Assembly (NCBI GenBank): GCA_945890645.1
Contig: CAMDCV010000027.1
Location: forward strand, 1 to 59,669
Direction: 5' to 3'
Length of the DNA stretch: 59,669 nt
From: Akkermansia muciniphila
GTDB lineage: Bacteria > Verrucomicrobiota > Verrucomicrobiia > Verrucomicrobiales > Akkermansiaceae
A model generated the notes under the pieces. The model worked only from the letters and a program-made list of their open reading frames with translations. It did not search any database and was not told the origin of the DNA. This document shows positions 1 through 59,669 of the stretch, in pieces (the first letter of the stretch is position 1; every line of letters starts with the position of its first letter). Both the position numbers and the translations under genes were made by a program.

Positions 1-974
1 AGAGCCAAATTCGAGCTCCCCTGCGCTGATGCAGCTTGCAGAACAAACTTTGTGGGATTGAAAGTCGCGCTACCCCACGTGATCGCTCCGATGTTAAAGG
101 TGGCACCGTTGTTACCGTTCATGGAAAAACCACTTTCTCCACCAGTGATCCGAATTTCGTTAGCGCCAGAACCTTGCACGCGAGTCAAACCTCCTGTCCA
201 GTAGCTCTCCAAAATACCTCCGTTGATGTTGATGTTGCTGTTGACGCTCAAGTTTCCAGTAGTTCCGTTAAACATGAGAACGCCACCGTTGATGTTGGTG
301 TCTCCGCTGTAGGTGTGGGCGTATGCAGTACCACCTCCGCCAAGAACAACGCGCCCGTTGCTTACTGTGAGACCACCAGCTCCAGTGATGACACTTGCTG
401 TGTTTTCCAAACTTACAGTGCCCGTTCCATCAAATGTCAACCGATTGCCATTGAGGTTCACACCACCCTTCACCGAGAGTGCCGCAGCTGCGTTGTTCGT
501 CCAATTCTGGGCGTTGTTGAGGATGATGGGTGTAGTAGTGATGCTGACCGCTCCCTGAGCAGTAGAACCGTAGGCGAACTGGTTCATGGTGATGCCGCCC
601 GAGTCCGCAGTGCCGTCGCCCAGAGTGATCGAAGTGCCACCGGAGAGGGTGGTGGTGCCTTGCGCCCGGAAGTTCAGGCTATTGGCAACTTGCGTGCCGC
701 TGACGGTGACCACGTAGTTGGCGTTGCCGCTAGAACCACTTGGTCCAGCGACAAAGAAGAGATTATCTGTATTAGCGGTCGCAGTTGAAAATGTTCCAGA
801 ACCACCGGTCGAATTGGTATTCCAGAAGTTACTTGTGCCCCATGTACCCGTTGGAGTGCCTCCTGCGCCGGCAGTGGCAGCATTGCTATCCCAGTAGAGT
901 TGGCCATGCGCAAAATTGGCGGCTAAGACTATGCTAGAGATTAAAATAGAACGGGGGAAAAACTTGGCTTTCAT
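1..974 (-). CDS. Large secreted beta-strand-repeat surface protein (N-terminal part, runs off the left edge)
   Basis: The reading frame is open from an ATG at 974 to the window edge, about 324 codons, with no stop; the C-terminus lies outside. It begins with a signal peptide (MKAKFFPRSILISSIVLAAN..AHGQ) and then LYWDSNAA, the usual opening of verrucomicrobial autotransporter-associated repeat proteins. The body is Gly/Thr/Asn/Ser-rich with repeat signatures such as GGLTVSNGRVVLGGGG and HTYSGDTNINGGVLMFNGTT. Members of this family form long parallel beta-helices at the cell surface. It lies head-to-tail upstream-to-downstream with the similar protein at 1275-5753, which has its own terminator in between, so the two are probably separate units. 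Function is inferred from repeat type only; adhesin or stalk-like surface protein is the best guess. Confidence 0.85.
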   Translation of the reverse strand, partial: MKAKFFPRSILISSIVLAANFAHGQLYWDSNAATAGAGGTPTGTWGTSNFWNTNSTGGSGTFSTATANTDNLFFVAGPSGSSGNANYVVTVSGTQVANSLNFRAQGTTTLSGGTSITLGDGTADSGGITMNQFAYGSTAQGAVSITTTPIILNNAQNWTNNAAAALSVKGGVNLNGNRLTFDGTGTVSLENTASVITGAGGLTVSNGRVVLGGGGTAYAHTYSGDTNINGGVLMFNGTTGNLSVNSNININGGILESYWTGGLTRVQGSGANEIRITGGESGFSMNGNNGATFNIGAITWGSATFNPTKFVLQAASAQGSSNLA

Positions 975-1202
975 AAATACTGGGGAAATGCTGTTTAAGA
1001 GTAGGGGATGGAGGCCTTGCTCGCAAACAAAGCAGATTCTGTGCTAAGATGGTAATTTTGTCGAGCAAAAATTGTGTTGTGAGCATTTTTCTTGTAACAT
1101 TGGCGTGGCAGGAATTTGAAATTCCCGTAATTCATAGGGATTGAACATTTGTCTTTTGTAAAAAAATTCCGCACAAATCAGTCATTTTTAGAACAATTTA
1201 TA
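975..1202. other. AT-rich intergenic region between two surface-protein genes
   Basis: This stretch holds no convincing gene. It is clearly richer in A and T than its surroundings and must carry the promoter of the minus-strand gene starting at 974. A possible minus-strand promoter reads TCGACA, 17 nt, CAGAAT around 1035-1065, but this is weak. No Shine-Dalgarno sequence is obvious before 974. Confidence 0.4.
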
Positions 1203-1235
1203 GAAAAAACCCCGCTGCCGATGAAGGTAGCGGGG
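1203..1235 (-). terminator. Rho-independent terminator of the 1275-5753 gene
   Basis: A 10-bp stem (CCCCGCTRCC with GGYAGCGGGG, one G-T pair) with a 6-nt loop is followed on the minus strand by a run of T. It lies about 40 nt past the stop codon at 1275. Confidence 0.85.
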
Positions 1236-1274
1236 CTTTGTGAGTGGCTTTAGCGGCAAGATGCCACTGATACC

Positions 1275-2020
1275 TTATTCGGTCACAGTCACGTTCAGAC
1301 GACCGAATTTCTTCGGATCGGCACCTTTCGGTACGGTCAGGGTGATGGTGTCGAAGCCTACGGGGCTATTTTCTGTCACGACCACTCCAGCATCGGAGGT
1401 GCCGGTGGTGGTGCCGACGGTGTAGCTCGTGGGCCAACCGGTGAGGGTCGTACCAACTTCGATTTCGCAACCGGTGATTCCATCGATCGAGCTGCGCTTG
1501 CGCTCAAAAGTGAAGATCATCTCGGTGGCGGTCGTGGTGACTTCCGGCAGTTTGCTGAGGTCGTTGGTGCCGACATCACCGCCGAGCAGGAACTCGATGG
1601 CATTGTTCACACCGTCGCCATCCTTGTCTTGGCCAGGAGCGCTGCTGATGGCATTGGTGAGGGCCCAGGTTTGATAGGCATTGCGCACGGTGATGGTGGT
1701 GTCATCGAGCAAAGCCGGATCAGTGTCGAGGTCGTTGCCGGCCACGTCTTCGAGCACGGTCAAGGCATTGATGCGTAGGACCAGCGTGCCGGGGCTGGTG
1801 GGGGTAACGACCACAGAGAATACGCCGGGCGTAGTTTCGGTAACCGAGTCGATCGTAGCGACCGCGGTGCCGTTGTTGCCAAAATCAGCCGTGGTTACGG
1901 TGGCATCGTTCATGTCCTCGTCGAAGGTCACGGTGTAAGTGACCGCGGCTCCGATGTTAACCGGACCACCGCTGACGTTGTCCGTGATGCTGGTGAGTGT
2001 CGGAGGAGTGGTATCGCCGC
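1275..2020 (-). repeat. C-terminal cassette, copy A (about 745 bp)
   Basis: By eye this segment is about 95% identical to 58227-58972, in the same orientation 57 kb away. It encodes the Ig-like domain, the DxDGDGxxNxxE motif and the C-terminal domain ending FGRLNVTVTE. Identity stops abruptly upstream near the TPPTLTSITDN segment, where the two proteins become unrelated in sequence. A decayed third copy of the extreme 3' end lies at 6230-6400. Confidence 0.9.
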
Positions 2021-5000
2021 CACCGATACCCGTCACGACGAGTTCGACATTGTTACCAGTGATTTGCAAGGCGCCAGTGCCAGCACCTACTGCCCCTGTG
2101 AGGTTGGCAGGATTGGTGTCCAAGGTGCCGGTGAGAGCAGTGCTTTCAATGAGGGTGTAAGTCCCATTTTCCAGTCCGCTGATGGGATTGAAGGAGAAGT
2201 CAGCGAAACCAAGCACGTTGCTACCGATGTTGACCGAAGCGGCGATGATTTTATCGCTAGCGGAGATGGGGCCCATGTCCATGTTGATGGTTCCGGCACC
2301 ACCTGCCATGGCGGAGATATTGAGCAATCCAGTAAAGGACTGGGGGTCTACAGTGTTGCCGGGGGCGAGCTTGGCACCTGCGGCGACAGTGACGGTGCCG
2401 CCGATGGTGCCGCTACCACCAAGGGTGCTGGTGCCATTAACGGCCACGGTACCGGTGCCGAGTTTATCGCCATTGAGGATGAGGGTGCCCGCGCTGATGG
2501 TGGTGGCTCCCCCCGTGCCTACAGGGCCACCCAGGGTCCAAGTACCGTTGCCGGTTTTAGTGAAAATATGACTGACGGGGCAGGGCAGTCCCCAAACAAG
2601 TTCTCCATTGCCAGTACCTCCCAAGGTAATGGTGGTGGGGCCAGCTTGGCCGAAGTTTGAGAAAGTAACGGGGCTAGTGAATTTCAGCAGGCCAGAGCCG
2701 TTGTTCTCGATGGTGCGGCTGGTGGTGCTGCCAAAATGGAAATTGATCACGCGGTCCGAGGTTTCGCCGAGTCCCGTGTAGCGGAGTGTGGCAGGGCCTT
2801 GGATGGCGGCTGGACCACCGATGTCGATGGTTCCGTTAAAAACAGTCTTGGGTGCTCCGAGGGAGCTGCTGGTAGCGGGAGTAGTGACAGTGCCCATACC
2901 GGTGACCATGCTGCCACTGACGACGCTGTTGAGCGAGGAAACGGACACGACACCAGCACCTGCGGTGGTCGCCGGGGCAATGGAAGTCCTGCCGGTGTAG
3001 GTATTGTTGCCGCTCAAGGTCAGAGTGCCGGAATAGGTCTTCATGAGTGTTCCCTCGCCACTGATAGTGCCGCTGAGGGTCTGGTCGGCATTCGTGGAAA
3101 TGTAGAGCATGGCTCCCGCACCTATGAATATGTTGCCAGCGTAATCGCCGGCAGCTCCACCGAGTTTGGCTCCGTTCACGGTGTTGTTTGTGCCGATGCG
3201 TAGGGTTCCGGCGTTGATGATGGTATTTCCTGTGTAGGTGCTAACGCCGTTGAGAACCAAGGTTCCTTGGGTGCTGTAGTTGTTGTTCGCGCCTGACCCG
3301 CCGTTTCCGGATTTGACCAAAGTGGTGGCTCCTGTGCCCGCTGAGTCGTTGGTGATCGGGACACTGATGGTCATGGTTTGCGCGCCCGTAGTGAGGTAGA
3401 GGTTGCCACCGCCGGATGGCGTGCGCACGGTGCCCGTACCGCTGATGGTGAAAGTACCCGTGGCCGTGCTTCCAGTCAGGATGCCACGTGTCTCCAGGTG
3501 GTTGGCGCCGAGGGCCAGCGTGTTGGCAGCTGCGGACGAGTCTCGCACGGTATTGAGGGTGCGCGTATCCGTAAGCGTCACAGCTCCGTTGATGTTCACA
3601 TTTCCAGCCGTGGTCCATGTGGTTTCATCATTGTTCGCGGTGATGCCAGCGGCCGTCACATAATCGCTGTTGTAAATGGCGTAGTCCGTCTGGATGTTGG
3701 AGGTGGTGCCGGTGGTAGCCCAGGGACCGACGATGTTGCCGCCGCTGGTGCTGCCTGCGGCGGTGATAACGATCATGTTCTTGTTGCCGGAGGCCTGCGG
3801 AGCAGTTCCAGCGGCGGAGAATGTTACGGATGCAGTGCCGCTGGGAGTTAAGCCGCCGAGGGTGAGGGTTTGGGCGCTGGTGCCGGTGCCGGTCTGGTTG
3901 GTGAGGAGGCTGATGTTGAGTTGGCCGCTGGATTGGGTGATGGCACCCAAGGTTTCCGCGTAGGTGATGTCATTGCCGGAGGTGTTTTCCCAGAGGATGC
4001 TGCCGCCACGGGTGACGGTGATGGCGTTGCTGTTGACACGATCCACAGCGGTTTGGGAAGTGGTGTTGGTCATGCGCAGGATGCCGTCATCTTCCAAAGC
4101 AATGCCGCTGGTATTAAGGAGGCTGCCTAAGCCACCACTGAGGGTAAGGGTGCCGCTGGCGGTGTTGAGGACGGGGTTATTGCCCGAGGTTGCATTACCG
4201 CCGCGGATGGTGGTGCTGCCGGTGTAGGTATTTTCCCCCTGGAGAACCTGAGTGCCCAAGCCGGATTTGATCAATGAAACGCTGGAGGTGCCGTCCTCCA
4301 TGATGCCACCGTATGTCAGCGAACCGGAGAGTGGATTGAGGGTGATAGTGGTGACGCCATCATACCCCGAAGAAATGACTTCTAACAGATTGAATGATCC
4401 AGTCAAACCACCGAATGAGGGAGTGGTGACGCCGGTGAGGGTCACAGTGCCAAGGCCGGAAGTGTTCAAAGCACTGTTCCGGAGAGCGTTGGCATTGGTC
4501 ACATTGAGTATGCCGTCACTCACGAGGGTGGCACCGCTGAAAGTGTTGGATGCACTTAGGGTCAATGTGCCGGTTCCTTGCTTCGTGAGTGAGCCAGTTC
4601 CGCTGATGACATTTCCATAGGACTGAGCGGAATCACTATTAAAGATCAATGAGGAGTTGTTGACGATGTTGCTGCTGGTGGCGATGGAAGCTTGGACTTC
4701 CAGGGCGCCTGCGCTAACGAGAGTCGCTCCAGAATAGGTATTGGTTTGGTCGAGAGTCAATGTGTTGCTGCCGAGCTTCGTCAAGCCGAGCACGTGGTTG
4801 CCACTGTTGGTGTTGGCGATGACGGAATCGAATAGGAGGCTGCCTCCGGTGGTGTCGATGCCGACGGAGGAGCCGGACATAAAGCCGTTGGTGGCGGAAT
4901 CCGATAAGTCGAGAATCGTTTCAATGTCATCTTTGGTGAATTGCCCCGCACCGCCGACGTTGAAGGCGAGTGTAGCACCGTTGCCGACGATGATGTTGTC

Positions 5001-5753
5001 CTTGGACCATGCAGCGGCGGATTGATTATTGTAGAGAGAAACCTGATTGCTGACGCGGAGGGTGCCCCCAAGAACGCGGGTGCTGCCGGTGTAGGTGTTG
5101 GTGTTGGTCAGAATCACGCTAGCGCCGGGCAAATTGCTGACGGCGAGTGAGACATTGCCGCCGCCTGCGCCATTGCTGATCGCACCGTTGAGTGTAAGGT
5201 TGCCAGAGGTAGTCGCCGCGATGAGTGCCTGTGTACCCGAGGTAGCGGATCCGGTAATGGCAGACAGAGTGAGTGTATTGGTAGTAAAGTTGCCAAGGAC
5301 AACAGACTTTGCCGCCGAGTTGAGTATGATCGGCGTATTGATGGGTTGATTGGCAAAGGTAAGATTGAATACACCAGAACCACCCCCGACATTGCCGAGA
5401 TTGATGCCTGTGCCGCCACTGATAGTGTAAATTTGATTGGTGACGTTGCCGAACGTGATGCTGCGGGCGGACTGCGTGGCATCTACAGTGATGGTTCCTG
5501 CAGTCATGGCAGTGGCGGCGAAGATCACGTCATCAACATTGGTGGTAGTGACAGCGCTAGTAGCGACGTTGCCAGCGGCAACCGTAGTCCAGTTAGAAGC
5601 TGAAGCAGCCGCCCATGTGCCGGTGGCTGCGGCGTTGGATGCCGTAACACCATTGATGTCCCAGTAGTAGGTGACGGCGTGAAGAGCAGAAGATGTTAAC
5701 AGCGCGCTGCTAGCGAGAAAGATAAATGTGCGAAGTGAGGATTTGAATTTCAT
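1275..5753 (-). CDS. Giant secreted autotransporter-associated beta-strand repeat protein with Ig-like, TSP3-like and conserved C-terminal domains
   Basis: 1492 aa. A signal peptide (residues 1-26, ending ALHA) is followed by VTYYWDINGV. Residues about 30-1150 carry repeats of the PATR type; clear copies include LTKLGSNTLTLDQTNTYSGA, LTKQGTGTLTLSASNTFSGA and LMKTYSGTLTLSGNNTYTGR. About residues 1245-1350 form a bacterial Ig-like domain (TVTFDEDMNDATVT). A calcium-binding DKDGDGVNNAIEF motif follows near 1385, then about 100 residues ending FGRLNVTVTE. There is no C-terminal beta-barrel, so it is not a classical self-transporting type V protein. The terminal domain more likely serves as a sorting or anchoring signal (inference). 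The last 245 residues are nearly identical to those of the gene at 58227. A beta-helical surface fibre or adhesin is the likely role. Confidence 0.9.
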   Translation of the reverse strand: MKFKSSLRTFIFLASSALLTSSALHAVTYYWDINGVTASNAAATGTWAAASASNWTTVAAGNVATSAVTTTNVDDVIFAATAMTAGTITVDATQSARSITFGNVTNQIYTISGGTGINLGNVGGGSGVFNLTFANQPINTPIILNSAAKSVVLGNFTTNTLTLSAITGSATSGTQALIAATTSGNLTLNGAISNGAGGGNVSLAVSNLPGASVILTNTNTYTGSTRVLGGTLRVSNQVSLYNNQSAAAWSKDNIIVGNGATLAFNVGGAGQFTKDDIETILDLSDSATNGFMSGSSVGIDTTGGSLLFDSVIANTNSGNHVLGLTKLGSNTLTLDQTNTYSGATLVSAGALEVQASIATSSNIVNNSSLIFNSDSAQSYGNVISGTGSLTKQGTGTLTLSASNTFSGATLVSDGILNVTNANALRNSALNTSGLGTVTLTGVTTPSFGGLTGSFNLLEVISSGYDGVTTITLNPLSGSLTYGGIMEDGTSSVSLIKSGLGTQVLQGENTYTGSTTIRGGNATSGNNPVLNTASGTLTLSGGLGSLLNTSGIALEDDGILRMTNTTSQTAVDRVNSNAITVTRGGSILWENTSGNDITYAETLGAITQSSGQLNISLLTNQTGTGTSAQTLTLGGLTPSGTASVTFSAAGTAPQASGNKNMIVITAAGSTSGGNIVGPWATTGTTSNIQTDYAIYNSDYVTAAGITANNDETTWTTAGNVNINGAVTLTDTRTLNTVRDSSAAANTLALGANHLETRGILTGSTATGTFTISGTGTVRTPSGGGNLYLTTGAQTMTISVPITNDSAGTGATTLVKSGNGGSGANNNYSTQGTLVLNGVSTYTGNTIINAGTLRIGTNNTVNGAKLGGAAGDYAGNIFIGAGAMLYISTNADQTLSGTISGEGTLMKTYSGTLTLSGNNTYTGRTSIAPATTAGAGVVSVSSLNSVVSGSMVTGMGTVTTPATSSSLGAPKTVFNGTIDIGGPAAIQGPATLRYTGLGETSDRVINFHFGSTTSRTIENNGSGLLKFTSPVTFSNFGQAGPTTITLGGTGNGELVWGLPCPVSHIFTKTGNGTWTLGGPVGTGGATTISAGTLILNGDKLGTGTVAVNGTSTLGGSGTIGGTVTVAAGAKLAPGNTVDPQSFTGLLNISAMAGGAGTINMDMGPISASDKIIAASVNIGSNVLGFADFSFNPISGLENGTYTLIESTALTGTLDTNPANLTGAVGAGTGALQITGNNVELVVTGIGGGDTTPPTLTSITDNVSGGPVNIGAAVTYTVTFDEDMNDATVTTADFGNNGTAVATIDSVTETTPGVFSVVVTPTSPGTLVLRINALTVLEDVAGNDLDTDPALLDDTTITVRNAYQTWALTNAISSAPGQDKDGDGVNNAIEFLLGGDVGTNDLSKLPEVTTTATEMIFTFERKRSSIDGITGCEIEVGTTLTGWPTSYTVGTTTGTSDAGVVVTENSPVGFDTITLTVPKGADPKKFGRLNVTVTE

Positions 5754-6156
5754 ATGACGATTAGGGAATTATTGGAGGATCATAAGGCGATGAAAAGTTG
5801 CTTAAGGATGAATGTATCTAAAAATGATACAAACCACTTACATCATTTTCATTCTTGCAACCATAAGCACTCTGCGAGAGACGGCAAGGCTGAAATTCGA
5901 TTTTAGCCAGTTATGAATAAAAATCGTGTTACGTCTTCGTATTGACTGGGCTCCTGTCTCCTAAAATTGGCATGGCGCTTGTCAAGACGCCGCCACGCTT
6001 CGCCCGCTGATTGAAGCGGGTCCATTGCTTGGCTTCTCTGCGCTCGACGAGGTTTTTTGAGGTCTTGGCGTGGGGCGCCGTGGGTGTTGCCTTTGCCAAT
6101 GTCGAACCCGACTTTGATTTTGCGGTTTTTTCCAAAGCAAGTCGAAGGGCAAAATG
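5754..6156. other. Intergenic region without a supported gene
   Basis: The part next to 5753 is AT-rich and should contain the promoter of the large surface protein. Minus-strand positions 5929-6135 can be read as a 68-residue Lys/Arg/Thr-rich peptide from a TTG codon, but there is no ribosome binding site, no recognisable family and no promoter. I do not call it a gene. Confidence 0.35.
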
Positions 6157-6192
6157 AAAAAAGCCCGCGGCGGATTCGCCGAGGGCTTTTTT
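6157..6192. terminator. Bidirectional Rho-independent terminator
   Basis: AAAAAAGCCC and GGGCTTTTTT flank a smaller inner stem (GGCG..CGCC), giving a near-perfect hairpin with an A-run on one side and a T-run on the other. It sits just past the decayed surface-protein 3' end at 6230-6400, and was probably that gene's terminator before decay. Confidence 0.8.
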
Positions 6193-6229
6193 GATGAGAG
6201 GGGTTTGGCGGCAAGATGCCGCTGTTGCC

Positions 6230-6400
6230 TTATTCCGTCACCGTCACGTTCAGACGGGCGAATTTCTTCGGATCAGCGCCTTTGGCAACGGTCAGGGTGA
6301 TGGTGTCAAAGCCTACGGGGCTGTTTTCTGTCACAACTACGCCGGTATCGGAGTTGGCCGTGGTCGCTCCGACGGTCTAGCACGTGGGCCAGCCAGTGAG
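6230..6400 (-). pseudogene. Remnant of the C-terminal cassette of a large surface protein
   Basis: On the minus strand this reads ...TGWPT C stop TVGATTANSDTG..., continuing to ARLNVTVTE and a TAA, i.e. the last ~55 codons of the same cassette found at 1275 and 58227. An in-frame TAG replaces the Tyr codon of the intact TSYTVGTTT segment. Upstream homology stops abruptly near 6400, and the following ~135 bp up to 6537 show nothing recognisable. The matching terminator at 6157-6192 survives. It is the stump of a deleted third member of the family. Confidence 0.85.
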
Positions 6401-6537
6401 CGCATTGCGACAAATAGAATGACACCGGGGACTGTGTATTCGGGAGGGAAGAAGTTAATTCAATAAATGTAAATCAATTGCCATTTCGAATGCAAAATTT
6501 CAATTTTTTGCAAAAACAAACGCTATTACGGACTCCC

Positions 6538-9216
6538 TCAATCGTGAATGAGTTGCAGCAACTTTTCTCTACGCTCGCGCACGAGTCTCACGACCAGTGA
6601 AGTCCAACCGGTTTGGTGGGAGGCGCCGAGGCCTTCGCCGGTTTCGGCGTGGAAATACTCGTGGAAGAGTAAAAGATTCTGCCAGTGCGGAACGTCGCTG
6701 TAGCGAGCCGCGGTGCCAAAACAGGGGCGATAACCTTTTGCATCGGGCACGAATAAAGCTATCAAGCGATCACAGAGGTCCAATGCTACCTCGATGAGGT
6801 TTTTCATCTCACCTGATCCGGTGGGGTATTCGATTTGGAAAGAATCGCCGTAAAAATAGAAGTATCGCTCCAGAGCTTCGATGATCAAAAAGTTCGTCGG
6901 GAACCAGATCGGGCCGCGCCAATTGGAGTTGCCGCCGAACATGTCGGTGTTTGATTCACCGGGTGTGTAGCGCACCTCATTGCGGTTGCCGCCGTGTTCG
7001 AACACAAAGGGCTGCGACTCGTGGATTTTGCTCATGGACCGAATTCCATAGGGCGAGAGGAATTCGTTTTCCGCAAGCATGCGGGAGAGCGTTTTGCGCA
7101 AACGACTTTCCGTCGGCAATGCCAGCAAACAACGCCCGGGATTTTTCGCGCCCTGCGCACGACGCACACTGATGTATTTTAATAAATCCGGTCGATTGCT
7201 GAGAAACCAATCAAGTCGTTTGCGGAAGCCGGGAAGAGCATCGATGGTTTTTTGTTTTAACACCGTAACCGCACAGAGCGGCAGCAGACCAACGAGCGAA
7301 CGGATGCGCAAGGGCAGCGGGCTTTCGTGGTTGATGATCAATTGGTCATAGTAAAAGCCATCGCTTTCATCCCACAAACCCGTGCCACCAAGGCTATTGA
7401 TCGCATCGGTGATATTGACGTAGTGCTCGAAAAATTTCGACGCAATGTCTTCATACGCGGGCTTCACTAAGGCCAGCTCGAGCGCCATCGCTAGCATCGT
7501 CAAGCAATACGATGCCATCCATGCGGTGCCATCGGCTTGGTGCAAGTGACCGCCACCCGGCAAGGCATGCGAGCGATCAAACACACCGATGTTATCAAGT
7601 CCCAGGAAGCCCCCGCCAAACACATGGCGACCTTCAGCATCCTTGCGGTTCACCCACCAAGTGAAGTTAATCAGCAATTTCTGGAACGCGCGTTCGAGGA
7701 ATAACAAGTCGCGCTGCCCTTTCGGATCGGCGATTTTGTAGACACGCCACACCGCCCACGCATGCACGGGTGGATTGACATCAGAAAAATTCCATTCGTA
7801 GGCGGGCAGCTGTCCATTCGGATGCATGTACCATTCACGCAATAGCAACAGCAATTGGTCCTTGGCGAAATCGGGGTCGATTGCCGCAAAGGGGATCATG
7901 TGAAACGCGGTGTCCCATGCGGCAAACCACGGGTATTCCCACTTGTCGGGCATCGATAAAATATCGCGTGCGAAAAAATGCGTCCAGTCCGAGTTGCGGC
8001 CGTTGAGTCGTTGTTCACTGGCGGGGGCGCCATTCGGATCACCCTTGAGCCAATCATCGACCACATAATGGTAAAACTGTTTCGTCCACAGCAAACCGGC
8101 GTAGCCTTGACGACAAATCATGCGTTCGTGATCGGGAATATTGTTCGGGATGAGTTCGTTGTAAAATTCATCGGCATCCGCGATGCGTTCGAGGAAAGTT
8201 TGATCGAAATTTTCCAGCCCCTTGCAATCATTGTGTTCGCGCTCGGCATGCAGACGACAACAGACGGTCACGGTCTTTCCTGCGGGCACCAGAAAACGCA
8301 GCAACGCCGCTGATTTCGTGCCGCTCTGCTCAGGATTAACTGCGGAAATTTCCTTGTGAATCAAGTATCGATGAAAGGCATCCTTTACATGAGGGGAAGC
8401 ATTTTTCCCCGCGCCCATGGCCTCAAGATTGCTTTCGTTTTCGGTGAAAAGCCATGGCGTGTCCTGCGCGAGATCAGGTGACTCGGCGTAAAATCGATAG
8501 GTGCCACTGCTCTCGTGCCAAATACGCAGCGAATCGCCATCGCGAGTAATGGTGGGCTTTTTTAAGGGTGCCTCGCGCTCGTTGCCCCAAGCCCAGGTGT
8601 TGCGAAACCACAGCGTCGGCAAGACATCAATCGGGGCAGCGTCTGGTCCGTGATTGGTGATGGTGATGCGCCAGAGCAAATCTTCAGGGGTACGCTTGGC
8701 CACTTCTTGCAGCACATCAAAGTAGCGCCCGTCATCGAAAATGCCCATATCAGCGAGCTCGAGCTCCGGACCATTGCGACCGAGTTTTTGATTTTCTGCA
8801 ATGATCGCCGCATACGGATAAGCGGCCTGTGGGTATTTGTAGAGGGCCTTGGTGTAAGAGTGCGTGGGCGTGGCATCGAGGTAATAATAACATTCCTTCA
8901 CGTCCTCGCCGTGATTGCCCTCGTGACCGCCCAGTCCAAATAAACGCTCCTTGAGAATGCTATCATTGCCATTCCACAAGGCAGGCGCGAAACATAATTG
9001 TCCTTTGCGATTGCACCAACCCTGCAAGCCATCTTCGCCCCAGCGATAGGCACGCAAGCGAGCATGATCGTGCGGCACCGTCGCCCAGCTATGACCGTGA
9101 TTGGAATCGTCCTCGCGCACTGTGCCCCACTGCCGCTCGCTGAGGTAGGAACCCCAACGCCGCCAGTTCGCCGTGCGTGCGCGATCTTCGATCAATCTTT
9201 GGTGTTCCCTGCTCAT
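6538..9216 (-). CDS. GH63-like (MGH1-type) glucosidase
   Basis: 892 aa from the ATG at 9216. The N-terminus SREHQRLIEDRARTANWRRW followed by GSYLSERQWGTVRED is characteristic of bacterial cytosolic glucosidases of the GH63/MGH1-like clan; an upstream start at 9327 would add residues not typical of the family. The middle and C-terminal parts match an alpha/alpha6-barrel catalytic domain (WAAWDTAFHMIPFAAIDPDF, GGFLGLDNIGVFDR, FGGNSNWRGPIW, FHEYFHAETGEGLGA). No signal peptide is seen. The family hydrolyses alpha-glucosides, but the exact substrate cannot be told from sequence. It lies 64 bp downstream of the DUF6288-like gene on the same strand, so co-transcription is likely. Confidence 0.85.
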   Translation of the reverse strand: MSREHQRLIEDRARTANWRRWGSYLSERQWGTVREDDSNHGHSWATVPHDHARLRAYRWGEDGLQGWCNRKGQLCFAPALWNGNDSILKERLFGLGGHEGNHGEDVKECYYYLDATPTHSYTKALYKYPQAAYPYAAIIAENQKLGRNGPELELADMGIFDDGRYFDVLQEVAKRTPEDLLWRITITNHGPDAAPIDVLPTLWFRNTWAWGNEREAPLKKPTITRDGDSLRIWHESSGTYRFYAESPDLAQDTPWLFTENESNLEAMGAGKNASPHVKDAFHRYLIHKEISAVNPEQSGTKSAALLRFLVPAGKTVTVCCRLHAEREHNDCKGLENFDQTFLERIADADEFYNELIPNNIPDHERMICRQGYAGLLWTKQFYHYVVDDWLKGDPNGAPASEQRLNGRNSDWTHFFARDILSMPDKWEYPWFAAWDTAFHMIPFAAIDPDFAKDQLLLLLREWYMHPNGQLPAYEWNFSDVNPPVHAWAVWRVYKIADPKGQRDLLFLERAFQKLLINFTWWVNRKDAEGRHVFGGGFLGLDNIGVFDRSHALPGGGHLHQADGTAWMASYCLTMLAMALELALVKPAYEDIASKFFEHYVNITDAINSLGGTGLWDESDGFYYDQLIINHESPLPLRIRSLVGLLPLCAVTVLKQKTIDALPGFRKRLDWFLSNRPDLLKYISVRRAQGAKNPGRCLLALPTESRLRKTLSRMLAENEFLSPYGIRSMSKIHESQPFVFEHGGNRNEVRYTPGESNTDMFGGNSNWRGPIWFPTNFLIIEALERYFYFYGDSFQIEYPTGSGEMKNLIEVALDLCDRLIALFVPDAKGYRPCFGTAARYSDVPHWQNLLLFHEYFHAETGEGLGASHQTGWTSLVVRLVRERREKLLQLIHD

Positions 9217-9280
9217 CCGCAAGGAGGGTAAGCAGATTTCATGCAGAGTTGTCGAGGTACGATCAGGAAATTCCCGACAT

Positions 9281-11479
9281 TCACTCAAACCAAGCGTCGC
9301 ATATTTTGCGCAGCGTTGGCCCCGCATTGCGATAATATTGATTCGCGGCTTCCTGCTGGCCGGTGATTTCTTGATAGACGGCGGCCATGATTTGCGCCTC
9401 GGGATTGGTCGGGCGCAAGGACACGACCAAGCGCGACAGCAAAGCGTGGTCAGCCGTGCTTAAGGCGGAAAATTCGACACTCGACGATTGATTGCCGCTG
9501 GTGTTTTTGAAGGTGAGTTTGCCGTCGGCTTCGACTGCAGCGAGCCACATTTTTTCGGTGCTGGTCGATAAAGTCATCGGCCATGGTTTGAGAAGTTGTG
9601 CTTTACTGAGTTCGGCAAGGTCTTGATGCAGTTCCTCTCCCAATTGGGTCAAGGCAGCGGCGCGGATCCTCCGTGGCTGCGTGCTGGGGATGAGTTTGCC
9701 ATCGGCGGCTGCCACTTCTGGCGAACGCGACGCACCCGTGATGAGGATGTGCTTTTTCTTCACCGAGAGAATCAACGCAGCGCAAGCGGTAGGGAAATTG
9801 CGTGTGCCATAAACGTGATCCGTGGAGGCATAGTCGCGACCCGGCATCACGACAAATCCACCGTCGTGCGCCTGTGCCATGATGAACCACCATTTGATGC
9901 CATCCATGAATTCACGATAATCTTTTTCTTTCGCAAGTGCCGCGCCGAGACTGCCCCATAAGACGTGAATGTGGGTGGAAGCATGACCATCGAGCAGACC
10001 CTTGGAGCTTTTCGCGGCACCCGTCGCAAGAAAGTCGGCGACGTAACCCCACGACTCCCGGCCGCCACCGCCAATGGAATGCGCCAGTGCGCCCACGCCC
10101 GTGCGGCCAAAGTGGTCGCAGGCATTGCCATCATGATTGTATGGTTTTTTCGGTTCCGCCATCGTCATGTCGCGAATGACCATGCGCTGCGTGCCGCCGA
10201 GAGTATAGACGCGATTTTTCGCTTTTTCTTTTTCTAACCAATCCGTCGGGCGATAGCGTGGATCGGCTTTGGTGGGCCACACGATTTTGTATTCGCCGAT
10301 GCCCGCCATGCCATCGGGGCAGAGGTAGCCTACATCTTCGAGCTTCACTTTATCCGTGCTCTTGGGACTCACTGGCTCCACGACAGCATGATCCCAATCC
10401 TTAAAGCCATAATCGACAGCACCACTCGCATTCATCGAACACAAATACGATTGATGGATTCGCTCGTGGGGACCGACGGGATAGGTGAGCCCATTTTCTT
10501 TTAACAAACTCATGGCCAGCATCGTGAGACCACCCGGCATGGCCATGTCGCCATAGCCTTTCGGCCCCCCGGACGCGACGCGTTGTTGGATCGCAGGAAA
10601 AGGTTTGTGCGAGTAGCCGCCGCTGTCGGGCGTTTGTCCGAGTTCGAGACAGCGGTTGAGCGACTCAATCGCAGGCAGCAAACTCCGGTCTTTGTGAAGA
10701 CGATAGTATTCCGCCATGACGATACCATCGTAACCGTAGCTCCACGCTGGATAGCCGACGGGACTATTCGGATCGTAGCGCTTGCTGCCGTAGGAGGACA
10801 TGATGCCGCGCAACAGAGAATCGTATTTCTTGTCGCCGCTCGCCATGAGTGCCAACACGGCCGCACTGTGGGTTTGCACTTGGCTCTCGAATTTGCCAGC
10901 TCGCTTGTATTCATCAGCGAGGAAATCGCAGAGATCGACCATCAATTTGTCCGATCGCGGGCAGTCGAATGGCCAAGTCGGCGAAAATCGTCCGATGGCA
11001 GGGATCTGCAGGGCGACGATTTTTTCCGCTGATTTCGCACCACCGGGCCATACGATCAAATCCAGTTTGCCATCTTTGCCCTGGCTGTCTTCGATCAGTT
11101 TTGCCATGTCGACCATCGGCCCATCCCACGTGCTGCGACCGCGTGAGCCGCGACCGAAGGTATGCGGCACGGTCAAGCGTTTGCCATTCACGCCGACGAT
11201 GATGTCATTGATTTGAATCAATCCATGAGCAGGTGATTTTTTGAAAACGTATTTAACTGTTAGGTATTGCGGATGCTCATGGGTGATGCGCGCGCGCAGA
11301 CCGGTGGGGCCTACATTTAAAAACCAACCGGCACCCAGAGCCTCGGCGACTTCGCGATCGTGCCAGCCATGCAATTTCTCATTCCACGGCCACTCGCCTT
11401 TTTCATTCACGGCTTGAGCGACATGGGGGATGCCGGCGCAAAGAGTCAGCCAAGCAAAGAAGCGTGTGAGCTTTTTCAT
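9281..11479 (-). CDS. Secreted DUF6288-like protein (PDZ plus alpha-toroid)
   Basis: 732 aa. A signal peptide (MKKLTRFFAWLTLCAGIPH..AQA) precedes a PDZ-like segment at roughly residues 45-165 (GWFLNVGPTGLRARI, SPAHGLIQINDIIVGVNGKR). A long helical region with toroid-like repeats follows (YPAWSYGYDGIVMAEYYRLH, GGGGRESWGYVADFLATGAA). The arrangement resembles DUF6288 proteins of Planctomycetes and Verrucomicrobia, whose function is unknown. A promoter-like TTGACC, 17 nt, TCTATT lies about 9 nt before the ATG. It probably forms a unit with the glucosidase downstream, suggesting a role in periplasmic polysaccharide handling (inference). Confidence 0.75.
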   Translation of the reverse strand: MKKLTRFFAWLTLCAGIPHVAQAVNEKGEWPWNEKLHGWHDREVAEALGAGWFLNVGPTGLRARITHEHPQYLTVKYVFKKSPAHGLIQINDIIVGVNGKRLTVPHTFGRGSRGRSTWDGPMVDMAKLIEDSQGKDGKLDLIVWPGGAKSAEKIVALQIPAIGRFSPTWPFDCPRSDKLMVDLCDFLADEYKRAGKFESQVQTHSAAVLALMASGDKKYDSLLRGIMSSYGSKRYDPNSPVGYPAWSYGYDGIVMAEYYRLHKDRSLLPAIESLNRCLELGQTPDSGGYSHKPFPAIQQRVASGGPKGYGDMAMPGGLTMLAMSLLKENGLTYPVGPHERIHQSYLCSMNASGAVDYGFKDWDHAVVEPVSPKSTDKVKLEDVGYLCPDGMAGIGEYKIVWPTKADPRYRPTDWLEKEKAKNRVYTLGGTQRMVIRDMTMAEPKKPYNHDGNACDHFGRTGVGALAHSIGGGGRESWGYVADFLATGAAKSSKGLLDGHASTHIHVLWGSLGAALAKEKDYREFMDGIKWWFIMAQAHDGGFVVMPGRDYASTDHVYGTRNFPTACAALILSVKKKHILITGASRSPEVAAADGKLIPSTQPRRIRAAALTQLGEELHQDLAELSKAQLLKPWPMTLSTSTEKMWLAAVEADGKLTFKNTSGNQSSSVEFSALSTADHALLSRLVVSLRPTNPEAQIMAAVYQEITGQQEAANQYYRNAGPTLRKICDAWFE

Positions 11480-11662
11480 GAGAAAAGTAATAGAATGGTT
11501 AAGGCAGAAAAGGTCAATCGCAATGATTACGCGTGCCGTGAGAGTTTCTTTTAAAAATTTACCTTCACAAGAAGGGTTTCACCCCATTGAGGATGATAAG
11601 GCAGGAGCCATATTCGTCTTTCATGAGTTGCTCAAAAGATCACCTCAACACTCAACAAACAT

Positions 11663-12223
11663 ATGAAAACGAAACACGTCTCACAAGCATTAATGCTCCT
11701 TACCATGACAACATTTACCCCTACTGCTTTTTCGGTAGAGACCCCTACGGAAAAGTCCGCAGCCATCACGAAAGCCACAGTCAAAAAAGGCTCGCTGACT
11801 TCGATGATCGCCGATAGCGCCACCTTCTCAACGCTCACCAAAGCTTTGGTAGCCGCTGAACTCGATGGCACTCTGGGCGTCGAAGGTGAATACACCATCT
11901 TTGCGCCGACCGATGAGGCCTTTGGCAAACTCCCCGCGGAAACACTCACCAAGCTGCTGCTTCCCGAGAACAAGGAAAAGCTTCGCTCTTTGCTGCTCTA
12001 CCATGTAGTTTCAGGAAAAGTGCTCTCCACCGACTTGAAAGACGGCGAGGTCAAAACCCTCAACGGCGAAAAGGTGAAAGTGGATGTCAGCGATGACAAA
12101 GTCGAAGTCCAAGGCCATAAAGTTTTCAGTGCCGATGTCATCGCTACCAATGGCGTGATGCACACCATCGGAACCGTAATGGTGCCGAAATCGTTAGACG
12201 GCTTTGCTGGTCTCGACGATTAA
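11663..12223 (+). CDS. Secreted fasciclin (FAS1) domain protein
   Basis: 186 aa. A signal peptide (MKTKHVSQALMLLTMTTFTP..FS) is followed by one FAS1 domain over residues about 45-180. Both conserved boxes are present: EYTIFAPTDEAFGKLPAETL and the YHVVSGKV segment, ending NGVMHTIGTVMVPK. FAS1 domains mediate adhesion or matrix binding outside the cytoplasm. The gene stands alone between minus-strand genes and has its own terminator at 12244. Confidence 0.9.
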   Translation: MKTKHVSQALMLLTMTTFTPTAFSVETPTEKSAAITKATVKKGSLTSMIADSATFSTLTKALVAAELDGTLGVEGEYTIFAPTDEAFGKLPAETLTKLLLPENKEKLRSLLLYHVVSGKVLSTDLKDGEVKTLNGEKVKVDVSDDKVEVQGHKVFSADVIATNGVMHTIGTVMVPKSLDGFAGLDD

Positions 12224-12243
12224 TTCCGAATCCCCCCCCAAGG

Positions 12244-12272
12244 AGCCATCCGCACCCGCGGGTGGCTTTTTT
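12244..12272 (+). terminator. Rho-independent terminator after the fasciclin gene
   Basis: A 10-bp stem (AGCCATCCGC with GCGGGTGGCT, one T-G pair), a 4-nt loop and a T6 run, 20 nt past the stop codon. Confidence 0.9.
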
Positions 12273-12283
12273 CGTGCCTTTCG

Positions 12284-12314
12284 CCGAAGGCCTTGGACTG
12301 CGGTGGGCATCACC
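12284..12314 (+). repeat. Dispersed 31-bp repeat, copy 1
   Basis: A 31-bp sequence beginning CCGAAGGCCTTGGACTGCGG recurs with one mismatch at 49603-49633, and a related inverted segment lies at 49718-49742. Both sites are intergenic, just past genes. It behaves like a small dispersed REP-type element. Confidence 0.7.
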
Positions 12315-12385
12315 TCTTTCGTTAGGTTTCAGATAAGCCAATGAGGTCAATAACTCATACTCGGAAAACCGCAGAGGGTGTGCCC

Positions 12386-15300
12386 CTATTTCAAGGTCGT
12401 GAGGTATTCGATGACGTCACGGATTTCGCGTTTGTTAAGCAGGGCGTCCATAGGTGGCATCATGGACATCGGCACGGTACGTTGAGTGATTTGATCGATC
12501 GCGATGGTGGTGAGTGTTTTATCGGCGGCACGCAGTTGCAATTCTTTGGCATTTTCTTTTTCGACACTGCCGCTGAGGGTTTTGCCATCTTTCAGAGTGA
12601 TCATGATGATGTCATAGCCTTTGGCGATCGTGGCATTGGGTAACACAATAGCTTCTAACAATTGTTCGCGATTCATCAACTTGCCGATTTTCGTTAGATC
12701 AGGGCCAACCTCAGCACCTTCGCCACCGATCTTATGACAGCGAGTGCATTGAGCCGCGAGATGTTCTAACGAAAGATGTTTCCCGCGTTCAGCATTGCCG
12801 CCTTGCAAGGTTTCGCGGAAAGCAGCGAGCTTGTCATCGGGCGATTTGCTTTTTTCGTAGGCGGCGATGGATTCGTTCAACGCGGTGTCGTTTTGCGCCC
12901 GAGCGGCTTCTAACAAATCAAGGTGTGTGGCGGCGGGCACTTCGTTCGATTGAAGTTTTTTTAACCATGTTTGCAGCGTCGCGATGGCGGCCGGACTCTT
13001 GATACTAGCGAGGGTTGCGAACGCGTCCTGCATGTCGGCGGGTTTGCCTTTCTCTAACACTTTTTCAATGATCGGCACGACCTTTTCACTGGCACCTCCC
13101 GAGCGAGCGAGGAGTTGCAGAGCGGCATTGCTGAGGCTGGCATCGCTCGATACCAAGGCCGATTCCGTAGCGCGGGCGAGATCAGGATCTTTCAGCGCGG
13201 CGAGTGTTTGCAAGGCGGCACGACGCACGGCGACGTTTTCTTTTTCATTCGATACGAGTGCCTGTAAGGACTTGTTAGCTTTGTCAAAAGCAGCAATGTT
13301 GATGAGTTCGCAAGTGGTTTGACGGATGCCAGCGGAGGGATCGCGAAGGAGTTGTTCGGCAGTGCGGGCGAGAGCGGATTGCAAGTCGCTGGCGGGGCGG
13401 GGGGCGAGAGGGCGGTAGCGACCTTCCACGCGGTCGAGCGGTGCGGGTTGCAGCCAGGTGATGAGGCTATCGAGCGCTTCCTTGCGCATGGCTTCGGGTG
13501 CGCTGGTGAGAGTGGCATAGTAGGCGAGGCGGCCAGCGGCGGTTCCACCGATGCGAAGGTTCGCGGAAATGGCACGGCGTAGGATGACGGGATCAGTGCC
13601 GGAATATTTTGACAGAAGTTCTGCGAGTATTGGCAAGGCATCGGGGATGGAATCGTCATCGTGGATGGCGCGGGCGGCTTCGGCTACTACGTGTGGATCG
13701 GAATCGTCGAGGAATGGTGCGACTTGCACAGCTGCTAGGCGGCGTGACGCGACGACGGCAGCGAGTCGAACTGTGGTGCTTTTGTGTTCACGCATACCGA
13801 AGAGCTCAATGGGATTCTTTTCACACACACCCGCCAGTGCTATTATGCCGGCGTGGCGGAGAAAGACGTCGTCATTCGCGCGGGTTGCCAGCATTTCGGT
13901 GATGGCGGTGACATTTGTCTTAGAACCAGTTTTAGCGAGAGCAATCGCGGCGTGGAAACAAACGCGAGGCTCGGTGTCTTTGAGCAGGGCGGCGAGGTCG
14001 GCGGCGGCGGGTTGGTAAGCGGCATCGCCGATTGCCTTGGCGGCTTGTGCTCGCACTTCGGCTTGGGGGTCTTTGAGAAAGGGCAGTAGGGGTGCGACTG
14101 CTTTGGCGTCTTTGCGACCGAGTTGGCCGATGCCCCAGATCGCGTGGACACGGGCGAGGAGTGACTTGTGGTTTTGGGCTATGGCAAACAGCATTTTATC
14201 TTCCCAACGTGACACTAGCTCGAACTGGGCGGCGAGGCGCACGCGCTGATCGTCGTGAGCTAACAACTCTGCCATTTCGGTGAGCGATTTTCGCGCCATG
14301 CCTTCTCGCAGAAGTGACTGTGTGGCGAGGCGTTTCGGATTTTTGTCTTTGCCCTCGACATCGAGTTTCCAGACTTTTCCTTTGTCGTGCGCGTCCCAGC
14401 CAGGGCTATTCCAGTCAGCCACATAAATTGCGCCATCCGGGCCCCACGAAAGTCCTGTCATCATCGGCCCACTGAAAGCGATCCTATCATTGGTCATGCG
14501 AAAACTCGCGCCAGATGGTTCTAACTGAAATGCGGCGAGTTTGCGACCAGGAAACAAGGTGACGAAAAATGTATCTTTCCACGCAGCACCAAGAGCGGTG
14601 CCGGGATTGTATAAGAATCCACTGGGGCCATCCAGATAATTGGCGAGCGGCGGCGTGATGTAGGCGGCTTGACCTTGCCACTGAGGCACGGCGAGTTTTT
14701 CATCCATCCATGGATTGTAGCCACCGCCGCGATATTGCCAATTGCAGCGCCAACCCGAATCGCTGCGCTCGGTGATGTAGACGATGCGTTCGCGTTCGCC
14801 TTTGAAGTCGCCATCGTTATCGACGCTAAAAAGATTGCCCCACTGATCAAAAGCGATCTCCTGCGGATTGCGCAGGCCGTGCGCGAAAATCTCAAAGCCG
14901 CTGCCATCCGGTTCGCAGCGCAGCACCGCGCCCTCGCTGTTTTTTTTGTGCACTACCCCTTTTGCATCCGTGACGTTGAGCCCTTTGTCGCCAATGCTCC
15001 AATAAATGCGACCATCGGGACCCATGGTCAAGCCGTGCATGTCATGCCCCGAATAGGCAATGCGCACACCGAACCCCTCTAACAAAACTTCCTTGCTGAA
15101 ATCCGCCGCACCCGGTTTGCGATCGGCGGAAAATTTCCACACGCGCGGAATGGCAGCAAGATACACCTGATCGCCGTAGCTCATCACGCCAGCTGCCACG
15201 CCCGTCATGGCATCATTGAGTCCATCGACAAAGACTTCGCTCGTGTCCGCCACTCCCTTGCCGGCTTTATCTTCGATGCGATGAATTTTTTCCGAAAGCA

Positions 15301-15670
15301 CGGCGAGGTCGCGCAAATCAGAGATGCCATCTTTGTTGCGATCTTTGAGCCAGCGCTTGTTAAGTTCACTTCGTTCCGCGCTCAGTTCTTTCCGGTAAAA
15401 TGCCTCGCGATCCGCTACTCTCTCAAACGATAGCGTATCAGTAACCCAGTTCGTGTGCGCGCGGATGTCGAGCTCGCTTTCTTTGCGACGTGTCGTTTGC
15501 GTTACATAGGCGCGACCCTGATTGTCCATCGAGATCGCGACCGGGCTACCCAGAAGCGAATCATTGGCCCATTCGATACCCTGCAATTTCATCGGGGTGG
15601 CAGTCGTTTGCGCTGCGGCAAATGTAAGAAGAACGGGAAACGAGAATGCAAATCCGTAGGGTTTAGCCAT
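12386..15670 (-). CDS. PVC-type secreted dehydrogenase: beta-propeller, HEAT repeats and C-terminal c-type heme domain
   Basis: 1094 aa with a signal peptide (GFAFSFPVLLTFAAAQ). Residues about 25-420 form a glucose/sorbosone-dehydrogenase-like beta-propeller (GHDMHGLTMGPDGRIYWSIG, FSVDNDGDFKGERERIVY). Residues about 430-900 contain HEAT-like helical repeats (DPQAEVRAQAAKAIGDAAYQ). The C-terminus is the heme-binding domain common in Planctomycetes and Verrucomicrobia, with CTRCHKIGGEGAEVGPDLTK covalently binding heme through CxxCH; a distal Met ligand is plausible in the MSMMPPMD segment. It should act in the periplasm as an electron-donating oxidoreductase; the substrate is unknown. TAGCCT lies 7 nt before the ATG, pointing to a leaderless transcript. 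Confidence 0.85.
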   Translation of the reverse strand: MAKPYGFAFSFPVLLTFAAAQTTATPMKLQGIEWANDSLLGSPVAISMDNQGRAYVTQTTRRKESELDIRAHTNWVTDTLSFERVADREAFYRKELSAERSELNKRWLKDRNKDGISDLRDLAVLSEKIHRIEDKAGKGVADTSEVFVDGLNDAMTGVAAGVMSYGDQVYLAAIPRVWKFSADRKPGAADFSKEVLLEGFGVRIAYSGHDMHGLTMGPDGRIYWSIGDKGLNVTDAKGVVHKKNSEGAVLRCEPDGSGFEIFAHGLRNPQEIAFDQWGNLFSVDNDGDFKGERERIVYITERSDSGWRCNWQYRGGGYNPWMDEKLAVPQWQGQAAYITPPLANYLDGPSGFLYNPGTALGAAWKDTFFVTLFPGRKLAAFQLEPSGASFRMTNDRIAFSGPMMTGLSWGPDGAIYVADWNSPGWDAHDKGKVWKLDVEGKDKNPKRLATQSLLREGMARKSLTEMAELLAHDDQRVRLAAQFELVSRWEDKMLFAIAQNHKSLLARVHAIWGIGQLGRKDAKAVAPLLPFLKDPQAEVRAQAAKAIGDAAYQPAAADLAALLKDTEPRVCFHAAIALAKTGSKTNVTAITEMLATRANDDVFLRHAGIIALAGVCEKNPIELFGMREHKSTTVRLAAVVASRRLAAVQVAPFLDDSDPHVVAEAARAIHDDDSIPDALPILAELLSKYSGTDPVILRRAISANLRIGGTAAGRLAYYATLTSAPEAMRKEALDSLITWLQPAPLDRVEGRYRPLAPRPASDLQSALARTAEQLLRDPSAGIRQTTCELINIAAFDKANKSLQALVSNEKENVAVRRAALQTLAALKDPDLARATESALVSSDASLSNAALQLLARSGGASEKVVPIIEKVLEKGKPADMQDAFATLASIKSPAAIATLQTWLKKLQSNEVPAATHLDLLEAARAQNDTALNESIAAYEKSKSPDDKLAAFRETLQGGNAERGKHLSLEHLAAQCTRCHKIGGEGAEVGPDLTKIGKLMNREQLLEAIVLPNATIAKGYDIIMITLKDGKTLSGSVEKENAKELQLRAADKTLTTIAIDQITQRTVPMSMMPPMDALLNKREIRDVIEYLTTLK

Positions 15671-15677
15671 GCGCTTG

Positions 15678-15705
15678 AGGCTACACGAAATTGCATAAAT
15701 GAAAA
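15678..15705 (-). promoter_or_regulatory. Putative leaderless promoter of the PVC-type dehydrogenase
   Basis: On the minus strand TTTTCA, 16 nt, TAGCCT is followed by 7 nt and the ATG at 15670. The -35 element is weak. Confidence 0.4.
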
Positions 15706-15756
15706 GCAGTGAGCTTAAAAGCTACCATTTTTTCCTGAAAACGCGCCACTTTTGTC

Positions 15757-15784
15757 TTGCCAACGAGACAAATGCCGCTACTTT
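15757..15784 (+). promoter_or_regulatory. Putative sigma70 promoter of tRNA-His
   Basis: TTGCCA, 16 nt, TACTTT lies 21 nt before the tRNA 5' end. The same TTGCCA hexamer precedes tRNA-Leu at 17719. Confidence 0.5.
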
Positions 15785-15805
15785 TCTTGTCCCCCAACGA
15801 AAGAT

Positions 15806-15881
15806 GGTGGTCGTAGTTCAATGGTAGAGCCCCAGATTGTGATTCTGGTTGTTGCGGGTTCGAATCCCGTCGATCACCCCA
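15806..15881 (+). tRNA. tRNA-His (GTG)
   Basis: The cloverleaf is complete. Acceptor GTGGTCG pairs with CGATCAC; an extra G precedes it at 15806 (the G-1 hallmark of tRNA-His) and the discriminator is C. The anticodon loop ATTGTGATT gives GTG, and the T arm contains GGTTCGAATCC. The 3' CCA is genomically encoded (15879-15881), unlike the tRNA-Leu at 17782. Confidence 0.95.
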
Positions 15882-15942
15882 TCTTTCCTGTCGGATCGCG
15901 AATCATTTGTATCGGGCGGGAGAGAAGGAAACTACGCATGGC

Positions 15943-16638
15943 ATGGAAAGCATTGAAGTCAGATTAGGCTATAAATTCCGCAATCCACTGTTGCTTGCGG
16001 AAGCGTTGACGCATCCCAGCCTTGCCTACGAATCGCAAAAAGCGCATTTCGACAATCAACGACTTGAGTTCTTGGGCGATGCCGTATTGCAGCTCGTGTT
16101 GACGGAGCATTTGTTCCGAAAATTTCCCAATTCACCTGAGGGTCGTATGACCAAACTCCGTGCTCAATTGGTGTCGCGTCATGCACTCGCACAATTCGCC
16201 ACCAACCTGAAATTGGGGCATTACATTTTGTTAGGAAAAGGCGAGGAAGCCAGCGGTGGGCGCAAACGTCCGTCCACTCTCGCCGATGCGTTGGAAGCAT
16301 TAGTGGGCGCGATCTATCTCGATTCGGGATACGATTCCGCCAGCGGGTTGGTACTGCGCTTATTTGAGCAAGGCATCGGCACGGTTTCGGAAAGCGACGA
16401 AGAAGGAAATCCCAAGGGCACCCTCCAGGAGACGCTACAATCGCTGGGTACCGAAGCGCCACGCTATCTCATTACGGGCGAAAGCGGCCCAGACCACCGC
16501 AAGGTTTTTCATGCACAAGTCGTATGGCGCGACACAATTCTTGCCCAAGGACGCGGCAAAAGCAAAAAAGAAGCAGAAGTCCGCGCGGCTCTCGAAGCCT
16601 TGCGCAAAAAACTTTGGTCCCAAGAGCAAGCCTCGTAA
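15943..16638 (+). CDS. rnc: Ribonuclease III
   Basis: 231 aa from ATG 15943 (an in-frame ATG at 15907 would add 12 residues; the 15943 start gives the usual family N-terminus). The endonuclease domain has the signature NQRLEFLGDAVLQLVLTEHL with the catalytic Glu/Asp pair and LADALEALVGAIYLDSG with the second acidic pair. The C-terminal dsRNA-binding domain runs from about residue 155 (GTLQETLQSLGTEAPRYLI) to GRGKSKKEAEVRAALEAL. It cuts double-stranded RNA in rRNA maturation and mRNA decay. It lies 61 bp after tRNA-His and convergent with the next gene. Confidence 0.95.
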   Translation: MESIEVRLGYKFRNPLLLAEALTHPSLAYESQKAHFDNQRLEFLGDAVLQLVLTEHLFRKFPNSPEGRMTKLRAQLVSRHALAQFATNLKLGHYILLGKGEEASGGRKRPSTLADALEALVGAIYLDSGYDSASGLVLRLFEQGIGTVSESDEEGNPKGTLQETLQSLGTEAPRYLITGESGPDHRKVFHAQVVWRDTILAQGRGKSKKEAEVRAALEALRKKLWSQEQAS

Positions 16639-16652
16639 AAAACGAATGATCG

Positions 16653-17642
16653 TCAATCGTTGTGCTTGGGCACAAAAAGAATTTTCCCTCTTCGCCCCGG
16701 CGCGTTCAAGCCTCGCAATGCCTCGGGAAATTGCGACAAATCATAAGCTGAATCCACAGGTTGTTCCAGTTTCCCTTGCCTTACGAATTCTAACAGATTT
16801 TCGTATGTTAAGGCAATCGTCGCACGCGATGATTGGGTCAGCCAATGGGTCAGCCAAAACCCACGAAAACAGATATCGCGAAAAATCAAAAACTTGTTAG
16901 GGACGGTGAGCGGTCGTCGGCCCATCGCCCCGTATGTCACTTGGGTCGCGCCATTTTCTAACAAATCAAGCTGCCGCAGTGCACTTTCGCCGCCTACTGC
17001 ATTGAGCGCGAGCACCGCCTTCTTGCCCCGTTCTTCGAGAAATGCCAGCGCGGCTTGTTTTCCCGCCTCATCATCCAAACAGACAATATCGGCACCGAGA
17101 AGTTGCAATTCTTCGCACAACTCTGCCCGACGAACCATGTTGATCGTAATCACGCCGAGCTCCCGTGCCATTTGAATCACACAGCGTCCGACCGAGGAAT
17201 TGGCCGCGTTCTGAACAAGCACCGCGCCCGCAGGAAGATTGACAAAATCATGCAGCATGCGCCAAGCAGTGGCAGGATTGACTTTGAGCATCGCCAAGTC
17301 CTCGATGGCGATCTCGTTGGGCACGGCGAGAACATCGTCGGCACTCACAATGCGTTGCGATTGCCAACCATGGGCATAGCTAAGAAAAATTACACGCGTG
17401 CCGACACGGAACAAAGCCGACTGTGACTCAATGATTTCCCCTACCCCCTCTGTACCCGGCACCTCAGGAAGTTGGGGGCGAGTGCCATAGGTGCCCTCGA
17501 TCCAATTCAAATCAGCAGGGTTGATCGGTGACGCCAACAGTTTCACTCGCAATTCATTCGCGGCAAGTTCGCGTGTGGGAAACTCGCCAAGTTCCATTAC
17601 CTCAGCGGCTTGTCCAAATTCGCGAATTAACAAAGCAGGCAT
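16653..17642 (-). CDS. MDR-family oxidoreductase, 2-enoyl thioester reductase-like (MECR/ETR type)
   Basis: 329 aa from ATG 17642; an in-frame ATG at 17714 is possible but adds residues not typical of the family. The N-terminal GroES-like domain has LLASPINPADLNWIEGTYG, the hallmark of zinc-free enoyl reductases, and PGTEGVGEI. The NADPH-binding domain has LVQNAANSSVGRCVIQMARE. No zinc-ligand cysteines are seen. The family reduces trans-2-enoyl-ACP/CoA with NADPH in fatty-acid synthesis. It stands alone, convergent with rnc. Confidence 0.85.
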   Translation of the reverse strand: MPALLIREFGQAAEVMELGEFPTRELAANELRVKLLASPINPADLNWIEGTYGTRPQLPEVPGTEGVGEIIESQSALFRVGTRVIFLSYAHGWQSQRIVSADDVLAVPNEIAIEDLAMLKVNPATAWRMLHDFVNLPAGAVLVQNAANSSVGRCVIQMARELGVITINMVRRAELCEELQLLGADIVCLDDEAGKQAALAFLEERGKKAVLALNAVGGESALRQLDLLENGATQVTYGAMGRRPLTVPNKFLIFRDICFRGFWLTHWLTQSSRATIALTYENLLEFVRQGKLEQPVDSAYDLSQFPEALRGLNAPGRRGKILFVPKHND

Positions 17643-17718
17643 GACCGAGCGGTAGCAGAAACCGAAGCGATGGAAAGGCATGATGCACGCCACGGCAAAA
17701 AAATTTAGTAACATTTTC

Positions 17719-17747
17719 TTGCCAAGTCGAAAAATATTCCGTTACAT
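17719..17747 (+). promoter_or_regulatory. Putative promoter of tRNA-Leu
   Basis: TTGCCA, 17 nt, TTACAT lies about 34 nt before the mature tRNA 5' end at 17782. Confidence 0.4.
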
Positions 17748-17781
17748 CCCCGCCCCGCGACGCAAGTCGCGCCACATCATT

Positions 17782-17863
17782 GCTCGGATGGCGGAATTGG
17801 TAGACGCGCTAGACTAAGGATCTAGTAGGGAAACCTGTGGGTGTTCGAGTCACCTTTCGAGCA
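17782..17863 (+). tRNA. tRNA-Leu (AAG)
   Basis: A class II tRNA. Acceptor GCTCGGA pairs with TTCGAGC, the D arm reads GCGGAATTGGTAGACGC, and the anticodon stem is CTAGA/TCTAG around loop CTAAGGA, so positions 34-36 are AAG with G37. A long variable arm and T arm GGGTG/TTCGAGT/CACCT follow. The discriminator is A and CCA is not encoded. Bacteria normally use GAG here, so A34 is unusual. The 3' part, from the anticodon loop onward, is duplicated at 20944, marking an integration site. Confidence 0.9.
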
Positions 17864-17868
17864 CTTCT
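17813..17868 (+). repeat. attL-like 56-bp direct repeat (3' part of tRNA-Leu)
   Basis: Identical over 56 bp to 20944-20999, starting in the anticodon loop (ACTAAGG) and ending just past the tRNA 3' end. Similarity continues imperfectly through the following terminator hairpin. This is the classic signature of tyrosine-recombinase integration into a tRNA gene. Confidence 0.9.
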
Positions 17869-17884
17869 TTTCGGAGAAGTAGAA

Positions 17885-17917
17885 AATCCCGAGGCTTAAC
17901 CGCCTCGGGATTTTTGT
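17885..17917 (+). terminator. Terminator of tRNA-Leu
   Basis: AATCCCGAGGC and GCCTCGGGATT form a perfect stem followed by a T-run. The same hairpin recurs after the right-hand repeat at 21013. Confidence 0.9.
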
Positions 17918-18039
17918 TGGAAAAATTTCAGGTGTGCCCAAAGTGTGCCCAATTCTGCCGTGAATGCTCTCACATTCACCATAGATCTAAGTAAGCTTTT
18001 TAATTAACTGCTCTGCACGCGCAGCATTGACTGGGGAGC

Positions 18040-18270
18040 TTACAAGTTCATCTCCGAGATTGTATATTGACAGGCACATTCCCATATCCAAGCTTCCGCT
18101 ATCAGGCCGCCGACCATCCCCGACAACACCCAGGCCAGTGATACGATGGCAACGGCCGTCAAGAGAGCGATCAGGATCGGTATGGCGAAGTATTTCCACA
18201 GCCTCAGCCTGAACAACAGGATCAACGCTTGCCGGGAGTCCCTCAAGCTTCGGCTTATTTGCGAGAACAT
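18040..18270 (-). pseudogene. N-terminal fragment of an EI24/CysZ-like membrane protein
   Basis: 76 residues: FSQISRSLRDSRQALILLFR followed by a hydrophobic segment (FAIPILIALLTAVAIVSLAW), resembling the N-terminus of EI24-domain (CysZ-like) proteins, which are normally well over 200 aa. Beyond about residue 60 the reading loses membrane character and stops, so this is probably a truncated remnant inside the island. Confidence 0.5.
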
Positions 18271-18428
18271 GGGCTGAATCCTACGAGCGGGACACGGGGG
18301 ATGGACAGCTTCTTTTCCGCCCCTGTCCGACCACCGGCTCTTTCAGTGGCTATGACCCCAAAGGAAAATTCCTGGAAATTTGTAATCGCTTGAAGAAGGG
18401 CAGATGGATAGAATATACCGTAAACGAT

Positions 18429-19430
18429 ATGTCAAACGAGCAGACTCCACCACACAATGACGGGAATGGCAATCCGTCCGAAGCCACGCCCGGCGCCTCC
18501 CAAGCACCAACCACCGATACGCCACCCCCGCATCCAGGGCAGAGTCCTTGCCAACCGCCACGCTCCAGCTTCACGGAGACTTGCAATGGGGTTCCGGAGA
18601 AAACTTGGGCGATGTACATTCACCTGAGCGCCCTTTCCGGGATGTTGATCCCCTTCGGCTTTATCATCGGTCCGATCGTGCTGTGGATGATGAGACGTGA
18701 AAAGAGTCCTTTGATCGACGCCCACGGCAAAGAGGCGATCAACGCGCAGATCACCGGGCTGATCTTCACAGTGGTTATCGGATCCGTCGCGTTCATGCTC
18801 ACTTTCATCTTCATCGGCTTCCTCCTGATTCCAGTGGTGATCGTCGTTTATTTTCTCTACGGGGTTCTTTTCCCTATCCTGGCGGGTCTGAAGGCTGAGA
18901 AGGGTGAATTCTACCGATATCCGCTGAACCTGAGGTTCCTGAGTGACACGCCACCTCCCGCTCTTGCGACGAACCCGCCGCCACCAGTGTCTGTAGTCTC
19001 AGCACCGAAGTCTTCCAACAGCACGAAGAAGGCTTGGCTGTTCGGCTGCAGCGGAGCCTTGGTTATCGTGACGATTTTGACTTTGGTGGGGCTTTTGAGC
19101 GCCTTTGGTGGCGCTGTCTTTGGCTTCGCTTTCAATGTCCTTCACGATTCGGAGGCCGCGCAGGCAGCGCTTCGGGAGTCTCAGGCTTCAACCGTGTTGA
19201 TTGAGGAAATCGGCGAACCGATGAAGATGGGCTGGTTCATAGAAGGAGGCGTCAACGTCGATGTAGCCAACAACTCCGGCGATGCGGACATCCTCGTTCC
19301 GATCAAGGGTCCCAAGGGCACGGCATTCGTGCATGCCATCGGGAGTCGCGAAGGCGGCGTTTGGACCATGCAGGAGATGACCGCAACGGTGGAGGGAACG
19401 GGGAATACCGTGGATCTTCTGGCGGATTAG
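18429..19430 (+). CDS. DUF4870 membrane protein with a C-terminal Coa1-like domain
   Basis: 333 aa from ATG 18429. A Pro/Thr-rich N-terminus (about residues 1-55) leads into a DUF4870 domain: KTWAMYIHLSALSGMLIPFG, then DAHGKEAINAQITGLIFTVV and two further membrane helices up to about residue 165. Another helix near residue 205 (GCSGALVIVTILTLVGLLSA) is followed by an extracytoplasmic domain like the Coa1 (cytochrome oxidase assembly 1) family, with IEEIGEPMKMGWFIEGGVNV and DILVPIKGPKGTAFVHAIGS. The role is unknown. It appears to be the only intact larger gene of the island. Confidence 0.75.
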   Translation: MSNEQTPPHNDGNGNPSEATPGASQAPTTDTPPPHPGQSPCQPPRSSFTETCNGVPEKTWAMYIHLSALSGMLIPFGFIIGPIVLWMMRREKSPLIDAHGKEAINAQITGLIFTVVIGSVAFMLTFIFIGFLLIPVVIVVYFLYGVLFPILAGLKAEKGEFYRYPLNLRFLSDTPPPALATNPPPPVSVVSAPKSSNSTKKAWLFGCSGALVIVTILTLVGLLSAFGGAVFGFAFNVLHDSEAAQAALRESQASTVLIEEIGEPMKMGWFIEGGVNVDVANNSGDADILVPIKGPKGTAFVHAIGSREGGVWTMQEMTATVEGTGNTVDLLAD

Positions 19431-19572
19431 GCATCGCCTTGCCGTTGCAGACGGGGTCAGTGACCCCGGTGGGTTCCGCCACCTAACCTCAGGGCTGCTC
19501 CCGCCGGCCCCTTAAAATGCGATTTCCTAGGAGCCTCACTGGATGGGGCCTGGATGGGCATGAACCGACCAC

Positions 19573-19774
19573 ATAGGTAACAAACTGACCGGGGACATGG
19601 ATTACACATTATGCTGGGCGCATCCCCTGGAAATACGTCTCACCAATGGAACAGAAACAGCAGTTTGTGAGTCTCCTTTCGAGCGATCAGTTTACGATGA
19701 CGGAGCTCTGCGGAACCTTCGGGATCTCGCGCAAGACGGGCATCAAGTGTAGGGACAGGCATGAATGGCACTAA
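19573..19774 (+). pseudogene. IS481-like transposase remnant
   Basis: A reading frame from ATG 19646 encodes EQKQQFVSLLSSDQF, then TMTELCGTFGISRKTG, the N-terminal HTH typical of IS481-family transposases, before losing homology and stopping at 19774. The ~70 bp before it (GTAACAAACTG..CGGGGACATGG) resembles an IS481 left end. The rest of the transposase is missing; the next element's debris begins immediately after. Confidence 0.7.
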
Positions 19775-19775
19775 C

Positions 19776-20087
19776 TTAGGGGTTGCTAGTGATGATATCG
19801 GGATCGGGCTTTCTGTAGCGGGAGCGGTGGCTGATCTCCACCATTTGGTGGCGCGGTTTGTTAAGTAGTTGGTGGGTTTTGGGTCTTCGTATGACGGCCT
19901 TGGGTTCCCTTCGGAAGGGTCTTTCGGGAACTTGGTCTTCGGCGATAAGCTCGATCATGTCGGTGACCAGGCGCCTGCAGAGTTTCGCATCACCAATTTC
20001 CCCACCACAATTTTCCAGAGAAATAGTATGTAACCTCCTAACCATCGCCCGCATCAAAACCGAAGCCGCCTGGAAATCTCCGGACAA
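19776..20087 (-). pseudogene. C-terminal fragment of an IS4-like transposase
   Basis: The 103-residue reading ends with a basic stretch RRPKTHQLLNKPRHQMVEIS, which resembles the C-terminal tails of IS4-family transposases. The catalytic DDE core is absent upstream. The fragment directly abuts the IS481 remnant, so one element probably landed in or recombined with the other. Confidence 0.55.
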
Positions 20088-20333
20088 CGCCTGATGCTTC
20101 AGAGGAACGGGACTCCGATTCTGATGGATGGGTCACGCTATCCGAGGCTAGCCCCCCCATTTCCCCGCCCCCAGTCCGATCCAATGGCTCTTTCAGGGGC
20201 CTCCCGTGCAATCTCCCGCAATGGCATCGTGCCGCTCAGCTCTTAAAGCTGGAATTTGGCAGCCCGTCGTCCATCAGGTCTCCGATGCGGTTCTGCATTC
20301 GCCGATGAAGCTGCTCCCCAGGATTGGCGAGCC

Positions 20334-20460
20334 ATGACAACAGATCAACTTCGGGCGCAAGTGGTCAATCTGAAGACCTTCGACGAAGTAGAGAAGCTTC
20401 TAGGGAAAGCACCGCATCCGAATCGTATGAGAGAATTGACTTTATTTCATTACAAAGTGA
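20334..20460 (+). pseudogene. Truncated hypothetical protein fragment
   Basis: From ATG 20334 about 42 codons look protein-like (TTDQLRAQVVNLKTFDEVEK) and then run into sequence antisense to the HTH gene at 20442. I do not recognise the family. It is probably a gene end cut off when the island formed. Confidence 0.25.
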
Positions 20461-20681
20461 CTGATTCCTTGAGACTTACAATACCCAATCCGCATACGCT
20501 CAATCGCCGCAGCCACATCCGCCACCCGGAACCTGACGGCCTTGCCCATTTTGAAGTAGGGGATCAGCCCGCCCACGCGCCAGTTATAGAGTTGGCGGCG
20601 GCAGATTTTCAGATGGCGGGCAAGTCGCTGTTCGGTGATCAGGTCGAGTTCGGTGCGCGGCGAAGATGGGTGCGTGTCCAT
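20442..20681 (-). CDS. Excisionase-like helix-turn-helix protein
   Basis: 79 aa. LITEQRLARHLKICRRQLYN, then WRVGGLIPYFKMGKAVRFRV, is the winged-HTH pattern of HTH_17/excisionase proteins, with the characteristic Y-F-K-x-G-K-A-V-R-F wing. Such genes commonly lie at the end of integrated elements and direct excision or regulate the integrase. Its position about 260 bp from the right-hand repeat fits, although no integrase survives. Confidence 0.7.
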   Translation of the reverse strand: MDTHPSSPRTELDLITEQRLARHLKICRRQLYNWRVGGLIPYFKMGKAVRFRVADVAAAIERMRIGYCKSQGISHFVMK

Positions 20682-20726
20682 GCACGGTGTTGCCGTGTCA
20701 ATGTGGGTGGGCGACTAGACCGGAAA

Positions 20727-20741
20727 ATCTAGTAGGGAAAC
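20727..20741 (+). repeat. Third, degenerate tRNA-Leu-like segment
   Basis: ATCTAGTAGGGAAAC matches the anticodon-stem/variable-arm part of tRNA-Leu exactly. The preceding GCGACTAGA also resembles the tRNA (GCGCTAGA), but the loop is CCGGAAAA. It could be the trace of another attachment site or a decayed tRNA fragment. Confidence 0.5.
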
Positions 20742-20943
20742 GTCGGTTTCGTGGACGAAAAAAGCCATTCCTAATTATGCTCGCGATTTCCATAAGTCAT
20801 TGATTCTAGGCGACAAATGGCAACAAAATACCTTCCCGTTCGTGCTCAAACTTGCTCCAATCTAAGCTGCCCCATTTGGAAATATTGGGTAATTCAAAGC
20901 ACTGAAAGGAATGCAAATGATTGAAAATCAAGCTGTTAGGTCC

Positions 20944-20999
20944 ACTAAGGATCTAGTAGGGAAACCTGTGGGTGTTCGAGTCACCTTTCGAGCACTTCT
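20944..20999 (+). repeat. attR-like 56-bp direct repeat
   Basis: Exact copy of 17813-17868 (3' part of tRNA-Leu from the anticodon loop). No acceptor 5' half or D arm precedes it, so it is not a functional tRNA. Confidence 0.9.
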
Positions 21000-21012
21000 C
21001 CTAGAGAAGTAA

Positions 21013-21047
21013 GAATCCCGAGGCTTCACCGCCTCGGGATTTTTTGT
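21013..21047 (+). terminator. Duplicated tRNA-Leu terminator beyond attR
   Basis: AATCCCGAGGC, 6-nt loop, GCCTCGGGATT and a T-run; nearly the same hairpin as at 17885. This was presumably the original terminator of the tRNA before integration. Confidence 0.85.
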
Positions 21048-21199
21048 TTGGAGAACACCTTGAGGCCCGCGGTACCTCAAAAGACGCAACACCATTTAAA
21101 CGAATGAAATTGACATGCGAACGGTGAATGTGCTTTCTGATGATCCATATCCCCTGTTTTTAATAAACAGCGCATCATGAACGATTCATCCAAAAACAA

Positions 21200-22504
21200 A
21201 TGAACACTCTCAGACTATGGATTATGCTATTGGGAATTACTTTAACATTGCCCAATCTGCATGGCCAATATCGTGCGTTCAAGAATCAAGAGGGGCAAAC
21301 TATCACGGCGGTTGTACTGAAAAAGACTGACGAGAGCGTCACGCTGCGCACCAAGGATCGTAAAAAATATGACTATCCGATCGCGAAACTTTCGAGAGAA
21401 GATCAAGAGTATCTGGCGAATTGGTCTCCAGCCTTCCATGGAAATGATTTGCCGACGTCCATCGGCCAGCGATGCTCGAAAGAAGAACGGGCCAAGCGAT
21501 TGGCGGCTGCCGGGGGAAACGAGCAAACCGAAGAAGCCGTGCTTGAGGCGCTGCGCTGGATGAAATCCACCCAAGCACCGGATGGTTCCTGGGGCACTTC
21601 GAATCGAGCCGCGATGACGGGCTTGGGACTTCTCGCCTACCTCGGTCATTGCGAAACGCCACTTTCCGAAGAGTTTGGCGAAACTTGCCTCAGGGCTATG
21701 GTTTATCTGATCAACTTAGGCATAAAAAACGATGGCAAACTGGCAGAGATCACAGCGGCAAAATCTTGGCCCTATGAACACGCGATTGCGGTGCAAGCTC
21801 TCGCGGAATCGACGGCATTTTGCCAACAACTCATGATCACCGTGCCGAATTTGAAGGAAATCACTCAAAAAGCGGGTCAATTTCTCATCGACAATCAAAA
21901 TTCAAACGGCGGATGGGCGTATAGCTACGAAAAAGAGCAAACAGCTCACACTGACATGTCAATCACCGGATGGCACCTTCATGCGCTCAAGTGCATGGAG
22001 CAAACGGACCTTGATTTCAAAAACCTCGCCACCTGCGCGGCAAGTGGTCTGAAATATGCGGCGAGCTTGCAAAGTGAGGACGGTGAATTCGGCTACAAAA
22101 GGCAATTGCATACGACTGTTGATCGTTATTTTTCTCTCACCGGAGTCGGCGTCTCATGCATGCAGCTATGGGACAAAGGAGAGGATAAAAAGGTGCGCAA
22201 CGGCGTTAATTACATCATCGCAAACACCAAGCTGAAATGGGGTGAGCCAGAATGTGATCTTTACGGGCATTATTTCGAATCCATTGCGATAAGAATGCAC
22301 GGAGGAAAAGCCTGGGAAACATACAATCAACTCATGCGCGATGAAATTTTACGCAATCAAAATCCCAATGGCACATGGAAAGTTCCCGAGGGAAAACTCC
22401 GCGCCGTGGGCCCCGTCTTCCAATCGAACGAGTTCTATCGCACTGTACTCTGCACGCTGATCTTGGAAGTCTACCATCGCTACCAACCGCTTAAACCGCA
22501 GTGA
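21200..22504 (+). CDS. Secreted SHD1-domain protein with prenyltransferase/squalene-oxidase-like toroid
   Basis: 434 aa. A signal peptide (LWIMLLGITLTLPNLHG) is followed by an SHD1 domain at residues about 24-75 (YRAFKNQEGQTITAVVLKKT, ending LSREDQEYLANW). Residues about 105-425 hold alpha/alpha-toroid repeats of the prenyltransferase/squalene-cyclase type (MKSTQAPDGSWGTSNRAAMT, IDNQNSNGGWAYSYEKEQTA, NQNPNGTWKV). No DxDD cyclase motif is seen, so catalysis is doubtful; in Planctomycetes and Verrucomicrobia such proteins are of unknown function. It lies just outside the tRNA-Leu island. Confidence 0.8.
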   Translation: MNTLRLWIMLLGITLTLPNLHGQYRAFKNQEGQTITAVVLKKTDESVTLRTKDRKKYDYPIAKLSREDQEYLANWSPAFHGNDLPTSIGQRCSKEERAKRLAAAGGNEQTEEAVLEALRWMKSTQAPDGSWGTSNRAAMTGLGLLAYLGHCETPLSEEFGETCLRAMVYLINLGIKNDGKLAEITAAKSWPYEHAIAVQALAESTAFCQQLMITVPNLKEITQKAGQFLIDNQNSNGGWAYSYEKEQTAHTDMSITGWHLHALKCMEQTDLDFKNLATCAASGLKYAASLQSEDGEFGYKRQLHTTVDRYFSLTGVGVSCMQLWDKGEDKKVRNGVNYIIANTKLKWGEPECDLYGHYFESIAIRMHGGKAWETYNQLMRDEILRNQNPNGTWKVPEGKLRAVGPVFQSNEFYRTVLCTLILEVYHRYQPLKPQ

Positions 22505-22625
22505 TGGGGCTGCGCCGCAAATTGGCATCAGAGTTGCCATTATAGCGCAATATCCATATCGTTTTCCCATGTGCTCGCATTCAAAGCTTGCTAATCACCC
22601 ATATTGCTGTATTGTCACCTTGTTT

Positions 22626-22910
22626 ATGAAAACCACACTGGATTTGCCCGATGATCTTCTCGCTGAAGCAAAAGTGGTGGCGGCGCGCCGTCGCATCACG
22701 CTCAAGGCCATGGTCGAGCACGCCTTGCGCCGGGAAATCACCCCTCCTCTCGTGTTGCCAGCGGACAGTCCACTGGAAATGAATGAACTGGGGATGCTAG
22801 TGTTGAAGAAACGAGGGGGCAAGGGCATGACGCTAGAACAACTGGATGCGATTCAGGAAGAGATAGACCGCGAAGACGCCGAGCGCGCCATGGGACCTTG
22901 GACAAAATGA
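22626..22910 (+). CDS. vapB: VapB-type antitoxin
   Basis: 94 aa. The N-terminal ribbon-helix-helix starts KTTLDLPDDLLAEAKVVAAR and continues RRRITLKAMVEHALRRE, as in VapB antitoxins. The C-terminal tail should wrap the toxin. The stop overlaps the toxin start (ATGA at 22907), ensuring coupled translation. VapB-VapC complexes typically repress their own promoter. Confidence 0.88.
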   Translation: MKTTLDLPDDLLAEAKVVAARRRITLKAMVEHALRREITPPLVLPADSPLEMNELGMLVLKKRGGKGMTLEQLDAIQEEIDREDAERAMGPWTK

Positions 22911-23335
22911 TTATCTTACCCGACGTCAACGTTCTGATCTTTATGGCGGATCCTCAAAGTCCGTTTCATGCGGCAGCAAAATCATTTTTTCAAAAGAGGG
23001 CGCTTATCGGCTGGGCCACCTGCCCCATCACGGAAAATGGCTTCATGCGCATCATCGGACATCCCTCGTTTCCCGGCGGTCCCGGTAGTGCAAAGGTCGC
23101 ACGCGAAACCTTGCTTCAATGGCAATCCAGCCCCGGCCACCAATTCTGGACCGATGACGTCTCGCTCTGCGATCCCAAGCTTTTCCCCACTATCCCACCC
23201 GCCAAGCACCTCACCGACTGCTACTTGCTGGCACTCGCCGTGAAGAGGGGCGGAAAATTTGCCACCTTCGATCAACGCATCGACCCCGCCTGGGTGCGCG
23301 GCGGCCATCACGCGTTGCTGCTGGTGGATGCGTAG
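22907..23335 (+). CDS. vapC: VapC-type PIN-domain ribonuclease toxin
   Basis: 142 aa from ATG 22907. The PIN-domain acidic residues are in place: D6 (ILPDVNVL), E43 (ITENGF), D104 (HLTDCYLLAL) and D122 (FATFDQR). VapC toxins cleave RNA, usually tRNA or rRNA, when released from VapB. The pair is 1.6 kb beyond the tRNA-Leu island, a plausible but unproven horizontal acquisition. Confidence 0.9.
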   Translation: MIILPDVNVLIFMADPQSPFHAAAKSFFQKRALIGWATCPITENGFMRIIGHPSFPGGPGSAKVARETLLQWQSSPGHQFWTDDVSLCDPKLFPTIPPAKHLTDCYLLALAVKRGGKFATFDQRIDPAWVRGGHHALLLVDA

Positions 23336-23398
23336 AGACGCCAGTCGCCCCATAAAATACTGCCAGATCCTGAAAAGTAACCGATTACTCTGGCATCC

Positions 23399-23427
23399 TT
23401 GACGCCGTGCCCAACAATCGCTAGAAA
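23399..23427 (+). promoter_or_regulatory. Sigma70-type promoter, probably leaderless
   Basis: TTGACG, 17 nt, TAGAAA, then 8 nt to the ATG at 23436. Transcription would start at or next to the initiation codon. Confidence 0.6.
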
Positions 23428-23435
23428 ATCAGCCC

Positions 23436-24035
23436 ATGAATTTCCTCAAACGCGCTACGCCGTGGATGGTCACTTTGGTGATCTTTCTTGGGGCGTACGT
23501 GGCGACGTATGTTTGGTATTTAAAGCCGAAAAGGCCCATTGATTGGTGGATCGCCGGTGGTTCCGTGAGTGCAAGCGACAAACTGCTCGATCAAATTTTC
23601 AAACCCCTAACACTGTGGGATGAAGAACGGGAGAAACAAAATTCTCGCAAGGAATTGCTGCGACAGTGCCAGGGCGAATGGGAGGGGCTAGTGCAGCTAC
23701 GTTCCGAGGATTTGTCCTACGGCACAGCGACCACTCGAGTGCGTGCGATGATCGAAGGTGACCGATTCAAAATTATCGAGGCCGAGTCGAGACCTGATTT
23801 GGTGGGCGTCACTTGGAAAATCGGCTGTTTTGACGATGAGGAACAAAAAGGCATTTACTCCAACAAGAACTATCCCAAGTCATCCTCCATCTTTCTTGTA
23901 TATCAGCGATTGCCCTCCGGAGAAGAATCGCTAAACGAGGGGGTAGTATTTAATCTTAACAGCAAAACAGTAACGGCTTACGAGGTGTCGAAACAACTCG
24001 TCCGCCCCGTTGCTCCCCCAACTCCCGAAAACTGA
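23436..24035 (+). CDS. Membrane-anchored hypothetical protein
   Basis: 199 aa. One N-terminal membrane helix (residues about 10-30, PWMVTLVIFLGAYVATYVWY), then a soluble domain with DEEREKQNSRKELLRQCQGE and EWEGLVQLRSEDLSYGTA. A CQGEWEG-type opening is seen in lipocalin-like domains of PVC proteins, but I cannot assign a family. The promoter at 23399 drives it directly. Confidence 0.6.
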   Translation: MNFLKRATPWMVTLVIFLGAYVATYVWYLKPKRPIDWWIAGGSVSASDKLLDQIFKPLTLWDEEREKQNSRKELLRQCQGEWEGLVQLRSEDLSYGTATTRVRAMIEGDRFKIIEAESRPDLVGVTWKIGCFDDEEQKGIYSNKNYPKSSSIFLVYQRLPSGEESLNEGVVFNLNSKTVTAYEVSKQLVRPVAPPTPEN

Positions 24036-24144
24036 TCCCAGGAAAATCCTCACACGCCTGAGGGAGGTTCATTGGAAAGTTGGCTCATCTCGCGGCATTT
24101 CGCACAAATTTCCTGAAATCACCTCCTTTTCCCACCGATTTTGC

Positions 24145-24172
24145 TTGTCAAAGCCCTCCCAACCCCTAGGTT
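24145..24172 (+). promoter_or_regulatory. Putative rpsA promoter
   Basis: TTGTCA, 16 nt, TAGGTT, giving a leader of about 120 nt before the ATG at 24299. The leader has no Shine-Dalgarno sequence near the start but is A-rich (CAATTAAAAATTATG), which is common for rpsA because S1 binds its own message. Confidence 0.45.
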
Positions 24173-24298
24173 CGCCCTCCGTTTTCCTTTCGAAAACCCG
24201 TTGCGCAGTCGGAGCCCTGGTGCGTAGCGGTTATAAATTCCAGGGCAATGCAGTCAGGAAAACGAACCAACAACCAAACCATTAACCAATTAAAAATT

Positions 24299-26008
24299 AT
24301 GAGCCTTGCTCTCGAAGAACCCGTCAATCAAGAGTTGATTGACTTGATCGATTCCAAATTCCGCGAATTCCGCGAAGGATCGATCCTCAAAGGAACCATC
24401 CTGGAAATCCGCCCCCAGGTCGTCATTGTCGATATCGGCTATAAGTCCGAAGGCGCCATCGCCTCCAACGAATTCGAAGACGATGATATTGAAGTCGGTG
24501 ACGAAGTCGAAGTCCTCCTCGAAAAACTGGAAAACGACGAAGGCATGGTCGTGCTTTCGAAAGAGAAAGCCGCCCACAAGCAAAACTGGGACAAGATCGT
24601 CAAAGTGTTCCAAGACGGTGGCCTCGTTCGCGGCAAGGTCAAAGCAGCAGTCAAAGGCGGTCTCACCGTCAACGTCGGCGTGGAAGCTTTCCTTCCCGGC
24701 TCACAAGTGGACATCATCCCACCGAAAGATCTCAACGAATACATCGGCAAGATCTACGAATTCAAAATCGTCAAGGTCAACGACGAACGCAAGAACGTCG
24801 TTCTCTCCCGCCGCGAGGTCATCGAGGCCGAGCGCAGCGAGCAACGCCAGCGTTTCCTCGGCACAGTTTCGGCGAACGACAAAGTCATCGGCACCGTCAA
24901 AAACATCACCGACTTCGGCGCATTCGTCGACCTCGAAGGCATGGACGGCTTGCTCCACATCACCGACATGTCATGGGGTCGCATCAATCACCCAAGTGAA
25001 ATGCTGCACATCGGTCAATCGCTCGAAGTGCTCATCCTTGAAGTCGACCGCGACAAAGAGCGCGTTTCGCTCGGCCTCAAACAAATGTCGGAAAATCCAT
25101 GGGCCGACATCGAAGCTCGCTTCCCAATCGGCACACGCGTTGGTGGCAAGATCACCAAGCTGCTCCCTTACGGTGCATTCTGCGAAATCGAAAAAGGCGT
25201 CGAAGGACTCATTCACGTTTCCGAACTCAGCTGGGTCAAGCGCATCACTCGTCCGAGCGATGTTCTTTCCATCGGTCAGGAAATCGAAGCGGTCGTTCTC
25301 GGCATCAGCATCGAAGAACAGAAAATCTCGCTCGGTGTGCGTCAGCTCGACGCCAACCCATGGGATGCGATCGAAACTCGCTTCCCGATCGGCGCGACCG
25401 TCAAAGGTCCCGTGCGCAACCTCACCGCTTACGGTGCGTTTGTGGAACTGGAAGAAGGCATCGATGGTATGATCCACGTGTCCGACATGTCTTGGACCCG
25501 CAAGATCAATCATCCATCCGAAGTGCTCAAAAAAGGCGACGAGATCGAAGCCATCGTGCTTTCCATCGACAAAGCCAACCAGCGCGTTTCGCTCGGCGTT
25601 AAGCAGCTCGAGGACGATCCATGGAGCCTCATCGACAAGCGCTTCAAAGTGGGCGACATCGTCAAGGGCAAGGTCGCCAAGATTGCAAGCTTTGGTGCTT
25701 TCGTCAGCCTCGAAGGCGACATCGACGGCCTCATCCACATTTCGCAATTGAGCGAAGACCACGTGGAGAAAGTCAAAGACGTGATCAAAGTCGGCGACGA
25801 CGTGGAAGCACGCGTGATCAAAGTGGACAAAGTCGAGCGCCGTATCGGTCTCTCGATCAAGGCCCTCAGCTACAGCGAAGACCAACTCAAGAAAGAAAGC
25901 GCCAGCTTCGAAAGCCTGCGTCCCTCCAGCGAGATGGTCGGCCTCGAGCACGCCTTCAACTTGGCCTCGTCCGCTGTCGAAGAGTGGAGCCCCAGCGAAG
26001 AGAACTAA
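24299..26008 (+). CDS. rpsA: 30S ribosomal protein S1
   Basis: 569 aa. Six S1 (OB-fold) domains follow one another: domain 1 from about residue 25, domain 2 GGLTVNVGVEAFLPGSQVDI, domain 3 TDFGAFVDLEGMDGLLHITD, domain 4 LPYGAFCEIEKGVEGLIHVS, domain 5 TAYGAFVELEEGIDGMIHVS and domain 6 ASFGAFVSLEGDIDGLIHIS. S1 brings mRNAs, especially those without Shine-Dalgarno sequences, to the ribosome, which matters in this SD-poor genome. The last ~18 codons, stop and terminator are duplicated at 27425. Confidence 0.97.
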   Translation: MSLALEEPVNQELIDLIDSKFREFREGSILKGTILEIRPQVVIVDIGYKSEGAIASNEFEDDDIEVGDEVEVLLEKLENDEGMVVLSKEKAAHKQNWDKIVKVFQDGGLVRGKVKAAVKGGLTVNVGVEAFLPGSQVDIIPPKDLNEYIGKIYEFKIVKVNDERKNVVLSRREVIEAERSEQRQRFLGTVSANDKVIGTVKNITDFGAFVDLEGMDGLLHITDMSWGRINHPSEMLHIGQSLEVLILEVDRDKERVSLGLKQMSENPWADIEARFPIGTRVGGKITKLLPYGAFCEIEKGVEGLIHVSELSWVKRITRPSDVLSIGQEIEAVVLGISIEEQKISLGVRQLDANPWDAIETRFPIGATVKGPVRNLTAYGAFVELEEGIDGMIHVSDMSWTRKINHPSEVLKKGDEIEAIVLSIDKANQRVSLGVKQLEDDPWSLIDKRFKVGDIVKGKVAKIASFGAFVSLEGDIDGLIHISQLSEDHVEKVKDVIKVGDDVEARVIKVDKVERRIGLSIKALSYSEDQLKKESASFESLRPSSEMVGLEHAFNLASSAVEEWSPSEEN

Positions 26009-26061
26009 TTCCTACGAACATAGTATTTCAAAAGGTCGGAGAGCAATCTCCGGCCTTTTTT
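25953..26061 (+). repeat. rpsA 3' end and terminator, copy 1 (intact gene)
   Basis: This segment recurs at 27425-27536 in the same orientation, offset by 1472 bp. Over the coding part and the spacer about 7 of 88 positions differ; three of the four coding differences are silent third-position changes. Confidence 0.9.
26033..26061 (+). terminator. rpsA Rho-independent terminator
   Basis: GGTCGGAGA and TCTCCGGCC around a GCAA loop, followed by T6, 25 nt past the stop codon. Confidence 0.9.
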
Positions 26062-26158
26062 CGTGGCGGCAATCATCAGAAATCATAGAGGGCTGAAAAA
26101 TCTATGGATTGCCAAGCGTTTATCAATAAGCCATGTTGTTACCACTCAAGAACTAAGA

Positions 26159-27412
26159 ATGTCGAAATACTACATTACCTACTGCTTAATCATAGTGGCT
26201 TTCTTGGTCTTCCACGCCGATTCAGATAGTCAGCCCCAGAGCGCTTTAGTGCCGCCAGTAGTGGCACCGCTCACTGCTGAACAAAATTTGGCGAACCAAG
26301 ATGCCATTCAAATCCAGCAGTTCCTCGACCCGCAGTTGGCGGATGGCTTTGACTTTCCTGTCGGCGATGCGAATGCAAAAGGCTCCTATCAAGCACCTAA
26401 CGGGAAAAAATACAACGGCTGGTATATTGCCACAAAATTTGCCGAAGAGTATTCCCTAGGCATTCATACTGGTGAGGACTGGAACGGCAATGGCGGCGGT
26501 GACACGGATCTAGGACAGCCAGTTTACTCGATCGGACATGGACGCGTCATCTATGCCCAGATGGCAAGTGGGCCCTATGGCAACATCGTAGTGATCGAAC
26601 ACTATTATTTGGAAAATGGTCAACGCAAGCGCATCTTTTCACAATACGATCACCTTCATGAAATGCGTGTTGTCAAAGATCAACTGGTAAAACGTCGTGA
26701 CATCATTGGCACGATTGGCAAGGGCCATCGTGATGTATATCCCGCACATCTCCACTTTGAAATTCGCAAAGATGAAATGGCCAAATTCACTCCAGAATTT
26801 TGGCCATCGAGCAATGGTTGGACGACCGAGATGGTAAAAAAGAACTACGAAGCTCCCTCAGACTTCATCAACAATCGCCGTAAGCTAACCCACCCCGCAA
26901 CTGCGGCAAAAATCTTCTGGGCCATCAAAAGTAAGCAGCAATTGCTCCACATCAAAAAGGGGCAAGTGATCAAAACCTATGAAGTGGCACTTAGTCAAAA
27001 ACCGTTAGGTCACAAACAGGCAGAAGGTGATCTCAAAATGCCTGAAGGCCAGTATCACATACTCAGCAAAGCCAAAGGCCCATTCGAAGGTGAAGAATGG
27101 CATAAGTTTTTAGGCAACGCGTGGATACGACTCGATTATCCAAACAGTTACGATGCACGTCTGGCATTTGCTGAAAAGCGCATTACCAAAACGGTGATGG
27201 ACAGCATCATCGCGGCACAACAGCGTAACATCATGCCACCACAAAAAACCGCACTCGGCGGGGGAATCGGCATTCACGGCTGGGCCGCAGGCGGCTGGGA
27301 TCCAGCGGCAAATCGGGCACTCACTTGGGGCTGCCTGAGTCTCAATCATGATGATTTGCTAGAAGTATATGCCGAGGCCAGCAACGGAACCCCTGTGATT
27401 ATTTCCCCATAA
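26159..27412 (+). CDS. Bifunctional cell-wall enzyme: LytM/M23 metallopeptidase plus YkuD L,D-transpeptidase
   Basis: 417 aa. An N-terminal signal or anchor (ITYCLIIVAFLVFHADSD) precedes an M23 domain at about residues 70-235. Its zinc ligands are visible in GIHTGEDWNG (H and D) and PAHLHFEIRK (HxH). A linker leads to a YkuD domain at about residues 245-415, with GGIGIHGWAAGG and the catalytic Cys in TWGCLSLNHDDL. M23 enzymes cut peptide cross-links; YkuD enzymes form 3-3 cross-links or attach proteins to peptidoglycan, so one chain could cut and rejoin stem peptides. The gene is richer in A and T than its neighbours and lies exactly between two copies of the rpsA 3' end. Confidence 0.88.
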   Translation: MSKYYITYCLIIVAFLVFHADSDSQPQSALVPPVVAPLTAEQNLANQDAIQIQQFLDPQLADGFDFPVGDANAKGSYQAPNGKKYNGWYIATKFAEEYSLGIHTGEDWNGNGGGDTDLGQPVYSIGHGRVIYAQMASGPYGNIVVIEHYYLENGQRKRIFSQYDHLHEMRVVKDQLVKRRDIIGTIGKGHRDVYPAHLHFEIRKDEMAKFTPEFWPSSNGWTTEMVKKNYEAPSDFINNRRKLTHPATAAKIFWAIKSKQQLLHIKKGQVIKTYEVALSQKPLGHKQAEGDLKMPEGQYHILSKAKGPFEGEEWHKFLGNAWIRLDYPNSYDARLAFAEKRITKTVMDSIIAAQQRNIMPPQKTALGGGIGIHGWAAGGWDPAANRALTWGCLSLNHDDLLEVYAEASNGTPVIISP

Positions 27413-27424
27413 TCCATAGCATGC

Positions 27425-27536
27425 CCTTCAACTTAGCCTCGTCCGCTGTTGAAGAATGGAGCCCCAGCAAAGAGAACTAATTCCTACGAGCGTAGTATTT
27501 CAAAAAGGTCGGGGATAAATTCCGGGCCGTTTTTTG
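27425..27536 (+). repeat. rpsA 3' end and terminator, copy 2 (orphan)
   Basis: Matches 25953-26061: the last codons of rpsA with stop TAA, the CCTACGARCRTAGTATTTCAAAA spacer and a weakened terminator hairpin (GGTCGGGGA/TTCCGGGCC, one mismatch) with T6. The rest of rpsA does not precede it. It looks like the displaced original gene end after an integration. Confidence 0.88.
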
Positions 27537-27562
27537 TTGGAAGATAATGGATGTGATGGAGC

Positions 27563-27628
27563 GCGGACTTTAGTCCGCATTCTCATCGTTGCTGGTTTCC
27601 TCTGGCTCTGTAGCGGACTGAAGTCCGC
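27563..27628. repeat. Two REP-like palindromes in the 3' end of gyrA
   Basis: GCGGACTTTAGTCCGC (27563-27578) and GCGGACTGAAGTCCGC (27613-27628) are 7-bp inverted repeats with 2-nt centres, 34 bp apart. The second encodes RGLQSA within GyrA; the first contains the gyrA stop codon (TAA at its centre). Confidence 0.85.
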
Positions 27629-30203
27629 GGTCCGTTTCGTCTTCTGATTCAATGGCAACACTATCCTCACCGTCGGGGATGACTTTGGAGATGTCTTGGA
27701 GGAATTCACCGTCCTTCATCGAGAGGAGTTTTACCCCTTGAGCGTTGCGACCGGTCTCGCGGATGGTGTTGACTTTGATGCGAATGCTGAGGCCGCTGTT
27801 GGTCATGAGCATGAGTTCGTCTTGCTCTTCGACGGTGACGGCACCGACGACATTACCGGTTTTCTCGGTGATCTTCATCGTGATAATGCCTTTGCCGCCG
27901 CGCGATTGCAGGCGGTATTCTTCAAAGGCGGTGCGTTTGCCGAGGCCGTTTTCGGCTGCTACCAGCAAAGTGCAACCGGGAGTGACGAGTGCGAGGCTGA
28001 CGACGTAATCGCCTTCTTCCGGACGAATGCCCCACACGCCAGTGGCGGTGCGGCCCATACTGCGGGCTTGTTCTTCGTGGAAGCGGATGCTGATACCATG
28101 GCGAGTGACGAGCACGACTTCATCGTTGCCGTTGGTGAGGCGCACGCCGATGAGTTCATCGCCTTCTTCGAGGTTGATGGCATTGAGGCCGGCTTTGCGG
28201 TAGTTGCGGTAATCGTTGAGTGGTGTTTTTTTCACCAGACCGACTTTTGTCGCGAACAAAATAAAGCCTGCTTCGTCGCGGAAGGTGATGTCGTTGTTGT
28301 TCTCATCGGTGACGCGTTCGAGGCGCAGCAGTGCCGCGATTTTTTCCTCGGGCTGGAGGTTGAGCACGTTGCGTATGCCACGACCTTTCGCAGCGCGCGA
28401 GCCTTCAGGGATGTCATAGACGCGCTCGACATACACACGACCAGTGTTGGTGAAGAACATGAGATAGTCGTGCGCTTGGGTGGAGAAAAGGTGCTCGATA
28501 AAGTCATCTTCCTGATCGCCAGAGGTACGTGTTTCCATGCCGCGTAGGCCTTTGCCGCCGCGCGCTTGCACACGGAACTCGCTGGCAGGGGTGCGCTTGA
28601 TGTAACCGCGGTGCGTGAGCGTGACGATCATCGAATCATTGGCGATGAGGTCCTCGATGGCGATCTCGCCTTCGTCAGGAAGGATGGGGCAACGGCGTGG
28701 AGTGCCGTATTTTTCGCCAACGGCGCGGAGCTCTTCTTTGATGATGGTGAGCACGCGCACTTCACGAGCGATGATGTCCATGAAGTCGATGATCTCGGCG
28801 AGCACGTTGTCGTATTCGCCTTTGATCTTATCTCGCTCCATGCCGGTGAGTTGATAGAGGCGCAGTTCGAGGATGGCATTGACTTGGCGCTCGGAGAAAA
28901 CGTAAGTGTCGCCCTGCACGGACGGCTGCGAGCGAATGAGGATGCCGAGGTTTTCTGCGGTGGCCACCGGGAAGGTATAAGCAGCGAGGCGCTCACGTGC
29001 TTCATCGCGGTTTTTCGAGGAACGAATGATGTGAATGAAGTCATCGAGATGACCGAGCGCGAGCAAATACGCTTCGAGGTTTTCCGCGCGGTCTTCGGCT
29101 TTGCGCAGGAGGTATTTCGTACGACGCACGATCACTTCGCGGCGGTGCTCGATGTAACAATCGATCGCGTCTTTGAGCGTGAGCATCTTCGGACGCTTCT
29201 CATGGATCGCCAGCATATTAACGCTGTACGATGTATCCATGCTGGTGAGTTTGAAAATCTGATTGGCGACCACTTGCGGACGAGCATCGCGCTTCAATTC
29301 GATCTCAATGCGTGTTTCCTCGTCGGAAAGGTCGCGCATGCCGGAGATGCCGGTGAGGATTTTTTCGTTCACCAGTTCGGCGATGCGCTCCTGCAAAGTG
29401 GCGCGGTTCACGCCGTGCGGCACTTCACGAATCGTGAGGATGCTCTTGCCACCTTCTTGTTCATCGATCTCGATGCGACCACGCAAACGCACGGTGCCGC
29501 GGCCGGTGCGGAAATATTCTTCGATGCCTTTCAGGCCACGGATCTCGCACTTGCCGGCGAAGTCAGGTCCTTTGACGAATTGCATCAATTGCGGCAAAGT
29601 GATTTCTGGATTGTCGATCTGCGCGCAAATGGCATCGACGATTTCACGCAGGTTGTGCGGCGCGAGGTTGGTCGCCATACCCACTGCGATGCCGGTGCCA
29701 CCATTGACTAACAGATTTGGAAAGGCTGCGGGTAAAACGGTCGGCTCGGTGAGTCGCTCGTCATAGTTCGGCACGAAATCGACGGTTTCCTTCTCCAAGT
29801 CTTCCATCATCGCCATGCCGAGATGCGTGAGACGGGCTTCCGTATAACGCATGGCAGCCGGTGGGTCGCCCTCGACCGATCCGAAGTTGCCTTGGCCATC
29901 GATGAGCGTTTCGCGCATCGTCCAGTGCTGACCCATGTTGACGAGAGTCGGATAAATGACGGCCTCACCGTGGGGGTGGTAGTTACCCGAGGTATCACCG
30001 CAAATTTTCGCGCACTTGATGTGCTGCTTGCCTGGGGCGAGGTTCAGCTCGCGCATCGCGAAAAGGATGCGCCGCTGCGATGGCTTCAATCCATCACGCA
30101 CGTCAGGCAATGCGCGCGAGATGATGACAGACATCGAGTAGTCGAGGAACGAAGTAGAGAGTTCTTCCGCTACGCTGATTGGCTTAATATGGTCGTTGGA
30201 CAT
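27570..30203 (-). CDS. gyrA: DNA gyrase subunit A
   Basis: 877 aa from ATG 30203 (MSNDHIKPISVAEEL). The breakage-reunion domain has LPDVRDGLKPSQRRILFAMR and the catalytic Tyr in AAMRYTEARL. The C-terminal beta-pinwheel has the GyrA box QSRGGKG, identifying gyrase rather than topoisomerase IV. The quinolone pocket reads YHPHGEAVIYPTLV, with Ala and Pro at the positions equivalent to E. coli Ser83 and Asp87. The acidic tail (ESEDETDRGLQSATEPEETS) is partly made of REP palindromes. It lies 44 bp downstream of gyrB, so the two are co-transcribed. Confidence 0.97.
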   Translation of the reverse strand: MSNDHIKPISVAEELSTSFLDYSMSVIISRALPDVRDGLKPSQRRILFAMRELNLAPGKQHIKCAKICGDTSGNYHPHGEAVIYPTLVNMGQHWTMRETLIDGQGNFGSVEGDPPAAMRYTEARLTHLGMAMMEDLEKETVDFVPNYDERLTEPTVLPAAFPNLLVNGGTGIAVGMATNLAPHNLREIVDAICAQIDNPEITLPQLMQFVKGPDFAGKCEIRGLKGIEEYFRTGRGTVRLRGRIEIDEQEGGKSILTIREVPHGVNRATLQERIAELVNEKILTGISGMRDLSDEETRIEIELKRDARPQVVANQIFKLTSMDTSYSVNMLAIHEKRPKMLTLKDAIDCYIEHRREVIVRRTKYLLRKAEDRAENLEAYLLALGHLDDFIHIIRSSKNRDEARERLAAYTFPVATAENLGILIRSQPSVQGDTYVFSERQVNAILELRLYQLTGMERDKIKGEYDNVLAEIIDFMDIIAREVRVLTIIKEELRAVGEKYGTPRRCPILPDEGEIAIEDLIANDSMIVTLTHRGYIKRTPASEFRVQARGGKGLRGMETRTSGDQEDDFIEHLFSTQAHDYLMFFTNTGRVYVERVYDIPEGSRAAKGRGIRNVLNLQPEEKIAALLRLERVTDENNNDITFRDEAGFILFATKVGLVKKTPLNDYRNYRKAGLNAINLEEGDELIGVRLTNGNDEVVLVTRHGISIRFHEEQARSMGRTATGVWGIRPEEGDYVVSLALVTPGCTLLVAAENGLGKRTAFEEYRLQSRGGKGIITMKITEKTGNVVGAVTVEEQDELMLMTNSGLSIRIKVNTIRETGRNAQGVKLLSMKDGEFLQDISKVIPDGEDSVAIESEDETDRGLQSATEPEETSNDENAD

Positions 30204-30247
30204 GTTGGTAAATTGGTCACTAGTCACTGGTCACTAGCATGAGTTAA

Positions 30248-32842
<2,595 letters not shown>

Positions 32843-33039
32843 TCAAAAATGGCGGCAAAATTCCTATACAAATTAGGCATAAATCAGTCGCTGATGACGT
32901 GAAAATATCATCATAAATGGGGCGACCGCCCATATCAAAATCGCTCACTAAAATAAGATCCGAATTTTCCTTTTGTCATGGCGTTCTCCATCGTTTTATA
33001 CCCATGAAAAAGCATTGATCTGATCAAGATGATTTTATG

Positions 33040-34104
33040 TTAGAGCTGCAATTGCTCACGCTGCCAAGGCAACAGGCAATCAGCCGCTAACAATTCCCCG
33101 GCAGCGATGGATTCCGCCACACTGCGCGCAATCAAGAGCGAGGGATCGATGTCGAGAGCCTTTGCGGCAGCATCGCGCTTTTGAATGATGGAATCCACAG
33201 CACGATCAAAGGACGCATCTTTTTTGCGGCGCGGCGCTTTAATTTTATCCGGTAATTCTTCATCGGACAAAGCAGCGGCGGCCGCAACAGCTTTTTGGTA
33301 ACGACGCAGACGTTCAGGGCGCTGCAAATGACGAGGCAGGTCGATGGTCTGGCCGTCGGATAGCATTTCCGCCCAGACGATCATTTGCTTGTTATTGACG
33401 ACCATGAAAGAGGGCTTATCCCACGAAGCAGCTTCGGCATCGCGCCATTGCCACAAAGCGCGCAGGTAGCCTAAACCCCGAGGATTAAGACGACCGGCTC
33501 CATTGATGCGCCAGAGTTCCTCACGGTTCTCATCGCGCTCTAAAACTTTGATACGAGCGGCTTCACAGCTTTGCACAAACCACTCATAGCGACCTTTGTC
33601 AATGAGCTCCTCGACAATACACTCGCCCATGGGCAATAGGTAAACAACATCGTTGATCGCGTATTCCAGCATCGTGGGAGTCATTGGACGACGACCCCAG
33701 TCCGCTTTTTGCGAGGTTTTGATCAGGGACACGCCAAACCAATGCTCCACGAGATCGGAGAGGCCAAATTTGCGCAAGCCGAGCAAACGCGCGCCAATCT
33801 GAGTGTCCCATACGACTGGTGGCAGCTTTCCATACTCGCGGCGGATCATTGTCATGTCGTAGTCCGCGCCATGCATCCATACCTCGCAGGAGCAGAGATA
33901 TTCCGCGAAAGAATTCATATCATCAATCGCTAGCGGATCGATCAACACATTTTCGCCGCCCGCGGAAAGCTGGATCAGACACAACGATTCCTTATAACGG
34001 TGGAGACTATCCGCCTCGGTATCGATTGCGCAAACCGGAGCCACCGGAGCGATACGCTTCACGAGATCGTGGAGGCCTGGAGTGTCTTGAATGAGTATCG
34101 GCAT
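33040..34104 (-). CDS. rnd: Ribonuclease D
   Basis: 354 aa from ATG 34104. The DEDDy 3'-5' exonuclease domain has VCAIDTEADSLHRYKESLCL (D and E), WMHGADYDMTMI (second D) and the final Asp in MLEYAINDVVYLLPM with its Tyr. An HRDC-type helical domain follows (GYLRALWQWRDAEAASWDKP). It trims tRNA 3' ends and other structured RNAs. Relevant here because some local tRNAs encode CCA and some do not. Confidence 0.93.
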   Translation of the reverse strand: MPILIQDTPGLHDLVKRIAPVAPVCAIDTEADSLHRYKESLCLIQLSAGGENVLIDPLAIDDMNSFAEYLCSCEVWMHGADYDMTMIRREYGKLPPVVWDTQIGARLLGLRKFGLSDLVEHWFGVSLIKTSQKADWGRRPMTPTMLEYAINDVVYLLPMGECIVEELIDKGRYEWFVQSCEAARIKVLERDENREELWRINGAGRLNPRGLGYLRALWQWRDAEAASWDKPSFMVVNNKQMIVWAEMLSDGQTIDLPRHLQRPERLRRYQKAVAAAAALSDEELPDKIKAPRRKKDASFDRAVDSIIQKRDAAAKALDIDPSLLIARSVAESIAAGELLAADCLLPWQREQLQL

Positions 34105-34127
34105 GAAAAAAGCTGTAGCGAGAACCA

Positions 34128-34160
34128 CAAACCGCGCAGTCCCAGGAGGGATGCGCGGTT
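34128..34160 (-). terminator. Probable terminator of the 34195-35832 gene
   Basis: AACCGCGCA and TGCGCGGTT form a perfect 9-bp stem 35 nt past the stop codon on the minus strand. The following T-run is short, so it is a weaker intrinsic terminator. Confidence 0.6.
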
Positions 34161-34194
34161 GGAGAGAGTCAGGACCACTTGTGCGGCGGACGAA

Positions 34195-35832
34195 TCAATA
34201 ACCTTTGGTCACCGCAGCGGTCGAGCGGACTCGCACTGTCGCAGGGAGAGCGTTCGAAGCTTGTATACTGGTAGTGCCGATAACAGGCGGATTTTCGATT
34301 GTGTCCGATATAGTCCAAGTGAAATTAGGGTTGCCACTGAGCGAGGCACCTGTTTTGTCTTTAATGATAATGGTTTCGCCGGGTTTCGGAGTCGAAAGTT
34401 TCACCCACTTGCTTTTCGGATTAGCCGTGTTGAAATTGACTTCGTATCCGTAGGTAATACCACCGCCGACATTGGCACGCTTGTTAGTGACAAGAGCGAC
34501 GTTAGGAACTCCGGCAGCGAGAGTGTCGAGATAGGCGGGAGGAGCGGTAATAGGGGCGGTAAATCCGAGCGCAAACAGCTCGACGGCCGTTGGCTGCGAA
34601 AGCGGGTCATTGTGATAACTAGTCCACTCCAGAGTTGCGTTTAAATCATCACCATCGTCTTGGCTAAAGGCAAACTCCATGACATTGCTGAGACCATCGC
34701 CATCGTAGTCGGCGGTTGGAGCACGAAGTTTAGCAGCATTGCCGGCAAGCTTGATGCCGGGAATAGCAGCATCGTTAGCAATGCGGAACTCATAAAGGTC
34801 GTGTCCTTTATAGCTATCGATGAAACGGGTGGGCCAAGTCCAAGTGCGCGAGGACGTATCCGTTGCGACCGTGCTTGTTTTTAATACACGATTAAATTTT
34901 ATGGTGGAAGTTCCCTTGTCACCTTTAGTGAAAACATAAGGAATCATTGTCAGACTCGTCAAGAATGGGCTGTCGAGACGGTAAGGGGTATCGGGCACGG
35001 GATAAACAATGTTACCTAATTCATCAGACATAGAGAATTCAATAATGTCCGTGCTGTAGGTGTTGTTCGGTGTATTTCCTTCCCATACCAAGTCGGTAAC
35101 TAGGCGTGCATCGACATCGAGTGCACCCAAGGCCCACATGCTCGATTTCAAACCAAATCCTTTCAGGCCTTTTCGAAAACCATTGGCTTCGACCATCGGT
35201 GAAATTGTCAAACGCAGTGGCAAAAATTTGTTCACTTGTCCCTTGAGAGGAACATTGTAGATATAGACACCTGGCACCCATTGCTCCGCATGTCGCTTGT
35301 AGGAATCAGGCAAAAGGATGCCGTCGTAAGACCTGAAGTAAGTGTAATATGCGACATCATATCGCTTAATCACCTCAGTTAATACGTTGTAAAAGGTGGC
35401 TACGGACCCATCACGAAAGTCGCCCGAGGGACGCGCCAGTTTCGAGGGCGGAGCGGCGACCAATGTAATACCGGTAGGTCTAAAAGATTCAATGAGGGAG
35501 TGCGAAACAATCGACTCGACCGACCAGAATGAACGGTCGTCAGCTATGCCATCCCCATCCACGTCGCCCTGAATGATGAACCCGGTCGTGCCCAATGGGC
35601 AGGGAGGCAAAGTAACGGGTTGGATGAGCACGGGCGATGGATCTAACACGCATAAAGCCAGGTAGACTGTGCCATCCAGCATGTAGAGTTCCGTGGTGCC
35701 GAATGTGTATTGGCTCGAGGTGGGAGAGGTTAGAATGAATTCACGATTGATTTCAATGTCTAACTCCAAGATCTGAGCTTGGGCGAAATGCGTTACGAGT
35801 CCGAGCGCGGTGAGGAGAAGAGTTTTTTTCAT
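34195..35832 (-). CDS. Secreted protein of unknown function with a TSP3-like motif
   Basis: 545 aa with a clear signal peptide (KKTLLLTALGLVTHFAQAQ). DVDGDGIADDR near residue 90 and DYDGDGLSNVMEFAFSQDDG near residue 375 are calcium-binding thrombospondin-3-like motifs, common before the C-terminal domain of verrucomicrobial exported proteins. The C-terminal ~130 residues are beta-rich (TWTISDTIENPPVIGTTSIQ) and end STAAVTKGY, unlike the FGRLNVTVTE end of the large surface proteins. I do not recognise the N-terminal part. Confidence 0.7.
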   Translation of the reverse strand: MKKTLLLTALGLVTHFAQAQILELDIEINREFILTSPTSSQYTFGTTELYMLDGTVYLALCVLDPSPVLIQPVTLPPCPLGTTGFIIQGDVDGDGIADDRSFWSVESIVSHSLIESFRPTGITLVAAPPSKLARPSGDFRDGSVATFYNVLTEVIKRYDVAYYTYFRSYDGILLPDSYKRHAEQWVPGVYIYNVPLKGQVNKFLPLRLTISPMVEANGFRKGLKGFGLKSSMWALGALDVDARLVTDLVWEGNTPNNTYSTDIIEFSMSDELGNIVYPVPDTPYRLDSPFLTSLTMIPYVFTKGDKGTSTIKFNRVLKTSTVATDTSSRTWTWPTRFIDSYKGHDLYEFRIANDAAIPGIKLAGNAAKLRAPTADYDGDGLSNVMEFAFSQDDGDDLNATLEWTSYHNDPLSQPTAVELFALGFTAPITAPPAYLDTLAAGVPNVALVTNKRANVGGGITYGYEVNFNTANPKSKWVKLSTPKPGETIIIKDKTGASLSGNPNFTWTISDTIENPPVIGTTSIQASNALPATVRVRSTAAVTKGY

Positions 35833-35903
35833 AAGGGCGTGAGTAGGAGGGATGAGTCCAGTGAATACGATGTATGGCGGATTGCAAACTATTTTTTAAA
35901 AAA

Positions 35904-37805
35904 TCAACGAATTCCACGCAGTAACAACTCCGCGTTATTTTGGGTAGCTTTAAGATTTTTCATCAGCGTTTCGATCGCTTCTCCGTAAGGCAGTTGCGCA
36001 AGCTGGCGCCGAATATCGAGCACCTTGGCGAATTCATCGGGATGATAGAGGCGGTCATCGTTGCGAGTGCCCGATTGCGGGATGTGAATCGCTGGGTAAA
36101 TACGGCGCTCGGAAAGTTCGCGGTCGAGTCGTATCTCCATATTGCCCGTGCCTTTGAATTCCTCGAAAATCACATCGTCCATGCGCGATTCGGTCTCGAT
36201 CAAAGCAGTAGCAAGAATAGTCAATGAGCCACCTTCCTCGACGTTGCGCGCCGCTCCGAAAAACTTCCGCGATTTCTGCAAAGCGATGGGCGAAACGCCG
36301 CCCGATCCAATCGGACCCGACTGATTGGCCGCATTGTGCCCGCGCGCGAGTCGAGTCAAGGAATCGAGCAACAAAATCACGTCTCTTCCTTGCTCCACCA
36401 AGCGTTTTGCGCGGTCGAGCACTATGTCAGCCACTTGTGCGTGGCGTTTCGGCGTTTCGTCAAATGTCGAGGCATACACGGTGCAGCCGACAGTTTCCTC
36501 GAAGTCCGTCACTTCCTCTGGACGTTCATCGAGCAATAACACAATCAATTCCGCACTGGGGTGATTGGTTTTAATCGCTTTGGCAATTTGTTTTAATAAA
36601 ATGGTCTTACCACCCCGCGGGGGGGCAACGATCAGCGCGCGCTGACCGAGGCCAAGCGGCGCAATGAGGTCGACCAAGCGCACACTGAGAAATTCAGGTC
36701 CTAAGCCTTCTAAATAAACGCGACGGTCAGGGAAAAGCGGTGTCAACTTATCAAAATCCGTCGGCACTTCCCATTGCGAGACTTCCTTGCCCTCGATCTC
36801 CAATATCGCGGCAGTGGTGAGAAATTTATCTTTCTCCTGCGGTGCACGCACACTGAGTTTGACACGCTGGCCCGATTGCAGACCGTGATTGCGAATGAAA
36901 GCAAGTGGCACATGAATATCATCCTGCGAACTGCGGAAACTGCGGGCTGGGTCACGCAGCATCGCGTAGTTGTCCTTGCCAAATTCCAGTACGCCTTCGC
37001 AGGTAAGCTCGACTCCTTCCGAAGCATAAAAGTGCAGCAGCGCATGGATCAACTGGCTTTTGTTTGCATGCGCCACTTGCAGACCGGGAATGGCATCGGC
37101 CAAGTCGTGCAATTCTGCTAATGGCTTTTTGCGAAAATCGTTGATGTAAATCGCGACCGGCAACACGACGGGCATCGCGTGAATCATCGCATGATCCACA
37201 GTCGTGATATCTTGCGACTCCAGAAAACGAGCCAGCTGCGTGCGCAAGCTGCCGAGCGGACCTTCATTCCACAACACCACGTCTGCTCGCAACATTTTCT
37301 CCGCCACGGGCATTTGCGCGGCGATGATCGAGTGAATCATCGCGTCATCCAAACGTGTGCGATTGCGCAAGCGGCGCACTTGGGTATCAAAGCTAGAAGC
37401 GACCAAAAGGGACTTTTCCTGGCCAAAATTGAAGTCATTTTCAAACAACAAGGGCACGTCGGCGATGAATAATGGCGATTGATTTGATTGTTGCGCAAGC
37501 TCGAGCGATGCCAGGCACTCTTGGCGGATCAACGGGTGGATGATGCCTTCAAGCTGCGCGCGCGCCTCATCATCGGCAAAGACTTTTTTGCGTAAAAAAT
37601 CGCGATCGAGGCAGTTTTTAGGGGCGAAAATCGCTTCCTCTCCAAACAAGGCACGACATTGCTCCACCACGGCAGGATCGCTGTGGAGTCTTCGGGTGGC
37701 AGCATCACAATCAAAGAGTGTTACGGCGGGGCATAATTCGCGCAGCAATCGGCATACCGTGGATTTGCCGCTGGCGATGCCGCCGGTGAGGGCGAAAATT
37801 CGCAT
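35904..37805 (-). CDS. Fusion of dephospho-CoA kinase (CoaE) with transcription termination factor Rho
   Basis: 633 aa from ATG 37805. Residues 1-200 are a complete CoaE: P-loop [19 protein letters not shown] and [18 protein letters not shown]. It phosphorylates dephospho-CoA, the last step of CoA synthesis. Residues about 211-633 are a full Rho: N-terminal and cold-shock-like RNA-binding domains ([18 protein letters not shown]), Walker A APPRGGKT (394-401), Walker B LLLDSLTR near 478-485, and secondary RNA-binding/R-loop elements ([19 protein letters not shown]). Both halves have normal family length and intact motifs, with no stop or frameshift at the joint. Met206 and Met211 could allow separate Rho translation. 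TTGCCA, 17 nt, CAAGAT ends 6 nt before the ATG. Confidence 0.93.
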
Positions 37806-37811
37806 GCGCCG

Positions 37812-37840
37812 ATCTTGGCGAGTCGCCCGCGCACTGGCAA
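37812..37840 (-). promoter_or_regulatory. Putative leaderless promoter of the coaE-rho fusion
   Basis: On the minus strand TTGCCA, 17 nt, CAAGAT, then 6 nt to the ATG at 37805. The -10 element is imperfect, but the geometry matches those before gltX and the MazG-like gene. Confidence 0.45.
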
Positions 37841-37886
37841 GCCGTAAGATCAAAGATTCACAGAAAATTTTTCCACCTGAGAAAAC

Positions 37887-37916
37887 TTGACTCTATCGGG
37901 GGAGCGGGGCTATACT
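37887..37916 (+). promoter_or_regulatory. Strong sigma70 promoter, probably leaderless
   Basis: TTGACT, 18 nt, TATACT, then 7 nt to the ATG at 37924. This is the best promoter match in the window. Confidence 0.75.
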
Positions 37917-37923
37917 CAAGTCG

Positions 37924-38529
37924 ATGAAACGATTTTCCCTACTCCCCTTCACCGCCTCTGGTCTTTTGATCGCCAGTTGCAGCGATTTCAATCAGCCACT
38001 GGGTGGCGACTTTAATCCGCTGATGACACCAGGTTCGCAAATGACCAGCACCACGATTACCGGAAATTACAATTACGAAGCAGGTCAGTACGTGACCGCC
38101 GCCTCTAATTCCACCGCCTTTTTCAGCAAAAAACCCACCGGCAATGCTGATGCCGATGAACTTTTGTCCGCAGGCACTTCCATGCGCGTGGTCAAATCGG
38201 AAGGGTCGTTCGTGAAAGTCGAGCTCGACAACGGTAAAGTGGGCTACGTCGCCTCCGCCCTGCTGTTGGAAAGTCAACAAGGAACTGCTGCCGCCCTGCA
38301 AGTTTATCCTCCCGTCAACGGCGAGAACACCATTCCTCTACCCAGCGGCTCTGTGCCCGATGATTTGGAGCCGTCCATCGCTACCCCAACTGATCTCGGC
38401 AGTGGCGCGCCTCTGCCACCGATCGCTCCACCCAATGTCGGCGAACTGCCGCCCTCAGCACCTGAGAGCACCCCGGAGCCGAAAGTCGTTGAACCACTTC
38501 CCGAGCCCGCCAAACCACCGGGCCAATAA
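37924..38529 (+). CDS. SH3-domain lipoprotein
   Basis: 201 aa. A lipobox (LLIASC, Cys at about residue 19) ends the signal sequence. Residues about 60-120 resemble a bacterial SH3-like domain (AGTSMRVVKSEGSFVKVELD, GKVGYVASALLL). The last 70 residues are Pro-rich (PSAPESTPEPKVVEPLPEP), as in periplasm-spanning linkers. It probably binds envelope components. Divergent from coaE-rho with a 118-bp gap holding both promoters. Confidence 0.8.
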   Translation: MKRFSLLPFTASGLLIASCSDFNQPLGGDFNPLMTPGSQMTSTTITGNYNYEAGQYVTAASNSTAFFSKKPTGNADADELLSAGTSMRVVKSEGSFVKVELDNGKVGYVASALLLESQQGTAAALQVYPPVNGENTIPLPSGSVPDDLEPSIATPTDLGSGAPLPPIAPPNVGELPPSAPESTPEPKVVEPLPEPAKPPGQ

Positions 38530-38597
38530 ATTTTTCCCCGCATTCGAATCGATTCGCGACACCCTCGCGAACTGCTTCGGTCCGTTTCTATCACCCC

Positions 38598-39680
38598 ATG
38601 ATAAATAAAGGTTCATCCCGCAGGGGCACGCGCCGTCGGCATGCAATCGCTCCTGCTGGCCCAAAGGATCGCGACGATTATTCTCCCACCGAATCTGACG
38701 AGGCCCCTATCAAGCTCGATCCCTCAACCAACGGCATTAACAAAGCCATCGCACGCATCGAGAGCCCCCTCCTCATGGAAGTAGCACCCTTGTCCCGACG
38801 TGCGAAAAACACGGAACTCACTTGGGGCCAAAAACCCGCACATCACGACTACCGCTGGTTGTGGATGACCATCGGTGCTACCTTCGTTTTACTATTTGGC
38901 AGTATTGCACTGGTCAATTATCAATCCAATTCCGAAGCAGCCGAATCAGTCAAACGACGCGGCGGTATAGAAGTGGTAGTAGAAGAGATGGAATCTCGTT
39001 CGCCCTTATTTGCCTTCGAGAAGGACCCTTACGAAGTTCGCCTGCAATGCATCAACATTTTCCACAAATTCACTGCTGCGCGCACCGCCTCAGAGGTTCG
39101 TTATTTGATTCGAGATCAACCTGATACGGATGCCCTGCTGGCTAAGCACTGGAAACCCTGGCCATCTCCACCGCAACTGGATTACGCCGATTTACTCGAT
39201 AGCAACTATGATGATGCACAAGGTCGCGGCTTCCTCTGGCTGAAAGGAAAAAATCTGGATGGCTCTCCATTTCTCGCCTTTTTCGTCGCTACGGAAAATT
39301 CTTTTCTCCTCGATTGGGAAGCCACCATGGCCCTCGGAGAAACTCGATTGAGCCATTTAGTGCGTGATCCTGCAAGCGAACCAATGGCCCTGCGCGTCAT
39401 ATTATCTTCCTCTAATTTCTATCTGCCAACCTTACCGGAGAGCGAGTATGAATCTTACCAGATCTACTGTCCGAAGGACGACACCATTGTCTGGGGATAT
39501 GTCAAACGCGATACTCTAGACCACAAACGCATCAACGAGTTGCTACAAAAGAACGCACTACTGCTTGATGAAGTCACCGAAGTACGAATCACACTGCGAT
39601 TGCTGAAGACCAGCGACACTTCACCACAAAATCGCTTTTTCATCACAGAGATGCTTCACAAAGACTGGGTTATGCCCTAG
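38598..39680 (+). CDS. Single-pass membrane protein of unknown function (paralogue 1)
   Basis: 360 aa. A charged, Pro-rich cytoplasmic part (residues 1-85) precedes one membrane helix (WMTIGATFVLLFGSIALVNY). The extracytoplasmic domain (about 110-360) has FLLDWEATMALGETRLSHLV and ends FFITEMLHKDWVMP. The next gene has the same layout and matching segments (MIDWESY; VCVTVRRT; LACHWLGID), so the two are tandem paralogues. No family is recognised. Confidence 0.65.
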   Translation: MINKGSSRRGTRRRHAIAPAGPKDRDDYSPTESDEAPIKLDPSTNGINKAIARIESPLLMEVAPLSRRAKNTELTWGQKPAHHDYRWLWMTIGATFVLLFGSIALVNYQSNSEAAESVKRRGGIEVVVEEMESRSPLFAFEKDPYEVRLQCINIFHKFTAARTASEVRYLIRDQPDTDALLAKHWKPWPSPPQLDYADLLDSNYDDAQGRGFLWLKGKNLDGSPFLAFFVATENSFLLDWEATMALGETRLSHLVRDPASEPMALRVILSSSNFYLPTLPESEYESYQIYCPKDDTIVWGYVKRDTLDHKRINELLQKNALLLDEVTEVRITLRLLKTSDTSPQNRFFITEMLHKDWVMP

Positions 39681-39690
39681 GTTGCCCGCG

Positions 39691-40875
39691 ATGACGCAAG
39701 AACGAACAGGCTGGCATCATTGCGGCAAATGCGGTGAAGTCTATCAAGCGAAGCGGGGAGAACTATGTCCCGCTTGTGAGCGCAATCCCTTGCCATCGAA
39801 GAAAAAAATCAATGTCAACACAGTTGACAGTTCATCTGGCGCGGCGCGCAAAGACTTCAATGCGAAGCTGCAAATGGAAAATACTCCGGCACCGAAATTG
39901 GTGCGCTTGGACTCCACCACTGTGAGTGGCGGCGCCGATGGTAACGTCACGCGCAAAAGCTCCGAGCGCAAGCGCAAGACCAATAACACCCTAATCAAGT
40001 TTTTGATCGGCTGGGGGGTCTCGTTAGCTTTGATCGCAGGGTTCATTAAATGGAAGTGGGGTTCGGAAGCGACCGTCGTTAACAATCCTGTATTAGATAC
40101 GTCGGCGGATCCGCAGAAGCTTACGCTGCAAAGCGAAAATTTGGATTTATTCAACAGTTCATTCGGCAGCATATTGCAAACCACAAACGAGTTTTTTCAA
40201 ACCAGTGCGCCCGAATCACTGGCGCAATTCTGTCGGCAGCGTCCGCGACTGGCGATGACGATTTTCAATGATGGGGCAAAAGCGAGCTTGTTCAAACCTG
40301 AGTCCGTTCAATTGATATCACGCAATGTTATACGCCCGAACGACCAGCCTCTCATCGAAACGATTTGGGCGGATAACCGCGGTCGCAAGATGGAAATCGT
40401 ATATGCCCGCGAGGAGGATCGTTGGATGATTGACTGGGAGAGCTATGCGAAGAGCTCGACGTTGCCATGGTCGATTTTTCATGGTGCCGAAGGAGAAGAT
40501 ACCGGCACCTTCCGCTTGCTGGTTCGGGAACGTCTCGCCGATCAAAATTACAACGACTTGCAAATGAGCATCGTTTTCTATGAGCCTGCCTTCCTGCATG
40601 GTGGACCGTTGGGTTTAAGCACGCCGGAATTTCTTGTGGATCGTAAAAGCCGCAATGGCCGCTTAATCTCTGCCGCACTGGAAGCACGCAAAAGCAACAA
40701 GCCGCTGATGGACTCCATCTTCCCTGCAAGCGATCCGCCGAATACCGCGCGCGTTTGCGTTACAGTCCGCCGCACCATGAAGAATGGCGAGAAGGTCTTT
40801 GAATTAGAGAAAGTCCTCGCCTGCCACTGGCTTGGCATTGATCACCCCGGCGTCGATCTAACTGACGCTCCGTAG
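39691..40875 (+). CDS. Zinc-ribbon membrane protein of unknown function (paralogue 2)
   Basis: 394 aa from ATG 39691 (10 bp after the previous stop). It opens with a zinc ribbon, HHCGKCGEVYQAKRGELCPAC, with two CxxC pairs. A basic linker, one membrane helix (LIKFLIGWGVSLALIAGFIK) and an extracytoplasmic domain paralogous to the preceding protein follow (RWMIDWESYAKSSTLPWSIF, NTARVCVTVRRTMKNGEKVF). The last 18 bp overlap the convergent aroE gene. The pair is likely an operon. Confidence 0.65.
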   Translation: MTQERTGWHHCGKCGEVYQAKRGELCPACERNPLPSKKKINVNTVDSSSGAARKDFNAKLQMENTPAPKLVRLDSTTVSGGADGNVTRKSSERKRKTNNTLIKFLIGWGVSLALIAGFIKWKWGSEATVVNNPVLDTSADPQKLTLQSENLDLFNSSFGSILQTTNEFFQTSAPESLAQFCRQRPRLAMTIFNDGAKASLFKPESVQLISRNVIRPNDQPLIETIWADNRGRKMEIVYAREEDRWMIDWESYAKSSTLPWSIFHGAEGEDTGTFRLLVRERLADQNYNDLQMSIVFYEPAFLHGGPLGLSTPEFLVDRKSRNGRLISAALEARKSNKPLMDSIFPASDPPNTARVCVTVRRTMKNGEKVFELEKVLACHWLGIDHPGVDLTDAP

Positions 40876-41766
40876 ACCGGCCCGCATGATTTCCAACGGC
40901 GCGCGTCCAGGATACCATATATCGAAGGCCAACACACCTTGATGCAGTAGCATCGAAAAGCCATTCGCAATGGTCGCTTTTTGTTTAAAGCCATCGCGCA
41001 GGAATTGTGTCATCGGCGGTTTGTAAATGGTATCATACACCCAATGATGTGAGGCAAAACACGAGGCATCGATCGGCGAAGCATCATCGGGGCGCAACCC
41101 TAACGAACTGGTATTTACCAACAACTGGCACTGCCGCGCGACGCCACCGAGCTGCGGGTCATCAAGAGCAATGCAATGGAATTTGGTGAGCGGAAATCGA
41201 CGCTTCAAGACTTGCGCTAATGACTCGATTTTATCCACCGTGCGATTCACCAAAATCACCCGCTCCGCACCGTCGCGTGCACACTGCGTCGCAATCGCTT
41301 GCCCAGCTCCTCCACCCGCGCCCACGATCATAACCCGCATGCCTTCGAGCTTTACAGAAAATTCTTCCTGAATCGCCCGGGCAAATCCTGGTCCATCAGT
41401 ATTCCAGCCGTGAATTTCGCCATCGATAAAACGTATGGTATTGACCGCACCAATTTGCCGTGCCGCGTCATCGACATGATGACACGCATCCAGCGCTGCA
41501 AACTTGTGCGGCACAGTGACATTTGCTCCAACAAAGCCCAGATCGCTCAAATGCTGAAACGCTTCCATCACGCGGCCCACCGGGACTTCCAGCTTGATGT
41601 AGCGACCATCAATGCCGCAAGCATCCAGCGCTGGTTGATGCATCGCCGGCGAAGCCGAATGGCTTACGGGACAGCCGATCACTGCCAGCAATGCCGGCTT
41701 GTCGTAGCCCGCATCTAACACATCTCGTTCGCGCAAATGCTCGATCTGAAAAACTTCTTCGCTCAT
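40858..41766 (-). CDS. aroE: Shikimate dehydrogenase
   Basis: 302 aa. Substrate-binding N-terminal domain with AVIGCPVSHSASPAMHQPAL and the catalytic Lys in GANVTVPHKFAAL. NADP-binding domain with VGAGGGAGQAIATQC and the VNRTVDKI motif. The end, NGFSMLLHQGVLAFDIWYPG, is typical. It reduces 3-dehydroshikimate in the shikimate pathway. Its ATG overlaps the gltX stop (ATGA), so it is translated from the gltX message. Confidence 0.93.
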   Translation of the reverse strand: MSEEVFQIEHLRERDVLDAGYDKPALLAVIGCPVSHSASPAMHQPALDACGIDGRYIKLEVPVGRVMEAFQHLSDLGFVGANVTVPHKFAALDACHHVDDAARQIGAVNTIRFIDGEIHGWNTDGPGFARAIQEEFSVKLEGMRVMIVGAGGGAGQAIATQCARDGAERVILVNRTVDKIESLAQVLKRRFPLTKFHCIALDDPQLGGVARQCQLLVNTSSLGLRPDDASPIDASCFASHHWVYDTIYKPPMTQFLRDGFKQKATIANGFSMLLHQGVLAFDIWYPGRAPLEIMRAGLRSVS

Positions 41767-43082
41767 GCCAACAAACGTCGCAATTGTTCGATACGGTACA
41801 AGCTGCGCTCACTGCCTAACAATTCTAAAATCAGCGCCAAGTCTGGCCCGCCAGCTTTGCCCGAAAGTGCCACGCGCAGCGGAAACATCAGTTGCCCCGC
41901 CTTCACACCCAAAGTCGTTGCCGCGATCGCAATCGCCGCTTTCGCATTCTCACCCGACCACTCACTCACTTCCGCGAATGCGATCTGCAAGCCCTGTAGC
42001 AACTCATCAAAGTTCGCCGTGGCATTGACCTTATCGACAGCCGCAGAATCCATCGGGAATTCGTCCTCTAACAAAAACCTTACTGCCTCTGGCACTTCAC
42101 CCAACAGGCGCACCTTTTGCTGCACTGCTGCTGCCACCGTTCCAAATTGCTCACCCGGTGAAAGTCCCGCCGCCACCACATACGGCAATGCCGCCGCCGC
42201 GAAGTCCTCCGCACTCATGCGAATCAAATGTTGCTGATTCACCCATGCACATTTCTCCGCATCGAAGCGTGCTGGCGAACGATTCACCGCCTCAAGACTG
42301 AAGCGCTGGGTTAGTTCTTCTAACGTAAAAATTTCCTCCTCCGTTTTCGACGACCAACCTAGCAGCGCCAAAAAGTTCACCAAGGCCGGAGCCACGAATC
42401 CCTGCTTCGGATAATCGCCCACCGCAGCCCCTTCATCGCGCTTCGACATCTTTGAACCATTCGGATTTTGAATCAAAGGAATGTGCGCATAGGCCGGAGC
42501 CGTGCCGCCCAGTGCCTCGATCAGTTGCAAATGTTTCGGCGTGTTCATGAGGTGGTCCTCACCGCGAATCACGTGCGTGATTTTCATTTCCAAATCATCC
42601 ACCACATTGACAAAGTGAAACACATACGAGCCATCGGATCGACGCACCACCATGTCCGGCGTGTTCGATTCATCGCGGTAATCGATCGTCACCTCACCGC
42701 ATACCAAATCATGCATCGTCACCGGCTTGCGCTCGAAGCGAAAACGCCAGGCGCCCTCGCTCTCATACACGCGGCCCGCTGCTACTAATTTTTCAAAGTA
42801 GCGATCATAGATTTCTTTGCGCTCGCTCTGCGAATACGGCCCACAAGGACCGCCGATATCCGGACCTTCATCCCAATCCAGCCCCAGCCAATTCATCCCA
42901 TCAAAAATCGCCTGCTTCGCGGCATCCGTATTGCGCGCCTCATCCGTATCCTCGATTCGTAAAATAAATTGCCCCCCGTGCTTGCGGGCATACAGCCAAC
43001 AAAACAAGGCCGTGCGCGCGCCACCCACATGCAAGTACCCCGTGGGCGAAGGAGCAAATCGCGTTCGAACAGTATCCGTCAT
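41763..43082 (-). CDS. gltX: Glutamyl-tRNA synthetase
   Basis: 439 aa from ATG 43082. Class I signature RFAPSPTGYLHVGGARTALF (HIGH-like), LRIEDTDEARN, and the KMSKS-like SKMSKRDEGAAVGDYPKQG. The C-terminal anticodon-binding helical domain is present but short, giving a protein slightly below the usual 465-500 aa. It charges tRNA-Glu (and possibly tRNA-Gln if the amidotransferase route exists; not visible here). First gene of a gltX-aroE operon. Confidence 0.95.
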   Translation of the reverse strand: MTDTVRTRFAPSPTGYLHVGGARTALFCWLYARKHGGQFILRIEDTDEARNTDAAKQAIFDGMNWLGLDWDEGPDIGGPCGPYSQSERKEIYDRYFEKLVAAGRVYESEGAWRFRFERKPVTMHDLVCGEVTIDYRDESNTPDMVVRRSDGSYVFHFVNVVDDLEMKITHVIRGEDHLMNTPKHLQLIEALGGTAPAYAHIPLIQNPNGSKMSKRDEGAAVGDYPKQGFVAPALVNFLALLGWSSKTEEEIFTLEELTQRFSLEAVNRSPARFDAEKCAWVNQQHLIRMSAEDFAAAALPYVVAAGLSPGEQFGTVAAAVQQKVRLLGEVPEAVRFLLEDEFPMDSAAVDKVNATANFDELLQGLQIAFAEVSEWSGENAKAAIAIAATTLGVKAGQLMFPLRVALSGKAGGPDLALILELLGSERSLYRIEQLRRLLA

Positions 43083-43088
43083 GCCCCC

Positions 43089-43117
43089 AGCTTGGGCAAA
43101 AGCCGCGCCCCGCACAA
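43089..43117 (-). promoter_or_regulatory. Putative leaderless promoter of gltX-aroE
   Basis: TTGTGC, 17 nt, CAAGCT, then 6 nt to the ATG at 43082 on the minus strand. Weak -10, but identical spacing to the coaE-rho promoter. Confidence 0.35.
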
Positions 43118-43215
43118 GCTCATTTACAAACGACGGTCGTAGCCCACAAAAGTTCATCAATATTTCATGAAACACGCATCAGAGATTCACACTCGTTTGC
43201 CAACCTGCGTCTGTC

Positions 43216-43500
43216 ATGAATCAAGACATCATCAAACACATCATTCGTTGGAGTGGCCGCTTGGTCACATTGTTAGGGTATGCCGTCATCCTTGGGATGA
43301 TCGCTGTAGGCGTCGCACTCATGGGACTCGCTCTCGTGATGGCAGTATTTTCCCGCGAGGGCAGCGCCGTCGTGCTGATTATGAGCGGAACCCTGTTCTG
43401 CGGTGTCGGCACACTCGCACTATTGCGCCAGCTGCGCACCCAGAGCCGAGAGCTACGCAAACAGTTGGAGACCATGGGAGCTACGGAAGTAAGCGCCTAA
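43216..43500 (+). CDS. Small two-helix membrane protein
   Basis: 94 aa. Two membrane helices (LVTLLGYAVILGMIAVGVAL; VLIMSGTLFCGVGTLALL) and a basic/acidic C-terminal helix (RQLRTQSRELRKQLETMGAT). No known family. It has its own terminator at 43521. Confidence 0.65.
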   Translation: MNQDIIKHIIRWSGRLVTLLGYAVILGMIAVGVALMGLALVMAVFSREGSAVVLIMSGTLFCGVGTLALLRQLRTQSRELRKQLETMGATEVSA

Positions 43501-43520
43501 TACGTGATCTATCATTTCTC

Positions 43521-43552
43521 ACCCGCTCGTCCTAACCGCGAGCGGGTTTTTT
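43521..43552 (+). terminator. Rho-independent terminator
   Basis: ACCCGCTCG and CGAGCGGGT form a perfect 9-bp stem followed by T6. Confidence 0.92.
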
Positions 43553-43641
43553 ATGGAGTAGGGTATTACCCCATAGCGCGTTCTAACACTCAGAACTATG
43601 ATCCCGTCAGCAATCCTGCTAACCAAACGAACTATACCATT

Positions 43642-43785
43642 ATGAAAACTACTACACGTCGACTTCTGCCATTTCTTCTCACTGCTGCCGCATTAGCATT
43701 TTTGGCTACCAGCTGCAACACCATCCGTGGAGCTGGACGCGATGTCGAAACCACCGGCAACAATATTCAAAAAGCTACTCGCTGA
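43642..43785 (+). CDS. Entericidin-family small lipoprotein
   Basis: 47 aa. A lipoprotein signal (LLPFLLTAAALAFLATSC) is followed by NTIRGAGRDVETTGNNIQKA, the conserved core of the entericidin A/B family. These are small, often stress-induced outer-membrane lipoproteins. It opens a run of small envelope genes (43642-44183). Confidence 0.88.
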   Translation: MKTTTRRLLPFLLTAAALAFLATSCNTIRGAGRDVETTGNNIQKATR

Positions 43786-43795
43786 GGAATTTTTT

Positions 43796-43945
43796 ATGCT
43801 TAATATCATCGCTGTTGTCCTGATTATTCTCTGGCTCCTCGGTCTCGTCACGAGCACATCGATGGGTGGATTCATTCACATTCTGCTCGTCATCGCTGTG
43901 GTGATGATTCTGATTCGTTTGATCCAAGGCCGAAAAATTCTCTAA
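43796..43945 (+). CDS. Lmo0937-family small membrane protein
   Basis: 49 aa. LNIIAVVLIILWLLGLVTST, then SMGGFIHILLVIAVV, matches the two-helix Lmo0937/DUF5670 pattern almost throughout. GAGGAA, 10 nt upstream of the ATG, is one of the few plausible ribosome binding sites in the window. The family is widespread and of unknown function, commonly found with stress genes. Confidence 0.85.
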   Translation: MLNIIAVVLIILWLLGLVTSTSMGGFIHILLVIAVVMILIRLIQGRKIL

Positions 43946-43961
43946 TCAAAATTCTATTCGC

Positions 43962-44183
43962 ATGAATCCTAAAACTATCGCAGGTATCATTCTCATCGTA
44001 GTGGGAGTTGTCGCCTTGTCGTATCAAGGTTTCACCTACACCACGCGAGAAAAAGCAATCGATCTCGGTCCACTGCAAGTTACCGCCGAGGAAAAACACA
44101 CGGTGCCCATTCCGCCCATCTTAGGCGGCATCGCGCTCGTAGCCGGCATCGGCCTGCTCGTGTGGAATCCCAAGCGTGGCTGA
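43962..44183 (+). CDS. DUF3185-like small membrane protein
   Basis: 73 aa. Two membrane helices flank a short loop: KTIAGIILIVVGVVALSYQG, then FTYTTREKAIDLGPLQVTAE and PPILGGIALVAGIGLLVWNP. This fits the small DUF3185-type proteins. It lies 16 bp after the Lmo0937-like gene. Confidence 0.8.
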   Translation: MNPKTIAGIILIVVGVVALSYQGFTYTTREKAIDLGPLQVTAEEKHTVPIPPILGGIALVAGIGLLVWNPKRG

Positions 44184-44300
44184 AGCGAATTCAGTTGACT
44201 TCGCTGACATGGATGCCATTGCTTTATTAGCAAAACAAATGCTAATGAAGCAGTGGTTCTTTCGTTGCGGAAGTGATCATGAAAAAAATCTTTCACGATC

Positions 44301-44777
44301 ATGAAAAAATCACCTCTCACCGACTCTCGCTACTCAGCATTGTTGCGTGAATTTTTACTCGGCAATCACAAGATCATCTCGGCCAAAACTTTTGAAGGAA
44401 ATACGGATTTGTTTTCGTCGGATTCGATGGCCGCGCGCATCCAATCACACGAAGCTGTAGTCTCTGCCTGTATTGCCGCAAATGCCAGCACAGCCACAAA
44501 AGCCCGAGTGCGCAAGCGAGCCGCTAGGTTTTTCGCACGCGCTCTTGCTTTGCTTCATTCTCCTTCTGGGTTGAACCAAATGATCATCTTACTCAGCATA
44601 GGGTGGAAAAATCCGTTACCAACCTATCTCAAAAAAATCTCCGCGCGCACAGGCACCCACTTCAGTAGTAAAAGCAGCTCCCACCTTAAGGAAGAAGCAC
44701 TCACCCCTGTGGCACAAAAATTTCTGCAAAAATCCCCGACTCAGTCGCCGCCTCAAAACGCAAAGCTAACAACATAA
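44301..44777 (+). CDS. Hypothetical protein
   Basis: 158 aa, no family recognised. The N-terminal half is moderately helical (LLREFLLGNHKIISAKTFEG) and basic in the middle (ATKARVRKRAARFFARALAL); the C-terminal third is Ser/Pro/Lys-rich. It is preceded by a direct repeat of GATCATGAAAAAA at 44276 and 44301 that could confuse start assignment. It ends 13 bp before the response-regulator gene. Confidence 0.45.
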   Translation: MKKSPLTDSRYSALLREFLLGNHKIISAKTFEGNTDLFSSDSMAARIQSHEAVVSACIAANASTATKARVRKRAARFFARALALLHSPSGLNQMIILLSIGWKNPLPTYLKKISARTGTHFSSKSSSHLKEEALTPVAQKFLQKSPTQSPPQNAKLTT

Positions 44778-44790
44778 CACCAGTAAAAAA

Positions 44791-45495
44791 ATGAAACAAA
44801 CCACCATATTACTGGCCGAGGATCACACGATCGTGCGCAAAGGCATTCGCACCATGCTGGAACTGGACAAAAGTTTTCTTGTCATCGGCGAAGCGAGAGA
44901 TGGACACCAGGCCGTGAGTCTCGCCCGCACTCACAAACCTGACGTAGTGCTCATGGACATCGCCATGCCGAAACTCAACGGACTCGAAGCCACCCGGCAG
45001 TTGCTCAAAATATTACCACGGGCAAAAGTCATCATTCTTTCCGCCTACAACGACGATAATTACATCAGCAAAGCCGTCGATAATGGCGCCGTTGGCTATC
45101 TGCTCAAACAATCTTCGGTAGAAGATGTCTGCCGTGCCATTCGCGAAGTACTGCAAGGCCATACATTTTTTAGCCATAAAATCGCGGTGCGTTTGCAACA
45201 TTTTAATGCCCGGCGCAAAAGCCCCGACCAACCGCTAGCCACGCAAGCGGCCTTGCTAACATCTCGTGAGGTAGAAGTCCTCCAGCTCGTTGCCGAGGGG
45301 AGTGCGAACAAACAAATCGCTGCCTATCTTTCGATTAGTATCAAGACTGTAGAAAAGCATCGCACCAGTCTGATGAAAAAACTTAATATTCACGACACCG
45401 CCGGCCTAACGCGCTACGCGATCAGTGAGGGAGTCATCGAAAATAGTTCGCAGCCGACCGTCGCTGCGAAAGATGTCGTGATCACTGTAAAGTAG
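44791..45495 (+). CDS. NarL/FixJ-type response regulator
   Basis: 234 aa. Receiver domain with LLAEDHTIVRKGIRTML (acidic pocket), the phosphoacceptor Asp in DVVLMDIAMPKLNG and the conserved Lys in GYLLKQSS. C-terminal LuxR-type HTH: LLTSREVEVLQLVAEGSANK, then QIAAYLSISIKTVEKHRTSL. No histidine kinase is encoded nearby, so it is an orphan. Its position among small envelope proteins suggests it regulates an envelope stress response (inference). Confidence 0.92.
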   Translation: MKQTTILLAEDHTIVRKGIRTMLELDKSFLVIGEARDGHQAVSLARTHKPDVVLMDIAMPKLNGLEATRQLLKILPRAKVIILSAYNDDNYISKAVDNGAVGYLLKQSSVEDVCRAIREVLQGHTFFSHKIAVRLQHFNARRKSPDQPLATQAALLTSREVEVLQLVAEGSANKQIAAYLSISIKTVEKHRTSLMKKLNIHDTAGLTRYAISEGVIENSSQPTVAAKDVVITVK

Positions 45496-45506
45496 GGTTA
45501 TGCCCC

Positions 45507-45896
45507 ATGGCGCAAAATGGGCCGAGCGCGAATGTAAACTCTAACGCGATTGCTAAGATCGCGCAGAATCGCCTAACGCTTATGAATCAAGAAATTAACG
45601 CTATCCGCCACGACGTCCAACAACTCTCTCATCACGCCCATGCTTTGTTGGTCGCCACCGCCGACATTGCCTCCGAAAAAGTCGTCGTCGCTCGTGATCA
45701 ACTCGACGCCATTCTCAATCGCACGCGCGATGCGAGCGAAGCACTCTACGATGGTGCTGCCGACAGTGCACGCTACTGCCGCGATACCATCCGCAAGCAT
45801 CCTTATGAATCGCTCGCCATCGGGCTCGTAGTTGGCGCGGTGATCGGACTCTTATCCGTCCGCAGCTATATCTCGCACCACCCGCGCGGTCGCTGA
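45507..45896 (+). CDS. DUF883-family (ElaB/YqjD-like) membrane-anchored protein
   Basis: 129 aa. A long amphipathic region (MNQEINAIRHDVQQLSHHAH) leads to the family's C-terminal membrane segment with glycine-zipper character (KHPYESLAIGLVVGAVIGLL). E. coli relatives anchor ribosomes to the inner membrane in stationary phase or stress. It follows the response regulator by 11 bp, suggesting one operon. Confidence 0.85.
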   Translation: MAQNGPSANVNSNAIAKIAQNRLTLMNQEINAIRHDVQQLSHHAHALLVATADIASEKVVVARDQLDAILNRTRDASEALYDGAADSARYCRDTIRKHPYESLAIGLVVGAVIGLLSVRSYISHHPRGR

Positions 45897-47153
45897 GTGA
45901 ATATATACGCAGCGATGCGCTTGCGCTTTTGGCAAACGCAGCCATGTTGCGCCATGCGCTCACTGCGGTTCATTCAACTATTTCGCATGATCTTTGGTCC
46001 GGTGGAAAAACTGGATCCGAAAAAAATCGAAAGCATGGGATTGCTGGCGGTAAAAATCGCTCAAATGTATGCGATTCGCGCCGACTTGTTAGGGCCGGAA
46101 AAAACTGCGAAACTCAATGGTTTCTACGAAGAGGCCACACCCATGCCGCCGGGCGAATTTCTTGCCGAAGTCAAACGCGAGGCCCCTCCTGCGTTTTGGG
46201 AAAATCTCGCTCACCTTGAAGAAAAGCCACTTGCCGTAGCATCACTGGGGCAAGTGCATCGCGGTCGACTCAAGGATGGCACGGAAATTGTAGTCAAAGT
46301 CCTGCGTCAAGATCACGCGGCGGAGTTCCAGCGCGACGTGGCTGCCGTGCGATTGCTCGCAAAGACTTCGTTATTTTTCTATCCCCCGTTGCAGCGCCTC
46401 GCCGATCCGTTAGGCACACTGGAAACCATACGCCGTACTACCGTCACGGAAATGGACTTACTTGCCGAGGCGAGCGGCACCGATGAAATGATACGCCTGC
46501 GCGATCTCGGTGTGGCCACACTGCCGCACCTCAAACTACTCGCCTTTCCGCGGATCTATCGGGAATTCTCCACCCAACATTTTCTTGTCAGTGAATTTGT
46601 CGCCGCGCCCACAGTGCGGAAATTATTGAAGGCAAAGCAGTTCACTTATGACAACTTATTGCTGCTGTTCCGCATCCACGGATACTATCTGTTTTTTCAA
46701 GGACAATTCCACGGCGACTTCCATCCCGGTAATATCTTCTACGATGGACAACGCTTCTGGTTCATCGACAACGCCAACGTCGAGACAGTGCCGCGGCAAT
46801 TTTCCCGTGGCCTACTTGCCTTTATGGTCGCACTGGGAGAAAAACGCTACGACGATGCGGCGCTCGCGATCGAGTCCCTCGGTGTGCGCCCACTGGCCAA
46901 GCCCCAAGAATTCCGCGATGCCTTCGCGAAACTCTATGCCAACTTCGGAAACAAACCCGTCGGCGAGGAAAGCCTCACGATGCAAATGATGCAGACCATC
47001 CGCATGGCGGTGGAAAAAGGCCTGCAGTTTCCCGAAGGTGCCTTCCCTATCATCAAAAGTCTCATGTACCTCGACGGGATGGCCATCTCCTGCGCACCCG
47101 AAAAATTCCTGTTAGAGGACGTGGCGACCTATGCCAAAGATTTTGTCGAGTAG
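45897..47153 (+). CDS. AarF/ABC1/UbiB-type atypical kinase
   Basis: 418 aa from a GTG directly after the DUF883 stop; an ATG 18 nt later (45915) is an alternative. Signature elements: KIESMGLLAVKIAQMYAIRA (KxGQ-like N-terminal motif), PLAVASLGQVHRGRLKDG (Ala-rich loop), VVKVLRQD with the catalytic-site Lys, and HGDFHPGNIFYDG with FIDNANVETV as catalytic loop and metal-binding Asp. No C-terminal membrane helices are evident. Family members act in ubiquinone/isoprenoid lipid metabolism; the exact role here is unclear. Confidence 0.85.
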   Translation: MNIYAAMRLRFWQTQPCCAMRSLRFIQLFRMIFGPVEKLDPKKIESMGLLAVKIAQMYAIRADLLGPEKTAKLNGFYEEATPMPPGEFLAEVKREAPPAFWENLAHLEEKPLAVASLGQVHRGRLKDGTEIVVKVLRQDHAAEFQRDVAAVRLLAKTSLFFYPPLQRLADPLGTLETIRRTTVTEMDLLAEASGTDEMIRLRDLGVATLPHLKLLAFPRIYREFSTQHFLVSEFVAAPTVRKLLKAKQFTYDNLLLLFRIHGYYLFFQGQFHGDFHPGNIFYDGQRFWFIDNANVETVPRQFSRGLLAFMVALGEKRYDDAALAIESLGVRPLAKPQEFRDAFAKLYANFGNKPVGEESLTMQMMQTIRMAVEKGLQFPEGAFPIIKSLMYLDGMAISCAPEKFLLEDVATYAKDFVE

Positions 47154-47237
47154 TCAAAGTGAATTGCACAGTTCTGCATCGATACCACGATTTTTGAATT
47201 GCGCCCGGAGCATAAATCCGATAGTTCGATTTCCACT

Positions 47238-47768
47238 ATGTCCGATATCAATCCCTACCAAGCGCCCCAAACCGAAGTTCCTGAATTGGTTGCCGACGCT
47301 CTAAGCCTGCCACTTGCTTCTCCATGGGTCCGTTTGTTAGCGCAAATAATCGATACCATAATTCTCATCATCGTTCTATTGCCTGTGATGTTTTTAACGG
47401 GCTACATCGATCGCACCATGCAATCGAAGCAATCGGGTGGCGGACCCTTTGATTTGATGGGAGAACAAGCCCTATGGAGCCTGATCGGTATAGTCATCTA
47501 CATTGCGGTGAACTGGGTGTTTTTGCAAAAGGGTCAAACCATCGGCAAGCGCCTGCTCTCCATCCGCATTGTGCGAAAAAATGGCCAGCCGATTACCGCA
47601 GGCCGCATCATCTTGTATCGCTTTCTACCCGTGCAAGTGGTGGCACTCATTCCCTGTGTGGGCATTCTCGTGCTCGTCGATGCCTTGATGATCTTCCGCA
47701 GCACGCGCTGCACACTGCACGACGACATCGCGGATAGCATGGTAGTGGAAGTACCGCGGGGCATTTGA
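47238..47768 (+). CDS. RDD-family membrane protein
   Basis: 176 aa from ATG 47238. A proline/acidic N-terminus (INPYQAPQTEVPEL, common in PVC proteins) precedes an RDD domain: VRLLAQIIDTIILIIVLLPV, LWSLIGIVIYIAVNWVFLQK, GQTIGKRLLSIRIVRKNG and DALMIFRSTRCTLHDDIADS. The family is integral to the inner membrane; some members work in Na+/H+ exchange, others are unknown. Confidence 0.88.
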   Translation: MSDINPYQAPQTEVPELVADALSLPLASPWVRLLAQIIDTIILIIVLLPVMFLTGYIDRTMQSKQSGGGPFDLMGEQALWSLIGIVIYIAVNWVFLQKGQTIGKRLLSIRIVRKNGQPITAGRIILYRFLPVQVVALIPCVGILVLVDALMIFRSTRCTLHDDIADSMVVEVPRGI

Positions 47769-47990
47769 TGATTTCCTCTCTTTCCGTTGATCGATGTTGT
47801 CATTCTCAGAATTCGATAGGTGATGAGATGACCATGAGTAACGTGCCGCTGCGCCGAGTGAGATCGTGGGCAACCAGAAGGGAATACTTAAAATCCAGAG
47901 GCAAGGAACTCCATAAAATTCCTCATTCTCATTACAATCATGCCACCAAAAAACCGATTTGTTAGTCCTATGGAGGTAAGAAGGGCGGTA

Positions 47991-48437
47991 CTAAGTAATT
48001 TTTTGTAGGCATCTCAGAGTGAGCCGTGTCGAAACGATGGCAAGCAACCAAACTGGTAGAGCAACTGCAAACCACAAGTTCTGAACCTGACTGAGATTCG
48101 TGCCACTAATAAGGTACCCCCGCCACTCTCCAAGTCCGTGATCGAGGACCCATTGCCCAAACGGCAGAAATGCATACCAATCAACCATGCGATCTACGCT
48201 AACGTAAAGCTTCCCGAAAGCAATGGACCTAAAAATGTAGCTACCAAGGCAGCCCCACAGCAAGAGGAACACATTAAAGACAATATACGCACGAAGAAGA
48301 GACGAGAATGATTTTGTGCTCACACATAGTGTGATCAAGTATAAGAAAGGTGCTGCCACTACTGACCAGAATAACTGAACGAATCCACCCCATATAAAAT
48401 AGATTTTAGCCTCCGTAATGAATGAGGTCGGTTCCAT
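47991..48437 (-). CDS. Hypothetical membrane protein
   Basis: 148 aa with three or four hydrophobic segments (FVQLFWSVVAAPFLYLITLC, AYIVFNVFLLLWGCLGSYIF, LWFAVALPVWLLAIVS). No family recognised. The gene and its flanks (about 47800-48520) are visibly richer in A and T than neighbours, suggesting recent acquisition. Confidence 0.6.
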   Translation of the reverse strand: MEPTSFITEAKIYFIWGGFVQLFWSVVAAPFLYLITLCVSTKSFSSLLRAYIVFNVFLLLWGCLGSYIFRSIAFGKLYVSVDRMVDWYAFLPFGQWVLDHGLGEWRGYLISGTNLSQVQNLWFAVALPVWLLAIVSTRLTLRCLQKIT

Positions 48438-48521
48438 GAACGGTTCTGTAGTTTAATTTTTCCCAATAGCATATAGGTAATTAACAAAGAGACGCAGTGC
48501 TCTCCCATCCGATTTTGGCGA

Positions 48522-49565
48522 CTATTTAAGCGCTTCGCGCTGTTCAATGATACAACTGTCATCGTGCCCGTCGGCTTTGCCGACTTGATCGACGGGATGA
48601 GTGAAGAGATAGCGCCAGACATCCTCATGGATATAGCGACCTTTGGCATCCTTGACGGCTGAGCGTCCTGGTGTCGAAGAGCTATGGGCGCGACCGGCAT
48701 TGTTTTTCACATCAGCGGAAGTGATCAGTCGGCGTGTATTGCCATACGGCGGTTTGTTTTGATCGACATCGGTCACGGGGCCAAATGCATGCATGCCTAG
48801 CAATTCCCACGAGCGGCAGTAGTGATCGTTTTGCCAGCCATCATCGAGTGTGTGGGTGAATCCAAAGAAGCGATTTTCGGGTGTAGCCGAGGGTAGTTTT
48901 TGCCACACTTCGTATTGATCACGGGGGCCGGAAAACATCACGACACGATCCACTTTTTGATGCTTGGCAAAGCGTGCGGCAGTGGTCGAGCCATGCGAGG
49001 CACCGGAGACGATGACTCGATCCCAGCGCAGCGCGTTTCCGTCGGGCGTGAGGAAGGCATCCCAGCGGGCTTGGGGATTTTTCTTGGCGAGCCATTTCAC
49101 GAACTGCAAGGCGCGCTCCATCATGCCATCGGCGGACGGAATGGTCACGGCATCGCTAAAGTCCTGCCCGGTGGCGGCTTCGAGGCGGATTTTGGAGAGG
49201 AATAAATCTTCCGGAGGGGTCTTGTTGTTGTAAAGTTTGCCGAACCAGCCGTTCGCGTAGTGCACTTGGATCGAGTGAAATCCATACGAGCTCGTGCGAT
49301 CAAACAGCTCCGTGTTATACGCCATCAACCAGATGACCAATTTCCCTTGCGGCGCCACGCGCGTGTCCACTGCGGCATGTTGCAGATCGGCAGGCTTGCC
49401 CGCCTTTTCGAGGAAATAATCGATTTCAGGATGAGCGCGGACACGTGGATCAATGATGCTCGCGCGCTCTTGGAATTTGTAGTGCTGCGGTTGCTTGTCT
49501 TGATAAGCCGGTTTCTGCGCGGATAGAGAACCGATGAGCAAGAGGGGCATGAGGAAACGAATCAT
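48522..49565 (-). CDS. Secreted alpha/beta-hydrolase-fold protein (BPSS1187-like)
   Basis: 347 aa with a short signal peptide (IRFLMPLLLIGSLSAQ). The nucleophile elbow is VIVSGASHGSTTAARFAKHQ (GxSxG), and VVMFSGPRDQYEVWQKLPSA with FFGFTHTLDDGW resembles the BPSS1187-type family; His/Asp partners may lie in the second half. The substrate is unknown. Single gene; a repeat cluster follows its start at 49603. Confidence 0.75.
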   Translation of the reverse strand: MIRFLMPLLLIGSLSAQKPAYQDKQPQHYKFQERASIIDPRVRAHPEIDYFLEKAGKPADLQHAAVDTRVAPQGKLVIWLMAYNTELFDRTSSYGFHSIQVHYANGWFGKLYNNKTPPEDLFLSKIRLEAATGQDFSDAVTIPSADGMMERALQFVKWLAKKNPQARWDAFLTPDGNALRWDRVIVSGASHGSTTAARFAKHQKVDRVVMFSGPRDQYEVWQKLPSATPENRFFGFTHTLDDGWQNDHYCRSWELLGMHAFGPVTDVDQNKPPYGNTRRLITSADVKNNAGRAHSSSTPGRSAVKDAKGRYIHEDVWRYLFTHPVDQVGKADGHDDSCIIEQREALK

Positions 49566-49602
49566 CGAAAGGGATACTACACGGGTGATGCGATTTTTTC
49601 AG

Positions 49603-49742
49603 CCGAAGGCCTTGGACTGCGGTGAGCATCACCGCTTTCCGGTCGGTAAAGCAAATGAGTAACTACGACAGTCTCTGTTAGATCATGAACGAGCGAAGAA
49701 AAGCTGTGATTCTCGGAGCAGTCCAAGGCGGCTGGCACCGCT
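49603..49742. repeat. Dispersed 31-bp repeat copy 2, with a related inverted segment
   Basis: 49603-49633 matches 12284-12314 with one mismatch. At 49718-49742 GCAGTCCAAGGCGGCTGGCA reads as a diverged inverted form, so the pair could fold into a large hairpin around the 85 bp between them. This 180-bp intergenic stretch holds nothing else I can identify. Confidence 0.65.
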
Positions 49743-49748
49743 AAGAAT

Positions 49749-50642
49749 TCACGCCCACTGCGCCAACGTTTTCTGAACGCGCTTCTGCACTTGAGTGACA
49801 TGCTCTTTGGCACCACCGATTTCCAAAAATTCGATGTAGTTTTGTGAAATCGAAACCAGTTCGTCTTGCGCTTCGGGTCCGCAATCGGACAACGAGTGAA
49901 TCGCGGATTCGAAGTGCGATTTGGCAAGTTCCGGATCACCGGTATGCATCAGCGCGAGCGCGAGATTGTTATACGATTGCGCCGTGTCCAAGTGAGCTTC
50001 TCCATAAATTTCGCGACGCGCTTCCAAGGCCATGAGGTGCATTTCCCGGGCCTGCTCGTGGAAGCCGGAAAGTTGATACAAGGCACCGAGGTTATTGCAT
50101 ACGCAGGCAGTTTCATCATGGCTGCTACCGAGTTCGCGATGAAGAATTTCCAAAGCCTTGAGCAAGTAATTTTCCGCACTATCGATTTCACCCATGGCTT
50201 TTTTCAGCGAGGCAATGTTGTTCGATAGAGCCGCAATTTCGAGATAGGCGGGTGGCTTTTCTTTTTCGAAAAACGAAATCGCCACTTCCCAATGGTGGAC
50301 GGCCCGCTCCAAATTATCGAGCTCATCATGCACGGTGCCAAGGTCCGCATGCAAGCGGCCGATCTGCATGCAGCGATCAAGGCGACTGTCCAACTGATCC
50401 AGTGCTTGGCGGTAGTCATCGCGCGCATGTTCCAAGTCGCCAATTTGACGATACAAGTCCCCGCGCACTTCGAGCGTGAGGGCAAAGATCTCGATGCTGT
50501 CATCGTCACTGCTGAGTTCCAACTCGGCTTTTTCCACAGCAGCATGAGCGGCATGCATGGCCTCTGGATAATTACCGTTAGAGCACAGCTCACCCACTCG
50601 GTCGCGGAGGATGGTAATCAGAGTTATTTTGCTAGAGTCCAT
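49749..50642 (-). CDS. Tetratricopeptide-repeat protein
   Basis: 297 aa from ATG 50642. At least five TPR-type helix pairs are visible, including LEVRGDLYRQIGDLEHARDD, LHADLGTVHDELDNLERAVH, ALSNNIASLKKAMGEIDSAE, VCNNLGALYQLSGFHEQARE and SYNNLALALMHTGDPELAKS. No enzymatic domain or signal peptide. A cytoplasmic scaffold for protein-protein contacts is the likely role. Confidence 0.88.
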   Translation of the reverse strand: MDSSKITLITILRDRVGELCSNGNYPEAMHAAHAAVEKAELELSSDDDSIEIFALTLEVRGDLYRQIGDLEHARDDYRQALDQLDSRLDRCMQIGRLHADLGTVHDELDNLERAVHHWEVAISFFEKEKPPAYLEIAALSNNIASLKKAMGEIDSAENYLLKALEILHRELGSSHDETACVCNNLGALYQLSGFHEQAREMHLMALEARREIYGEAHLDTAQSYNNLALALMHTGDPELAKSHFESAIHSLSDCGPEAQDELVSISQNYIEFLEIGGAKEHVTQVQKRVQKTLAQWA

Positions 50643-50747
50643 GGGGATGCCAGTGAGTAACAAATGCGGCAGCCTTTGGCGAGGGGAAAATCACAATCTC
50701 AGAAAATGGAGGGGGTGGTCGAGTGATCTGAGCCATCACGTTCGCGC

Positions 50748-50775
50748 TTGTCAGTCGCCTCGGATGGGATAGGCT
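50748..50775 (+). promoter_or_regulatory. Promoter of alr, probably leaderless
   Basis: TTGTCA, 16 nt, TAGGCT, then 6 nt to the GTG start at 50782. Confidence 0.6.
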
Positions 50776-50781
50776 GCGGCG

Positions 50782-51891
50782 GTGGAAACTGCTTGGCATA
50801 TTTCGCCGCCACGGGCCTGGGCGGAAATCGATCGCAGCGCGCTGCAGCATAATCTGGCGGCGGCGCGGTTGGTGTGGCCGTCGATGTCGATGATGGCCGT
50901 GGTGAAAGCGGGGGCCTATGGGCACGGTTTAGAAGAAGTGGCGCGTGTCTTTGCCGATGCGGGCGTAGCATTTTTGGGGGTGGCCAATGTGGGGGAAGCG
51001 CGACGCATCGCCCAGGCGGGGATCGAGTGTCGCATCTATCTGCTGGGCGCAAGCTGGTCGGAGGAACGACGCGAAATCGTCGAACGCGGCTGGACACCCT
51101 GCATTTCGTCATTGGCCGAGGCGCAGGATTTCGATGCGCGAGCACGCGCACAAGGCAAGATTTTGGCGGTGCATTTGGCGGTCGATACGGGCATGGGGCG
51201 CGGCGGATTTGTTGCGGAAAATGTACCTACGGTGCTGGCTGAATTGCAGCAATTGCGCGGCTTGTACATCGAGGGAATCGGCTCACATTTGCCCTCCGCC
51301 GATGAGGATGAGGAATTCACCCGTGGGCAGTTTGCGCAATTTGCGAGAATCATCGAGGAGCTAGGCGGTGAGGCAACTTTCGCGTGGCGGCACCTCGCTA
51401 ACAGCGCAGGCTTGCTGGGCTATGCTCCGCAACATTGCAATCTCGCGCGACCGGGCTTGATGCTTTATGGGATTTCTCCCCTAGCAGCGCAACAAGGGAT
51501 GTTGCGACCCGCGATGACGTTAAAATCACGCGTTACGTTGATCCGCACTTTACCCGCAGGGCATGGGGTCTCTTATGGTCGCAGTTTCATCACCACTCGG
51601 CCCACTCGGGTCGCGACGATAGGCATGGGCTACGGCGATGGCTACCCGCGCCATGTATCAGGTCATGCGCCGCGCGTATTTGTCCGTGGCCTGTATTTCC
51701 CGATTATAGGACGCGTGACCATGGACCAAATGATGATTGATGTCACAGAGGCGCCGGATATTATTGAGGGCGACGAAGTGGAATTGTTCGGCCCGCACAT
51801 ACCCGTGCAAGAAGTCGCCCAAAAAGCCGACACTATCGCATGGCATGTGTTAACGGGCATCACCGCGCGTGTGGTCCGTCGTTATGTGTAA
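50782..51891 (+). CDS. alr: Alanine racemase
   Basis: 369 aa from GTG 50782. The PLP lysine K42 is in AVVKAGAYGHGLEEVARVF. The C-terminal beta-domain has GVSYGRSFITTRPTRVATIG and GYGDGYPR with the catalytic Tyr, and DQMMIDVTEAPDIIEGDEVE. It makes D-alanine for peptidoglycan. The window also has a LytM/YkuD enzyme (26159) and rsmH, a usual neighbour of the cell-division and wall cluster. GTG directly after the -10 region suggests initiation on a leaderless message. Confidence 0.95.
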   Translation: METAWHISPPRAWAEIDRSALQHNLAAARLVWPSMSMMAVVKAGAYGHGLEEVARVFADAGVAFLGVANVGEARRIAQAGIECRIYLLGASWSEERREIVERGWTPCISSLAEAQDFDARARAQGKILAVHLAVDTGMGRGGFVAENVPTVLAELQQLRGLYIEGIGSHLPSADEDEEFTRGQFAQFARIIEELGGEATFAWRHLANSAGLLGYAPQHCNLARPGLMLYGISPLAAQQGMLRPAMTLKSRVTLIRTLPAGHGVSYGRSFITTRPTRVATIGMGYGDGYPRHVSGHAPRVFVRGLYFPIIGRVTMDQMMIDVTEAPDIIEGDEVELFGPHIPVQEVAQKADTIAWHVLTGITARVVRRYV

Positions 51892-51949
51892 ACAATTCGA
51901 CACGCACTTGACGCTTGCTTAGAATGGCCAAACCATTATCGTATCGATC

Positions 51950-52861
51950 ATGAAGCAAAAACCTTTACTCATCACGGGCGCCGCACTTCTCCTGTTAGCG
52001 GCAGGAATTTTCTTTTATTCCTCCAAAGAAAAACAGAACCAAGGGGACTCCCCTCAACCTATCGCAGCTGGCACAGCGCAAACTGGAGAGAGCTCACAAA
52101 CTAGTGGCGTTGCGGGATCAACGACCTCCAGTGTAGCACGCGATGGCGATGCAACCATGGCCGCGCTAACAGAGAAGTATGGGGATGGCCGCACCAAACT
52201 ATCGAAAAAAATTGCTCTCGATATGGCAGGCTTGATGAAGGATGCATTAGAGCTCGCAGACTTAGGCGCAGCAATGGGAGGTTCGGCATCGGCTAAAGAG
52301 ATGGCGATTAAGCAAACCACTGACGCTCTCGCTTCGCGACTGAAGTTGACCGAGGAACAAAAAGTGGAAGTCAAGGCCATCGTGGAGAAACGAGTCGAGA
52401 ACCGCATCGCTGCCGCACATGAGCTGGCCGCCGCGCTGGAAAAGGACCCTTCTGCCATGATGGAAACGATTCTCGCGGGTGATGCGTTCAAACGCGGCGA
52501 TATCACCCAAGAAGAATACGATGCGACTTCCAAGGAGACTCTCGATTCAATGAAACAAGTGAGCGGTTTGGCCCTATCGGGTCGCGGCGGCAGTGATCTC
52601 TCCGATGCCGTACTCGCCGAACAACTGGGCCCCATTCTCAATCCCGATCAGCAACAACAGCTCGGTGGCATTGTGGATAAAGCCGCAGAACCACCGGCCA
52701 ATAATACCCCACAAATGCCACTCCAAAATGGCAACTTGCCCGCGATGGAATTGGAAAAACTGGATCAAGCCGTCGTGAATGCGAAAAAATTCACCACCGG
52801 GCTTAAGTCGGTGATGGAGGGCGTAAGAGGCATGCAAGAGCTGACACCACCCGGACAGTAA
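51950..52861 (+). CDS. Membrane-anchored hypothetical protein
   Basis: 303 aa. One N-terminal membrane helix (LLITGAALLLLAAGIFFYSS) followed by a Ser/Thr/Gly-rich linker to about residue 65, then helical, charged sequence (LASRLKLTEEQKVEVKAIVE; ALEKDPSAMMETILAGDAFK). The TEEQKVEVKAI pattern resembles Spy/CpxP-like helical periplasmic proteins, but similarity is weak. TTGACG/TTGCTT hexamers lie upstream at 51908-51921. Confidence 0.55.
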   Translation: MKQKPLLITGAALLLLAAGIFFYSSKEKQNQGDSPQPIAAGTAQTGESSQTSGVAGSTTSSVARDGDATMAALTEKYGDGRTKLSKKIALDMAGLMKDALELADLGAAMGGSASAKEMAIKQTTDALASRLKLTEEQKVEVKAIVEKRVENRIAAAHELAAALEKDPSAMMETILAGDAFKRGDITQEEYDATSKETLDSMKQVSGLALSGRGGSDLSDAVLAEQLGPILNPDQQQQLGGIVDKAAEPPANNTPQMPLQNGNLPAMELEKLDQAVVNAKKFTTGLKSVMEGVRGMQELTPPGQ

Positions 52862-52879
52862 AACACTCTAACAAAAAAT

Positions 52880-53245
52880 TTAACGTCGTGAGTCAGGCTT
52901 CGCGCGTTTGTATTTTTGCGGCATCACTCGCAGGCGAAACCATCCGGTGTGTACTTGCAAGTCACCACATGTGGGGCACTCCAAGTGCCAGAGTTTCTTC
53001 GATGCTGCCACCACCTTAGCATTGCGATTGCATTGCGGGCAGCCGAACTCCAACCGCTGTCGCACAAGCAGAAACCCCTGCCATGCGCCGAGCAGCGCTA
53101 CACTTGCGATCACACCCGCGAGGGGCAGGATGAACAATTGCGCTTGTGAATCGCGCGGCAGGAACCACAGACCCACCATCGCAAACATCAGTAACAGAGA
53201 AAGAGAACAAAGCCGGTGCCAGAGTCGCAAAGAAAAGAGTTTCAT
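52880..53245 (-). CDS. Membrane protein with a C-terminal zinc ribbon
   Basis: 121 aa. Two membrane helices (SLSLLLMFAMVGLWFLP; LFILPLAGVIASVALLGAW) followed by a zinc ribbon, CPQCNRNAKVV and LECPTCGDLQV (two CxxC). It ends in basic residues. No family recognised; possibly a small sensor or assembly factor. Confidence 0.6.
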   Translation of the reverse strand: MKLFSLRLWHRLCSLSLLLMFAMVGLWFLPRDSQAQLFILPLAGVIASVALLGAWQGFLLVRQRLEFGCPQCNRNAKVVAASKKLWHLECPTCGDLQVHTGWFRLRVMPQKYKRAKPDSRR

Positions 53246-53276
53246 GGCATCATTCTTCTATCTCATGCACATTCCC

Positions 53277-54728
53277 TTACTGCGAGAGCGGGCGTTTTTC
53301 CAAGGCTACCATGGTGATGTCATCCATCTGCGGGGCGTCGCCCGTGAAGTCCTTCAATGCGCGCTGCATTTGATGAAGCACAGCCTCGGCCCCTAACGGC
53401 GAGCTTTGGACAAAAGCTTGTTTCATGCGTTCCAGGCCGTACTCGGTGTCCTCGTCATTGAGCGCTTCCTTGACGCCATCAGTGTGCAATAGCAGGCAAT
53501 CTCCTGGCTCTATGCGAAACGAGAAATCTTTCGTGACACGCTCGAACACATCGCCTTCATCGATACCGACGGCCAGTCCCGGAGGTTTAATCTGAGTGAC
53601 TTCGCCGCTTTCTTTGTGAAACCAAAATGCCGGATCGTGCCCGGCGCGCGCCATCACCGCTTCACCGCTGTCACCATCCAATATCAAATACGCCATGCTG
53701 ATGAACATGTCCTCGCGAATGTCAGGAAACAATTGTCGGTTCACCAATGCCAGTACTTTGGCCGGCGAGGTTTCGTCCATCGCCACGCAGCGCAACACGC
53801 TTCGGCACATGGCCATCAACAAGCCCGCCGCCACGCCCTTGCCAGAAACATCGGCAATCACCAAGCCCCAGCGCTTGCCGCCGAGATCGATGAAATCATA
53901 GTAGTCGCCACTGATGATGCGAGCCGGCGTGTTTGTACCCGCTACGCGATAGCCTTCGATCGAGGGATTATACTGCGGCAACAAAATACGCTGAACCTCG
54001 CGGGCGGTGCGCAATTCATTTTCTAAGGACCGTTTTTCGTTTGCCTCTAAATGCACTAACGAATTTCCTAATGCAAAGGACGACTGCTCCGCCACCGAGC
54101 GGAACACGGAAAAGTCATGCTCATTGAAAACCCCCTGCGTGTGCGGCTTAGCCACTGCCAGCACGCCGAGGTCCTTGCCCCCATGGCGCAGCGGCGCGAC
54201 CATGGCAGAAACGTCCTCTTCGTAATTGACGAACGCATCGCGAAACGACTCGTGCGTTTTGATGTCCGCGACATGCACCGCTTTGCCGACAGTCAGACAG
54301 TGGCCAAGAATGCCTTCATCGCTGGCTTGGTTCGACAAACGAATGTGGCTGCCCATCACCCGCGGGTCTTTTTGAGCACGACGCATCACTTCCAGTGGTA
54401 CTCCGATCAGTTGCGGGCAATGTTCACTCACATACTTCGGCACCAGCAACTCGCGCGTATCATTGCTCAGATACATGGCACCGCCTTTGGCACTCACGAC
54501 ATCCACCACGCCATCGACAATCATGCGATTGACGCTATGCGGCGATGAGTCCTTTTCAATCGCTTCGCCGAGATCATGCAGGAAGTGAAACATCCGCTCC
54601 TCTTCACCGACGATGTCGTGCTTTTCTTTTTCGAGTTTGCGGGCATTCCGGCGAGCCCGCGAAATGCTAATCGCCATCAGCAGGATCAGTACCGTGAATC
54701 CAATCAGAATGTAATGTTCAATCGTCAT
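53277..54728 (-). CDS. GAF-domain SpoIIE-type serine phosphatase (RsbU-like)
   Basis: 483 aa. An N-terminal membrane helix (YILIGFTVLILLMAISISRA) and a coiled linker precede a GAF domain (about residues 50-235; EGILGHCLTVGKAVHVADIK, GVLAVAKPHTQG). The C-terminal PP2C-like domain has GDYYDFIDLGGKRWGLVIAD with VSGKGVAAGLLMAMCRSVLR and DCLLLHTDGVKEALNDED, the metal-binding aspartates of SpoIIE/RsbU. It would dephosphorylate a STAS antagonist; the STAS gene at 54766 is adjacent on the same strand, the expected partner-switching pair. Confidence 0.92.
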   Translation of the reverse strand: MTIEHYILIGFTVLILLMAISISRARRNARKLEKEKHDIVGEEERMFHFLHDLGEAIEKDSSPHSVNRMIVDGVVDVVSAKGGAMYLSNDTRELLVPKYVSEHCPQLIGVPLEVMRRAQKDPRVMGSHIRLSNQASDEGILGHCLTVGKAVHVADIKTHESFRDAFVNYEEDVSAMVAPLRHGGKDLGVLAVAKPHTQGVFNEHDFSVFRSVAEQSSFALGNSLVHLEANEKRSLENELRTAREVQRILLPQYNPSIEGYRVAGTNTPARIISGDYYDFIDLGGKRWGLVIADVSGKGVAAGLLMAMCRSVLRCVAMDETSPAKVLALVNRQLFPDIREDMFISMAYLILDGDSGEAVMARAGHDPAFWFHKESGEVTQIKPPGLAVGIDEGDVFERVTKDFSFRIEPGDCLLLHTDGVKEALNDEDTEYGLERMKQAFVQSSPLGAEAVLHQMQRALKDFTGDAPQMDDITMVALEKRPLSQ

Positions 54729-54765
54729 GCCTGAAAATTCCGATCATGCGAAGGATAAGTTACCT

Positions 54766-55290
54766 TTACCGTGATTCCGTACCCAGTTCTTTTTCAAGCA
54801 ATTCGACGACTGACTCAAATTTTTTGGAATTATCTTCATTGGCGGCCGATAGGATTTTGTGCGCTTCTAGGACTTCCTTGCTGCGCTCGCGCATGCCTAA
54901 GGGGGATCCGGTCCATCGCTGCAATTGGGAACGGATGGGATCGATTTGGGCATTCCAAAGCGCACCGCTGGGATTGATTTCCATGAAAGCATCAAGCCCG
55001 AGGTCCTCGAGCGAGCAGACGTTTCTTTCACTGGCCCCAGCGATTTCCAAACGTCCGCCACCGGTTTGCTTGGTCAGACGCATGGCTAAGCCCGCGAGCA
55101 TACCCATAAAGGTAGAGTCCATGCCGGTGCAGAGTTGAAGGTCAATGACAATGCATCGTGCGCCCCCCTGGACGCAATGTTCAGCACATTGTTTCACGGC
55201 GGGACTGGAAAGGAAATTGCCCTTCCCGCTGCAGCGGATCCATGAAAAGCCGTCAAATTTCCCCCAATCGATGTCGTTTTGTTCAGTCAC
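54766..55290 (-). CDS. STAS-domain anti-sigma-factor antagonist
   Basis: 174 aa from GTG 55290 (VTEQNDIDWGKFDGF). An ATG at 55326 is in frame, but the -10 hexamer (55327-55332) abuts it, so it would lie ahead of or at the transcript start. The STAS core is CIVIDLQLCTGMDSTFMGML, with the phosphorylatable Ser after Asp (DST), then LEIAGASERNVCSLEDLGLD. A C-terminal extension (about residues 115-174) ends in a charged helix (FESVVELLEKELG). It is the likely substrate of the SpoIIE phosphatase 37 bp downstream; no switch kinase is nearby. Confidence 0.85.
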   Translation of the reverse strand: MTEQNDIDWGKFDGFSWIRCSGKGNFLSSPAVKQCAEHCVQGGARCIVIDLQLCTGMDSTFMGMLAGLAMRLTKQTGGGRLEIAGASERNVCSLEDLGLDAFMEINPSGALWNAQIDPIRSQLQRWTGSPLGMRERSKEVLEAHKILSAANEDNSKKFESVVELLEKELGTESR

Positions 55291-55301
55291 AAATAAAGCG
55301 T

Positions 55302-55320
55302 GCCGCAGACACACTGCGGC
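55302..55320 (-). promoter_or_regulatory. 5'-terminal hairpin in the STAS-gene leader
   Basis: GCCGCAG and CTGCGGC form a perfect 7-bp stem with a 5-nt loop. From the promoter at 55327-55354, transcription should begin at or next to its base, so the message would start with a stem-loop, about 12 nt before the GTG. Confidence 0.5.
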
Positions 55321-55326
55321 AGACAT

Positions 55327-55354
55327 AGTCTATTCCATTTTACCATCAGGTCAA
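55327..55354 (-). promoter_or_regulatory. Sigma70-type promoter of the STAS-phosphatase operon
   Basis: TTGACC, 16 nt, TAGACT on the minus strand, with the -10 element directly against the ATG at 55326. Confidence 0.6.
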
Positions 55355-55408
55355 CGATGGAAAGAAAGTATTCTCCGCACATTTTGCTATCATTCATCAT
55401 ATGCATGA

Positions 55409-55438
55409 TTGATGTTGTGGCAGTTCCTGTGCTAATAT
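55409..55438 (+). promoter_or_regulatory. Promoter of the cytochrome P450 gene, probably leaderless
   Basis: TTGATG, 18 nt, TAATAT, then 7 nt to the ATG at 55446. It diverges from the STAS promoter 55 bp away. Confidence 0.55.
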
Positions 55439-55445
55439 CTTTCCG

Positions 55446-56579
55446 ATGATAAATGATCCGTTTGCAGCTGCTCGGGAAGAAGCAGGAATTTTGTCATGCC
55501 CCTTTCAAGGCGAGGCGATTCCGATGTTGCTACGGCATGCGGATGTGCGGATGGCGGCAAAAGAGTGGCAGACGTTTAGCTCGGATGCGCCGTTCCGCGT
55601 TCCGATTCCCTCCGAGGAAGAATGGCGGCGAATGCGACAGTTGCCGATTGAAACCGACCCGCCGCAGCACGGTGAATATAGAGGCATTGCAGAGCCGTTT
55701 TTTCGAAGAGCTAAGGACCCCCAAGTGGTGGCAACGATTGAGGCAATGATCACGAGCTTGATCGATGCCGCATTGCGGAGAGACTCAATCGAAGTGGTGC
55801 GAGAGTTCGCTCTGCCCTTGCAATCGCGCGCGCTAGCGCTCCTGCTCGCAGTGCCAGAGGAAGAGGCGGAGACGTGGATTTCTTGGGGGGTGCATGTGTT
55901 TCGCGATGGCGCTGATGGCGCGCAAAAAGGACAGGTGCTCGAAGAGTATTTGCAGCGGCGTTTTGATCTGGCACTGAACAAACCAGGGGAAGATTTTTTC
56001 ACAGCACTCACCCGAGCGAGTTATCAAGGCCGTGCGTTAACGCGTGAGGAAATGATGGGCTTTGCCAATCTGACATTTGCGGGGGGGCGTGATACAGTGA
56101 TTCACACCATCTCGTCGATTTTTGCTCACTTCGCCGAGCGCCCCGAAAGTCTGCAATTCCTGCGCGAGGATCCCTCACGCATCGTTCATGCAGGCGAAGA
56201 ATTTTTTCGGTGGATTTCGCCGTTAACGCACATTGGGCGCGTTTGCCCCGTCGCCACCGATGTGCAGGGAACTTTGGTGTCGGCCAATGGCCGTGTTTCC
56301 ATAGGCTGGGCGGCGGCGAATTTCGATCCGAAAGTTTTTGCTAATCCGTTAGAATGCAAACTAGACCGTAAGCCAAATCCTCACGTGGCGTTTGGCTTCG
56401 GCACCCACTTGTGTCTCGGTGCAGCACATGCGCGCTTGTTGGTGCGCACATTACTGGAGTGTTGCATCACTCGCGTCAGTCGTGTGGATGTGTTAGAAAT
56501 GATACCACACATCGAACACGAAGCGGCTTACGAAAGAATGGTGGGTTATGATGCATTACGCGTTCGACTCACACCTTAA
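55446..56579 (+). CDS. Cytochrome P450
   Basis: 377 aa. All hallmarks are present: ETDPPQHGEYRGIAEPFF (B/C region), the I-helix oxygen-binding AGGRDTVIHTISSIFAHF, the K-helix ExxR (EEFFRW) and the heme loop FGFGTHLCLGAAHARLLVR with the thiolate Cys. It is a soluble class I-type bacterial P450 with no signal peptide. No ferredoxin or reductase gene is adjacent, so electrons must come from elsewhere. The substrate is unknown. Confidence 0.93.
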   Translation: MINDPFAAAREEAGILSCPFQGEAIPMLLRHADVRMAAKEWQTFSSDAPFRVPIPSEEEWRRMRQLPIETDPPQHGEYRGIAEPFFRRAKDPQVVATIEAMITSLIDAALRRDSIEVVREFALPLQSRALALLLAVPEEEAETWISWGVHVFRDGADGAQKGQVLEEYLQRRFDLALNKPGEDFFTALTRASYQGRALTREEMMGFANLTFAGGRDTVIHTISSIFAHFAERPESLQFLREDPSRIVHAGEEFFRWISPLTHIGRVCPVATDVQGTLVSANGRVSIGWAAANFDPKVFANPLECKLDRKPNPHVAFGFGTHLCLGAAHARLLVRTLLECCITRVSRVDVLEMIPHIEHEAAYERMVGYDALRVRLTP

Positions 56580-56718
56580 GGCAACTACATCTCTCATAAA
56601 GCAGGCATAGACCCCATAGAGAATCCTTATAAAAAGGAACAAACTCGCATTGCTTGGTAGGACAACGGACGAGCATTTTCTGATCCATACTAGGCACTGG
56701 CTACCGGCGGTGCGTTTC

Positions 56719-57756
56719 TCATTGTGCCGTAGCCCACCGCAACTTGGCGGGGATCGAACGTGGATTTGCCCGGCGTTCCTCAGCACTAGCGGTGATCACA
56801 TCGTCGCTGAACTCACGGAAGACGCCATCGCGATGGAGTTGCTGAAAACATTTTTTCACCCGTCGATCTTCCCCACTATGGAAGGTGAGAATAACCAAAC
56901 GGCCACCTGGCTTAAGGAAATGCGGTGCCGTGCGCAGAAATGCATCGAGCGCACTGAATTCCTCGTTTACGGCAATGCGCAACGCTTGGAAAACACGACG
57001 CGTGGTATCACCGGAAACATCATGGGCCGCAGCATCAATCGCATTTACTAAATCTGTAGTAGTTTGCAGATTTTTCCCGGCCAATAGCGAGGCGATTCGT
57101 TCGGCGTGCGGTTCATCGGCATTTTCGCGCAGTGCCTCGGTGAGTTCTCCGACTGTGCAACGTGCCAGCCAGTCAGCCGCACTGATGCCACGTTGGGGGT
57201 TCATGCGCATATCGAGCGGGCCCTTTGACTTGAAGGTGAAACCGCGGCTGGGGTCATCGATCTGCATCGACGAACAACCAAGATCGGCAAAAATAAAATC
57301 CACGGTGGGAATGCCGCGCTGACCGAGCACTTTGCCGATGCCCGCATAGTTCGATAAAACAGCTTCGAAACAATCAGGTCCGTAGCCAGCGTGGCGCAGG
57401 CGCTCGATGGTTTTCGGTTGTTCGATGGGATCAACATCGAGTCCGATGAGCTTGCCTGCGGGAAGAATGCGAGAAAGGATTTCGCGGGCGTGTCCCCCGA
57501 AACCAAGTGTGCCATCGACGCCCACCATACCCGCGGCAAGTTGCAGCGCATCAATCGATTCCTGCATGAGCACTGGAAGATGTGTTCCGGCGGGTGTTTT
57601 GCCAGACGCGGCAATTTTTTCGAGGATGTCGGGATACAGTTCCGGATTGAGCTCCTTGTATTTTTCCGAAAACTTGCGCGGGTTTTTGCCCGAGTAGCGC
57701 TTGCGCCGAACATGCACAGGGGCGGGTTCCTCGCCGGATGGCTGATCAGAGTTCAT
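56719..57756 (-). CDS. rsmH: 16S rRNA (cytosine(1402)-N4)-methyltransferase
   Basis: 345 aa from ATG 57756, overlapping the MazG-like gene's end by 11 bp; in-frame starts at 57807 and 57816 would extend it. An unusual basic N-terminal extension of about 50 residues (VRRKRYSGKNPRKFSEKYKE) precedes the SAM-dependent core: GTHLPVLMQESIDAL, GVDGTLGFGGHAREIL, FADLGCSSMQIDDPSRGFTF and GPLDMRMNPQRGISAADWL. The C-terminus has FLKPGGRLVILTFHSGEDRR. It methylates C1402 in the 30S P site. The usual ftsL/ftsI neighbours would lie downstream, but here a P450 follows. Confidence 0.93.
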   Translation of the reverse strand: MNSDQPSGEEPAPVHVRRKRYSGKNPRKFSEKYKELNPELYPDILEKIAASGKTPAGTHLPVLMQESIDALQLAAGMVGVDGTLGFGGHAREILSRILPAGKLIGLDVDPIEQPKTIERLRHAGYGPDCFEAVLSNYAGIGKVLGQRGIPTVDFIFADLGCSSMQIDDPSRGFTFKSKGPLDMRMNPQRGISAADWLARCTVGELTEALRENADEPHAERIASLLAGKNLQTTTDLVNAIDAAAHDVSGDTTRRVFQALRIAVNEEFSALDAFLRTAPHFLKPGGRLVILTFHSGEDRRVKKCFQQLHRDGVFREFSDDVITASAEERRANPRSIPAKLRWATAQ

Positions 57757-58096
57757 TGTACTTGCGGTTATTGCCACGGGATTTTTCGGCGGGGTAGCGT
57801 TGCTCATTGTGGGCAATTTTTGCCGCCATTACGTCGCCGAGTTTTACACCCATGATGTCAGCCATTTCAAAAAGTAAGATCCCCACATCGGCGATTTCTG
57901 AAGCGATTTCTTCGCGGTGCTCCTGCACGCGCTGTTCGACCTGATCCGGTTGTTGCCAGACAAAGTGCTGCATTAACTCCCCTGCCTCAGCGGCAATTGC
58001 CACCGCCATGTCCTTGGGGTTATGGTATTGCTGCCACTCTCGCGCCGCGACAAAAGCGCGGATGCGGTTTGTCAGATCATCAATCGAATCATTCAC
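57746..58096 (-). CDS. MazG-like nucleotide pyrophosphohydrolase
   Basis: 116 aa from GTG 58096, chosen because TTGCTT, 17 nt, CAAAGT ends 6 nt before it and because the family starts here. The core is WQQYHNPKDMAVAIAAEAGE, with the metal-binding ExxE (EAGELMQHF) and the second motif EEIASEIADVGILLF (ExxD). Relatives hydrolyse non-canonical or excess NTPs. It overlaps rsmH by 11 bp, so the two are co-transcribed. Confidence 0.85.
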   Translation of the reverse strand: MNDSIDDLTNRIRAFVAAREWQQYHNPKDMAVAIAAEAGELMQHFVWQQPDQVEQRVQEHREEIASEIADVGILLFEMADIMGVKLGDVMAAKIAHNEQRYPAEKSRGNNRKYNEL

Positions 58097-58102
58097 AACG
58101 AC

Positions 58103-58131
58103 ACTTTGGGATGCGCTCGGCTGACAAGCAA
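58103..58131 (-). promoter_or_regulatory. Putative leaderless promoter of the mazG-rsmH unit
   Basis: TTGCTT, 17 nt, CAAAGT, then 6 nt to the GTG at 58096 on the minus strand. Confidence 0.4.
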
Positions 58132-58156
58132 GCGTGAAGTCGGCGGCAGTGCATTG

Positions 58157-58190
58157 AAAAAGCCTCCAGCTTGTGCAGCTGGAGGCTTTT
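58157..58190 (-). terminator. Strong bidirectional terminator after the surface-protein gene
   Basis: AAAAGCCTCCAGCT and AGCTGGAGGCTTTT pair perfectly around a 5-nt loop, with A- and T-runs on the two sides. It terminates the gene at 58227 on the minus strand. Confidence 0.92.
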
Positions 58191-58226
58191 CCTTGAAAGG
58201 CTAGGAGGCATGACGCCGCCGTCACC

Positions 58227-58972
58227 TTATTCGGTCACTGTGACGTTCAGACGGCCGAATTTCTTCGGATCAGCGCCTTTCGGTACGGTCAGGGTGATGG
58301 TGTCGAAACCGCTCGGGCTGTTTTCTGTCACGACTACGCCGGTATCGGAGTTGGCCGTGGTGGTGCCGACGGTGTAGCTCGTGGGCCAACCGGTGAGGGT
58401 GGTGCCGACTTCGATCTCCAAACCGGTGATGCCATCGATCGAACTGCGTTTGCGCTCGAAGGTGAAGATCATGTCGGTAGCGGTCGTGTTGACTTCCGGC
58501 AGTTTGCTCAGGTCGTTGGTGCCGACATCGCCGCCGAGCAGGAACTCGATGGCGTTGTTCACGCCGTCGCCGTCTTTGTCTTGGCCAGGAGCGCTGCTGA
58601 TGGCATTAGTGAGGGCCCAGGTTTGATAGGCATTGCGCACGGTGATGGTGGTGTCATCGAGCAGAGCCGGATCGGTATCGAGGTCGTTGCCGGCCACGTC
58701 TTCGAGCACGGCCAAGGCATTGATGCGCAGTTGCAGAGTTCCAGGGCTGGTGGGGGTAGCGACCACAGAGAATACGCCGGGCGTAGTTTCGGTAACCGAG
58801 TCGATGCTAGCGACCGCGGTGCCGTTGTTGCCAAAATCGGCAGTTGTAACGGTGGCGTCGTTCATGTCCTCGTCGAAGGTCACGGTGTAAGTGACCGCGG
58901 CTCCGATGTTGACCGGACCACCGCTGACGTTGTCCGTGATGCTGGTGAGTGTGGGAGGGGTAACATCGCCGC
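58227..58972 (-). repeat. C-terminal cassette, copy B
   Basis: Nearly identical (about 95% by eye) to 1275-2020. The two encode the same 245-residue Ig/TSP3/C-terminal block with roughly ten to fifteen substitutions (for example GCEIE versus GLEIE, NSPVG versus NSPSG). Confidence 0.9.
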
Positions 58973-59669
58973 CACCTTCAACGTAGAGCACGATATCATT
59001 GCCACCGATGAGGGCATTCGTGGCGGAATCGCCGATGTAGCTGATTTTCAAGTCTGCACCCCCATAGGTGCCAACCACTGCGTCCTGCGCAAGTCCGGCG
59101 AAAGTGCCCGTGACCGCGTCACCGCCATCGTTGATGACGATGAAATACTTTTGTCCGCCGACCAGAGTACCCGTCACGTTGGGCGCGAGGGTCGCGGTGG
59201 CATTGATCGTCACGGTTCCAGTCACGATGGCTTGATCGGAAGTGGCCGAGGTTCCGTCCACTTCCACCGCGTAGCTGCCGGTGCTGCCTAAGGCGAGATT
59301 GCCGACATCGAGGGAATCAATGCTGTTGCCGGGCGACAGAGTGCCGTTCACCGTCACCGGACCGATGATGGTTCCGCTGCCAGCCAGGGTGTTACTCGCG
59401 CTGACCGTCACGCCGGTCGCAGTCAGGCTACCGTTGACCACAAGTTGGTTGCCGGTCTCGGTGCCTGCGCCGGAGCCAATTGTCAGGGCGCCGACATTGC
59501 TTACTACGGCGTCAGTGCCGACGGTCAGGATGTTGTTGTTCGATGTGGCGCTGGCGTTGTTGGTGGAGCCGATCGTGACGCTCTGGGCACCGGCATTCCA
59601 TGTGGAACCTGTGCCGGAAATCGTCATTGTATTGGAATTGGACTCAGTGCTGGCGGCGTTGGCTCGACC
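58227..59669 (-). CDS. Large secreted surface protein (C-terminal part, runs off the right edge)
   Basis: 480 codons are open to the window edge with no stop, so the N-terminus lies outside. The visible N-terminal part is a Gly/Thr/Asn-rich beta-helix (TISGTGSTWNAGAQSVTIGS; ASNTLAGSGTIIGPVTVNGT). About residues 230-480 are the Ig-like, DKDGDGVNNAIEF and C-terminal domain block ending FGRLNVTVTE shared with the gene at 1275. The repeat region is unrelated in detail to that protein, so the same anchor is attached to different fibres. Confidence 0.88.
   Translation of the reverse strand, partial: GRANAASTESNSNTMTISGTGSTWNAGAQSVTIGSTNNASATSNNNILTVGTDAVVSNVGALTIGSGAGTETGNQLVVNGSLTATGVTVSASNTLAGSGTIIGPVTVNGTLSPGNSIDSLDVGNLALGSTGSYAVEVDGTSATSDQAIVTGTVTINATATLAPNVTGTLVGGQKYFIVINDGGDAVTGTFAGLAQDAVVGTYGGADLKISYIGDSATNALIGGNDIVLYVEGGGDVTPPTLTSITDNVSGGPVNIGAAVTYTVTFDEDMNDATVTTADFGNNGTAVASIDSVTETTPGVFSVVATPTSPGTLQLRINALAVLEDVAGNDLDTDPALLDDTTITVRNAYQTWALTNAISSAPGQDKDGDGVNNAIEFLLGGDVGTNDLSKLPEVNTTATDMIFTFERKRSSIDGITGLEIEVGTTLTGWPTSYTVGTTTANSDTGVVVTENSPSGFDTITLTVPKGADPKKFGRLNVTVTE

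Follow-up and report, generated by a model that had tools for sequence, protein, structure and literature searches.

A C-terminal block shared by otherwise different genes for large proteins in Verrucomicrobiota: a candidate module for sorting exported proteins

C-terminal sorting tags are a known kind of protein feature. The type IX secretion CTDs of the Bacteroidota are folded, strand-rich domains that form the extreme C-terminus of exported enzymes and adhesins of many kinds, and PATR repeats, which recur in the proteins discussed below, form beta-helices. Apart from PEP-CTERM, the placement of very large proteins and polysaccharide enzymes at the surface of Verrucomicrobiota is, to our knowledge, poorly known. 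The portion of the original account of PEP-CTERM on which we draw (Haft, 2006, PMC1569441) states that in 87% of its proteins the tail is followed by less than ten residues. For Akkermansia muciniphila, the relevant part of a published survey (PMC4960237) counts nine proteins of the outer membrane that have an autotransporter barrel domain, and 23 for which PEP-CTERM is predicted, so that barrels do occur in the phylum. We describe here a terminal domain, hereafter CTD, that appears from its sequence to have no fitting Pfam or NCBIfam model, and that is not described among the papers listed by searches of open PubMed Central.

The window, by which we mean the whole stretch of 59,669 bp that was analysed, is one entire contig (C27) of a genome of 3.82 Mb in 66 contigs that is 97.55% complete. 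The first-pass annotation had described a near-identical cassette close to both ends of the window, and the duplication is real: when the window was compared with itself by BLAST, 1272-2024 matched 58224-58976 in the same orientation with 91.5% identity over 755 columns (BLAST gave the E-value as 0.0). The identity of about 95% claimed for the pair holds for the protein, where 234 of 246 residues are identical (95%) between the two blocks, A and C, and does not hold for the DNA (91.5%), the ungapped comparison of A (1275-2020) with C (58227-58972) giving 64 differences in 746 bases. Each block closes a large gene of the minus strand, A that at 1275-5753 and C that at 58227-59669. The features that concern us are the following.

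1275..5753, minus strand: gene A, 1492 aa, with a signal-like N-terminus, a PATR/beta-strand-repeat passenger (PF12951, E=5.6e-30; TIGR02601, E=9e-33) and the C-terminal block
1275..2015, minus strand: block A, an Ig-like domain (about 111 aa), the CTD (about 135 aa) and the stop codon
1278..1682, minus strand: CTD of A, comprising the loop DKDGDGVNNAIE, a strand-rich domain and the end FGRLNVTVTE
3..974, minus strand: gene B, 5' part, cut by the contig end; the remainder is C53:15033-12712 and ends in block B
6230..6400, minus strand: stub F, the last ~57 codons of the block and the sequence behind it, with no open gene before; the match crosses one TAG
58227..59669, minus strand: gene C, its last 480 aa only, the frame running off the end of the contig
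58227..58967, minus strand: block C, an Ig-like domain, the CTD and the stop codon

A search of the genome for all proteins ending in the block had been suggested at the outset, and it brought to light five copies, A to E, and a degraded stub of 171 bp. At the DNA level there were 11 matches, five of them full or nearly full length (A at window 1275, B at C53:12712, C at window 58227, D at C10:88583 and E at C25:24283) and six shorter, stub F among them; the protein search gave 17. Identity to block A is 100, 95, 91, 88 and 79% for the DNA of A, B, C, D and E, and 97, 95, 93 and 78% for the proteins of B to E. The first 149 bp of the window are the last 149 bp of contig C53, and the gene that begins at 974 on the minus strand, once joined to C53, reads through without a break for 1048 aa and closes with copy B; the A and B blocks therefore sit in adjacent genes, about 2.7 kb apart. 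Blocks A and B disagree in 41 of 746 bases (94.5% identity), and their likeness extends 70 bp beyond the stop codon (817 columns, 93.3%). Exact overlaps of contig ends were seen for C27/C53 (149 bp), C53/C54 (149 bp, inverted) and C17/C43 (96 bp), and the first and last of these joins both fall inside PATR genes.

Once the block is removed, little is left in common. Five of the ten pairs of passengers (A-C, B-C, B-D, C-D and C-E) have no BLASTP match at E <= 1e-3, four of these five involving passenger C, which the contig end cuts to 234 aa; this bears out, for A and C, the earlier statement that the upstream parts differ. The remaining five pairs can be aligned locally, at 31-50% identity over 36-226 columns, and between A and B one piece of 167 columns could be aligned, at 37%. 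The edge of the block is sharp and common to the copies, each of which begins behind a linker rich in glycine (SG in D, GG in E and GGG in the other three) and finishes a little past the stop codon. What these otherwise different genes share is the block alone, and the block has been exchanged among genes.

The other ends of PATR proteins in the same genome are informative in this respect. PF12951 marks 70 stretches in 19 frames. Thirteen of these 19 PATR genes end in a CTD, counting B and the C43/C17 gene, each pieced together across identical contig ends (149 and 96 bp, respectively); one ends in a weak CTD (C23, E 0.007), three in PEP-CTERM-like tails (C1, 540 aa; C40, 1038 aa; and C56, 864 aa, the last recognised by eye and outside the seven PF07589 matches of the genome) and one in neither (C1, 3519 aa), and one is cut (C16). 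A CTD together with a PEP-CTERM-like tail was seen in none of the 19, and none of the seven genome frames matching PF07589 is a CTD frame. Exosortase (PF09721) has one match in the genome, on C24 (E=6.4e-49), and the autotransporter barrel PF03797 has none at E <= 0.001, in a search in which two of 14 controls matched.

Gene B gives the clearest case of a swap. Three genes of its own genome, on C23, on C1 and next to it on C53, resemble its passenger, with 53-63% identity over 306-559 columns. The C23 gene carries the weak CTD; the C1 gene of 3519 aa has a 51%-identical Ig-like stretch and no terminal CTD, which weighs against a sorting role; and the C53 neighbour matches the passenger at 63% over 306 columns, with only 71 of 135 CTD residues identical, when CTD B and CTD A agree at 129 of 135. 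The part of passenger B that lies on C53 found matches at 1e-20 in four of 19 genomes, its own included. In one congener (G008), a gene retains the end of B's passenger (134 of 224 residues agree, without exception over the 17 that lead up to the junction, GYTLDYAYEGNKIALVS), followed by a differing CTD (34 of 125 identical) and lacking the Ig domain; a second gene of this congener, with 48% identity to this passenger over 275 columns, has a PEP-CTERM-like tail, recognised by eye. On kindred passengers the CTD has been replaced by other tails, and B is, on these comparisons, a natural chimera whose passenger kin bear different ends. The idea of a portable module put forward by the first-pass annotation is thus strongly supported, by passengers that are unrelated or only locally similar, by the sharp edge, by chimera B and by the differing tails on kindred passengers.

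A structural model of the 246-aa block reached a mean pLDDT of 71.7 and a pTM of 0.49. Its Ig part (about residues 1-111, with pLDDT 52-87 per ten residues) matched FdeC with Z 9.9 (93 residues, 2.3 A), InvE with 9.5 and invasin with 9.4, and because human filamin A ties with these adhesin domains at 9.5, the part is best called Ig-like and not specifically of the invasin type; no Pfam Ig model matched it in block A. It may act as a spacer, given that some CTD proteins, such as the G008 gene described above, are without it. Behind the Ig part the model has a helix, a low-confidence D-x-D-x-D-G loop and a strand-rich domain whose last strand occupies 237-244 of the 246 residues; pLDDT is below 50 at residues 121-150, and from 161 onwards seven of nine ten-residue blocks lie at 85-95, the last two at 75 and 78. 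The strands may form a sandwich. These statements on the fold of the CTD rest on the 246-aa model, since prediction of the CTD alone, made without an alignment, had a mean pLDDT of 36.6. Fold searches are dominated by the Ig part: Foldseek returned 1806 matches to the block model at E <= 10 and none at E <= 0.001, PorU stood at rank 14 (E 5.7e-3) among Fab fragments, and the VIA rows were led by the Ig part.

Nine positions are invariant in an alignment of 31 CTDs (D19, D23, G24, V25, N27, L80, W83, F126 and R128), and the three aspartates and the last glycine of the D-x-D-x-D-G loop are invariant or at least 90% conserved across the 31 rows. The thrombospondin-type models TSP_3 and TSP3_bac matched two (best E 0.11) and one (best E 0.052) of 26 members, respectively, and PDB sequences gave no match to the CTD profile at E <= 1. 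At this same threshold nine Pfam families were matched by 26 members and eight NCBIfam families by 31, among which there was no convincing model for the CTD family and no type IX tail family. Three of these families were considered and rejected, their matches being weak and partial: CFSR of Pfam (six of 26 members, best E 1.4e-4, scattered over parts of members) and, of NCBIfam, RPT_S_cricet (three of 31, best E 9.8e-4) and the Amuc_1099 family (two of 31, best E 7.8e-4).

The CTD profile matched the source genome 45 times at E <= 0.01 and 19 times at E <= 1e-12, stub F included, although ten rows of the profile come from this genome and match by construction. Within the phylum the CTD is present in 82 of the 194 genomes searched (its own counted), a proportion that weighs against the sorting reading, and a 135-aa CTD query found matches in 40 of 57 relatives, again counting its own genome. 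In a scan of the genomes of 84,980 species there were at least 28 CTD loci; among the matches listed, 27 are verrucomicrobial by title and one belongs to the Pontiellaceae. An origin in a mobile element or phage was considered and rejected: tblastn of the CTD against 72,556 records of plasmids and 50,697 of phages gave no match at E <= 1e-5; two proteins of the window had no match in PHROG. In a tree of 89 CTDs, which has few columns and many unresolved forks, A to E form one clade (100/99), other CTDs of the same genome, for example those on C17 and C33, group with those of congeners (100/94 and 100/88), and three more, one from C3 and a pair from C4, cluster among themselves alone (94/96). 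CTDs that are 76-86% alike as DNA sit on differing passengers in two other genomes (G015 and G021) as well. Separately, the CTDs of L224 (G008) and L203 (G021), which come from two genera, show 92% DNA identity over 396 nt; no other of the 16 between-genome pairs listed is as high, and either horizontal transfer or unusual conservation may lie behind it.

In frames drawn by their similarity to the CTD, the domain ends within ten residues of the stop codon in 87 of 89 closed frames (13 genomes, near full-length CTD match). Across four partly overlapping sets of such frames it is terminal in 20/21 (own genome), 20/21 (congeners and others), 20/21 (phylum) and 30/33 (named loci), one 3'-open frame in each of the congener and named-loci sets being kept in the denominator and not scored as terminal; the non-terminal CTDs with a stop codon are followed by 11, 174, 12 and 24 residues, which weighs against the sorting reading. 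Signal-like N-termini, recognised by a home-made rule, occur in 14/17, 15/19, 15/20 and 18/25 of the 5'-complete frames of these sets. The same rule fires in 2/11 named cytoplasmic genes of the window and in 10/34 of all its frames of at least 250 aa, and the counts may be taken as support, not proof, for export of CTD proteins. A Pfam scan of 14 chosen carriers found a SASA esterase, a GH10, an M60 peptidase, an AXE1-like, a pectate-lyase-like and a reprolysin-like domain in one each and sulfatase domains in two, with no match at 0.001 in two and PATR and/or Ig-type domains only in the rest. The export or anchoring function that had been proposed for the block is favoured indirectly, by the C-terminal position, the signal-like N-termini and the alternation with PEP-CTERM-like tails; sorting itself is what we infer from them.

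Divergence among the copies is appreciable. Synonymous divergence (dS) of the block is 0.185 for A-B, 0.194 for B-C, 0.302 for A-C, 0.45-0.47 for A, B and C with D (0.47 from A) and 0.62-0.76 with E (0.67 from A), and dN ranges from 0.018 to 0.15, dN/dS being about 0.1 for A and C; from these ranges of dS and dN it follows that the copies are under purifying selection and were not duplicated at the last moment. Gene conversion or recent duplication had been suggested as the source of the pair: sharing is indeed limited to the block, but the copies are not very recent (dS 0.19 for A-B, 0.30 for A-C), and tests of exchange within the block are at most suggestive. Where E is one of the two copies compared (four pairs), dS is 0.97-1.23 for the Ig half as against 0.42-0.51 for the CTD half (Fisher tests on rounded counts for three of the pairs gave 0.001-0.012), which is suggestive of separate histories of E's two halves. 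Runs tests on triplets of A to E gave low P for several (30 tests, uncorrected for number), but many of these have E, whose Ig half is simply more diverged, as a parent, and a rate that varies along the block can look like mosaicism in such tests; with E as the candidate mosaic all six gave P 0.12-0.91, without a signal of mosaicism. For B between A and C the test gave P 0.02, and A and B have in common an exact run of 124 bp (chance 0.02). Homologous exchange may partly homogenise the copies, and one-way exchange inside the block is possible. A scan of 900-1300 for promoters and terminators gave nothing exceeding shuffles.

A deletion of the 57 kb between the same-orientation copies, also raised by the first-pass annotation, is implausible as a switch because housekeeping genes lie between A and C and would go with it: the genes read there by Pfam are those for gyrB, ribosomal protein S1, gltX, rho, alr and rsmH, presumably essential, and there are two tRNA genes besides.

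Some other features of the window are recorded here for their own sake. At 35904-37853 (minus strand) a 649-aa CoaE-Rho fusion has CoaE (dephospho-CoA kinase) at residues 19-198, followed by the RNA-binding and ATPase domains of Rho. At 17782-17915 lie the 3' part of a tRNA-Leu gene, itself inside an exact repeat of 56 nt, and a hairpin that follows the gene; both recur 3.13 kb downstream at 20944-21044, and the two copies flank a DUF4870/Coa1 gene and resemble an old insertion at a tRNA gene. An element of ~43 bp occurs on three contigs (window 12279-12320 and 49597-49639, L035 7396-7441 and L038 7995-8038), two copies lying ~70 bp downstream of CTD genes, and is possibly a dispersed repeat family. 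A repeat of 119 columns (87%) at 25947-26061 and 27418-27535 flanks an M23/YkuD cell-wall gene (26063-27412).

We consider it probable, judging from sequence, that the block is an exchangeable C-terminal module of Verrucomicrobiota that serves to sort or anchor exported proteins. It would consist of an Ig-like spacer and the terminal CTD, swapped among genes for large exported proteins; a signal-like N-terminus would take the CTD protein through Sec export, the PATR passenger would come to be displayed outside the cell, and the CTD would be read by a putative machine of the envelope, so that the protein is sorted or anchored at the surface in the way that PEP-CTERM would act on sister proteins. 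The copies would have spread by ectopic duplication of the block, with partial homogenisation by homologous exchange. Export, surface sorting, the sorting machine and the direction of transfer are what we infer in this proposal. More tentatively, and with rather less than even confidence, we suggest that the CTD marks the substrates of a new outer-membrane sorting or secretion pathway beside exosortase, and that chimeras would switch proteins between the two.

The alternative to be taken most seriously, which we nevertheless regard as somewhat unlikely, is that the block caps the end of the protein in a structural or ligand-binding role, probably as a calcium-binding loop and strand-rich domain on an Ig spacer, and is used for adhesion or substrate binding and shuffled as extracellular domains are. 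The conserved D-x-D-x-D-G loop fits such a role, as do the several carriers that are polysaccharide-active or protease-like enzymes and the likeness of the Ig part to the folds of FdeC, InvE and invasin (Z 9.9, 9.5 and 9.4), although filamin scores as highly (9.5); moreover, a terminal ligand-binding domain would likewise be exported and C-terminal, which weighs against the sorting reading. Binding domains, however, are found at many positions in proteins, whereas the CTD is terminal in nearly all closed frames (87/89), and PEP-CTERM-like tails replace it on kindred passengers. A CTD with a dual role, in sorting and in binding, would be compatible with the sequence. That the copies instead form a system of surface variation, recombining so as to swap exposed fibres or silence genes and leaving stub F as a by-product, seems to us improbable: the same orientation of the copies, the stub, the 124-bp exact run in the adjacent genes A and B and the low-P runs tests on several triplets (with the reservation on their number given above) are in its favour, yet dS of 0.19-0.76 between copies is far from rapid switching, the Pfam scan found no recombinase among 24 frames of the window, and deletion between A and C would lose housekeeping genes.

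Two further explanations concern the origin of the pattern itself. Duplication of whole genes followed by fast divergence of the passengers would suit the adjacent position of A and B, the 70 bp beyond the stop that they have in common and the PATR stretches common to some passengers, but at a block dS of 0.19 whole genes would be expected still to align, and those of A and B do so over only the 167 columns at 37%; the nearest kin of passenger B, moreover, bear other tails, and we hold this explanation to be very improbable. An artefact of assembly or binning, that is a chimera, has the slightest claim of all: the assembly is in 66 contigs and several contig ends fall inside these genes, yet genes A, D and E are complete frames within contigs, and the copies cannot be the same reads used twice because B and C differ from A at 41 and 64 of 746 bases, and D and E at more. 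The other genomes in which CTDs 76-86% alike sit on differing passengers (G015 and G021) tell the same way. The reading of the block as an exchangeable sorting or anchoring module is the one that we carry forward. It matters because the CTD family points to candidate surface proteins, as many as dozens in a genome, because its phylogenetic profile could reveal the machine that would read it, and because the natural chimeras are ready-made test pairs.

Several described systems offer points of comparison. Passenger repeats of the PATR/TIGR02601 kind are common to type Va autotransporters and gene A, the 3' part of gene C matching neither model; the autotransporters differ in having the PF03797 barrel, which has no match in this genome, the C-terminus being a CTD or a PEP-CTERM-like tail. 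The CTDs of type IX secretion offer an analogy to the CTD described here, itself terminal, strand-rich in the model and probably folded. SprA of the type IX translocon, the sole CTD machine sought, had no match in the genome, in a search in which none of 14 controls matched either. MYXO-CTERM with myxosortase and GlyGly-CTERM with rhombosortase are, in the portions of their descriptions used here, likewise C-terminal tags on many surface proteins, MYXO-CTERM being found throughout its phylum; but the MYXO-CTERM tag is short and tripartite, contains an invariant cysteine and is sorted by an intramembrane protease, and the CTD is a long domain. A further parallel is PEP-CTERM/exosortase (PF07589, TIGR02595), which, in the part of its description drawn on here (PMC1569441), shares with the CTD a C-terminal place, many copies and diverse signal-peptide proteins that are otherwise dissimilar. 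Gene A ends in FGRLNVTVTE, and both blocks of the window lie outside the seven PF07589 matches of the genome. PEP-CTERM is a short motif followed by a membrane helix and a basic cluster, whereas the CTD has about 135 residues, is probably folded and ends without helix or basic cluster; and the two kinds of tail, CTD and PEP-CTERM-like, alternate on PATR passengers within this one genome.
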